A stretch of DNA of 64,000 bases from Zingiber officinale (taxonomy: Eukaryota; Streptophyta; Magnoliopsida; Zingiberales; Zingiberaceae): positions 96,145,171 through 96,209,170 of the forward strand of contig NC_056005.1 of the NCBI RefSeq assembly GCF_018446385.1. Direction: 5' to 3'. Shown one piece after another: positions 1 through 64,000 of this stretch. Every line of letters starts with the position of its first letter. Positions within the stretch are counted from its first letter, which is position 1. A program made the translations under genes and the position numbers. Under the pieces are notes generated by a model. It saw only the letters and a program-made list of their open reading frames with translations, did no database searches and was not told the origin of the DNA.

Positions 1-420
1 TGATCTTGTCAAGTTATCCGCGTATAAAGGTTTCCCAACCTACGAACCAATCATACTCAATACTTTCTGTGACCAACAATCTGGTGGTAAACCATGGATT
101 TGGATCCAAGATGGGACTAGCTGATCATCCTCATGGAAGAGAAAACACCTTAGCATAATCTTTAGAAAAATGGGAATTCCGAAAGCAAAATAAGACCCTC
201 CTTGTAATACTCCATCTCGATTCTCTTTTGTATCAAAATGATAGACCACCCACTTACTTTTGTGCGTGAAAAATTTGTAGTGAACCTTCCGTTGATTGAA
301 TATCGTATAGACTCCATTTTTCCTGGATGTTGGCTTATGAAACAACCAACAAGGCAAAAACCCAAGGTGTCTTCGATGTCATCAATATCATCAAAATCGA
401 AAGATAGTCTCTCACCTTTA
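1..420 (-). mobile_element. LINE ORF1-like (DUF4283) coding relic, downstream part
   Basis: The minus strand reads as a DUF4283-type domain, the N-terminal domain of the nucleic-acid-binding ORF1 of plant L1-type LINEs (also found in some stand-alone plant proteins). Recognisable pieces are LVGCFISQHPGK, a KWVVYHFDTKENRDGVLQGG segment and WIQIHGLPPDCWSQKVLS, which match the usual order of this domain. The frame is not continuous here: the matching pieces lie in two overlapping frames, so it is a decayed copy. The upstream part of the same frame resumes at 10042 beyond two nested insertions. It runs off the left edge, so the rest of the element, including any reverse transcriptase, is outside the window. 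A host DUF4283 gene is the alternative. Confidence 0.6.
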
Positions 421-504
421 AATGTGGAACCACCACATCAGCGGCCCCCCTAGAGTCGGTCTCACAGATATGGAGGGAGGTAAATGCAGGTACACAGCTG
501 AAAG
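421..504 (-). mobile_element. tRNA-derived SINE, 3' part (split by Copia)
   Basis: This is the 3' half of a SINE on the minus strand whose 5' half lies at 9915-10024. The 17-bp target duplication ATAGTCTCTCACCTTTA is present perfectly at 404-420 and 10025-10041, which shows the SINE jumped into the LINE-like sequence before the Copia element jumped into the SINE. The segment containing GTGAGACCGACTCTAGGGG is shared with a second copy at 15762-15927. Confidence 0.8.
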
Positions 505-1589
505 TGTAGGACCGTGATCGTTCGATAGAGGGGGGGGGTGAATATCGATTCGAAAAGTCGAGTAAAACTACGCAGCGGAAAAGTAAATGAACACAGTTGT
601 TTTTACTTCGTTCGGAGCCTGTGACGACTCCTACTCGAAGGCCCGTGGTCCTTGACCACTTTCGTTGGGCAATCACTAGCAATTCGAATATAATTACAAA
701 ATGAATACAGGAAATGCAAGTGAAACAAAGTAATATCGACAAAGAAATTAACTAAAAACCGAAGGAGCACTTTGTCGGAGCTTTGTTGGCATCGCAGGCA
801 CGTAGAGCAGTAGGACCAGCAGTAGAAGAGTTCTCAGATTGATTGTTGAAGAAGCTCCATCCCTGGGGCTTCTTTTATATGCTGCTCCGGGCGCCTGGAC
901 CCCTTCCGGGCGCCTTGGTGAGACGTGGCAGGTCTAATCAGCGAACTCCACGTGGCGACGACTCGACCTGGATAAATTTCACCTCCGGGCGCCCGGATCC
1001 CTTCCGGGCGCCCGTACCTCCTGTTTCCAAAAACTTCCTTTCCTGCAAAATAGAGTTAGTCTGAGGTACATATGTATTCTGCAACACAGATTGTTAGCAC
1101 AATTTATGAAATAGAATTAACAGTAAAAATATGACTTAGATTCCGTCTTTCCGAGACCAGAATCTAGTCACGATCTCGACTTAGATATCTGAAATGGATC
1201 TAAGCCGGATCGACGCCTAATGTTCCCTTCCCGGGAACGCGTCCTCGCAGTCACTCCCCTCCAGTGACTTACCTCACTTACCTGCCAGACGTCCGGTCAG
1301 CCCTTCGACCCGTCTGGACTTCTCGCCAGCTATCCGGTCAGCCCGTCGACCTAGCTAGACTTCTCGCCAAGCGTCCGGTCAGCCCATCGACCCGCTTGGA
1401 CTTCTCGCCAGCTATCCGGTCAGTCCGTCGACCTAGCTGGACTTCGTGCCAGACATCCGGTCAGCCCGTCGACCTGTCTGGACTTCCCCTGCACACTCGA
1501 TCAAAGTGTCAGACAACAACAAAACTAACTTAACCTATTTGTCATTCATCAAAACCTAGGTTAGACCGTTAGTGTTACCCGCACCAACA
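505..1589 (-). repeat. 3' LTR of Copia copy A
   Basis: This terminal repeat matches 8832-9914 almost base for base. It starts TGTAGG and ends CCAACA on the plus strand. On the element's own strand a TATA-like ATATAAAAGA lies at 871-880. Upstream of it on that strand are paired GC palindromes (CCGGGCGCCCGG at 985-996, a near copy at 1004-1014), followed further upstream by the hairpin array at 1285-1481. Confidence 0.93.
1285..1481. repeat. Five-unit covarying hairpin array inside the LTR
   Basis: Five tandem units of about 39 bp each fold on themselves. The outer arms are CCAGACG/CGTCTGG, CCAGCTA/TAGCT(A)G, CCAAGCG/CGCTTGG, CCAGCTA/TAGCTGG and CCAGACA/TGTCTGG. An inner GGTC/GACC pair and a loop close to AGCCCGTC are shared by all units. 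Arm sequences differ between units but stay complementary, so pairing is kept while sequence changes. The array lies in U3. The same array is at 9610-9806 in the other LTR. Confidence 0.9.
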
Positions 1590-1604
1590 ATCTCCCCCTT
1601 TTTG
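1590..1604 (-). other. Polypurine tract of Copia copy A
   Basis: On the minus strand the sequence AAAAAGGGGGAGAT abuts the 3' LTR, the expected site for plus-strand DNA priming in reverse transcription. Similar purine tracts recur inside the element near 1715, 2165 and 6885. Confidence 0.8.
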
Positions 1605-4600
1605 ATGGAATGACAACCTGGTTAAGTTAGTGAAAGAACGTAAAAAACAGGTACATCAGTTTTAAAGTTAGTTTTAGTGTTTTCAATTTTGGTTTATCTA
1701 ACTTAACCACCTAACCCTCCCCCTTTGGCATTCATCAAAAAACAAGGATAAGCAATCATAGTGTAGAATTACTGTAAAAAATAAGCACAGCTAATCTTGA
1801 AAAAATATTTGAGGTTGGCTCAAAATTCAAAGATAAAAGTATAATCTTTAAATCCAAGTAAAAAAAATAAGTTGACTTGGGGGAGACAAGTTGAATTTTG
1901 AAAAGTATAAATTTAAAGTTAATCAAGTTCAATTTTTTCAACTTCAATTTAACGTATAAAAAAAATTTTCAACTTTAATTTTTCAAAACAAAGCAACAAT
2001 TAAACAAGTAAGATTAAATTTGCAATGAGGTTTAAAAATTAGGTGGGATTAAACTTCCAAGTTTTTTTTACCACTTAGTTAAATTAAACTTTTTATAAAC
2101 TAATGGTCAGACATAAATTAGTTTTAAAAAGCATTTTTCAAACACACAGAATTTTAATTAATTTCTCCCCCTGAACTTGATACTTAAATTTAAACAGCTG
2201 TCTAACCAATTAGGTACTAACTAACTATCAGAAGATAGTAGCTTTCACTTGGTTAGTCAGATTAAGGTGATTATAAACAGTCAGTGTTTGACTTGACTGA
2301 TGATCTTAATCTGATTACTGTCTGATTTGTATTTAACTTCCAGACTTATGCTGATGCACTGAAATAAGCATCTTAAGTCCAGACAGTTGGCCTATGCATC
2401 TCACCCCTTTCTATGTTCGTCAAACACAAGCAAGGTAAACCTATGGTGTTGGTGAGATGCTCAAAAACTAGTCCTATGGGTACATGCTTTCTAAGGATTC
2501 AAAACTAGTCCAAGGCCAAAAGTGTTTTTGAAAAACTAAAAATAGGAAAGTTTTGAAAACAAACAAGTTTAACTTATAATTTGAAAAAAAACATGTTTGA
2601 AAATAATTTAAAAAATCCTAGTCTATTGAGCACATCCCTAATTTTCGACGTAAGTTGCTAAACTCACTTTCAGGGAGTGGTTTTGTGAAAATGTCAGCTA
2701 AATTTGATTTGGACTCAATGTATTTGAGTTCAATATCACCTTTAGTAACATGATCCCTGATAAAGTGGTGCCTAATTTCAATATGTTTGGTTCTTGAATG
2801 ATGCACAGGGTTCTTGGTTAAGTTAATTGAACTTATATTGTTAATTAATACTTTTACATTTGTGATGTTTAAGTTGAAATCTTTTAGAGTATGCATCATC
2901 GATAATAATTGTGCAACACATTCACCTATAGCTATGTATTCTGACTCAGTTGTAGATAGAGCAACACAATGTTGCTTTCTACTAAACCAGCTAACAAGTG
3001 ATGAACCTAATAATTGGCATCCACCACTTGTGCTTTTGCGGTCTAATTTACATCCAGCATAATCGGAGTCAGAATATCCTATTAGTTCAAAATTATTGGT
3101 CCTAGGATACCAAATTCCTACATTTGTTGTTCCTTTAAGATATCTAAAAATTCTTTTAACTTGTGTCAAATGGGATTCCTTAGCACAAGTTTGGTATCTA
3201 GCACACATACTAACTACAAATAAAATATCAGGTCGGCTTGCAGTTAAGTACAGTAGGCTACCTATTGCACTCCTATTTTCCATTTGAGTCATTATCTAAG
3301 ATTGTGTTTACTGCCATAGGTGTTTTTATTTCTTTTGTATTTTCCATCCCGAATTTTTTAAGTAATTCTTTAGTGTATTTGTGTTGATAAATATAGTTTT
3401 CTTCATTTGTTTGTTTGATTTGTAATCCTAAGAAATAAGTTAATTTTCCTACTAGGCTCATTTCAAATTCTTTTTCCATTAGATTAATAAATTCCTCTAA
3501 AAAGTCTGAATTTGTTGAACCAAATATTATATCATCTACATATATTTGTGCAATAAATATGTCTGTATTTAATGATTTAACAAACAAGGTTGGGTCAATT
3601 TGACCTTGGTTGAATCCTTTAGATGTTAAGTAAGATGTTAGCCTTTCATACCATGCCCTGGGTGCTTGTTTAAGTCCATATAATGCTTTCTTTAACTTAA
3701 ATACATAATCAGGGTGTTCTAGACTTTCAAACCCAGGAGGTTGACCTACATAAACTTCTTCTTTAATTAGTCCATTAAGAAAGGCGGACTTAACATCCAT
3801 TTGGTATAGTTTGAATCCCTTATGGGCTGCATAACTTAGTAACATTCTAATGGATTCTAATCTGGCTACTGGGGCATAGGTCTCATCATAGTCAAGCCCT
3901 TCAACCTGACTAAACCCTTTGGCAACTAGCCTAGCCTTGTTTCTAGTAATTTCTCCAGTTTCACTTAATTTGTTTCTGAATACCCATTTTGTTTCTATTA
4001 TTTTCTTATTCTTAGGTGGTGGTACTAGGTCTCAAACTTCATTACGCTCAAATTGGGCTAGTTCTTCTTGCATAGCTATAATCCAGTCTGGGTCTAGTAG
4101 GGATTCATCCACTGTTTTGGGTTCTATTTTTGAAATTAAGGAGATTTGACTCAAGTTTCTAAAAGATGATCTGGTTTGAACTCTTAGGTATGGGTCACCA
4201 ATTATTTGATCAGTTGGATGGTTGGGATTCACTCTTATAGTTCTAGGGGGTTTATTTTCTTGATGTTGTTCCTCTTCTTCATGACTTAGAGTTTGGTTGG
4301 TTTCTGGAGCAAATTCAGGTGGTTGTGTAAGTTCTAAGTTTTGTTTAGTTTCTTCAAATTTTACATTAGTAGTTTCTTCAATTTTTAAGGTAACCTTATT
4401 GTAAATTCTATAGCCTCTACTATTTAGGGAATATCCTACAAAAATTCCATTTTCAATTTTAGAGGAGAATTTTCCTAAGTGTTCTCTTGTATTTAAGATG
4501 AAAACTGGGCACCCAAACACTTTAAAATATTTTATATTGGGTTGTTTATTATAAAATATTTCGAAGAAGGTTTTGTTGTGGGTTTTATTTATTGTAGTTC

Positions 4601-5639
4601 TGTTCTGTACATAGCAGGCTGTACTAACAACTTCTGCCCAAAAGTATTTAGGTAGGTTATACTCATTTAACATTGTTCTAGAGGCTTCAAGTAAGGTTCT
4701 ATTTTTTCTTTCTACAATCACATTCTGTTGGGGGGTTTTAGGGCATGAAAATTCATGATGGTAACCATTTTCAAGACAAAAACTGTTAAAGTTGTGATTT
4801 TTAAATTCTCCTCCGTTGTCACTCCTGATTCTTTTAATTTTAATATCTTTTTCATTTTCAATTTGTTTACAGAAATTTATAAAAATTTCAAAAGTTTCAT
4901 CTTTATGTTTTAAGAATTTTACCCAAGTAAACCTAGAATAATCATCTATAATTACTAAACAATATAAGTTTCCATTTATAGATTTGACTCCATGGGAGTC
5001 AAAAAGGTCTAAATGTAGAAGTTCTAATATTGAGTTAGTTTGTGGTTGATTTGTTTGTTTGTGAGTGGATTTAGTTTGTTTACCTTGTTGACAAGCATTA
5101 CATATGGTTGAATCTAAGTTAGGTAATTTTGGTAAGCCTCTCACAAGTCCATTTAGTTTACTTATATTTCGAAAGTTGGTGTGAGACATTATTCTATGCC
5201 ATAACCATGTTTCTTCTTTTTGTGTTAAGTAACACTTAATGGAAGAAGTGGTTAAATTGATGGCATAGATGTTGTCTTTTCTAAAACCTTTTAGGCTTAT
5301 GGTAGGAGTATCTAGATGTTTGATTAAACACTCTGTGGATAGAAATTTAACCTTATACCTAGTATCACATAATTGACTTATACTTAGAAGGTTGTATTTA
5401 AAATTTTCAACAAGTAAAACATTTGTAATTATAAAGTCTATTTTTAATTCAATATTACCTATACCAATTACCTTGAGTTTGCCGTTGTTTCCAAAGGCAA
5501 CTGTTCCTAAGCTTTTGTAAGTGAGTTGAGTGAACTTGGTGTGATCTCCAGTCATATGTTTGGAGCAACCACTGTCCAAAATCCACTTGGTTTCCTACAG
5601 TAAGTAGGATTTAACGTTAGTCATTTTATTTATGACCAG

Positions 5640-6376
5640 ACAAAATTTTAAGTTTAAAATTGGAGTTTTGACATTAATTTTTAAGTTTAAAATTGAAGTT
5701 TTGAAATTAATTTTTAAGTTTAAAATTAAAGTTTTGAAATTAATTTTTAAGTTTAAAATTAAAATTTTGAAATTAAGTTTAAAATTGAAATTTTGAAATT
5801 AATTTTTAAGTTTAGAATTAAAATTTTGAAATTAATTTTTAAGTTTAAAATTAAAATTTTGAAATTAATTTTTAAGTTTAAAATTAAAATTTTGAAATTA
5901 ATTTTTAAGTTTAAAATTAAAGGTTTGAAATTAAATTTTAAGTTTAAAATTAAAATTTTGAAATTAAGTTTAAAATTGAAATTAATTTTTAAGTTTAAAA
6001 TTAAAATTTTGAAATTAATTTTTAAGTTTAAAATTAAAGTTTTGAAATTAAATTTTAAGTTTAAAATTAAAAATTTGAAATTAAGTTTAAAATTGAAATT
6101 AATTTTTAAGTTTTGAAATTAATTTTTAAGTTTAAAATTAAAATTTTGAAATTAATTTTTAAGTTTAAAATTAAAATTGAAATTAATTTTTTAAGTTTAA
6201 AATTAAAGTTTTGAAATTAATTTTTAAGTTTAAAATTAAAATTTTGAAATTAAGTTTAAAATTGAAATTAATTTTTAAGTTTAAAATTAAAGTTTTGAAA
6301 ATAATTTTAAGTTTAAAATTTTGAAATTAATTTTAAGTTTAAAATTTTGAAATTAATTTTAAGTTTAAAATTTAGA
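5640..6376. repeat. AT-rich tandem repeat spacer between gag and protease
   Basis: About twenty imperfect copies of a roughly 32-bp unit built from AAGTTTAAAATTAAA and TTTTGAAATTAATTTTT fill the interval between gag and the protease region of copy A. The unit is a near-palindromic alternation of TTTAAA/AATT words. The long plus-strand Lys/Phe/Leu open frame here is a by-product of the repeat. At the same point, copy B (about 23.54-23.83 kb) holds a different AT-rich array. Confidence 0.85.
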
Positions 6377-8810
6377 ATTTAAGCCTTATTCATCTCACCC
6401 GATCTATATTATCAATATGGGAATCCTATGATTTTGCGAGATGAAATTTGATTTTTAATTATGGAGTTTTGGTTTAACTTGTGTTAGATTCAGGTTTAGT
6501 CTTGGTCTCTACAAACATGCATTTTTCGGATAAACTTCTAAGCTTGGTGAGTCACATGGACGTCATTAGAAGTAACCAACCTTTCGAGGTTTTCCGAATA
6601 GTCCTATCCACGGAGCTTAGTACTAAACCTTGGTCTAACTGATTAGGATCCATTTAAGGGTAGCTTCGGTCAGTTCCACTTGGCCAAATGCACCAGATCG
6701 AAACCATATCTTTCTAGACATGCGATGCCCAAGTTTTCCTAACGTACTATCATCCAAAAATTTCACCAGTATCATTGATTCAAGTTAAACTTGGTTTCTA
6801 ATCCTAATTACCCTGCCGGGTTAGTTTATTTTGGGTTACCCTGTCGGGTAAGTTAGTTTTGGAGGTGCCAGCTATTTTGGAGCCTCCCCCTGAATTATTG
6901 GCCATTAATTTAAATTTTGGTTTTAGGTTTGTGTCGATTCTTTTTATAGTTATGGTTAACTTGGTGATAATTTTGTTGATTTTTAAGGTGTTTAAATTTT
7001 GAATTTGATTTAGGTTTGTATTTTGGATTTTGGTTTGGTTTATTCGATTTTATATAATGTATTTTTTCTTTAGGTATATAATATTGATTTAGTCCTATTT
7101 GCGTGGTTAAGCACGCTTTCGGAACCCAAGCTAAATTGGTTGATTTGTATTGGGTTATTAATGATTTGAAGGTTTTATTTGAATTCGACTTATATCCTAG
7201 TCCGGTTTTATTATAGCATGCTTTTTGATTATTTAGGATTAAGTTTAGATTTTTTGATCTTGTTGTGAATTTTTCTAACATCTCCTTTAAATTGTTTATT
7301 TCATTTTTTAATGATAAATTCTCCTCCTCAAGTGTTAGATCTTGAGTTGGATTCGAATTTTTTATTTGTTCCTTGAGGTCTTGATTTTCCTCAAGAAGTG
7401 ATTTGTTTTCATTCTCTATTTTAATTAATTTACTATTTAAACAAGAAATAATTCTAAAAAAATTTTTGTTTAAATTAAAGTATACCTCATTAGGGCCTTC
7501 GGAAACGAGTACGGACTCGTGGCTTGTTTCGGGTTCAGACCCGTCTTCATCTTCCGACTCATCTTCTGTTTCGACTTCTCAATGCGAGGTGGCTCTGATG
7601 TTTCTGCTCTTCTTCCTCTGATTCGTCCGAGGAGTCGTCCCATGTTGCTTTGAGGGCCTTCTTTTTGGTTGGCTTCGGTTTATCGAACTTCAGTTTTGGG
7701 CATTCGTTCTTGTAATGTCCCTTTTTGTTGCAGCCGAAGCAAGTCACGTTCTTTTGATCTGATGGAGAACTGATCTTCTGAAGGTCCTTTGTGCTGAAGC
7801 TCATTTTTCTCCTGGTGAACATTTTTCTTACCAGGTTCACCAGGTGTTCTTCATCTTCGGAGTCTTGGTCGGGATCTTCTTCATACTCAGGCTTACTCTT
7901 CTTTTCTTTGGAGGAACCTGCAAATAAAGCTATACCTTTTTCGGCTCCAGCATTAGTTTGTTCATGTAATTCTAATTCACAGAAAAGCTCATCTAATTTT
8001 AATTTAGAAAGATTTTTAGAAATTTTGTAGGCATCTACAATTGATGCCCACAAACTATTACGTGGAAAAGCATTTAATGCGTACCTTATTAAGTCTTTAT
8101 TTTCCATCTGGTGGCCTATCGCATGAAGCCCGTTAAGGATGTCCTTGATTCTTGCGTGGAGCTGATTCGCCGTTTCACCTTCCTGCATTTTTATATTAAA
8201 AATTTTATTTAAAAGCAAGTCTCGTTTTGTTACCTTGGCGTCGCTCGTTCCCTCGTGCAGTTCGATCAATTGTCCCATAGCTCTTTAGCGTTTTTGTGTG
8301 GACCGACTCTGTTCAGTTCTTCTCTTGTCAATCCGCACTGTAGAGTGTTGATCGCTTTATTTTTTTCTTCAAGTCTGCTGTCCAGTCTTCAGGATCCAGT
8401 AGATTCCCGGAGTTGTCCACTGGAATTTTGTAGGGTCTCGTAATGCTCATCCACTGGTCGAAGTCTGTTTTGAGGTAAACCTCCATCCGCTTTTTCAAGT
8501 ACGGAAAATCGTCCCCGTTGAAGAGTGGAGGTCGTACTGTGCTGAATCCTTCTGTCTGAGACATTTTAGTCCTGCGCACAGACGAAAGAGAAGAAACAAA
8601 AAATCCCAAGACTTGGTCTTGGATTAGTAGTGCGGGAAGAGAGAAAAAATAGTAGTAAAAATCTAGATTCGTGTTGCACCAATTTAGATTAATTAAAAAA
8701 TATTAAAGTAATGATACACCAGTTTTAGAATTAAGCGTCGAACTGAAAACAAAAAAGGAAAAAAAAAAATTTCACCCCCAGTCTGATTGGTGGTTGCACC
8801 AAATCAGAGC

Positions 8811-8829
8811 GGTACCTGCTCTGATACCA
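8811..8829 (-). other. Primer binding site (initiator tRNA-Met type)
   Basis: Minus-strand TGGTATCAGAGCAGGTACC lies two bases inside the 5' LTR. TGGTATCAGAGC is complementary to the 3' end of plant initiator tRNA-Met, the usual primer for Copia elements. Confidence 0.9.
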
Positions 8830-8831
8830 CT

Positions 8832-9914
8832 TGTAGGACCGTGATCATTCGATAGAGGGGGGGTGAATATCGATTCGAAGAGTCAAGTAAAACTACGCAG
8901 CGGAAAAGTAAATGAACACAGTTGTTTTTACTTCGTTCAAAGCCTGTGACGACTCCTACTCGAAGGCCCGTGGTCCTTGACCACTTTCGTTGGGCAATCA
9001 CTAGCAATTCGAATATAATTACAAAATGAATACAGGAAATGCAAGTGAAACAAAGTAATATCGACAAAGAAATTAACTAAAAATCGAAGGAGCACTTTGT
9101 CGGAGCTTTGTTGGCGTCGCAGGCACGTAGAGCAGTAGGACCAGCGGTAGAAGAGTTCTCAGATTGATTGTTGAAGAAGCTCCATCCCTGGGGCTTCTTT
9201 TATATGCTGCTCCGGGCGCCTGGATCCCTTCCGAGTGCCCTGGTGAGACGTGACAGGTCTAATCAGCGAACTCCACGTGGCGACGACTCGGCCTGGATAA
9301 AGTTCACCTCCGGGCGCCCGGATCCCTTCCGGGCGCCCGGACCTCCTGTTTCCAGAAACTTCCTTTCCTGCAAAACAGAGTTAGTCCGAGGTACATATGT
9401 ATTCTGCAACACAGATTGCTAGCACAATTTATGAAATAGAATTAACAGTAAAAATATGACTTAGATTCCGTCTTTCCGAGACCGGAATCTAGTCACGATC
9501 TCGACTTAGATATCCAAAATGGATCTAAGCCGGATCGACGCCTAATGTTCCCTTCCCGGGAACGCGTCCTCGCAGTCACTCCCCTCCAGTGACTTACCTC
9601 ACTTACCTGCCAGACGTCCGGTCAGCCCTTCGACCCGTCTGGACTTCTCGCCAGCTATCCGGTCAGCCCGTCGACCTAGCTGGACTTCTCGCCAAGCGCC
9701 CGGTCAGCCCATCGACCCGCTTGGACTTCTCGCCAGCTATCCGGTTAGCCCGTCGACCTAGCTGGACTTCGTGCCAGACATCCGGTCAGCCCGTCGACCT
9801 GTCTAGACTTCCCCTGCACACTCGATCAAAGTGTCAGACAATAACAAAACTAACTTAACATATTTGTCATTCATCAAAACCTAGGTTAGACCGTTAGTGC
9901 TACCCGCACCAGCA
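8832..9914 (-). repeat. 5' LTR of Copia copy A
   Basis: This is the partner of the LTR at 505-1589, with the same ends, TATA region, GC palindromes and five-unit hairpin array (9610-9806). It abuts the primer site on the inside and the GAAAG target duplication on the outside. Confidence 0.93.
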
Positions 9915-10024
9915 GAAAGCGCATAGCCGGGACGCTAACCCCAGGCAAAGACATCTCGAGGATTGAACCCTGGACCTTTCGACAATGAAACTATGCACCC
10001 CCAGTTGTGCTATGCCCTGGGGAC
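9915..10024 (-). mobile_element. tRNA-derived SINE, 5' part with A and B boxes
   Basis: Read on the minus strand, the element starts GTCCCCAGGGCATAGCACAA. It carries an A-box-like TAGCACAACTGGGGG and a B-box-like GGGTTCAATCC, the internal RNA polymerase III promoter of a tRNA-derived SINE. The other half is at 421-504. Together they make a SINE of roughly 190 bp. It is not a tRNA gene, because it lacks an acceptor stem and continues into a SINE body. Confidence 0.82.
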
Positions 10025-10041
10025 ATAGTCTCTCACCTTTA

Positions 10042-11330
10042 GCTTCATATTGTTCTAAAGACATGCCTGAAGTTGGCTTTTGATTGATCTTGAATAAACT
10101 TTCCCAAGTCTTCTTTTGTGTTGGGTAGGATGGTTAGCAACTCCTACAGCGTCATTGACTTTCAATGAATTAGCTTTGTCCTCTTGTTGCACTACCTATG
10201 TCGCAGTTTCTCCTCCCTTTAGTGGTGACACTGCCTTCACATGTATCTCAGCTTGCTGCATAACAAGCCCTTATGGAAGGTCACTAGAGGCTCCGTTTCT
10301 AACCACAACATACGCCAATTCACCATCATCAACGTGAGGAGCGACACCATCATCTAGATCCACATCATCACATTGTTCCCCACCATAGGTTTCATTAAAG
10401 TAAATTGTTGTCAATTTTACCCATCTTGTATTTGGCTAAATCTGTATTCTTTAAATGAATCTTTGGCTTGACTCAAAGGTGAATACTTGAGTCATTTTTT
10501 CTTTTTTCCTATTGGGTATAAAAGTCCACATGATTGAATCAAGGAGTCTTCAATTGAATGCCCACAAAATTAATAAATGTCAAGCACCAATTCAAAATTT
10601 TCGAATGTGAACTTCCAACACAAAACGTGTGTGTGGTCCCTCCCAACCAAGTACCAATTCTAATTTGCCAACTAGCTTTCAAAAAACTGCACCACTTCAA
10701 TTAATGCTAGAATCCAGTGAAATTATTGACCATTAAAGCTGATTAAATCGTTGAGAAATTTCCTTTTCTACAATAGGTTGGCCAGAGATGCAGTTCACTG
10801 AAAAATCTTCAATAGAGCACGTTGCAATAGGAATTTGACCGGCCAAGAGCCTTCTTTTAAGCACCAGACAAAGGGGAGAGAAAGGGGAAGTTAAAGAAAA
10901 CCGAGGAGAGGAAACTGAGGAAAACACGAAGAAGGGGAGGGGAGGAACAAGTGTACCTAATAGATGAACGGTATTGCCAGTGAGAAGACGCCCCTATGCC
11001 GGAGAAGAACACTTCGATATAGCTAGTGAGATATCCCTTGGCACCCTCTGAATCCACCCAAGAATCAACGGAGAGAGGCCATCACCACGAGTGGACAACC
11101 GCTGCCAAGAGGAAAAGTAAACCGGGGAAAAGCCTTCCAAAGTCATCAGAGAAAAAGCCCAGGAGTCACTCACCTCACTATGTGGAAGATGTCCGAAAAT
11201 CCTAGAGAGATGTTGGAGCTTCTCTCTTTAGAAAACGGACACCCATCGAGAGTTGACTGACTGACTAATACTAGCAATCACTTACATACGTTACATGTCT
11301 AATACATATAAATTAGTGTCCCAAACCCAT
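10042..11330 (-). mobile_element. LINE-like relic, upstream part and possible 5' region
   Basis: The segment 10042-10140 on the minus strand encodes TWESLFKINQKPTSGMSLEQ and runs in frame, across the SINE target site, into the DUF4283 piece at 1-420. Further upstream (to about 10400) the minus strand has coding-like stretches rich in Asp/Glu (DDVDLDDGVAPHVDDGE) with stops and frame changes, so it is decayed. From 10400 to 11330 I see no recognisable coding sequence. It may be the 5' part of the same LINE or unrelated intergenic DNA. Confidence 0.45.
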
Positions 11331-11333
11331 AAA

Positions 11334-11340
11334 TTAGACT
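11334..11340 (-). terminator. snRNA 3' box of the U2-like locus
   Basis: Minus-strand AGTCTAA, preceded a few bases upstream by CA, fits the plant snRNA 3'-end signal CA(N)3-10 AGTNNAA. It sits just beyond the U2-like 3' stem-loop, as expected. Confidence 0.6.
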
Positions 11341-11344
11341 TGGC

Positions 11345-11522
11345 ATGGGTGCATAAGGCACATGCAGTAGTACAACACAAAGGCGACGCTCGAGAACTCT
11401 AGCAGTAAGTCACTTTAATGAACTCTCCCAGGTAAAAAAATAATTTAATTTTTTATCTCAAATATTAAAATGATAAGAACAGACACTACACTTAATCTTA
11501 GCCAAAATGTCGAGAAATGTAT
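11345..11522 (-). ncRNA. U2 snRNA-like locus, probably a pseudogene with intact promoter signals
   Basis: The first 60 nt on the minus strand follow plant U2 snRNA closely: ATACATTTCTCGACATTTTG, then GGCTAAGATTAAGTGTAGTG, then TCTGTTCTTATCATTTTAAT, with roughly seven or eight differences from the usual sequence. The branch-point recognition box reads GTAGTG where U2 has GTAGTA. Stem-loop IIb appears to be missing. A U-rich Sm-like site (ATTTTTTTAC) and a 3' hairpin segment close to CGTTGCACTACTGCATGTGC (here GTGTTGTACTACTGCATGTGC split by substitutions) remain. Known U2 is about 196 nt; this is about 178 nt. Changes in functional parts argue for a pseudogene or a variant out of use, yet its promoter signals look whole. 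Confidence 0.78.
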
Positions 11523-11547
11523 GCTTTTTAATGTCACTAGCTCAATG

Positions 11548-11599
11548 TATTTATAAAAGTTCCTCCGCTCGTGGTGTTGTAAATTCTAAGATGTGGGAC
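11548..11599 (-). promoter_or_regulatory. Plant snRNA promoter: USE and TATA at Pol II spacing
   Basis: The minus strand has GTCCCACATCT (11589-11599), matching the plant upstream sequence element RTCCCACATCG at all but the last base, and TATAAATA (11548-11555). The TATA lies about 26-33 bp and the USE about 67-77 bp before the predicted RNA start. The gap between them is 33 bp, the spacing that marks RNA polymerase II (U1, U2, U4, U5) rather than polymerase III (U6) snRNA genes. Confidence 0.8.
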
Positions 11600-12159
11600 T
11601 AAAGTGAACTATGACAATGTATATTTTACTAGAAAAAATTGCTAATAAGTCTTAAAATTATTTTTAGTGTGAAAAAAAGGATATTAACATAATTTAATTT
11701 TAGATTTCATCAAAATTAGTTATTAAAGGGTCCAGATTCTTTATTAAATAGTAAAATATTTAAAATCATATCCCTCTATAATAATGGTATAGTGACATAG
11801 TGCTTTCTTAGTTTCCTAAGCATCTGAAGATCTTTAATGAGTTAATGAATAAAATTTTCTTAATGGACAATTGACATAAGGACACTGGACTGATGAACCA
11901 CTCGGTGTGAGCGCTTCTTGATTTATCTTAACAATCAGTGAAAAATTTTTATAGGGCCAAATCGATCATCCCAGAATTTGTCAGATCTTGTTTAGAGTTG
12001 TCTTGTGCTCCGATCTAATTCAATTTTTTATTACTTATATACAAATTTTGATCGAATAAATGTTGTTTCCTGATAAATTTGGTATCACATGTTATAGTTT
12101 CTTGTAACCATGGTCCTTTTTACTCATTACTATTAATGATTTGACATTATTATATGTTA
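11600..12159. other. AT-rich intergenic stretch with a degenerate repeat
   Basis: I find no gene. About 11880-11990 contains a decayed copy of a repeat seen again at 16366-16490; shared words are a TGATTTA(T/C)C core followed by AGTGGAAAA-like and GGGCC(A/G)A/GGACCGATC-like segments. The rest is plain AT-rich DNA. Confidence 0.4.
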
Positions 12160-14340
12160 GGATGGAGCAAGATCAAAGAGTTCGAGGACGTGGGATAAAT
12201 AAATGCTTCTAGACAGAGAATGAGGTCCAAGTACTAATTGCAACTCTTCAAGATATGACTTGTGATCCTTCATGGAAGACAGATGGCGGTTTTAAAAATA
12301 ATTACATGGCTAAGGTGTATAATGTAAGTACCCCGGATTAGTTTTGATGTAATCAACTTAGTTAAGTTAGGCTCTATGGTTTGATCCCTTGTGTCCAAGT
12401 ATGCAGGGATTTAAGAATACAAAAATTCGAGCGGAAAATGCAGCGAACGAGAGAGATGACACATCAAGCGAGTCAACAGGCTTGATACATCCGAGGGATG
12501 AGGAGCTATGGAAGAGTATATTGGTGCACGAGATGGACGTGCTTGTTGCTTCCAAGGGACGAGAAGTTGGGGAGGAAGTTTGCTCGAGGAGAAGACCAGA
12601 GTTAGGTTTGGATGAGCTCAACTCTGAATGACTGAGTATCACCGAAGCGATCGGACAAGAAAATAGTCAACTTCATAGTTGACCATCTTCAGGCGCTTGG
12701 ACTAGGTCCAAGCGCTCGAACTTCAAGCGACTGGACTAGGTCCAGGTGCCCTGACTAGGTCCAGGCACCCAGACTTCAGGTGCCCAGACTAGGCCAAGGC
12801 ACCCGAACTTCAGGTGCTCGGACTTCAGGTGCTCAGACTAGGCCAAGGCACTCGGACCAGGTGTAGGTTCTCGGATTATTTCAGGCACGTTAGCATGCCG
12901 TTGGTTGTAGAGGATTAGTACGGAGTCCACTCCAGCTGATTTCAGGTGCCTAGATGGGGTCTAGACGCCCGAGGAGCTTAATTCGTTGGAAAAAAGTCAT
13001 TACGGAGTGAATTGAGTCCAGGTGCCTAGACCAGGTCCAGGCATCCGAGAAGCACCACATTAGCAAACAACTAGTTATGACTAATGATCTATAAATAGAG
13101 CTCTGATGCTTAAAGTTTGAATAACACAAATTTTATTTTTCATTTTGTAAATATATTTTTGTTGTTCTACGCGTTCAACATCTATAAAGAGGTTATTCCG
13201 CCTATTTCGAAGGAAAACTTTTTATTGAAACTTTCACTGCCTTGGATTAGCAACATCCTCGATTGCAAATCAAATAAATCTTTGTCTCTTCCTTTAATTA
13301 ATGTTTTTATTATTTTTAACTAATTAAATATGTTCTTGCTAAGTTCAATAGCAAGAGAAGGTTCTAATTTTTATTGCATGACTATTCACCTCTCTTTAGT
13401 TGACCTACCTGCATCTACACATAGGAGAATGCTAAGCAAGAACCCCACCCTTCCAAACAAGTTACACCTCATCTTGAGTAAAAAATTGAGTGGTTAAAGA
13501 CAATATTTCATATTATTAATGATATGTATAGGTAAAGTGGATGTCAATGGAATTATGTTGAGAACAAATAACATGTGAAAAGCAATGATTTGATAGCTAT
13601 AAAGCAATGGTTTGATAGCTATTGTTAGGTAATTTTATAAATTGTGTCCAAAATTTTTTACTCTCTCAAATATTTCATTTTTATTCTGTAAGCTTTTTCA
13701 ATCACGTATATTTTCAATTTTGTAAACTCACAAAGAGACAAAAGGAATGTGGGATTTCAAATTTTTGAAATCAACTTAAATTAGTCTATGGAAGGGATAT
13801 AGCTATTGGTGTTGTTGTTTAGGGGCACGTACATGTTATTTACAATTTGAAAGTTGGTCAAAATAATGAAAGTGGAGGTGAAAATCTAAGCGCATTATGT
13901 CATTCTTCAAATGAGTACGATGAAGATAATAATGTATTTTTTTGAGTCAGATTCAAACCCAACTGCTTCATAGAACACTGATGTGACAAAATCAGCTACA
14001 AAACAAAAACAATCATTAACAACTGGAGATAAAATTATAAAGAGAATAAAATCAACAGTAACACATTTGGATATTATGACACAACTATACGACATGAAAA
14101 GTGGATTTCATACTTTTGTGGATAGTTTTAATGCACATTTTGCAACCATTGCAAATATCATGGTAGAAGATAATTTACGAAAAAAAATGACTTCAAAAAG
14201 AATGAAAGATGTGATTGTTGAGCTAATAAACCTTAGCCTTTCTAGTGGTGATGTATTCAAAGCAACTAATTATTCATTGTAGATAAGGACAAGATTGATG
14301 TGTTGTTCAATCTTCCTTTAGAGTTGCGAAGGAATTACGT
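12160..14340 (+). pseudogene. MYB/SANT-like (Harbinger ORF1 / LIMYB type) relic, interrupted
   Basis: The plus strand encodes a MYB/SANT-like DNA-binding domain of the Myb_DNA-bind_3 type: TENEVQVLIATLQDMTCDPS, then WKTDGGFKNNYMAKVYN up to 12322. After an LTR insertion it resumes with SKQVTPHLE, KIEWLKTIFHIINDMYR and SGCQWNYVENK (13.45-13.57 kb). The typical C-terminal part follows at 13983-14280 (MTKSATKQKQ... KRMKDVIVELINLSLSSGDV). Such domains occur in ORF1 of PIF/Harbinger DNA transposons and in plant genes derived from them. Stops and frame changes occur inside several blocks, and no DDE transposase is visible nearby, so it is a dead copy. Confidence 0.7.
12323..13429 (+). mobile_element. 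Old solo LTR, SIRE-like Copia
   Basis: A 1.1-kb unit starting TGTAAG and ending TCTACA interrupts the MYB relic. Its layout parallels the SIRE LTR of copy A in the same element orientation: an early TTGATG..TTAGTTAAGTTAG..TGCAGGGA block, a GC-rich run of short palindromic repeats (tccaggtgcc/ggcacc words, 12.69-13.05 kb), a TATA box CTATAAATAGAG near 13090, and a final TATTCACCTCTCTTTAG like the ATTCACCCCCCTCTA end of copy A. No internal region remains. The flanking pentamers TATAA/CATAG only partly match, so it is older than copy A. Confidence 0.6.
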
Positions 14341-14387
14341 GATTAGCTTACTCGTCACCTCCCCAAATATGTAGATAATAGTACTAG

Positions 14388-14700
14388 ATTTTGTGGAAAA
14401 CACATTGGAGATGATTGTTATGCTGAATTTTATGATAACAATGCTGGTTTTTGTGATGGTTTTGCTAGATTGTGTGAAAACTACCTTAGGGATGACCATT
14501 GACTATTATGCTTTATTTTGTGATAGCATTGCTGAATTTTATAATGATTTTGTTAGATTTTGTGAAAACTATCTTGAGGATATCTATTATGTTGGATTTT
14601 GTGATAGCAATGTTAGTTTTTTTATTGTATTATTGTGCTATGTGGAAATAACTTTAGAGAAGAGTATTGTTCTAGATTTTGTTGTAGTAGTAATTCTTCT
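14388..14700 (+). repeat. Degenerate tandem repeat (about 85 bp x 4)
   Basis: Four diverged units share TAGATTTTGTGAAAACTA, then an acidic GAGGAT-like stretch, TATTATG and TTTTGTGATAGCAATG. An open frame of 134 codons (14393-14797) runs through them and encodes repeats such as FCDSIAEFYNDFVRFCENYL. It has no recognisable domain and its openness may be a consequence of the repeat. It lies directly after the MYB relic. Confidence 0.55.
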
Positions 14701-14799
14701 CCCCTATTTCTTTTATCTTTTATTGATACAATTTTTCTCATCCGGTGTCATTTATTTGAATTTGACAAAATATTATGTTAAAGTTCATTTGTATTGAGC

Positions 14800-15600
14800 T
14801 AGTAGGATATTGAATTTCATTCCTTAGTTGCCCAATCCCAAGATCTATTTTATAAGAATCCAGTTCACTCCACTTAATTTTCTTTTAGTTTGTACAGGAG
14901 TTAGTAGAGCCGAATAATTAAAATTAATTTTATTTTAAAATAATAGTAATAAAATATGTTTTAAGTTATCAGGAATAATAGTAAATAAGAAAATAATTAT
15001 AAAATATCATAGAAATAATTTTGGAGACAAAATATATAGAAATATTATGGTTTATTTTAAAGATAAATATGATTTTTGTTATATTTGTACTTTCAAACCT
15101 CTAGCAAACCAAACAATAATATTAACAGTCATACTTAATTCAAACTTATAAATTAAATAATAATATTAGAATGACTCATTCTCATTCTAATCTATTATTA
15201 TATTCATTTTCATTCTTATTCTTACACTCTAAACTAAATACCACATTAATCCACCCTATTAAATTATTCCTCCCAATTCTAATTCCCGGATTTATTTCTA
15301 TCTGAAATTCATTTTCTTCTTATAATAATGAAGTGACCATCGGATAATCCATATTCATCATTGTAATTCAACGAGAGTTTCTATAACGATTTTCAATGGA
15401 GGGTACTTATTGTTAATATACATATAAAAACAAAGATGAACATAATAATGATTCCTATTACTAGTCTCTTATGTTTGCATTTGTTTTTTTAATATTTTGA
15501 AAAACTATTTAACTTTTTTTATAATTGTCAAATATTTTTAATTAAAATGATCTAATAATAACAATTAAATCTCTCTCTATTATATAGTACATCGGGATCT
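14800..15600. other. AT-rich intergenic DNA, no feature seen
   Basis: This interval is low in GC, has no long open frame and no repeat structure that I recognise. Confidence 0.5.
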
Positions 15601-15629
15601 AGTTATCTCGGCTTTAAATACATTCCTTA

Positions 15630-16325
15630 TATGCTAATCACTATTCCAAAGATTAGTAGCCGTCCGTGATTTACCTCTCTATGTTGACCCTGAGATGGGT
15701 TGGCGGGGGTGCTGGGGGCGAGCGTATTCACCTTTTATCATCATACATCAGGAATCTAATTGTCCCCAGGCATAGCACAGTTGGGGGCACATGATCTTAT
15801 GGTCAAGAGGTCCAAATTCGATTATCGAGGTGTTACAGTCTGGAATTAACGTCTCTGCTATGCGCTTTCAATTGTTTACCTGCATTTATCTCCCTCCATA
15901 TCCGTGAGACCGACTCTAGGGGATATATCGGGAATCTAGCCCCTATGCTAGATTCCCCTCAGGACGGTCTAGTGAGCTCATGAAGTGTTACCACCATGAG
16001 GTCTGAGGTTCGAATCTTAACATAATTGAGATAAATGTCTCCCTCATGTGCTAGTCACTATTCTAAAGGTTAGTAGTCACCCGTGATTTACCTTCTCCGT
16101 ATTGACCCTGGCACGGATTGGCGGGGGCACTGGGGGAGAGCATAGTCGCCTTTTACCACCATAGATCGGGAATCTAACCCATATGCTATTCAACTGCCTA
16201 AGGCTAATAATCATCTATGATTTATCTCTTTTGTGTTAGCATGGAAACAAGGTTGGTGGAGGTGTTGTGTAAGTGAATCACCTTTTATTATCATAGATCA
16301 AGAATCTAGATTCAAGATTTATTAT
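15630..16325 (+). repeat. SINE cluster: two families, nested
   Basis: Three copies of one 3' body (GTTAGTAGTCACCCGTGATT then TTGACCCTGGCACGG-like and TTGGCGGGGG-like words) lie at about 15630-15760, 16037-16175 and 16203-16325. The second has a full head from about 15961 with an A-box-like TCTAGTGAGCTCATG and B-box-like GAGGTTCGAATCTTAAC, so the family is a tRNA-derived SINE. A member of the other SINE family sits between copies one and two at 15762-15927. Confidence 0.6.
15762..15927 (+). mobile_element. tRNA-derived SINE, second copy of the 421/10024 family
   Basis: This copy starts GTCCCCAGGCATAGCACAGT and carries a near-perfect A box TAGCACAGTTGGG and a weak B box. It ends near GTGAGACCGACTCTAGGGG. 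It shares TATGCGCTTTCA and CCTGCATTTATCTCCCTCC with the split copy at the left of the window. Its flanks ATCAGGAATCTA and ATCGGGAATCTA look like a slightly decayed target duplication. Confidence 0.72.
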
Positions 16326-16365
16326 GACACATTATTAGAATTTTTTCTCCTTAATGGATAATAGA

Positions 16366-16490
16366 CCTGACCTGAGAATGTTGGCTGTCTAGATGGATCT
16401 CCATGTGCACTTTTCTGATTTACCCTAGCGACCGGTGGAAAACTTCAGTCGAGCCGGACCGATCTCCTCATATTTGATGTTACCTTACTT
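16366..16490 (+). repeat. Unclassified dispersed repeat
   Basis: The segment with TGATTTACCCTAGCGACCGG and TCGAGCCGGACCGATCTCC is a better preserved relative of 11880-11990. The size and 3' layout resemble a SINE body, but no internal promoter is clear. Confidence 0.35.
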
Positions 16491-16638
16491 GGTTAATCAT
16501 TTATTCGCACTCAGGGATAACTCACCCCCATCCACTTGTTTCTTTAGTTACCGTGATTTATCTCCTTCGTGTTAGTCTTGGCGCGGGCTGACGGGATCTT
16601 GAGGACGAGCGTTTCAATTTTTTTGTCACATTATTTAT

Positions 16639-17468
16639 TGATCCGGTGGTAAGGACGGGGCACCCACGTCGGCCATGGTCAACGACACATGGAGGTCAAA
16701 GGTCAATAGAGGCGGCCCCAAGGTCCCACCAAACAGACCGGCTAGTAGCCCGGTCGGCAGGATGCCCTCCAGGCCGACCGGAATATAGCTCGAACATAGA
16801 TCGAGCTTCCGACGCTTAAGGTAAAGGAGCTTATGGGCCGAGCGGATAGGCCGCTCGGTCGAAGCATAGATCACTGAGGTGCGATCCCATCCGAGCACAG
16901 GACCGAGGATCTTCCCGCTCGGTCCAATACATACACGTACCCGAGTGCTGGGAGCGCCAAGCGGTCGGACCACTTGACCCTGGAACTGACAAGAGACGCA
17001 AAAAGACGAAAGGGATAGCTGGTAACATCATCCTCGAGACGCCTGCCGCCGACAAACAGCATGGTCGGCGGCCGGATCAGACAGAATATCGTACGGTGGA
17101 AGTTTCCACCATCACGTCAGGGATATGCTCGGACGATTACGGAATGACGTCAGACGTGCTTTTCTGACATACTCATTTGGAGGTATGTTTGGGGAAGCGG
17201 ACACGCATCGAGAAGCGTGCCCGCGCCTCCCCGGGTCCTATATAATGACCCCAGACTTCGACGGAGGTATGCAGAATTCTCATCACTGTAGCCACAGTTA
17301 TTCTGCCTCTTTTCTTCTTCGCCTGACTTGAGTGTCGGAGGGTCGTTGTCGGGAACCCCCTCCGGCTCGGCTTCTTTGCAGGTTCGCGGAGATCCACATC
17401 ACCATTCGGAGTCAGCGGAGAGCGCCATGCACCCCAGCGTCTATCGACTCAGTGCTCGGACAGGATCA
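16639..17468 (+). repeat. 5' LTR of the Tat Gypsy element
   Basis: This LTR starts TGATCCGGTGGTAAGGACGG and ends GACAGGATCA. A TATA-like CCTATATAATGA lies near 17238. The 3' end has the CTGACTTGAGCGTCGGAGGG word shared with the solo LTR in KHZ. Confidence 0.88.
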
Positions 17469-18274
17469 AATTGACGCCGCATGTGGGAACGCACCTGGAG
17501 CCGAGCCGAGAAGATGGAAGAAGCTGGACGCCAACTCATGGTAACGCTCTCTCCCGAGGAACTAGAGGCACTCATTCAGGCACGAGCCGCGAAGATGGTG
17601 GAGCAACAACAGAAGGCTCAAGCCGAGAGAATAGCGCAGCAGGTCGCCTCGGTTTCTGGAGGCCGAGCGGCAATGGAGGACCAACCGAAACAATATTCTA
17701 CCTGGGCTCAGAACAAGGGGCAGACCGGCACGCCAGGGGATGCGCCAACCACCCCTATTCCATTCCATCGAGCATTGTTCCAGACGCCGTCGGAATTGGC
17801 CCTAGCCAACCAGGGATCGTCCGATGAAGCACCCGTACGGGACGCCAGAAAGGGGAGCACCGCGCACGGAGTCATCCCCCGAGCGGGTTAATCGCCAGTT
17901 CTCGGAGGCGATCTTGCAAGACCCTCTCCCGAAGCATTATGCTCCAATATCGATCGGGGAGTATAGTGGTGTGACCGATCCGGACGACCATCTTGGTAAG
18001 TTCAATAACGCAGCCACTCTTCACTAATACACCGACGGGGTCAAATGCAGGGTTTTCCTTACTACGTTATCCGGTTCGGCTCAACGCTGGTTCCGGAGGT
18101 TGCCGGACGGATCAATTAAGAGCTTTATAGATTTCCGCATGGCTTTCCTCCATCATTTCGTAAGCAGCAAGCGCTACCAGAAGGCCAGTGTCAGCCTGTT
18201 CGCCATCAAACAAGGTTCGAAGGAGCCACTCCGAGTCTACATCCAGCGCTTCAACCAGGTGGCCATGGACATCC

Positions 18275-19310
18275 TGTTGGATCGTTAAACGTCGATAGAG
18301 GGGGGGGTGAATATCGATTCAAAAAATAACGAGTATAAACGCAGCGGAATAAAAATTGGACACAATGAATTTTACTTCGTTCGGAGCCTGTGACGACTCC
18401 TACTCGAAGGCCCGTACTCTGTGAGTACTTTCGTTGGGCAATTACTAGCAGTTCAAAAATGATTACAATTTAAGGTACAGTAATGCTAGCAAAATAACGA
18501 AAATACCGACAAGAATTAAGAACAGAAAAGGAGTATATCGTCGGATCTTTGTTAGCGTCGCAGGAGCAAAGAGCAGTAGAGCAGGCAGTCTGAGAGTTCT
18601 GAGTTGATTCTGATCTCTGCCTCCACCCCATCTTTTATATGAAGCTCGGGGCGCCATGGATCCCTTCCAGGTGCCCTGGTGAGACATGGCAAGTCCAACC
18701 AGTGAGCTCCAAGTGGTGACGCGCGGTCAGGATATTTTTTGCCTCCAGGGCGCCCGAGTGCCTCCCGGGCGCCCGGACCACCTTTTTCCAGCGAACAACT
18801 TTCCTGCAAAACAACGTTAGTCCGAGACAAAATAGATCCTGCAAAACAAAGTGTTAGCATAATTAAAGTTCAACAAAGTAATAACAAAGAGTATGACTTA
18901 GATTCCGTCTTTCCGAGACCGGAATCTAGTCACGATCTCGACTTAGATATCCGAAATGGATCTAAGCCGGATCGACGCCTAATGTTCCCTTCCCGGGAAC
19001 GCGTCCTCGCAGTCACTCCCCTCCAGTGACTTACCTCACTTACCTGCCAGACGTCCGGTCAGCCCTTCGACCCGTCTGGACTTCTTGCCAGCTATCCGGT
19101 CAGCCCATTGACCTAGCTGGACTTCTCGCCAGCTATCCAGTCAGCCCGTCGACCTAGCTGGGCTTCGTGCCAGACATCCGGTCAGCCCGTCGACCTGTCT
19201 GGACTTCTCCCGCACACTCGATCAGAGTGTTAGACAACAACATACTAACTTAACCTGATTTGTCATTCATCAAAACCTGGGTTAAATCGTTAGTGCTAAC
19301 CGCACCAACA
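18275..19310 (-). repeat. LTR of Copia copy B
   Basis: This LTR starts TGTTGG and ends CCAACA, a matching pair of inverted ends. It is diverged from the copy A LTR but collinear with it. It includes the GC palindromes (18748-18778) and a four-unit version of the hairpin array (19047-19202). Confidence 0.88.
19047..19202. repeat. Four-unit covarying hairpin array in copy B LTR
   Basis: Units of 39 bp have arms CCAGACG/CGTCTGG, CCAGCTA/TAGCTGG, CCAGCTA/TAGCTGG and CCAGACA/TGTCTGG around the common inner pair and loop. The CCAAGCG unit of copy A is absent, so unit number varies between elements while pairing is kept. Confidence 0.88.
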
Positions 19311-22300
19311 ATCTCCCCCTTTTTGATGGAATGACAACCTGGTTAAGTTAGTGAAAACATATGCATTTACGTGGTTTTTAAAGTTAGTTTGTATTTTTAG
19401 TTTGGTTTAGCTAACTTAACCACCTAACCCTCCCCCTTTGGCATTCATCAAAAAATAAGATGGATTAAGTAAACATAGACTTCAGACAAAGTAAGAAATA
19501 ATGTCAAGTTAATCTGGGGGAGTTAAACTTTTTGGAAGTTTGTTTAAAGCATTAGCTTTTAGCTTTTATAAAAATAGCTAAGTTTAGAAAGTCTAATTTT
19601 CAAATATAAGTATATAAGTTCTAAATTTCAAGATCAAGTTTTAAATTTTCAAAACACGTTTCAACTTTGAAATGTTTTTCAAACATAAGTGTTCAAAATC
19701 AAAATTCCAAAACGAAGTTTGAAAAATTTATTTTTAAAAACTGATTGAAATTTATTTTTCAACACTAAGTTTGTAAACTTAAGTTTTGAAAACATCTAAT
19801 TTCCACAATTTTTCAAAAGTAATTTTTTTTTAAAAACTCATTTTTGCAAAATCTAACTTTCAAATCAAGTACAATCAAATTTTGAGAACTAGATTTCATT
19901 TCCAAAACTAAGTTAAATCTAAAAATTAATTTTCAATAAAAAGTGAAACCCAATATAACTTATTGTATACGAGTTAGTTTGCAAACATAGTTTTAAAATA
20001 TTCACAGTAGATAAAGGAGTTTTAAAATGATTTTGTAAAATTCTTTTTCAGAAATAATTTTAATTTGAAAGACTGAAGTAGTTGTATTTCTCCCCCTGAA
20101 CCTGACATTAAATCAAATGTCTAACCAGTTTGTTACTGACTGACTTATCAAAAGATAGCAGCTTTCACTTGGTTAGTCAAGTTAAGGTCAACCTTAGCTT
20201 GATTAATATATATTTTGTATTTAACGCCCAGACTTATGTCGATGCACTGAAATAAGCATCTTAAGTCTTAGGCAAATGGCCTATGCATCTCACCCCTTTC
20301 TATGTTTGTCAAACACACGCAAGGTAAGCCTAGGGTTTTGGTGAGATGCTCAAAACTAGTCCTGTGGGTACATGTTCTCTAAGGATTTTGAACTAGTCTA
20401 AGGCTAAAACTTTATTTGAAAATCTAAAAAAAAGGAAGGTTTTAAAAATGACACATGTTTGAACCTATGAGTTGAAACCAATCATTTTTGAAAATATTTT
20501 TGAAATTCGAAACTCCTTGTCTATTAGACACATTCCTAGTTTTCTACGTAAATGACTAAATTCATTTTCAGGGAGTGGTTTAGTGAATATGTCAGCTAAG
20601 TTTGACTTGGACTCAACGTATTTGAGCTCAATGTCACCCTTAGTAACATGATCCCTGATAAAGTGGTGCCTGATTTCAATGTGTTTGGTTCTTGAATGAT
20701 GCCCTGGATTTTTTGTTAGATTTATTGAGCTAATATTGTCAATTAAAACTTTTACATTTGTGATTTTTAAGTTGAAATCTTTTAAGGTGTGCATCATCCA
20801 TAATAATTGGGCTACACATTCTCCTATGGCTATGTATTCTGACTCAGTTGTAGATAGTGCAACACAATGTTACTTTCTACTAAACCAGCTAACAAGTGAT
20901 GGGCCTAGTAGTTGACATCCACCACTTGTGCTTTTGCGGTTTAATTTGCATCCAGCATAATCTGAATCAGAATATCCTATTAATTCAAAGTCACTGGTCT
21001 TAGGGTACCAAATTCCTACGTTTGTTGTTCCCTTAAGATATCTAAAAATCCTTTTGACTTGAGTCAAATGGGATTCTTTAGCACAGGTTTGGTATCTTGC
21101 ATACATACTAACTGCAAATAAGATATCAGGTCGGCTTGCAGTTAAGTAGAGTAGACTGCCTATTGCACTTCTATAATACTTTAGATCTACTGGTTTTCCA
21201 TTTGGGTCATTGTCTAAGATTGTGTTTACTGCCATGGGTGTTTTTATTTCTTTTGTATTTTTCATTCCGAATTTTTTAAGTAATTCTTTAGTGTATTTAT
21301 GTTGATAAATGTAATTTCCTTCATTTGTTTGTTTAATTTGTAATCCTAGAAAATATGTTAATTTTCCTACTAAACTCATTTCAAATTCTTGTTCCATTAG
21401 GTTGATAAATTCTTCTAAAAAGTCTGAGTTAGTTGAACCAAATATTATATCATCTACATATATTTGTGCTATAAATATGTCATTTTTTAGTAATTTAATA
21501 AACAAGGTTGGGTCAATTTGACCTTGGTTGAATCCTTTGGATGTTAAGTAAGATGTTAGCCTTTCATATCATGCCCTAGGTGCTTGTTTAAGTCCATATA
21601 ATGCTTTCTTTAATTTAAAAACATAATCAGGATGTTCTAGATTTTCAAATCCAGGAGGCTGACCCACATAAACTTCTTCTTTTATTAGTCCATTGAGAAA
21701 GGCTGATTTAACATCCATTTGATATAGTTTGAATCCCTTATGGGCTGCATAACTTAGTAACATTCTAATGGATTCTAATCTGGCTACTGGGGCATAGGTT
21801 TCATCGTAGTCAAGTCCTTCAACTTGACTGAACCCTTTAGCAACTAGCCTAGCTTTATTTCTAGTAATTTCCCCAGATTCACTTAATTTGTTTCTAAATA
21901 CCCATTTTGTTTCTATTATTTTCTTATCTTTAGGTGGTGGTACTAGATCCCAAACTTCATTACGCTCAAATTGAGCTAGTTCCTCTTGCATGGCGATGAT
22001 CCAATCTGGATCAAGTAGGGATTCAGCTACAGTTTTGGGTTCAATTTTTGAAATCAGGGAAATTTGACTTAGGTTCCTAAAGGATGATCTGGTCTGAACC
22101 CTTAGGTCTGAGTCACCAATTATTTGATTAGTTGGATGGTTAGGGTTGATTCTTATAGTTCTAGGAGGTTGGTTTGCTTGAGTGTGTTCATCTTCTTCAT
22201 GATCTAGGGATTGATTGGTTTCTTTAGAATTATTATTTTCAACAGGTTGAAGTTGAGTTTGTTCTTGGGTTTCTTCAAATTTTACATTTGTGGTTTCCTC

Positions 22301-24032
22301 GATTTTTAGCGTAATTTTATTATATATTCTGTAACCCCTACTGTTTAGAGAATATCCTACAAAAATTTCATTTTCTACTTTAGATGTAAATTTTCCTAAG
22401 TGTTCTCTAGTATTTAAGATGTAGGCTGGAGACCCAAATACTTTAAAATATTTTATGTTGGGTTGTTTGTTATAAAATATTTCAAAGAGAGTTTTATTAT
22501 GTCTTTTATTTAATGTTGTTCTATTTTGCACATAGCAGGCTGTACTTACAGCTTCTGCCCAAAAATATTTAGGTAGGTTATATTCATTTAACATAGTTCT
22601 AGAGGCTTCTAGTAAGGTTCTATTTTTTCTTTCTACAATTCCATTTTGTTGGGGGGTTTTAGGACACGAAAATTCGTGATGGTAGCCATTCTCAAGACAG
22701 AACTTGTTGAAATTATGATTTTTAAATTCTCCCCCGTTGTCACTCCTAATTCTTTTAATTTTAATACCTTTTTCGTTTTCAATTTGTTTGCAAAAGTTTG
22801 CAAAGATTTCAAAAGTTTCGTCTTTTTGTTTTAAGAATTTAACCCAAGTAAACCTAGAATAGTCATCTATTATTACTAAGCAGTATAGGTTTCCATTTAT
22901 GGATTTGACCCCATGGGAGTCAAAAAGGTCTAAATGTAGAAGTTCTAATATCGAGTAGGTTTGTGGTTGATTGGTTGGTTTGTGAGTGGATTTTGTTTGT
23001 TTACCTTGTTGACAAGCATTACATATGGTTGAATCTAGGTTAGGTAATTTCGGTAAGCCTCTCACTAGTCCATTTAATTTGCTTATATTTCTAAAGTTGG
23101 TGTGAGACATTCTCCTATGTCATAACCAAGTCTCTTCTTTTTGTGTTAAATAACACTTAATTGAAGAGGTGGTTAAGTTGATAGCATAGATGTTGTCTTT
23201 TCTAAAACCTTTTAGGCTTATAGTAGGATTATCTAGATGTTTGATTAAACACTCTGTGGATAGAAATTTAACCTTATACCTAGTATCACACAATTGACTT
23301 ATACTCAGGAGATTGTATTTAAAATTCTCGACATGTAGAACATTTGTAATTATGAAATCTATTTTTAGTTCAATATTACCTATTCCGATCACCTTGAGTT
23401 TGCCGTTGTTTCCAAAGGCAACTGTTCCTAAGCTTTTGTAGGTGAGTTGAGTGAACTTGGTGTGATCTCCAGTCATGTGTTTGGAGCGACCACTGTCCAA
23501 AATCCACTTGGTTTCCTACAATGAGTAGGATTTAAGGTTAGTTTTAAAAATAGTTTTTCAGGTTAATTTGGTTTTAAAATTAAAAGTAAATTAATCGTAA
23601 TTCATTTTAGTTATTTAATTCGAAATTTGTTTAGTTTAAAATTTAACTGATTCAGTTCGAAATTTAATTTAATTAATTTAATTTGAGATTTAATTTATTT
23701 AATTCAAAATTTAATTTAATTAATTCGAAATTTAATTTAATTAATTCAATTTGAAATTTAATTTATTTAATTTGAAATTTAATTAATTTGAAATTTAATT
23801 AATTCAATTAATTTTAATTTGAAATTTGATTTTGATTCTTAGTCATCTCACCCGATCTAAGTTGTCAATCAGGGAATCCTATGATTTTGTGAGATGGATT
23901 GGATTTTTAATTATGGAATTTTGGTTTAACTTGTGTTAGATTCAGTTTTAGCTTTGGTCTCTACAAACAGGCATTCTTTGGATAAACTTCTAAGCTTGGT
24001 GAGTCACATGGACGTCATTAGAAGTAACCAAG

Positions 24033-26087
24033 GTCCTTAAGGCAAGAGCTTTTTAAAAGGCATGGGAATCAGATGTATGGCAGCAGATATGGCAGCTTAG
24101 TCTTTTAGTATAAGTGGGAGATTGTTAGAATGTATACTAAAAGCCTAGCTTTTGGTATAAAACATTTATCTAGAAATAAGAATCACATTGGTCAAATGTC
24201 TACATTTGTGATAAATGTAGTTGTTCAATTAATTTATATTGTAGATAACACGGTGTGTGGTGTCACACACAGAAGATCATGTTATCAGTACCTTATAAAT
24301 TATAAACAGTAGCTCACGACCAAGATGGAAAGGAACAAACCATTGGAAGGTCGTAGTGTAATTAGGTATTAGTTTATCTTAACTATATAATTACACTAGT
24401 ACACTTAGAGTGTATTGAGTAGGACCATTTGAGGTCGTTCCTTTTATACTGACTTTATGAAGGAACAAAGACCTCAGTTATTATGGAAGTGTGTGCTCTT
24501 AATCCTAATATAATAACAAGCACATATATTTGATATTTATTTCTTTAATTTATCAATGGGTGAGATTTAGTTCGATAAATCAATAAGCCCGATAAGTTGG
24601 GAAATGATATCACTTATAGTATGTGTTGTTGATTATAGAAGGAAACTGTGTCCTAGTAATCTAGGTTGAGAATGTCCCCAAGAGGAGCTCATAAGGATTG
24701 TCATGTTAAACCCTGCAGGTGGACTTAGTCCGACATGACAATGAAGTTGAGTGGTACTACTCTTGGAGCTAGATATTAATTAAGTGAGTTGTCAGTAACT
24801 TACTTAATTAGTGGGCATTTGTTATCTTAAACACAGGGAGACTAACACACTCATAATAAGAAGGAGCCCAAAATGTAATTTGGGATTGGTGCGGTAGATC
24901 AATAATAGTTCTCTAATGGAATGAATTATTATTGATAAAATTAAGTTGTGTGTTCGGGGCGAGCACGGGATGCTTAATTTTATCGGGAGACCAAAACCAA
25001 TTCCTCCTCTCGGTCCCTATCGTAGCCTCTAGTATATAGAGATTTATACCCACCTTCTTACCCATCCAATGGGGCCGGCCAAGCTAGCTTGGAACCCAAG
25101 CTAGGGCCGGCCAAGACCAAGTGGATGAGCCATGTAGGTGGCCGGCCAAAGCTTGGGTCCCAAGCTTAGGTGGTCGGCCACTAGAATATTAAAAAGGATT
25201 TTTATTAAAATTATTTCTTATGTGGATATCATGATTTTAAAAGAGAGTTTAAAAATTAAAAATTTCCTTTTATAGCTTTCTACAAAAGATTAAGAGAAGA
25301 GATTAATCTCTTTCCTTATTTGTAGTTTAAAAGGATGGTTTTAATTTTTGGTAAAAACTTTCCTTATTTGTAAATTATCTACATGTTTAAAAGAGAGTTT
25401 AAAATTTGAAATCTTTCCTTATTTGTTAACTAAAGGAGGATTTTAAATTTTAAGAAAATTTTCCTTTTTAACCATATTCATGATTTAAAAGAAAGTTTAA
25501 AAATTAATAATTCTCTTTTATTAGTTTCTATAAAAGATTAAGAAAAGACTTGATATCTTTCCTTATTTGTATATTAAAAGAGATTTTAATTTTTAGAGAT
25601 AACTTTCTTTTTATCCACATGTTTAAAAGAAAGATTTTAATTTATTAAATTTCCTTTTTATAAACCAATCATGAAGGGATTAAATTATTGGAGAAATTTT
25701 TATAAATTTCTGGAAACAAATTAGGAAGTTTTAATTCTTGTTTTAATTAAAACTTTCCTTGATTTGGGGCTTGAGGTGGTCGGTCATTGTATTTGAAAAA
25801 GAAAATTATTTTTAATTAAATAATTTTTCTTTTCAATGGAAAAAGAATTAAGGAAATTTTTATTAAATTTTCCTTATTTGCCAAGACCAAGGATTATAAA
25901 AGAGGAGGTAGAGGAGGCTTCAAGGTGAACGACTCTATTCTATTTTTCTTCCTCTTTTCCTTGGTGGTGTGGCCGGCCCTTCCTTCTTATCTTCTTCTTC
26001 TTCTCTTTGTGGCCGAACCTCTTCATGCTTATGGAGTTTTAATTGGTGGTCGGATCTAGCTTGAGGAAGAAGGAGAGAAAGCCTACA
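24033..26087 (+). mobile_element. 3' end of a third Copia element (purine tract plus LTR)
   Basis: About 90 bp of internal sequence ends in the purine tract AAGTGGGAGAT, followed by an LTR starting TGTTAGAATGTATACTAAAA at 24123 and ending near CCTACA at 26087 (about 1.97 kb). It reads on the plus strand, opposite to copy B. The LTR has an AT-rich second half with repeated TTTAAAAGA and TTCCTTATTTG words and several GGCCGGCC motifs. Gypsy pol resumes directly after it. The rest of this element is missing, so it is a fragment. It is a different Copia family from copies A and B. Confidence 0.72.
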
Positions 26088-27691
26088 GGCTAAGCCGAAC
26101 GTAGGCGAGCCACTCCGTATATACCTGTCCTCCACCGAGCATGCTGTCGGCTCGGCGTTAGTGAAAGGAAGCGAAGAAGAGCAGCCCATATATTTCCTGA
26201 GCCACATTTTAAAAGATGCCGAGTCTCGCTACACTAGCCTCGAGAAGCTTGCGTTCGCTCTAGTCCTCGTCGCTCGGAGACTCCGCCCTTATTTCTTGGC
26301 ACATACGATCATCGTTATGACGAATAGCCAGTTGGGAAGAGTGCTCCTGAACCCAGAGGCGTCCGGGTGGACGACGGAGCTCAGTGAATTCGACATCCAG
26401 TATCAAGCCCGCTCGGCGATTAAGGTGTAGTCCTTGGCAGATTTTGTAACTGAGGTACACAATCCTGAGCCCGAAGCTTCGTGGAAAGTATTTGTGGATG
26501 GGTTATCCACTCGGCTCGATAGTGGAATCGGTATTTTGCTGCTTTCTCCTCAAGAAGAGCGGATGCATCTATCCGTCCGTCTGGATTACCGGGCAACAAA
26601 TAATGAGGTAGAATATGAGGCCCTCATAGCCGGCCTACAGGCCACGCGACATGTGGGAGCCAGCCAGGTGATACTATATTCTGACTCCCAATTAGCCGCT
26701 CAGCAACTCTCGGGGTCCTTCGAGATAAACAATGCAAGGCTCCGGCTCTACGCGGAGGCCTTTGAAAAGCTCAGAACTAACTTCATTGAGGTTGTCATAC
26801 AGAAGATCTCCCGATCCGAGAACTAGTCAGCAGATGAATTAGCCAAGCTCGCTAGCTCAATATCGTCGATCGTCTTCCAACATCCAATTGAGCAGATGTC
26901 CTTGGTGGCGCACATCGACCGGATGGAAGACCTCACATTCCCGAGCGATTGGAGAATAGCCATAATAGAATTTTTGCGTTCAGAGGCCACGTCGTCCGAT
27001 CGGGAGGAAGCCCAACTATTGAGGAGAAGAGCCGGTCGGTTCACACTCATTGGGGACCAGCTTTACAAAAAGGCGTTCTCCCGCCCGCTGCTGAAGTGTG
27101 TCAGCTCGGAAGATGCAGAATATATTCTCAGGAAGTACATCAAGGATCTTGTGGAGGTCATCCGGGCGGATGATCGTTGGATAGGAAGATCTTGCTGGCC
27201 GGATACTTCTGGCCAACTCTACAGGAAGACACCGCTCAGACCGTCACCATAATGCCGAGCGGAGACAGCTGGAGCTGGACCTAGTGGAGGAGGCGCGAGC
27301 TAAAGCAGCCGTCCGGCTGATCGCGTACAGGCAAAGAATGAAGCAGAATTACAACAGACGTGTAATTCCCAGAGCATTCCAGGTCGGCGACCTGGTATGC
27401 AAGGTGAAGTCGGTCGGCGATGTGAGCAAGATGGAAGCTCCCTGGGCGGGGCCCTTTAGAGTCGTCGAAAAGCTCTGATCGGGTGCATACTACCTGGAAG
27501 ATGAGGATGGACGGCAGTTAGAACGACTATGGAGCGCAAACCACCTCTAGTCGTACCGAGCGGGGTAAAAGGTGCGCCAGTGTAATTTATTTCATGTGTG
27601 CTCCGTTCGTCTGTATCCTTTGGCTACAGAGTAAAAATTAAAAAAGACAAGGGATATGAGCATTTGGCATCGAATGGCAAAGCGCCTAGAA

Positions 27692-28335
27692 GACCGTCGA
27701 ACGCCGATGTTAAACTCTAGAGTCGGACCGACGACTATAAATCTCCCGGCTTGAAGACCGTCGAGCAGCGACGTTAAACTCTAGAGTCGGACCGATGACT
27801 ATAAACCTCCCGGCTTGAAGACCGTCGAGCGGCGACGTTAAACTCTAGAGTCGAACCGGCGACTATAAACCCCCTGGTCGGAAGACCGTCGAGCGGTGAC
27901 GTTAAACTTTAGAGTCGAACCGGCGACTATAAACCCCCCGGCTTGAAGACCGTCGAGCGGCGACATTAAACTCTAGAGTCGAACTGACGACTATAAACCC
28001 CCCGGTCGGAAGACCGTCGAGCGGCACCATTAAACTCTAGAGTCGGACCGGCGACTATAAACCCCCCGGCTTGAAGACCATCGAGCGGTGACGTTAAACT
28101 CTAGAGTCGGACCGGCGACTATAAACCCCCCGGTCGGAAGACCGTCGAGCGGCGATGTTAAACTTTAGAGTCGAACCGGCAACTGTAAACCCCCTGGCTT
28201 GAAGACCGTCGAGCGGCGACGTTAAACTCTAGAGTCGGACCGGCGACTATAAACCCCCCGGCTTGAAGACCGTCGAGCGACGACGTTAAACTCTTGGGTC
28301 GAAGTGGCGACCATAAACACTCCGCTCGGAAGGTC
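27692..28335 (+). repeat. 64-bp tandem array, ten units, in the Gypsy 3' region
   Basis: Ten units with an exact 64-bp spacing start at 27692, 27756, 27820 and so on. Each contains GACCGTCGAGCGGCGACG, TTAAACTCTAGAGTCG, CGGCGACTATAAACC and an alternating CCCCGGCTTGAA or CCCGGTCGGAA end. The unit has two small self-complementary parts (CGTCG/CGACG and GTCG/CGAC) and the palindrome CTCTAGAG. The array lies between the end of pol and the antisense gene block. Confidence 0.92.
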
Positions 28336-28568
28336 GTCGTGCCACCGCATCAAAGCATGACACTTAAGGGCAAGCGAGCGACTATCCTAAATCCCAGAAG
28401 GGACCAACGAATAGAAGCATTTTGGGCATAGACTCCGCTCGGGCCATAAGGTTAATAATGACAAACAGGGGAAAACAAACTAACAGAACAAAAGTTGCAT
28501 TCAAAAGTAGCAGTTAAAACAAAAGTTGGCCGACCGAGTGGCATAAATACAAAAATGCAAAAGACACT

Positions 28569-30840
28569 TCATTCGAGATAATCAAAAACGCTCTTCGGTA
28601 TGTTGGTAAGAAGCGCTGCATGCTCCCAGACGGGGATGACAAAGGACTCCTGCAAATGACCTTGGGCCTTCAGGGGGTCCGCAGTAGCAGTGATGGCCAA
28701 CTCGAATGCGAGGACGAGCCGGTCGCACACCTTCTGAACAAACTCAGCCGAGTGGATGTACTTCTGTCTTAGTGCGGCGAACCGGCCTGGCTCAACCTCT
28801 TGATACTCCTTAAGAGCAGAGCGAGAGGCCTCGAGGGCCTCTTGCAGGGTCTTTAGCTCATCCTTGAGGGCCGCTGCCTTGACCGAACGACCCTTCTTTT
28901 CGCGGTCCAGCAGATCCGCCAACTCCTTTACCCGCTGTTCCAGGGCGCGGACCTCCACATTCTTCGCTTCCAAATCGGCGATAGCGGTATTCTTTCGAGT
29001 GGTAGCAAGTTCTATCTTGCGGTCATAAGTTTTGACCTGCTTTTCAAGCTAGTCTGGCATGTAGGCCTGGTCGGCCGTCTTCTTCCGTTCGGCCTCTAGC
29101 TGCTCCTTGGTCTTGGCCAGCTCCTTTTGCAGCTCGACATATGAGGGGCCCTGAGAAGAGGACGACCCGCTAGAAATCTTGAGATGCTTCAGCTCATCTT
29201 CCAGCAGTGCCAGATGAGCGGCAACCGCTATGTCTTCCACCCATCGCTGATAAAAAAGAGCTTTTTAATGCCGAACGAGGGGCGATACAAAGAAGTTTGA
29301 GGGGACAGAAGACTTACGCCGGTGGCATGCTTCATGTGATTGTTAGCCAGTAGGGCGGGAGGCATTGTGGTGACATGGGCTCGGGCTTCCGCCCATACCT
29401 CGGCGAGCAACCCTCGGATGGCGATAATGTGCTCAGGGGCCTTGGGCCGATCCGACTCCGCGAGGTAGTCCTCAGTAGGAAGATGCAGAGTGGCTTTAAT
29501 GGTGCGGCGCCCGCCCGACATCGTGTGAGCAGACGCGGAGGGTTCAGATGCGGGGGTGGACGACTTGGAAAGTATGGCCGAGCGGTGAGGCCTCCGAGAC
29601 ACCGAGGCAGGGAGCTAACTGGCTACGTGGCGATGGGGTCCTGAGAGGGCTCTAGCTGTGACGGGGTCCGATCGGAGGATAGGGACTCGACGGAAGGAGC
29701 CTGGCCACGAGGGGACAGAGGGCCCGTCCGCTCGGACGCTTGCACCGCAGAGGTAGCCGAACGAAGTGGCATCTCAACACGCCGTCTTTTCCTGTTAAGT
29801 GGGAGCTCATCCTCCGGATCGGAGCCTTCCTCCCGAACGGTCGGTTCCCTGCTGGAGGCTGCACCACCGCCCGTCACTTCCACAGGAGAAGTCTGAGCAG
29901 CTGACTCCCCCACATTGGTCTCACTCTCACCCTCGTGAGAGCCGACCGGAGCAATACCCATCTGCTCCATTTCCTTGGTCACTGCCGCCTCGATCGCCTC
30001 CGCCTTTTTCTTCAGAATCCTGAACAACACAGATTTCATTACGATGTTTGCTGCAAAGAAAATAGAAGGAAATCAGTTAGAACTCAAGGCAAATGCACAA
30101 GTAAATTTCTTACCAAAGCTGCTCGGGAGTTTGGTTCGGCTCGGACTCAAGCCGAACATGTACATCACTCCTTCAGGGAGGAGCTTGTTGATGTCGAGCT
30201 TCAGACCGGCTAGCATATTCGTCGCTTGAAGGTAGTCCAATCTGGTCTTATACCTCTTCAGTTCGGGAGAGGTGGGCGGTTTGACCTGCCACTTGGTTAA
30301 GAAAGGGAGCCGTCCGGGAAAACGGAGGAAGAAAAAATATTCCTTCCAATGTTTATTAGAGGTGGGCATTTTATCGAAGAAGACCAAGCCGATCCGAGAC
30401 TGGAACAGATAAGTGCCCAGCTCAGATTGCTTGGGGTAATAGAAGTAGTAAAAAACCTTCGGACGGAGGGGAATGTTGTGGATTTTGAACAACACGACAA
30501 CTCCACACAGAATGTAAAAGGAATTTGGCACCAGCTGGCCGAGCGGAATACCGAAGAAATTACAAACTTCGACGATAAAGGGATGGAGAGGAAATCGTAG
30601 ACCGGCTGTGAACTGATCGCGGAAAAAATAAATAGTGTCGCGCGGCAGTTTGTGTGGCCGAGTGGAAGGTGAGGGTAAAATAAGTTCGAAATCAAAAGGG
30701 TGATCGAAGAAGTTAATTAAGCTCTCTGCGTCACGCCGATCGAACCATGACTCCATGGTAGTATACCATGGGCCAGGAGTGAGATCAGCGGGCTGGGAAG
30801 AGCTAGCCATCGCCGGAACAGTGTAGAAGGCAAAGGTCAA
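28569..30840 (-). CDS. Antisense gene block of the Gypsy element (PF04195-like plus coiled coil), fossil
   Basis: Opposite to the element's own direction lies a coding block. Its first part (about 30.07-30.84 kb, minus) resembles the plant family called putative gypsy-type transposon (PF04195), with IYFFRDQFTAGLRFPLHPFI and later SNKHWKEYFFFLRFPG. A basic and acidic low-complexity part follows (29.6-30.0 kb, with NRKRRRVE). The last parts (29.05-29.24 and 28.57-28.97 kb) are Glu/Lys/Leu-rich coiled coil. Minus-strand GT..AG stretches near 30.05-30.11 kb and 29.24-29.30 kb look like introns between parts. Extra ORFs, often antisense, between pol and the 3' LTR are known in Tat elements such as maize Grande. 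The role of the protein is unknown. Broken or not is hard to judge; treat it as part of a dead element. Confidence 0.7.
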
Positions 30841-31092
30841 AAGAAAAGGTAGGAGGCTTGAAGAGAAAGATGAACGGAACAGTATCGAAAAACACGACTA
30901 TGGCGAGGAGTGCAAAGGAAAGGCAGGAACCAGGGAGCAAAAGGCAAAGGATCTTACAGAGAGCAGGGCGGGCAAAAGAAAAAGACAGAAGATCGTCGGA
31001 ATGCCGAGGAACAAAGTCGCCAGGGCACTGAGCGCAAGAGAAGGCTTCTGGACACGCGAAGGCGAAAGTGCGGCGGAGGAGAACGACGAAGG

Positions 31093-31099
31093 CTTTATA
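31093..31099 (-). promoter_or_regulatory. TATA box for the antisense gene block
   Basis: Minus-strand TATAAAG lies about 250 bp upstream of the first antisense Met codon, inside a GC-rich surround. This is a suitable position for an own promoter with a 5' leader. Confidence 0.45.
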
Positions 31100-31537
31100 A
31101 GGTTGCGCCCGATCACCCCGAACCTTCGGATGCAGGTCGCAGGGACCGAGGCTCGTATCTGGCCGCTCATTTCGAACCGCCAAAGGTCCCATCGGACGCG
31201 ACGCCGTCGTCGTACGATGACGACAGAGGTGCCACGTGGCGTGGCATGTCATAGGAGTGCATTTAATAAGCCCCATTACGGCGCGCAACTCGCGTGCTCA
31301 ACCATGATGGCAGGGATTTGCATGCATTCCAAGGGAATCCCTGAAGACGTCAGCGGTGACAGGCGGCATGCCGACCGGGCCATCATTAGTAATAGGCCGA
31401 ACGACCCCACTTGACATCATACTGATCGAGCGAAAGGGCATTTTAAAAAGCGGCAGAGCGGATGCCACCTAGCCAGACTCATAGTCCAGTCAGTCGGACT
31501 TAGCGCCTCCTTCGACTAAACTTGAGGGGAAGGCATG

Positions 31538-32332
31538 TGATCCGGTGGTAAGGACGGAGCACCCACGTCGGCGGCGATCAATGACACGTGGAGGTCAAAG
31601 GTCAATAGAGGCGGCCCCAAGGTCCCACCAAGCAGACCGGCTAGCAGTCGGGTCGGCAGGATGCCCTCCAGGCCGACCGGAATATAGCTCGACCATAGAT
31701 CGAGTTTCCGACGCTTAAGGTAAAGGAGCTTATGGGCCGAGCGGACAGACCGCTCGGTCGAAGCACAGATCACTGAGGTGCGATCCCATCCGAGCACAGG
31801 ACCGAGGATCTTCCCGCTCGGTCCAATACATACACGTACCCGAGTGCTGGGAGCGCCGAGCAGCCAGACCACTTGACCCTGGAACCGACAAGAGGCGCAA
31901 AAAGACGAAAGGGACAGCTGGTAACATCATCCTCGAGACGCCTGTCGCCGACAAACAGCATAGTCGGCGGCCGGACCGGACAGAGTATCGTACGGTGGAA
32001 GTTTCCACCGTCACGTCAGGGATATGCTCGGACGATTGCGGAATGACGTCAGACGTGCTTTTCTGACACACTCATTTGGAGGTATGTTTGGGGAAGCGGG
32101 CACGCATCGAGAAGCGTGCCCGCGCCTCCCCGGGTCCTATATAAGGACCCCAGACTTCAACGGAGGTATGCAGAATTCTCATCACTGTAGCCACAGTTAC
32201 TCTGCCTCTTTTCTTCTTTGCCTGACTTGAGCGTTGGAGGGTTGTTGCCGGGAATCCCCTCCCGGCTCGGCTTCTTTGCAGGTTCGTCGGAGATCCACAT
32301 CACCAGTCAGACTCAGCGCTCGGACATGATCA
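31538..32332 (+). repeat. 3' LTR of the Tat Gypsy element
   Basis: This LTR matches 16639-17468 apart from scattered substitutions and one short gap near its end. It is preceded by a purine-rich GAGGGGAAGGCATG tract. It ends 437 bp before the TBCCD1 start codon, so its outward end faces that gene's promoter in the same direction. Confidence 0.88.
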
Positions 32333-32769
32333 TTTAGATTTAAATAAATATTATATTATTTTTATATTTAATAATTTTATAAAAATTAAATTTAGAAAAT
32401 AAATATAATAGTTACAATGATATTCATCTCGTATTATAACACTCATCATATATATTTTTATTTTATAGGTATTTAAAAAAGTTTAGTTGGTGTTGTTGTT
32501 GAGATATTTATTTATTGTTTTAATTTATTTAACAACCGTAAAAATTCGTGATCTAAACCGGAATTATCTCGTAACGACAAGTGCTACACTACACCCGTAT
32601 CGGAAACCGATTTCGATATCTAAATCGGTGACAAGTCGGTCGTCGTGAGTTGACTCGCGATTTTTTAATTATTTTTACTTTCTTCCGTTCCCATTCGCAT
32701 TCGCATTCCCGTTCCCGTTCTCACCTCCCTGCATTCGTCTCTCTTCGCGAAAGGAACAACGCAGCAGCG
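32333..32769 (+). promoter_or_regulatory. TBCCD1 upstream region and 5' leader
   Basis: The first 200 bp are AT-rich. Then follow a GC-richer promoter-like part and a pyrimidine-rich leader with CATTCG/CCGTTC hexamer repeats (32690-32725). No certain TATA box is visible. An in-frame ATG at 32650 would add 40 residues rich in His, Ser and Arg encoded by the leader repeats. I regard it as leader, not protein. Confidence 0.4.
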
Positions 32770-35700
32770 ATGGTGGAAGACCAGGTGGAGCCCTCGATCG
32801 CGCCGGACGCAGGAGGCGGCGCCACCCGGTTTCTCCTTCGCTCTCGGCGCGAGCCATTCGAGCACGGCCTCCTCCCGATCCCCAAACTCATCTTCTCCGA
32901 TGGGACCGTAACGCTCGCCCCGCTCGTCGACAAGATCCTACGGAGATCCGTCCCGCATCCGCACCGCGTCGACTCTCCTGACCTTGCAGACGCCCTCCAG
33001 ATCTTGCTCGACCACGCCCGCCTGGCGCTCGACACGCTTGCCTCCGTCCACCCCTCCGACCCAGCCCCAGATGGCACCGTCGACGTGTACGACCTCGTTG
33101 TCTTCCTCTACATCCAATCCTACAAGAGGCTCGTCCCCCGGTCGCACAAGGACTCGGCTGCAATCGCCGATGTCTGGCCCTCCACCTCGGCCTTCGACGG
33201 GTATCTGTCGGCCCTCTCGCCGCTTCAGGTAGAACAAGAGTCTTGATCCTCTTCGTCCCTTTGGCTGATTCCTTTTCACCTTATTTTGATGAGAATATAC
33301 ATTTTGGTGTTTCTGACCACTGAACTTTCAATTGCAGCTTGCACGAAGCAATAGTCGTCGATTTATGCCTTCACAAGCAGATGAAGAAGCTCATCAGTTG
33401 TCGTACTTACAAAAGCATATGGGGAATATACTCGCCCTTTTGGCGGAGCCTATCGAAGAAGAGGGTGACGAATCTCTGGTTCGTCTCACTCAGATATACT
33501 TGCACTTAGTGTGATTTTTTCCTTTGGCCTCACATGCAACTTTGAGTTACATTTCATGTTGGACTCATTTTACTTTGCGTCTGGTACATATAATGTTGGC
33601 AATTATTAGAATGTCCTAATGTTTGCCTCATATAGTTAGAATGCTAATACAACATTTTCCATCATCCATATGTAAGCTATCTTTATGGATAGGAGGATAA
33701 TTCTCATCCAAATTTGTATGAAGGAGTGGAATATGATAGAATAATGAAGGTTTGAACTGTGTATCTATAAATTCCTGATTGACAACATGTTCATTGACTA
33801 TCTCGTAGATTTCTAAATTAGTGACAGCTTGATCTTGTATAATGTGCTTATCCATTTTATCATAAACTCTTGCGTGTTGTTACATAATACTAGGTGTTAT
33901 GGAAGATAGGTGCCAACACTGGTTATTATAGACTGTTCAAATCATTTGTGTCCTTTTCTTGAGTTTATTATGAAAATACTTATCAAGTATTTAGATAAAT
34001 TGTTCCATATCAAGCTATTATCTTTTGTAAATCATTGAATTTTGTTGAAGTTATCACATGCCCCACTGTTATTTCCTAATGCATAAGTTGCAACATTTTT
34101 TTTCTTCTTATTATTGACTTTTTTATGTAAACATTTGGCTTACAGGTTTTGACAATGGAAAGATTTGAGCATCTTGGTTTCCTCCTCCATTTTTCTGAAG
34201 GTATTCGGTTGAGCCAAGCAGCTCCTTTTTTTGCTAATTCAGATCCAGATATGCCAGCTGCACCTGTTTCTGCCACCCAAGTCCATGAATGGGTTGTACA
34301 AAACATAATTGCTTCTTTGGAGCACAATGCGGAGAAGGCATTAGCAAAAGAAAATGGCTTTCTAAAAAATACTGCAGATATTGATGTGCCTATGGCAGAT
34401 GCCAGCCTAAGTCATCCAAAGACGCAAAGCAGAAGCTCTCTTTCTGGGGCCTCATCACCTGTTAATCCAGCTTTCAGGACAAATTTAACCTTTGTGGAGG
34501 GTATGATAAAAGCTTCTGTAGTCAAGCAATCATGTGATATAAAAGGAGATTCTATAAAGGTAAGCCCAGAATATTTAATTTATTTTATTTTCCAGGTTAC
34601 GAAAAATCTCAAGGCCTTAATTCGTTGCTGAAGAATCAAGTCATCTTGATAATCGTCAACTATTGCTTGCCTACATCTATCAAAATTTTGCATATTTCTG
34701 TGGTTAGTAGGATTCTTACAAAATGAATAATGGAGGCTAGAGTAGCTATTTGGTTATAGATGCCAAGTATATAAATTTACAAATATCTGTTAAAGAAAAC
34801 AAAATTACAGATAGAGTAGGATGCTTAAGAATTCAAATCTGGAAGTGTTAATTTTTATATAACTGCAGAGTCTGACACAAACAATCACCTCAAATATTTT
34901 ATTCATACTTATTCAGGAATGCTTAAGGGAGTAGTAGGTTCTTGGGCAGTCTTGTTGCATTTAAGTATTTTGTTTTATTTTAGTTTTTTTTAAATAACTA
35001 TGTGATCAAGCTAATTGACAACATTTTTATGGTTTTATCTGTTCATTTCACATTGTTAATACTTTCACATCTGTATCTTGTAGTGCTAACCAAATAAAAT
35101 ATTGAATGGTATGCTACTACTTCCTATTGCTTCCATCAGCCTTGTTTGTGCATTTGTAAAGGGCTATGATACCTGGACAACTACTTCTATGGTACATGAC
35201 AATTAAACTAAGAATTGAGAATCTCAAACTTGAAATTATAATATCTGTGTTCTGTCAGGCTATGATCGCCAACAGTATTTTGCTTGTAACAATCACTCTT
35301 ACATTCTGATATGGCATTATAGTTGAAGTTACAAAGTAATCATATGCTTCGTCACAACTCACAAGCTTGCTTTCATGTGCTGGAATCACCTTTGCTTAAT
35401 TGTATAGTTGTACTGCAGGTGCTAAATTGCCACGATTCAGTGATTTATATATTAGCACCTCTGAGATATGCCACAGTTTATGGATGTTCCGATGCAACTG
35501 TTATTCTGGGTGCCGTTGGTAAGGTATGCCTTAATTTTTCCCTGAAGTCTTGGTTCCATTGTGCTTATCACTATTATGAAATTTTTTTTATTTGTCTAAA
35601 ATGATTAAGTTTTGATCCTCATAAAAATTTAGAAAAAAAGATTGATATTTTAGGTATATTAAAAACAAAGGTGTTAAAAAAGAGTTGCCCCCATTGGAAA

Positions 35701-38700
35701 AGTTTCCCAAAAGGTAATTTCTATAGAACTTTGCAAGGCATGTAGATATCCATATCTCTGCAAGTGCTTTTCTTTGATGTTTGAGCATTCATGATGGTGA
35801 AATGCTTGATGACTGTGTAGGCTGGATTCATGGAACAACTATGTATTTGTCCCTTTTCAATTACTTTGCTAGCTAAATAGCTTTCAATTATCTTTCCTTA
35901 TCCCAATTTTGTTGTAAGATAATCATATGGAACAACAATTATTAGAGTTTATTTTGTTTTTGGTAAATACCCTGATCTTACTACTCATCTAAATGTTTTT
36001 TTTTTCATTTTGACTTGTAACTATTTTATATATACTGTTTTCCTGTTCGTGTTTGTTCAACAGCTGTCTCATTTTGTTGTTTTTCTTAGGCTGTTAGAGT
36101 TGAGCACTGTGAAAGAGTACAAATCATTACAGCTGCAAAACGCATATGTATTGCAAACTGCCGTGAGTGTGTATTTTACTTGGGGGTTAATCAACAACCC
36201 CTTTTTGTCGGGGATAACCACAAATTGCAGGTTGGTCCTTTCCTTTTTCTTTGTTCTTGTAATTTAACACTGCATGATTTCCATGTTGGGGTTTCATATT
36301 CACCTTGTCACTCCTTCAGTTGATAAAAGCAATTCAATTAAATTTGATGGTAGTTTAGATTGAACAATAACTACTGTGTTCTTTTATTGTCTGAGTTTAT
36401 ATTTCCTGTTTCCAAAAATTGTTCCTGACATAGTAGGTTATCTAATCCACTGAAATATTATTTTTCTGTCAGACGAGTTTCAGCTGTGTAATATTATTTT
36501 CTGTCAGACAAGTGTCAACTGAGTGCAAGCTGTGTCTCTACTTTCCAGTAATATGTTAGTACAAATAGTGTTGTTTGGGCATCACAATTCATTTTGTTTC
36601 TGGTCCTAATCTGTGAAACATACTATTTGATGATGATTAGCTAACCTACTATGGTTATGATTTTATGAAATCATGGCCTAAGATACTTATGCATATTGCG
36701 TTAGTGGCAAGATTGAGATTGATTATTTATCGTGGAAAGTTAGAGATCTTAATTTTATAATTCCTGATTTGCCAACCAAACCAAGCAATTCTGATTTTGG
36801 TTGGCCTTATAAAAAACTAGCTAGCTGCGTTTCTGTTCATCAGGTCAAAAATTAGAAAATAGAACTGTATCACTTTTAAATTTTGATTCTTTATAGTTTG
36901 GAAATGGTTAATCATTCAGTTGTTTGCTCTCATCATATGATCATATAGGATTAATTGCTTATCCTAAGAAGTGGGTACTCCTAGTCCTCCTTGTCTCTTT
37001 ACTCTGATATATCCATATATTCTGGATGCTAATTCCTTGAACATGCTGAAGTGTCTTTAGATTATTCTGAATCCGAAACCTGGTTAATGTTTATCATATA
37101 TTCTTTGTTCCTTGAATGATTTTCCTATCATAAAGCTTTCATTATTCGTTTCCATGCAATAGACAGTGATTTGCTATCTGGATTTGGATTTTTTTTAACA
37201 GAAATTACATTAAATTCATGCCCATCATAAAGCTTTCATTATTTTGTATTGTTCAGATTAAGGGAAGCAATTCACTAATTTGTTAAGAATATTTACCATC
37301 ATTGTTTCTGTGTCTGCATGAACGACAATATCCTACCAATTTTTGTTGTTGATAATAGTAGGGATGCCAACGCTATTTCAGTTTCTCAGAATATTGATCT
37401 CTTTTTTTAATTCCTTTTAGGTGGCACCATTTAATACCTATTATGCTCAACTGGGAGAGCACCTATCTAAAGTTGGTGTGGACTCTAGCATCAATAGATG
37501 GGACGAACCCTTGGTGCTTGGGATGGTGGATCCTCATGATTCACTATCTCACCCTGCGGGAGTGTCTGAAATTCAAGCCGAATCTGCCACGTGCATCGAT
37601 CCTGATCAGTTTACTAACTTCTTGGTATGGCAAGTAAAAAAATTTAGCACATTTTTTCCCTATTAAAATTTCCTTTTTCAATTAGCACGGACTGCATATT
37701 TTCTCGGTTGCTCTAATTATACTCTTGCATTGAATGTCTAACACTTCTAGTTGTCGGTCATCTAAGTACTTATGTGCTTGTACAGATTCCTAACTGGTTT
37801 GGAGCTGAATCGCTGCAAACTACAAGATACAATCCATTTCCCTTGCCTGAAATTTATGGAGCATCCCAGCAGAAGAAGGTAACCGTACTACCCTGTTTAT
37901 TTCAATTGCTTGTATTTCTGCTCCTCATGCTAAACACCTTTTCTTACAATCTTTTCAGCATACAAACTTGCTCGTTGTTCAACAATCTATCAGAGATGTG
38001 CTACTTGATGAAAACCGGAAGCGTGAACTAGCATCTGCCCTTCATGGTCATTTCAAAGACTGGTTATACGGTATCATCTTTCTTTCACTAATATCGATCC
38101 AGATAAAAAATGGTTACTACTGTTGTATGCATCCAACAATGTGGTAAACAATAACACAAACATAATCTAAACTATCAATATATTTGTCGGAGAAGGGTGA
38201 TGGCACCGTTACAGTCTGCCATCAGCTTTTGCTTGGAGAGTTTGTTTTAGTGAAGCATTCTGAGCCTGGTCGTTTTTTTGGTCCTGCTCAACTAGTTGAT
38301 CATGTTGGTTCGGAACAGGTAAAATGAAACATTCAGGTGTGATTTTTTCAACATTGGTTAGTGGAAAGAGAGTAATGACAAGGATGTGGGGAAAATAGTA
38401 GCGACAAGAGTAAGAATTAGATATAGATGGGTGAGGATAAAATGCAATGGTGAAGATTTAGGGATCATTTAGTTTATGAGAAATAACTTTCAAGTGTAAA
38501 AAAGCTTCGAGGAAATATTAACAATGTGTCAAATGATGGTCTCAGGCAATAGATAGTCGATCCACTATTATTTAGCGCTTAGACAATAGGTAGGCGTCTG
38601 GGGAAAAATAAAATCTTGGTTGAACATAGAAGCGAAGAGTCATGCAACATGTTCCTATGAATGAAAACTCTTCAAACACATTGTTAAATGTACACTTTGC

Positions 38701-38865
38701 ATGAAACCTATGAAGCGAGAGCAACACTAGCATCCATCCATCTCTTGAATTTTTTGAACATTCCAAAGATTCTCAATCATCTTTGGGGAGTTTCTCGACT
38801 GATCCAAATATATTTTCACAGCTTCTGGGAACATTCGCCAGCTCTATTGTCTACAAGCTGAATGA
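32770..38865 (+). CDS. TBCCD1: TBCC domain-containing protein 1 (TBCCD1)
   Basis: Nine exons: 32770-33228, 33338-33478, 34146-34559, 35419-35523, 36090-36230, 37421-37624, 37786-37878, 37959-38070, 38822-38865. All junctions are GT..AG and keep frame, giving 570 aa, close to the roughly 573 aa of the Arabidopsis protein. Residues 1-200 are the conserved plant N-terminal region. About 338-430 form the C-CAP/TBCC beta-helix domain (VIYILAPLRYATVYGCSDAT, VEHCERVQIITAAKRICIAN), and a helical tail ends LYCLQAE. TBCC relatives stimulate tubulin GTPase. TBCCD1 of animals and algae instead acts in centrosome or basal-body positioning, and its role in plants, which lack centrosomes, is unclear. The first exon is much more GC-rich than the rest, the usual monocot 5' gradient. 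It is convergent with SELO. Confidence 0.95.
38199..38318 (+). other. Exon-like open fragment within TBCCD1 intron 8
   Basis: Forty open codons (DGTVTVCHQLLLGEFVLVKH, then SEPGRFFGPAQLVDHVGSEQ) end in a perfect donor CAG|GTAAAA. I do not recognise the protein. The nearby upstream AGs do not join it in frame to TBCCD1 exon 8, so it is not an obvious cassette exon. It may be a captured piece of another gene. Confidence 0.35.
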
Positions 38866-39572
38866 ACTGTGCTAAAGCAAAGGTAATCTCATTCCCACAC
38901 TCTCCGTTGCTTTCCAAAATAACAGAAAGTTCTCTCCTCCATTACGAATTCTCGGGGTTTTCAATAAAATTTTCAGCTGCTCAGTTTGCAAAATGTTTCA
39001 GCGAGATGTAAGTTTATCGAGCTCGTGTATTTTCTTTTTTTGGTTTCCTTAACTCCCTGCTCCTCTTCTTCTGTGCTCTTGTCGGGCCACACTGCTAAAT
39101 TATAGTGCAATTTTGAGGATTGAATTCTGAGTAAATGTATTCTTCTTTATGAAATTTCATGAATCGTGTGAAGATCGGTTTTACAATAGTATACAGACAT
39201 GAATATTGAAATGCAATGTGGGTTTCAATGTGTTGGTTCCTGTGTACGTTGATGATGGAAGATGCTCGATAATGGGTAACAACTATTTATTTTTTAATTG
39301 ACTGAACCCATGAATTATCTTTTTTTTTTTGGAATTATGGTCACATCTATTTCATAATTTCTTGTTTTTTTTTTATAAAAATCCAAATGAAGACAATTTA
39401 TGGGTCAGCCGGGTCACGCGCCCCTCAGGACGCTACCGTGCACGGAAGGGCCCACATACAATATTGATTTGATATGTTCCTCGACTCGCACGTCCGTTAT
39501 TGTCGAGCGCGAATGAGTGAGTCGAAGACGTTCGGTCTACAGTCATGCACTAAGCGTGACTCAACATATATA

Positions 39573-39614
<42 letters not shown>

Positions 39615-40388
39615 GATTGATATATATTTTTTTTAAAAAAATAAAGTTTAAAAATGGGAATATATAAAGTTTTAAAAATTAGTTTCAAGAAGAAAGGAAT
39701 ACCGTTTCCAATTTAAATTATTTTTGGAAAGTCCATTTGCAAGTTATCTCTTTCGATATTTACTGGATTGGAAATTTTTTTCAACCCGCTCCTAGTAGAC
39801 GATATCATACACAAGACGCGCAGTATCAATTCATTCACCTTCAGCGAGTTAATCCAATTCTCTTATGCTGATTTGCATTTTAGGCGAGTGCTCTCTCTTC
39901 CAGTCCTTGGCACAGAATGTTGGTAGCGGGCGGTCATGAGCTAAAGCTCAACTGGAGAAAGTAGCAGGTGCAGTCGTCGTAGATGAGATTGAAAGAATAA
40001 CCGAATCAATTTTTTTTAACTAATGATTGAATTAAAAAAATAAAAAATAAATTAAACTAATAAAATATCAATTAATTTAATTAAATTAATCATTTTTAAT
40101 TTAAATTTCCAGTTTGATTTAACAAAATTCAATTTTGATGTAAAAATTAGGGTTTTAAAAAACTATTCTATTTAAAAAATTTAATCTATTAGGTCTATTC
40201 AATTTAATCGAATAAAAAATTTTAAAATTAAATCCGAACTGAATTAATTATTTTTAAAAAAAAATTCAAAATAAACTAAATTGAATTAATTTTTACTCAG
40301 AGGGTAGTAGCAGATCCGGCCTAGCTATCAGCAGCGAGCTGCAATGTGGTGGGTACAGTGTGATTGACAGCCTAGAGATAGTGGAGTG
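38866..40388. other. TBCCD1 3' region and intergenic DNA with a (TA)n run
   Basis: This holds the likely 3' UTR of TBCCD1, then AT-rich DNA. A (TA)n microsatellite of about 20 repeats lies at 39574-39612. At 40020-40300 there is AT-rich low-complexity sequence. No gene is seen. Confidence 0.6.
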
Positions 40389-40735
40389 CAGGAGTGTAAA
40401 TGAATCGAGCCAAGCTCGAAATAATTAAAAAAGCTTGACTTGAGCTCGAGCTCAGCTCGAAACAATGAATTTAAACAAAAAAAACAAACTGCATAAATTG
40501 AGATTCAAACCTTTAACCTTTGATTATCTAATTTTAAAGTATAAATTATTTTAAATATTAAAATACTAAATTAGCCTAGCACGAACAAACTTGATGAGCC
40601 ATTATTAAATGAACTCGAGCTCGACTCGAATATTAAATGAACTAGCTCGAATTCAACTCAAGCTCTGTCAACTCCGAGCTCGAGTCGAGCTTTGACCGAA
40701 CTGCTCGCAAATAGCTCGGCTCATTTACATCCCCA
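40389..40735. mobile_element. hAT-type MITE with perfect 8-bp target duplication
   Basis: Terminal inverted repeats CAGGAGTGTAAATGAATCGA and TGGGGATGTAAATGAGCCGA (right end, reverse complement) bound a 347-bp non-coding unit filled with GAGCTCGAGCTC-like words. The 8-bp direct duplication GTGGAGTG at 40381-40388 and 40736-40743 is perfect, which fits the hAT superfamily. No transposase is encoded, so it depends on an autonomous element elsewhere. Confidence 0.88.
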
Positions 40736-40997
40736 GTGGAGTGGAGCCATACTACATTAATCAACCCTTTACGCATTGCGCCCACTTCAAAACATCCTTA
40801 TTCATGTAAGATTTATGAGGGACCCAAAGGCGACAAGAAAATTTAAATTAACCCTTTTTAAATAGCTCTTAGTTTAAGAAAGTTTTCGGGGGCTCTCTCA
40901 TAAAATAGATCATAAATTAGAAGAAGCTATTTCTTGTAAATTTGTCATCAATTAGAAGAATAATAAACTGCATATACAAACTTACCACCATCCTCCC

Positions 40998-46721
<5,724 letters not shown>

Positions 46722-47245
46722 CGCCTTCCTGTTGGAGCAGCTTCCCCTTTTGTAGGGGGCGATCTCGAGCGGTGCGAAAGGAGAAGAAGTGCGGAGTCGT
46801 AACGGAGGCGGTCAAAGCAACCGGTCGCGCCGAACCCGTTCGATCTCAAATCCGACCGAACAGAAACCGGGTTAATTTACCGGTTCAGTGAAAATGTGGG
46901 GCCTCCATCAATCCTCTGGCCGATTCGCCTGCTGTGCACGTGACCACACGTGAAGTCCCACTCCTGAACCCGGGTAATTTATCATGATTCAGCGCGCAAT
47001 CCACTACGCTTCATTTGAAATCTGACGGTACGAATTCGTGCTATAAATAACCATCTCACTACCAGCATGCCACTGCTGTCTCTCTCTCTCTCTCTACCTT
47101 GCTGTCGCTCCGCCGTCCTGTCCCAGAAACCCTAGTTAGGGTTCTTCCGGATTTCTCGCCCTGACTCCACCTCCAAATCTTTCTCCGATCACGCAACACT
47201 TCGTTTCTCTGTCTCTTTTTTTATTCAGATCCTTTCGTCGCCGCC
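46722..47245. promoter_or_regulatory. Bidirectional SELO/KHZ promoter region with TATA, CT run and telo-box
   Basis: The two start codons are 524 bp apart on opposite strands. For KHZ, a TATA box CTATAAATAA lies at 47041-47050, a CT microsatellite at 47080-47096 (leader Y patch) and an inverted telo-box pair AAACCCTAGTTAGGGTTC at 47127-47144, about 100 bp before the ATG. Telo-boxes near the start are typical of plant translation and housekeeping genes. The SELO side is GC-rich without a clear TATA box. Confidence 0.65.
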
Positions 47246-50200
47246 ATGGATGTAGCTCGCAAGAGAGGGAGGCCGGATGCCACCAATGGGAATGGTGTTG
47301 ATTTGAAGCGGAGTAAACGTGATTAGTCTTATCTTCGAGCTTTGTTTGCGATTCCTGTTCTTCTCTCTCATTGTTTTTCCGTTTTATAGGTCGGTCATAG
47401 GATTAGACAATCTGGCTTGCTCTTTTTGCCACCATCTCAGTGTCTCTAGCTCTCATTGATGGTCTATGTTCTCTACTGCAGTAGCATTTTAACGCACGCT
47501 TCTTGTTTGTTATTTTCCCGTAAAGTTAAATAACGTTTCTCTAAGTAAAACACAAAAACATGCAGTTTATTACTTCTTCCTGAAGCTCTAATTACATGCT
47601 TGCGTTTTCATTAAGTGCAGTTCTTGATTTTTTTTTTCCCCTTCAAAATTGTGGTTGCAAGTTGATTTTATGTATTTTTATTAGAACGGCAGTTACCATA
47701 TTATTTTGACACTTTCTAATCTTAAATAGTAAGCCTTAACGTAAATTGGTTGTTCGCATCGTCTACTTCAGCAAGCCATTTTGGTTGGCAGATACCTGTA
47801 TGAACTTGAAATTTTAATTGGGAATTTCTCATCTAACCATTCTCTTGGTTCCCAAAGAGGATGCTGGTCTATTATGTTTAGTATCGTTAAAGATTACAGG
47901 GGCCTCACATTTTATTCCCTTCTAAAATCATAAGCTCTGTGCAACATTAATATTTGAATTTGACATCATTATGCTTCAAATGCATATCATTACAGGGGCC
48001 TCATTATTGTGACAGATGGATTGGCTGCAGAATAAAACTTGTATCCAAAATTTTATAATTTAAATCTGAAAGCAATAGCTTCTTATCATAGGGCAGTAAA
48101 ACTTGTATTCAGAATTTGATAATTCAAATCAAACATATATCTAGATATCTATTAGATTATAATATTTTCCAGTTTTCAAATTTATTGTTTCTCTATTCTA
48201 TTAGTTTTTATTCCTAAAGGCATCTTCAATTAATTTTGAGCTATCAATAGTAAATGTTCAGATCTCAACTGAGGACGCATAATTAATGTTATACAGAAAT
48301 GGACTCATTCCAACCTGCTATAGGAAGTAAATTGAAGCCATGCACCAAGTTTTTCAGGTTCAAATCTTAACTTTTCTAAAATAAATCTGTAGTTATATAA
48401 TATTGGAAATAAAATTCTTTGAATTTATTTTAAACTGTTTTAATGCTAATCCATCAGTCACTTAAGATTGTGACACAAAATGTGTTCTAAGAAACTGACT
48501 GATCCGGTGATAAGGCCGGGGGGCCCTCACGATGGTAAGGTCAACGACACGTGGAGGTCAACAGTTAAAGGGAGGTTAACCCTATGGGCTCGATGAGCGG
48601 GCGGGAAAGGCCGAGCACTAGGCAACGACCTTTGTCCGAGAGAACAACCATCTGGCCGTGAGCCTAAACTTCCAATGAAGGGAAAAAGATCATATGGCCG
48701 AGCGGACAGTCCGCTCGGCCGCATTACAAATCAAGAGTAAGAGCCGAGCGGATGCCCGCTCGGCCAGGGTGTCAGGCTATGAGAGCCGAGCAGGCGATGA
48801 CTCTAAACCATCCCGGACGGACGACCACCGACGCCAGACCAAAGGCGAATGGTCTGGCCGAGCGGTTTGTTGGCCGATCCGGGAAGAGGAAGTCAAAGAG
48901 TGTGGGACAGCGGGTACGTCATCTTAGTAACCCCTGCTGCTGACAACATGCATGTTAGAGGACCAGGTCATACTCAGTATCGTACGACAAAGGATTCTGC
49001 TGTCCCATCAAGGAGATGCTCAGACTATAGCAGTATGGCGTCAGACATGCTCCTCTGACAAGCCCATGCTGCGGCATGGTATAGGACACGTGTACACCTC
49101 GGTTTGTGTGCACCAAGCTCCCATAGCTCTATATAAGAGCTCTTAGACTTCACCGGAGGTATATAATCTCGAATCCTGGAAGCCACCCTCTTGTTTTTTT
49201 CATCTGCCTGACTTGAGCGTCGGAGGGTCGTCGCCGGGAACCCCTTCCCGGCCCGACTTCTGTGCAGGTTCGCTGGGGCACCTTGCGATCAACCGGAGAT
49301 CTACGTCAGCAGCTTGGAGAGCGCCACGTGCCCAGCGTCCATTGATTCAACTTTCGGACAGGATCACTGACTAATACTGAGTAAACTGATATTCACGAGA
49401 ATATTGTCGGTCAAAATTCTTAAGCAATATAGAACAGCATTTCCATCTTTACTTAACTCTATTCATCCAACAAGTTTGTAATTTCCTAGTCCAATCTCCA
49501 TCGAATATTTATGGCCTGTAGGTTGAGTTCCCATATCACTATATAAGCTCACTGCTCGCCTGGATCTTATTTAATTTGTGAGATCTATAAATTTTACCAC
49601 TTCTTTCCTGTTTTATTCACAATTTCCTACAAAGAAAAGAAAAGGTTTCTGGGGATGCTTCTTCTCCGTCTGCCTAGGCAATAGCAGAGGCAGGGAAGAA
49701 AGAGGCTGGCTATTCCTCTCATATTTTGAAAAACTAGTAAATTAAACAATTTTCATGTTTTAAATATTGTTTTTTCCTTGCTTTTTCTTTCTTCCCAAGT
49801 AATTTCAGAATAGGGAAATAGTTCCCTATCCTTTCCAATTTCTTCGTGGGTACTTTCCTTGCTAGAAGGAACTGCCACTTAGCCGTAAACAAAATCTTGC
49901 TCAATTGAGACAGATGAAACTTGCCCACAATGATGTGGTTTTAGATATATTTGTAATCTCCATGTAAACAAGTAGATTGGATTTTTTTGGCATTTTCTGT
50001 AATTGGTTGGATTATCAGGTTGTTACATCTTATTTCTTCAATTAGGAGAACATCCATCTTCTATCTTGGCCACAATGACATAGAAATACATGCAAGCGTC
50101 TAGATTCAGAGATCTAAAGAAATTCTACCCTTGCATGCTCAATACCTATTCCTATCTAGAGTGCGTGGAGGTACAACATGTGTGCTATAATATTACATTG

Positions 50201-52551
50201 CTCTGAAAAGGTTAACTGTACGCTTTTGCTATTGCATAGTGCATGATTTACAGTTTGTAGTGGTGTCCCGTGTACTTGAATGATTCATCGAAAATAAGCT
50301 TTAGGCCTTACAACCACAACATTCTATTAGTTGGTGATCCTTCAACTAATAGTTGTCATTGGTCTAGGTGAACAATTGATTGACAATGTATATCCCTTCA
50401 AAGTTGGTGGCTTAAACTGCTTGTTTGCTAATTCTATTTTTACTGTTCTAGTATTATACTGGAAATTATGACAGTGTTAACTCAGTCTTCAAATTTGGAA
50501 ACTAGATCAATTTGGGTTTGGGGAATTGGTATCATTTCAGAATTGTGTGATAAATATATGATTTTAAATATAAGAAGTGGAATTCCTACCATGTTCTCTC
50601 TTAAACTGGAAATGCATTACAATTGGAGTTTTTAATTCAAAAGAATTGTGATCTAATATTATGAAATTGAAAATGTCTTCCCATTAGGAATTGATGCCGA
50701 ACTAGATGTACTACGTTGTTTGTTGAAATGAAGACTAAAGCACAATTGTATATGAATTGTTTTTCCCTTCGCATAATAAAGAATAACTTTTCCTCATTTC
50801 ATTCTAGAATAATTAATCCCTCCTATATTATGAACAAGTAAAGGAATTTGAAGGTACCTATCAGGTTGGACAACTGGTCGGCAGGTCGGGCTAGGCCCAG
50901 AAGACTAGTTGGGTTTGGCCAAGCTTGGCGGACTTGTTGGGCTAAGTTGGGCAGATTGGATAGATCAGCCATCAGTGGGTCAGCCAAGTTGAATCATTAG
51001 TTGATCTATTCAAGGAGGGTTGATTGAAGTGGTGGAGACTAGCTGATTGGGTAGAATTGGTTGGGCTGCCTGTTGGGCTAGGTAGATCACTCGAGCAAAG
51101 CTCTGCGGTTAGTGCAGATTGAGCAAACTTAACTGAATATATATTATGATTGGCCAAAGTAGGCTGGACAAACCAGTCTGATTGGGAGGAGAGTAGTTGG
51201 CTGGGAAGGAACAGCAGGCTGATTACAATAAGCTGGGCTAGTGAAAACAAGCAGATTGGGGGCAGATGGATTTGTTGGGTTGATTTCACTGGTTGGGCCA
51301 GTGGGGACGAGGCAATTAAGCTCGATTGATTGGGGGTAATTAGATCGGTAGGGTCTAGCAAGCAGAGTGGTAGCTAGATGAGACAGTTCGAGCATAGTAA
51401 TTGATATGAATCATCTATTTCCATGATAAACCATTTCTATTTATCCCTGAGACCAAATTGACCACACAAATTAGCAGCAGCAGCAGTTCTTTGCAGGTTC
51501 ATTTCACTCGAATTCTAGTAATAATCAATGTATTGCATCCTTTTGATGAGCTTTCCTTGAGCAGTAGTTTTTTTTTTTTTTTTGCTTAGTGTTTGCTGAA
51601 TCTGTTTCAAAATAGTTGCTTCAGTGTCTGCAGTATCTTTTTTTCACTATCATCTATTTGTTGATGTGGTTTGTAGATTTGTTAGGAGACCTCAATCCTA
51701 TTGATACCAATGTGTTGTTTGTTTATTTATTTATTGTGGTTGTATATTTTCTTGCTATGTAAGTAGTTTCCTACACTGATTTACTACTTTGCAGCACTGC
51801 TGGTTGCCCCTACGGAGAGGGTTGTCATTTTCTCCACTATTTCCCTGGAGGTGTTCAGGCTGTGCAACAGATAACCGGCCTAGGGAACTTGCCATTAGTG
51901 TTGCCTGTGACAAACCCAGTCGCCCTTCCACCCTTTCAAAACAGTGCTTCTGCCCCCATTGTAAAGACCCGTTTGTGCAACAAATACAGCACTGCTGAAG
52001 GTTGCAAGTTTGGAGAGAGATGTCGTTTCGCCCATGGCGAGTGGGAGCTTGGCAAACCCGTTTTATCATTCAATGATGCCCCAATCACAGCGCCTCCATC
52101 TTTGGGAGTTGGGCTTCGGTTTGAACCTACTCCCCATAGTGTGCATCTAGCTGCCAGCTTTGGAGCCTCTGCCACTGCAAAGATAAGTGTCAATGCATCC
52201 CTTGCAGGCATCATAATCGGTAAGGGCGGAGTCAATACTAAGCAGATATGCCGCTTGACTGGAGCAAAGTTATCGATACAGGACCATGATTCGGATTCGA
52301 GCCTCAAAAACATAGAGATGGAGGGAACTTTTGATCAGATCAACCAGGCTAGTGCAATGGTAAGAGATCTCATCATCAACATCACTGCTAGCACTAAACT
52401 GCCAGTCAGGAATCCTGCTGCATCCAAAACTGCTCTCGGGAACAACTTCAAGAGCAAAATTTGTGATAACTTTACTAGAGGTACCTGCACTTACGGCGAT
52501 CGATGCCATTTCGCTCATGGAGACAACGAGCTGCGCAAAGTCCCTGTGTGA
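47246..52551 (+). CDS. KHZ: CCCH zinc finger / KH domain RNA-binding protein (KHZ1/KHZ2 type)
   Basis: Three exons, 47246-47318, 48297-48357 and 51795-52551, join in frame to 296 aa. The order is: a basic start (MDVARKRGRPD); CCCH finger 1 (C40-x8-C49-x5-C55-x3-H59, split by intron 2); finger 2 (C106-x8-C-x5-C-x3-H); a KH domain (about 171-238) with the GxxG loop GKGG and IIIGKGGVNTKQICRLTGA; and finger 3 (C268-x7-C-x5-C-x3-H286). This architecture matches Arabidopsis KHZ1/KHZ2, redundant nuclear RNA-binding proteins that promote flowering and leaf senescence. Those have two fingers in about 240-250 aa, so the extra middle finger and longer length fit the monocot three-finger form. Exon 2 is only 61 bp. 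Intron 2 is 3.4 kb and holds a solo LTR. Confidence 0.95.
48500..49366 (+). mobile_element. Solo Gypsy (Tat-type) LTR in KHZ intron 2
   Basis: An 867-bp LTR starts TGATCCGGTGATAAGGCCGG and ends GACAGGATCA. It is flanked by a perfect 5-bp duplication CTGAC (48495-48499 and 49367-49371) with no internal region, so it arose by LTR-LTR recombination. It is related to, but clearly diverged from, the LTRs at 16639 and 31538, sharing the ends and the CTGACTTGAGCGTCGGAGGG block. It lies in the same direction as KHZ and carries a TATA-like CTATATAAGAG near 49129. Confidence 0.92.
50866..51395. repeat. Degenerate TTGGGC-rich low-complexity stretch in KHZ intron 2
   Basis: Words such as TTGGGC(T/A), AGATTGG and CAGCC/GGCTG recur irregularly over 500 bp. 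Open frames on the minus strand (Ser/Pro/Leu/Asn-rich) follow from the repeat and resemble no protein family. The origin is unknown; a decayed satellite-like insertion is possible. Confidence 0.45.
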
Positions 52552-53765
52552 TGAAACCTGGTAACAGGTAACGTTTGACAACTTGTGTTGTTTTTTGCCA
52601 TCATCTGCCATTTTTGATTTGTGAGGTGGTGGAAACATTTTAGATGCTTAGTATCCATGCAATCTTAGACCTTTTAGGTCTCTTAAATCCTAATGCTAAT
52701 TCACACTGCAATATTCTGTTCTTTTAGTTACTCAATGAATTTGTCTGAAGTGTAGGAGTAATTTCATATTTGATTATGTAGCTTGCTTTTATCACCACTA
52801 ACTGTTGGTATTGATGGCATTGCTTACTTGCAGGCTATATTAATCCCATTTTATTATGGCTATGTAATTTTATTTTATTTTTAATGAGCTAATTCTACTT
52901 CTAATTAGGGCTTAAAATTAAACACATGATTTAAATTTTTTTTACATTCTTATCTTTTATATGCATATTTTTTAGGTTTTACTAAGCATCATCTTTTTTT
53001 TTTGCCTAAATCTTTTTTCTTGGTGAGAAACATGCTTTAAATATCTTGAGTTCTATGCCTGTGCGATGTGAAAAAAAGAAGCTGAGAATTGTTAGAATTA
53101 CTATTATCATTGTCATTTGAATTTATTTATTTTTATAATTTAATATTCTTGATTGGTTACGTCTTCAATTATTAAGTTTGATTGAGATTCATTTTATTTT
53201 CAACAATTTGTAATTTTACATATTTTAAAAATCCAGTTTTTATTAGCTCAATCTTTTAATTCTGAATTTTTTGTGAGTCACCAATATATTTTGTTATCGA
53301 ACCAATTAATAGTTTGAAAACTAAGTTTAAAATAAAAAATATTTTGATTATTATACTTTAGTAAAAATATTTTTTTTTTGATAAAAACATATTGACATTT
53401 TACTGAATTATTTAAGTACTCAACTTTTATAATATCCAAGTCATTTATTTTATTTTTGAAATATCTCTCGTCTTTTTTTAATAGATTTATCGGTTTCATT
53501 TGAAATTGTTTGATGGATTTATATAATTTTGATTGATTTTGAATGTAAGTTAATGTTTTCTTGAAAATCTATTCATGCTTTCTAAATTAAATTTGATAGT
53601 GTAAATTGAGTTTATTTTGTCAATTTTAAAATTTTATTGTTACGAATTTACTCACATATTTTTAATTTTTATTTTATCAATTTAAAAAATTTATTATCTT
53701 CAATTTGTACTATCAAATTTAATATTAAGGAGACGTTAAGGAATGATATTTAAAGTTCTTCAGTC
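52552..53765. other. KHZ 3' region and AT-rich intergenic DNA
   Basis: This is the likely KHZ 3' UTR followed by AT-rich sequence with poly-T runs. No gene or repeat is recognised. Confidence 0.5.
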
Positions 53766-53992
53766 TAGAGGTGAGCATTCGATTAATTCGGTTCATAAGT
53801 TAATCGAATTAATCGAAAATCGATTTAGTGTTAACTAATTGAATCAAATCAAAGTTTTATTAAAATTGAATTAACCGAATTAGTTATTTCAGTTAATAGC
53901 ATGAATTAACTAAATTTGTTTAAAATAGCAATAAAAAGAATTTATACAAAATTAATATCGAATTAACTGAATTAATCGAATGCTCACTCCTA
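53766..53992. mobile_element. Short hAT-like MITE
   Basis: A 227-bp unit has inverted ends: left GTGAGCATTCGATTAATTCG, right (reverse complement) GTGAGCATTCGATTAATTCA. Between them are repeated AATTAATCGAATTAA-like words. Flanking octamers near CTTCAGTC and TTCTAGTC agree only in part, so the insertion is old. Confidence 0.72.
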
Positions 53993-55919
53993 TTCTAGTC
54001 CGTTGAACAATTTAATATTTTTTTGAATTAGGAGAGTTTTAGGAATTCATTAGAGATATTGATTAGTGAGTTTTTACAAATTTAGAAATTAATTGTATTG
54101 ATTTATCTCAATGTGGTTTTTAAGAAGTACATTGGACATCAATGCAATTTGGATATTATAAAAAGTTGAGTATCGGATTTAGATGATACCGAACGGTAAC
54201 AAATATTTTATGTGAGCATATTTTAATTAATTTAAAATGTGTAAATTATCTCCCAAACAGGGGTGTCTAAAATGAGAACAGATCTTTTTTACTAAGATGG
54301 ATTACGGTATTGATTGATTGATTCAAGTTCGGTTCAAGGTCTAGGTCATTAATGTTTATACCTAGGGTTTCAATATTATTGGAGCTCATTGATTAAATAA
54401 TTAAATAAAGATATTAAAAAAAATTAAATTGAGTCATTGATATTAATTAATAATATCTTACACATTAATAAATATCATATTAATTAATTTATCATATTAA
54501 TTCATTAATAACATCTTATTAATTAATTTATTATTCTTATTTACATATTACACATATCCTTATTTTCTTATAATTACAATTAACTAAGATTTTATTTTAT
54601 CTATTTTTTTTCTTCATTAATTTTATATGTTTATATTTTCTCGTCGGTATCTTTTTTTCTTTTCTCATCAATAATTTATGCTCTCACCGATGATACTCTC
54701 TGCTCCTCCCTTGCTGATAATATTTTTTTCTCACGTTTTTTTTCCTCGATAATAGTATGAATTAAAGATTTTTTTATCCATAAATACAAAGTAAAATATT
54801 TCATAAAAAAATCAAAATTAAAATTAATAAAGTTTTATTTAAATTTAATATCTCAAAAAGATTAAATAATTTAACAATGTTAAAAAAATTATCTAAATAT
54901 TAACGAAAAAATTAAATTTTATATAAAAATAATATTTTATTTTTAAAAAACAAATCAATTTATTTAAAATCGGTCATTTTCAACCCTAAATTCAAATGAA
55001 AAAACTTGAGAAATTTTTTTTAAAATATATTAAAAAAATTCTTTTTAATTTATTTTTTCCTAACACCTCAGAAAATCTTGAGATGGCTTGAATTGATTTA
55101 TATGGATCTAACCTGTTAAATCAACTAATAAATTTTCATGGTAGATCCTTTCATCCTCTGCAAATCTGATTTGCAATCAGAAGACGTGCCACGTCCTCCG
55201 TATAGGTAGATTAAAAAAAGCGATCCTACCGATTTTAATGGATAGATTAAACAATAATGCCATATGAAAATTTATTTTTAAAAAATTAATAGAGAGAGAT
55301 AGCGCGCGCTCTTTGTTTTATTCAGATGAATCAGATCGGCGTTATCTGTGGCAGTGGATGGGAGTCCTGTGGTATCGTATTTCCAAAACACCTTGTAGGA
55401 AGGCAGCAGCTCCCTTTAATGGTGTCCAACAGTCTTTGGATGGAGTAAGACAGCAACTCCAACATAAATAATAGCAGAATATTGACTCTTCCTACCAACT
55501 AATCAAAATTTAATTTAAAATTATGAGCAAAGTTAATTTTTTATATGATTATAAAAATTTCAATAATAATATTTTTTTTCTCTAAGTCAAAAAAAAAAAA
55601 TCCTAAATTTTTATACATAAATTGATTCGGCATTAGATAAAAAAATGAAACAAAGTTCTCTTTTTTTTTAATCTAGTTTCAATTTATTTATTGGTACAAG
55701 TGTTATTTATCAAAATCAAATAAATTATCAATTTGTTTTGAACTATTTGATTACTAATGTAGTGGTATAAAGAATATCATGTTTTGTCCTAATTTTAAAC
55801 AATTTAGGTTTAGTCATGTCTCGCATTATTGGAAGGGATGGGATGGGAAAGTACGGATAAATTCCAGCATAATTATTTTATTTTTATTTTTATTTTTTTA
55901 TAAGGGTAGGGTAAAGGAT
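53993..55919. other. AT-rich intergenic DNA
   Basis: Very AT-rich, with TTAATTAAT-type low complexity at 54380-54560. No coding potential or defined element is seen. Confidence 0.5.
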
Positions 55920-56745
55920 GAGTTCTTTCCATAATTGGTCATGGTCATGGTCCTCTTTCCATAATTGGTCATGGTCCCGTTGACCAATTATGGAAAGTCA
56001 TTTTGTCGATGTGTGATTCATCCTCTGGATCGTAAATTACGGTCCAGAGAATCTTGACTGGTCTCTTTGTGGGGTGCCAATCAATTTGTGTGGATCAGTG
56101 GCGGATCTAGGGAAGAGTGGGGGTGCGCTTGAGCACTCTCTTGCTCCCGAAAAATTCCACAAGTATGTTGCAGTCTGAGGGCAACGAGAAGGAAGACAAG
56201 CTCCAATTCCTTTCTTTGAGCACCCTCTTTCTTTTTTGTCTGAATCCGTCATTGTGTGTGGTCATCCTCTAGACCGTAAATTGATGGAGAGTGATAACCT
56301 CATGTATAAAATAAGTAGGGATCATCACTCTCCATCAATAATGGAGAGTGGTCCATCCTCTAGTCCATGTTTTGTGGACCAAAGGATCCACGCTAGTTGT
56401 GTAGCTTAGATCAGCAAAACGCGGATTAGAGGATGAATCACTCTCCATCATTGGTAGAGAGTGATGACCCTATGTATAAAATAAGTGGGGGTCATAACTC
56501 TCCATCATTGATGGAGAGTGACTCATCCTCTAGTCCGCGTTTTACAGACCAAAGGATTCATGCTCGTTGTGTAACTCAAATCCTATGATCCGTAAAACAC
56601 GGACTAGAGGATGGGTCACTCTATATCCTTGGTGGAGAGTGATGACCCCATGTATAAAATAAATAGGGGTCATCACTATCCATCAATGAGATAGTGACTC
56701 ATCCTTTAGTCGACTTTTTGCGGACCAGAAGTTCCGTGCTCCCAC
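55920..56745. repeat. Fold-back (nested palindrome) array
   Basis: A perfect 17-bp arm hairpin lies at 55955-55997 (CTTTCCATAATTGGTCA and its complement). From 56265 a unit of about 174 bp repeats nearly three times. Each unit holds GATGGAGAGTGATGACCCCA, a central TGTATAAAATAA (56303, 56473, 56651) and the inverted arm GGGGTCATCACTCTCCATC. It then has a second palindrome, CATCCTCTAGTCCGTGTTTT with its complement GTAAAACACGGACTAGAGGA. The array is interrupted at 56096-56254 by a small DNA transposon. I cannot name the family. Confidence 0.75.
56096..56254. mobile_element. hAT-like MITE inside the fold-back array
   Basis: The ends CAGTGGCGGATCTAG and CAATGACGGATTCAG (right end, reverse complement) are the common plant hAT terminal motif. 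The flanks TGTGTGGA and TGTGTGGT differ by one base, an 8-bp target duplication. The unit is 159 bp and non-coding. Confidence 0.7.
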
Positions 56746-56759
56746 TCATGGGGTGTCTC

Positions 56760-57450
56760 ATGGGGTGTCGGTGTTGGTAGCTTTCTTATTAAATAGGTCG
56801 AGCACTCCTACCATTTATAGCCATGAAGAGAGCCGGCAAGTGCATATGGTAGCCATCTCCGATCTTTAGTTTATTCCGCTGGTTCGATCATCTGCCTCTG
56901 ACGCCTCTGCCTCAGTCAAGTAGTTTATTCCGCTTGTTCGATCCTCTGCCTCGGCCGAGGCGATGACGGAGGAGCTGGGAATTTGAGTGGAAGGAAGATG
57001 GAACGAAGCGGCATTTCGCAGTGCGAAGAGAAGCGAGTGGGTTGAATATAGGAGGAAGACGACCCACGCGCTCATAGCCAATCCGAAACCGTCAACGCAT
57101 CTACTATAAGTAGGGAGAGAGGTAACATCAATAAATTCCAAAGTCATGTTTGGCGCATTGCGATTAACGAGTAAAAGGGCGAGCCGTGTGCGAATGCTCC
57201 GACGAACTCAAATTGCTTCTTCCTCAGTCGCCTCGAATTCCGCTTCCGTGCTCTGATTCATCCAGCAAGTGCGTTTCTCCCCAAAGAAAAAGTGTATGTT
57301 TCTACTGATTTTTTTTTCTTCGGCTTTTATTCAACTCTAATTTGTGCCAGAAAAATTATCCCTGAATTTGTTTGGTGTTTTGCGTGAATGGACTCAGGAG
57401 ATCTGAAGTTGATATTTTTTTTTTTGTTGTTGTTTTTTGTTTAGCCTAGC
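56760..57450 (+). promoter_or_regulatory. CNX2 promoter and 5' leader
   Basis: This non-repetitive stretch has a moderately GC-rich part at 56870-57270. A poly-T tract ending TTTGTTTAG just before the ATG looks like a splice acceptor, and CAGCAA|GTGCGTTT near 57268 could be its donor. A leader intron of about 175 bp is therefore possible. Confidence 0.4.
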
Positions 57451-60178
57451 ATGAGGGGACGGGTTCTGGATCTCCTTCGCCGCCGTTTTCCATTGCAAAA
57501 ATCCAATTTTGGGGTAATTTCTCAAACCTCCATTCTTCTTCTATTGTTGTTGTTGTTGTATATATATTTTTTGTATAGAAAAAGAAAAGAGTAAACGAAA
57601 GAGTTCACTCATTGGACTGAACTCGTTGCAGAAGAAAAATGGAAAGCTATGATTTGTATTACTATATCTTTCCATTCTATGTTCTTCTCCAGATGCTAAA
57701 ACTTGTTTTCTTCAATTTCTTCGCAATTTGAGCAAAAGTAAGATGGAATTCAATGTGTGTGGTGTGCTAATTTTTTTTTTCCTTGCAATATTCATGTTTG
57801 TGGTTTTATTAAACTGTTTTCTTTCTTTTTTTTACAACTTTAATGACTTATATTACAGTGTATGTCTCCCATGATACTGATGCCAATATTGGCATTCAGT
57901 TTTTGTAGCTGGTGACACAACATAATTCGCTTACCAAGTATGGATTTTTTTTTTGTCATAATGGAGTTTTTATGTGACTTGAGATGATCTGCAGAATGCA
58001 TTCCTTGATATGAGAGCATGTGATGCAGCTAGCAAACTTAATTTTAAGTTTGGTCTTATGACTTTTTGTTCCATGAACAGGTGGATGGTCATAAACTTGA
58101 ATACAGTTGTCTTACAACTTTTAATGGACGAAGCTGTTCAAGGTCGATGGCATCTGCAACTTCTACTGATATTTTATCTGAAGTGCCACCAAAAGTTACA
58201 TATAACCCTCTGTCTGATATGCTGGTTGATTCATTTGGGAGGTTCCATAATTACTTGAGGATCTCATTGACAGAGCGTTGCAATCTCCGTTGCCAGTATT
58301 GCATGCCTGAGGAAGGTGTCGAACTTACACCTAATTCTGAGCTCCTTTCTCATGATGAAATCATTCAACTTGCAACTCTCTTTGTGACTTCTGGAGTGGA
58401 TAAAATTAGGTTGACAGGAGGAGAACCTACAATTAGGAAAGACATAGAAGAGATATGTTCAAGTCTTTCCAACTTAAAAGGTCTAAAAACACTTGCTATG
58501 ACCACCAATGGGATAGTTCTTTCGAAGAAGCTTCCGAGATTGAAGGATTGTGGTGTTAATGCTATAAATATTAGTTTGGACACATTGGTTCCAGCTAAGT
58601 TTGAGTTCATTACTAGACGGAAGGGTCATCAGAAGGTCATGGAATCCATAAATGCTGCAGTAGAACTTGGATACAATCCCGTGAAGGTATCGTTAATGCA
58701 TTTTAAGAATCTTTCTTGCCAATTTTTCTTGTTAGAGTGACTCTTTATGCATAATGGCATGGTCTCTGTTTGCTTTATCAGATAAATTGTGTTGTGATGC
58801 GTGGGCTAAACGACGATGAGATTTGTGATTTTGTAGAGATGACAAGAGAGAAACCCATCAATGTTCGCTTTATTGAGTTCATGCCATTTGATGGGAATGT
58901 ATGGAATGACAAAAAACTTGTTCCTTATGCAGAGATGCTGGATAGAGTGGTAAGGTATATTTCTGCCAAATATTTGTATTGCCAGCTTACCTGTGTTATG
59001 ATAAATTCCTCAGTAAAACTCCATGCAGAGACAAAGGTTCAAAAATGTAGAAAGGTGTAAGGATCACCCTACTGATACAGCGAAAAATTTCAAGATCGAA
59101 GGTCATTGTGGAACTATCTCATTTATTACATCAATGACCGAGCACTTTTGCGCTGGTTGCAATAGATTAAGACTCTTAGCAGATGGAAACTTCAAAGTAT
59201 GTCTGTTTGGTCCATCAGAGGTATGACATTTACAAAGGTTCTTCGCCTATTTTTATCGTTTAGCTTGTATCTCGTCTTAGATGTTGAGTATCTCTACACC
59301 TGATAATTTTGTTCTTCCACATATTGTATGTTAGAGTAAGATAAGATCTTCCATAAGATGTTAAAAACATTGTCTGTAGATAGATCATGCATTTTCTTAT
59401 TCAACATATTGTTTACCATCCAATACCTTGGCGCCCTTCCTTATTACATGTATCGAACAAGAACTGCCATTTTTATATAGATGAAAATGTTGTCGATGCA
59501 ATGGACCTTGTTTACTATCAACGATTCATGGCTAGGTACCATGTATAAGCTTTCTAATATGGAAGTTAACTGATCATCATCTGACTTAACCCACTTCAAA
59601 CATTCAAATAGTAGGGTTGTCACTATATGTAGCCTTTCCATACTGGATATTAACTGAATAGTCACTTATATGTAGGTGAGTTTGAGAGATCCATTGCGTG
59701 CCGGTGTTGATGACCTCATGTTGAAGGAAATTATCGGAGCTGCGGTATGTACAACTCTTGAGCACATAAGTTTTCTCAATTGGAATTGAATATTTTGGAG
59801 AATAGTTTTTTTTTTTTAATGATGTATTCGGGACAATGTTACTTGTGATTAAGATGCATCATTTGTTTTTCTCAATTAAACTATATTTGTCTCAACTCTT
59901 TGTTCTAACTACATGAATCTTTTCCTTCCATTGAGTTATATAAAAGTTTGGAGTAGATGAAGAGGATTGAAAGAACCTAATCAATCGAAAAATAAAATTT
60001 CCTTCCATACATTTAGTGGTCTATGTTATTGTTCATCTCAACTATATCATCAATTATTTTCTATAGAGAATTTATACCCCCACTTTCTTATCAGGTAAAG
60101 AGGAAGAAAGCTGCACATGCCGGGATGTTTGATCTCGCAAAAACCACAAACAGACCTATGATACATATCGGCGGTTGA
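57451..60178 (+). CDS. CNX2: GTP 3',8-cyclase, mitochondrial (molybdenum cofactor step 1, MoaA type)
   Basis: Six exons, 57451-57513, 58081-58686, 58782-58949, 59029-59220, 59676-59744 and 60095-60178, join in frame to 393 aa (Arabidopsis CNX2 about 390). The enzyme is a radical-SAM protein that rearranges GTP to (8S)-3',8-cyclo-7,8-dihydro-GTP, from which CNX3 makes cPMP in mitochondria. Visible motifs are the radical SAM cluster C88-x3-C92-x2-C95 ([12 protein letters not shown]), the SAM-binding TGGEPT (133-138), the second 4Fe-4S site C320-x2-C323-x13-C337 ([18 protein letters not shown]) and the C-terminal Gly-Gly needed for activity (MIHIGG). Exon 1 codes an Arg/Leu-rich presequence ([16 protein letters not shown]) that fits mitochondrial import. 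The acceptor at 58081 was chosen because it alone keeps phase. Mo-cofactor serves nitrate reductase, sulfite oxidase, xanthine dehydrogenase and aldehyde oxidase. Confidence 0.96.
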
Positions 60179-61100
60179 AGTGATTGTATTTTAATAGCTC
60201 GAAGTATTGTGTGAAGAATAACAAGGCAACATTGCCCTCATCATTCTGTAATATGATTGTGTTACTAAGCTTTGATGATCCCTACAATTCGAAGGGTATC
60301 GTAGCCAAGTGAGTAAACTTTAGTGGGTGAACTGAAATTTCTCTCGATTTACAACGGAATAAAAATAAAAATTAAAAAAAAAAATGAACTAAAATATTTG
60401 GTTTGGTCCGGCCGCTCCGGATTCTTCTAGAAAATTCTACAACTAAATGATTAGTATTAAAAATGAGTGTTAATTTGAATGGATTAGGATTCCATTAAAA
60501 ATTGGCTATCCAAAAAGAATTTTAATCCGGACTGAAACTCAATCCGAAAGCTCAAAACATAAGATAACTCGAATAATCTGTCTAATTCGATTTTTTTTCC
60601 TTATAATTTTTTATTGTTATGTCAATATTTTTTTATTATTATTATATTATATTATATTGTGTTATATTATTTATGTATATAAAATATTTTAATTTTTAAA
60701 ATAAAATTTAATTTAACATAAAAAAATCACTAAATTTTAAATTTATATCCATCCGGATCAACTCGAATCCAATCTGAACTTGATCCAAATCTAAATCAAC
60801 TCAAACTTTCAATTTGAATATGACCTAAACTCAAAATCTCAATCTGAACCTAATTTTGTTTTAGATCGACTGGAATTAAGTGATTTGGTCTGGTTCATTT
60901 TTTACTGAACTATGTACGTAAGTTTTCGAAATTATCAAATCGTGTAAGATAGTTTTAAAATTACTAAATTACATATCTATTTTTCATATTACCCTTATAT
61001 ATTTTGGAATAGTCGAATCGATTTAGCTCTGTACCAAAATATCATAATTTTAAGTAAATCAGTCAACTAATTTACTTTTTTTAATCAAAGTTAACTTTAG
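60179..61100. other. CNX2 3' region and AT-rich intergenic DNA
   Basis: This is the likely 3' UTR, then AT-rich DNA with an ATTAT/TATTATATT run near 60640. No gene is seen. Confidence 0.5.
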
Positions 61101-62200
61101 ATAAAATCATTTGATGGACCAAACGACCTCGGATTGATATGAAACTAACTCTTATGAGTTTGATTATCTCTCCTTATTATATTCATGCGTTCAAACATTA
61201 ATTTGACGTTTGGTACATTAGTCGGTGTTGCCTAAAATCGACTGATTGACCAAATGACCTCGGATTGATATGAAACTAATTTCTATATGTTCATCTATCT
61301 CTCCTAAGTATATCTATGCTCTTAAATGTCAATTTGACTTAATATATTGAGAAATGATTTTTTGAACGTAAATATATTTGAAAAATTCAATTCGTATTTA
61401 AAAAATCTGGCTGATGGACCAAACGACCTCGGATTGATATGAAATTAGATTCTATGTGTTCAGCTAATTCTGTTGATTAAATTCATGCCCTCCAATATTA
61501 ATTTGACCTAATATATTGAGAACAATGATATTTTGAACATGAATTAAATTTTTTAAACATTTTGTGTTCGAAATAATTATTGCTCTCAATATATTAGGTT
61601 AAATTGAAATTTTAGTGTATGGATATAATAAAGAGAGGTAGAAGAATACATAAGAACTAATTTCATGTCAATATGAGGTCATTTGATCTATCAACCGATT
61701 TTGCCCCAAACCAACTAAGATTTTTAGGTTTATTCAACCAAAACTAATTGATGAACTTAGAGATTTAAGAATGACATGAAACTAATTTTTGCTATTTTGT
61801 TTTGTTCTTTTACTTATAAATGCTCTCAAATATCAATTTTATCCAATATATTATATATCAAGAGAAGTGATTTTTGAAGATGAATTAAATTTTTCGGACA
61901 CATTTATGTTAAAAAAAATCATTATTTTTAATATATTAGGTCAAATTGATGTTTAAGTGTATAAATATAATCATAAAAACTAGACGAACAAATCGGATGT
62001 AGTTAATGTTATTACGAGTACTCTATATCCCTAATGAGTTTCGATTAAAATTTATTGATGGAGTTAGAAAGTTCGGAATGATATGAAATCAGTTTTTATA
62101 TATTCATTTAGTTCTAATGATTATAAAAATATTTTTAAATATTAATTTAATTTAATATATGTTGAGAAGGATGATTTTTTATATATGAATCAATTAAAAT
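61100..62200. repeat. Degenerate repeat family with direct and inverted copies
   Basis: A segment starting GATGGACCAAACGACCTCGG and continuing ATTGATATGAAACTAA recurs at about 61113, 61243 and 61413, with more decayed copies near 61750 and 62057. Each is followed by ATTTGACCTAATATATTGAG-like sequence 100-130 bp later. An inverted copy lies at about 61652-61693. Spacing is irregular (130-310 bp). There is no coding potential. Confidence 0.65.
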
Positions 62201-63150
62201 TGATTAAAAAATTAAAATTAATTCGACCCCTGTCCCCAAAAAAAAAACTCGACGGTAAAAGCCAGAAAAGTAGTAGGGGAACAAAAAAATGAAAGTGAAT
62301 ATGTGAATTAGTAATATATGTGATTGGGTAAAAAACTGGTTTTTTTAAAACATACATCATTATCCGAAAATAATTGAGAGGAGATTCTCTAGACCATGCT
62401 CCCTTTTCATATATTTATGGGGATATATAATCCTCATCTATTTTATAAATGAAGATCATAATCCTCATTAATACATGAAAAAAGAACATTTTCTGAATCA
62501 TAAAAACGGTCTAGACGATCTAGCCTGTTGCTGATACTGACTCTCGAGCTCGCATTGACCAAGAAGGAAAAATATCCCGAAATTTTTTTAAATGATCAAC
62601 ATTATCCGAAAATAATTGACTGTATGTTTGCTCATACTCACTACGGTGCTCGCACCTAGCAACGAAGCAGCAGACTTACCGCAGACATCAAGATGGTATG
62701 TTTACTTATACTCACTATAGTTCTCGCACCTCACGCATTCCTGGTCCAGTATTGTGAGCTTATCGCAGTCATCGATAAGATAAAAGAGGCCGAAAGGTTT
62801 TTTTTAAACGGCCATCAAATAATTGCCGGTATGTTTGCTTATACTCACAACGGCCATCAAACCTCACGCCTAACAGGAATTACCTACCCACTAAGGGGTT
62901 TGCTTAGATTCGCTGAAAGAAATAAGCATGGGAATGATAGCAGTGGGAATCTCCTATTTTATTAAATAATGATCTATTTTCATATTTAGGAGATTGAATC
63001 CGTCAGATGTTCCATTAATCTTCCAAATTAAGTATTCATTTTCAATCTCTTTCCTATTCCCCCTCCCCTCCTCGGTTTCTTTTTCTTAATGACGACATAT
63101 CTAATGAAAGCTCTTGCAAAAGATAAATTTTAAACTAATAAAAAAAAATT
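62200..63150. other. Intergenic DNA with small tandem copies
   Basis: GTATGTTTGCTTATACTCAC and close variants occur near 62622, 62696 and 62829, with CGCACCT(A/C) words after them. ATTATCCGAAAATAATTGA occurs near 62350 and 62602. A 90-codon open frame (62693-62965) runs through these copies and has no recognised domain. I see no gene. Confidence 0.45.
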
Positions 63151-63159
63151 TATGATAAT

Positions 63160-64000
63160 ACGGTGCATAAAGGTGGGACTCGATAAGGTCACGCAATCAG
63201 AAGTCAAGGAGATATGGTAGTCAAGGGCAGTCCAAAGTCAAGGGGACGTGACGGCCAAAAGTCAAAGAGACGTGACAGTTAACAATTAAGAGAAAGGAGT
63301 TAGACCGCCTCATGTCACCAACCGCATAATTCCTGGTCGGGTACAGACAAAGTAGGGTCCCAGATCTGGGACATAAGACGCAGTCTAGAGTAATGTCGGA
63401 CCTGTCCCGACTGGTCAGGCTTCCCCAGCTCTGGCCGCGCAGTCAGACCTGGTACTTTCAATAAGACAACTTCCGGTCGGTCCTTCAGCGATCCAAGCAT
63501 GAAAGATGGGGCCCTCGTCACAGCTCGTCCCCCTCATCAAGACTCAAGTCAGGTGGTACACCTGAACGGTCATTCCGAGCTGTCCATAGCTAAACTAGGG
63601 TAGGACAGAAAACGCTAAGCGACAAACAATGTCAGGGAATCGTAACCTCCTATCAGAGAATAACTATCATGCGTCAAGGAATATTCTAGTGGTTTGTTAT
63701 CACCTACGAATGGAACCTTCCTTTCACCAATAGGAGGTCACCGTTCACCTTCTCTCACTAGACAGACCCTAACACTCGACATTCTCTGATAACATGCAGG
63801 TTCTGAAGGTACGTACCATCATATAAAAAGGGAGGTCATCTCCCTTAGTCTGGTACGCGCACATACGAACTCATCTTCTACAATTCTCTTTTCTTCATAC
63901 ACTGTTCTTCTGGAGAAAAAGTATTTGATTTGAGCGTCAAAGGAGCTGCGCCGGGGACTTTTTTCCTAGTTTCTGGTCTCTAACGTTCCGTGTGCTTGGC
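63160..64000 (+). mobile_element. LTR of a Gypsy-type element, cut by the window end
   Basis: The sequence is GC-richer than its surroundings. It has short direct repeats (AGTCAAGG(A/G)GA(T/C)(A/G)TG words at 63210-63280), a TATA box CATATAAAAAGGGAGG near 63821 and, further on, GATTTGAGCGTCAAAGGAGC followed by GCGCCGGGGAC. That arrangement matches the downstream part of the Tat LTRs here (CTTGAGCGTCGGAGGG, GCCGGGAAC). The left boundary is approximate, and the element continues beyond the window. Confidence 0.5.

Follow-up and report, generated by a model that had tools for sequence, protein, structure and literature searches.

In the LTRs of a ginger retrotransposon we found arrays of tandem palindromes whose main unit types differ from one another solely by changes matched on both arms, while inside each type the two arms look independent. 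The covariation between types is ancestral and limited to a handful of amplified types. Since changes between types are paired and those within types are not, we infer that a few ancestral palindromic monomers would have been amplified as whole units.

The Sirevirus-type host element and its palindrome array

The window, a stretch of 64 000 nt from the Zingiber officinale genome, contains a complete Sirevirus-type LTR retrotransposon of the Ty1/copia group on the minus strand (505–9914), which harbours the palindrome array in its LTRs (Table 1). LTR divergence is dated with a rate of 1.3e-8, and the K2P distance of 0.030 between the two LTRs then gives an age of about 1.2 My. Three of the six open frames scanned gave Pfam hits, in the sense order gag, integrase (rve) and RVT_2; the integrase thus precedes the reverse transcriptase, which is the copia order. 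The polypurine tract (PPT) has the form AGGGGGAG-AT-TG at the 3' LTR, and further copies of the octamer start at 1724 and 2172 (within 600 bp of the tract, minus strand) and at 6891. The primer binding site (PBS) TATCAGAGC follows a 5-nt AGTGG spacer. Around the junction of the PPT and the 3' LTR there is an inverted repeat with 21 of 24 positions matching, whose right arm lies 43 nt into the LTR, and the LTR end is C-rich, with a run of nine C in the sense direction 25 nt from the terminus. The published description of Sireviruses gives a mean of 28 nt for the inverted repeat at the PPT and a PBS TATCAGAGC placed after a 5-nt spacer, ATTGG or AGTGG (PMC2829016). We assigned the element to the Sireviruses because its PPT, octamers, PBS, inverted repeat and C-rich end fit the hallmarks given there (PMC2829016).

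Table 1. Coordinates of the element, its palindrome arrays and associated features in the window
Feature	Position	Strand	Remarks
Target site duplication GAAAG	500..504, partner 9915-9919		flanks the element
3' LTR	505..1589	-	1085 bp, TG...CA; array at sense 109-305, TATA at sense 711
TATA box GCATATAAAAGAAG	874..879	-	array ends 405 bp upstream in sense direction
Two TCCGGGCGCC boxes	886..915		directly upstream of TATA
Two TCCGGGCGCCC boxes	984..1013		CGG-CCG palindromes
Palindrome/hairpin array, five units	1285..1481	-	U3 of 3' LTR; sense strand is minus
Unit 1, type A	1285..1317	-	CCAGACG/CGTCTGG
Unit 2, type B	1326..1358	-	one mismatch, CCAGCTA/TAGCTAG
Unit 3, type C	1367..1399	-	CCAAGCG/CGCTTGG
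Unit 4, type B	1408..1440	-	CCAGCTA/TAGCTGG
Unit 5, type D	1449..1481	-	CCAGACA/TGTCTGG
Polypurine tract AGGGGGAG + AT	1590..1599	-	adjoins LTR TG
ORF, reverse transcriptase RVT_2	3276..4031	-	
ORF, GAG-pre-integrase, integrase core and SH3-like domains	4035..5594	-	
ORF, copia-type gag domain	7562..8284	-	28.4 bits, cut-off 27
Primer binding site TATCAGAGC	8818..8826	-	AGTGG separates it from the 5' LTR; CA-AGTGG-TATCAGAGC at 8818-8833
5' LTR	8832..9914	-	32 substitutions in 1082 aligned sites relative to the 3' LTR
Matching five-unit array	9610..9806	-	in 5' LTR
Related four-unit array (A, B, B, D)	19047..19202	-	in second LTR, ~80% identical, ending at 19310

Every unit is a 33-bp imperfect palindrome followed by an 8-bp spacer, which gives a strict period of 41 bp. 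Its inner stem, GGTC/GACC, carries a 3-nt bulge on one side and encloses an 8-nt centre; on the sense (minus) strand one more inner pair forms, so that the inner stem there has 5 bp and the loop 6 nt. In 200-bp windows over the array the C+G content is 0.60–0.64 and the CpG observed/expected ratio 1.09–1.12, a high ratio that other parts of the LTR share. The first-pass annotation had reported an array of hairpins with a period of about 39 bp in the U3 of a SIRE-type LTR. Repeat detection recovered all three arrays at the coordinates given in that annotation, the U3 position was upheld, and PPT, PBS, inverted repeat, C-rich LTR end and copia domain order agree with a SIRE-type element; the period, however, has to be corrected to 41 bp. 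Where the annotation counted three to four outer stems, each with its own complement, we distinguish the four types A–D, with B occurring twice, but unit 2 is mismatched on its right arm. The inner stem it described was recovered by folding and needs to be qualified by the bulge and by the fifth pair on the sense strand.

When folded alone, each unit adopts the stem described in the first-pass annotation plus the 3-nt bulge, and each of the five beats nearly all dinucleotide shuffles (z −2.0 to −3.5; 1–10 of 200 shuffles as good). For the full array folded as one plus-strand DNA we obtained a z of −3.2 (2 of 200 shuffles as good), and as sense RNA a z of −1.5 (16 of 200). A search for RNA families over positions 1–10000 of the window, up to an E-value of 1, returned as its only match mir-234 at 9826–9887, which is below the gathering score and lies outside the arrays. 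Extrusion of the units as cruciforms in double-stranded DNA we judge unlikely, because the bulged arms of 7 + 4 bp are short.

Arm changes between and within unit types

Genome-wide, a pattern with a fixed core and free arms was found at 40 937 places (20 410 + 20 527), and its reversed control at none. Both haplotypes are present in the assembly, so that allelic copies are counted twice in all genome-wide counts. Loci for the sample came from searches with several queries: 8 of 40 matches to the window array, 30 of 41 to the second LTR, 30 of the 100 matches listed (of 40 937) to the free-arm pattern plus 20 further regions from that list, and 40 regions from the 83 matches to two older relatives. 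The single place with a double transversion (L089) was added. A first survey, with no minimum number of units per array, comprised 75 arrays and 348 units. The final sample holds 112 distinct arrays with 657 units, arrays of fewer than two units having been dropped and identical arrays merged. The unit scan allows transitions and requires a recognisable core, CCA/TGG ends and the ACTTC spacer; because of the required ends, arm positions 1–3 are partly conditioned, while positions 4–7 are unconditioned. Units left without a type numbered 43 of 657 in the 2 × 2 counts and 51 of 657 in the shuffle analysis. As ‘old’ we defined the loci L090–L128 together with L047, L073 and, of L060, the plus-strand array. 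The arrays contain between 2 and 9 recognised units, mostly 8 in the old subfamilies (32 of 42 arrays) and 4 or 5 in the younger ones (57 of 70).

Exact copies of type B were observed in 87 of the 112 arrays, of A in 47, of D in 43 and of C in 39, and units of these four types with both arms exact make up 291 of the 657. As claimed in the first-pass annotation, these types are distinguished by paired differences: A and D differ by one pair, A and C by two, D and B by two, every difference being matched on both arms, and on a minimal tree drawn by hand about five paired changes link all four. The chance of differences that are all paired is 1.9e-6 under a plain null and 3e-5 to 1.6e-3 under conservative nulls limited to the 8 variable sites, so that at the origin of the types symmetry was either of importance or produced by copying. 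Young units have on average 6.59 of 7 outer positions paired, compared to 4.79 after the right arms were dealt out among the whole group; for old units the values are 5.66 and 5.00. Among haplotypes present in at least 3 of the 112 arrays we found no one-arm intermediates between A, B, C and D.

The old subfamilies also contain a possible fifth paired type, CCAGATA/TATCTGG, with 17 units assigned and exact copies in 3 arrays; the two one-arm forms between it and D occur in 3 arrays each, as often as the paired form. Hybrid units, which combine left and right arms of two different types, are rare (CCAAGCG/TAGCTGG was found in 4 arrays) and are to be expected from recombination within the core. 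A type with an A.A mismatch, CCAGACA/AGTCTGG, is exact in 5 of the 112 arrays (L111, L114, L118, L121 and L125), decayed in L112 and L116, and accounts for 20 assigned old units.

Covariation within types was judged by 2 × 2 counts and by shuffles, with unit types from one genome standing in for true orthologues. At position 4 of type B, 13 755 units genome-wide have R/Y at the pair: 12 866 are unchanged (by subtraction), 532 are changed on the left arm only, 336 on the right arm only, and 21 on both arms compared to 14.4 expected (one-sided P 0.05–0.06). We take this as independence, because pooling units of different ages pushes toward an excess of doubles and allelic double counting makes the P-value too small. 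Among units with this core, a double transversion at position 4 was found at one place in the whole genome. In the sample, old B units (n = 230) have 6, 7, 7 and 2 double-arm changes at positions 1, 2, 4 and 5, with 5.45, 8.09, 8.07 and 1.74 expected. Over all groups and positions two cells fell below P 0.05: position 4 of young B, with 2 doubles and 0.28 expected (P 0.025), where one of the two (L089) came from the search for double changes and is to be discounted, and position 3 of old D, with 1 double and 0.03 expected (P 0.034). When the right arms were dealt out within types, the loss of pairing was significant for young C alone among the nine groups (34 of 2000 shuffles did as well), followed by young B (187 of 2000, L089 included) and CCAGATA/TATCTGG (285 of 2000). 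Older units with a GGCCC core were inspected by eye; among the first 100 of 602, position 4 of B is changed on the left arm only in 9 and on the right arm only in 9, none has exactly both arms changed at this position, and one unit, CCAACTA/TAATTGG, has both position 4 arms changed plus one further change. Significant covariation inside unit types was thus found neither in the sample nor at position 4 of B genome-wide.

The first-pass annotation had read the paired arms as a sign of pairing preserved by selection or copying. Ongoing covariation of this kind was not borne out, because arm changes within types look independent and one-arm variants recur at a spacing typical of LTRs. The alternative it named, in which a small number of ancestral monomers spread by amplification of entire units, describes the data largely, given the independence of the arms within types; our reservations concern the all-paired main types and the possible fifth type. 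Apparent covariation in a repeat array can therefore stem from a few amplified monomers and may mislead covariation tests that are applied to transposon repeats.

One-arm changes appear to have been propagated. Among the first 100 of the 532 left-only places we observed 8 same-strand pairs 6.6–10.9 kb apart, among the first 100 of the 336 right-only places 5 such pairs 4.4–11.9 kb apart, and among all 21 doubles no pair with LTR-like spacing. The share of rows in such pairs does not differ significantly between the two sides (16 of 100 left-only, 10 of 100 right-only, P 0.29). Comparison of the left-only with the right-only list gave four same-strand pairs within 13 kb, two at 82–83 bp, which are therefore in one array, and two at 6.2 and 9.7 kb. 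From their spacing and strand the one-arm pairs are likely to be the two LTRs of one element, so that carriers of such changes apparently still transposed, and a single broken pair in one hairpin does not seem to have stopped transposition.

Left-only changes at position 4 of B, which leave a G.U pair in the sense RNA, outnumber right-only changes, which leave A.C, by 532 to 336 (P 3e-11). Decay of the type B stem is thus strand-biased, with more sense C>T than sense G>A, despite the identical 7-mer on both strands. At CG sites in the flanks, which lie outside any stem considered here, we counted 259 G>A and 186 C>T changes on the plus strand (P 6e-4), and because these sites lean the same way the bias in the stem may be mutational. 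Flanking CWG sites have no strand bias (185 C>T and 181 G>A on the plus strand), a count dominated by a few lineage-wide sites. The stem part of this comparison of CG and CWG decay between flank and stem was discarded, as units of different types had been aligned together and the result was confounded.

The most variable positions of old B units (n = 230) lie in the bulge, at the loop edge and in the spacer, with minor variants of 20–50%; stem positions reach at most 27%, with a peak at CWG sites. The frequencies suggest that the variable positions are shared lineage variants. Some constraint on the stem in the source lineages is possible, although CG sites are also found among the variable spacer positions. 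In 309 of 328 young units the fifth inner pair is A–C on the plus strand, which corresponds to G.U in the sense RNA and A.C in the antisense; among old units A–C occurs in 162 of 329 and G–C in 105 of 329.

Candidate roles and origins of the palindromes

Judging from its sequence and position, we consider it reasonably likely that the ginger array is a variant of the palindromic repeated-motif (RM) region of Sireviruses, forming a distal cis-regulatory part built of 41-bp modules 405 bp upstream of the TATA box. In the published work, palindromic repeated motifs upstream of TATA are an LTR hallmark in 13 Sireviruses, some with the cores CGGTCTGACCG, CGGTCGACCG and CGGTCAGACCG, and a role in promoter control is put forward as a proposal (PMC2829016). 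The ginger units resemble these RM boxes (Bousios et al. 2010, PMC2829016) in that both belong to the same genus and are palindromic, CpG-rich repeats that lie upstream of TATA within the first LTR half, and the inner core GGTC...GACC is similar to motifs of Osr10, Osr8 and Vitis. They differ from the boxes described there in their form, that of 33-bp imperfect palindromes whose outer stems vary around an 8-nt centre, and in their regular tandem period of 41 bp. The published motifs begin 200–400 bp inside the LTR, and the mean distance from the end of their CpG island to TATA is 37 bp (PMC2829016), whereas the ginger array starts after about 110 bp of the LTR and stops 405 bp short of TATA, to which separate TCCGGGCGCC boxes lie closer. 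Types A and C contain the published CGG-CCG signature (CGGTC...GACCCG), which is absent from B and D (GACCTA, GACCTG). The boxes at 886–915 and 984–1013 fit the published CGG-CCG motif better than the 41-bp units do.

By analogy with these systems the array is probably cis-regulatory and may possibly be a small-RNA hotspot. The palindromes would function chiefly in the form of double-stranded DNA: host DNA-binding proteins would recognise them as repeated symmetric sites and could drive or tune the LTR promoter. With a period of 41 bp, near four turns of the helix, the units would all face the same side. Since transcripts that carry U3 at their 3' end allow the units to fold, small RNAs and methylation could also be seeded there, which is what has been reported for maize Sireviruses, whose palindrome-rich LTR region is a small-RNA hotspot according to two studies (PMC5311732, PMC10760457). 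There too the palindromes are clustered, lie in the LTR regulatory region and are predicted to fold; the maize motif is a different one, CACCGGACNNNGTCCGGTG, and small RNAs were mapped to that region (PMC5311732, PMC10760457). The paired differences would date from the origin of the types, and later copying would have moved whole units without keeping their arms matched.

A broader alternative is that the source elements keep their palindromes matched, either by selection on hairpins in the sense RNA or by copying from arm to arm during reverse transcription. New types would then arise exclusively in matched form, a G.U pair would be less harmful than A.C, and the stems would be interchangeable modules around one fixed core; we regard this as unlikely. 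Taken separately, selection on sense-RNA structures would act at the 3' end of the genomic RNA, through packaging, dimerisation or stability, and would leave compensatory changes in the source lineages. Such a process would account for main types that differ solely by paired changes, with the low null chances given above, for the possible further paired type in the old subfamilies, and for the fifth inner pair, which is G.U in the sense RNA only in most young units. The prevalence of one-arm changes giving G.U over those giving A.C points the same way, but the flanking CG sites lean like the stems, so that this bias may be mutational. No consistent excess of doubles was found within types, moreover, and one-arm variants of either side recur at LTR-like spacing with no significant difference between sides. 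The spread of the mismatched A.A type in old arrays, the range of 2 to 9 recognised units and the full sense-RNA array, which folds just slightly better than its shuffles, also speak against selection on the RNA, and we hold it to be rather unlikely.

Hairpin arms might instead template each other during reverse transcription or repair, so that paired types would arise in one step without selection. Quasipalindrome correction is a mechanism of this kind known in principle, and the lack of one-arm intermediates between the main types, among haplotypes in at least 3 of the 112 arrays, is what it would produce. At position 4 of B, however, the doubles exceed independence by 21 − 14.4, or about 0.7% of the 889 changed units, so that recent copying of this change must be rare or absent, and we find the explanation quite improbable. 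Decay driven by methylation alone, in which C>T and G>A transitions on both arms would mimic covariation, is very improbable as an account of the types: it explains the variation within types, where most changes are C>T or G>A and many lie at CG or CWG sites, and the type differences at positions 4, 6 and 7 are transitions as well, but for the type differences it is mostly refuted, as position 5 separates A and D from B by a transversion pair (A–T against C–G) and independence predicts far more one-arm changes than doubles (532 + 336 against 21), yet the four main types are fully paired.

The boxes BI and BII in the U3 of Tnt1 are tested activators. Like the ginger units they are repeated, partly symmetric modules in U3 upstream of a copia promoter; box I is called symmetric in the Sirevirus paper (PMC2829016). 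Literature listings on Sirevirus LTR palindromes and hairpins, tandem modules in U3 and ginger Copia elements showed no description of these units. If the array is read as a variant of the Sirevirus RM region, this palindromic cis region, published for grasses and some dicots, now extends to an abundant element of ginger, whose units, in the tens of thousands, could influence silencing as well as the control of neighbouring genes in this species.

Further repeats were observed in the window. Within the Sirevirus element a long AT-rich tandem array lies between the gag and integrase frames (5646–6380). A GC-rich 34-bp tandem repeat at 12734–12839 is possibly inside another LTR, about ten GC-rich tandem units of 64 bp with 87% matches occupy 27689–28318, and at 56280–56727 there are 2.6 copies of a 170-bp repeat whose unit seems to contain inverted parts.
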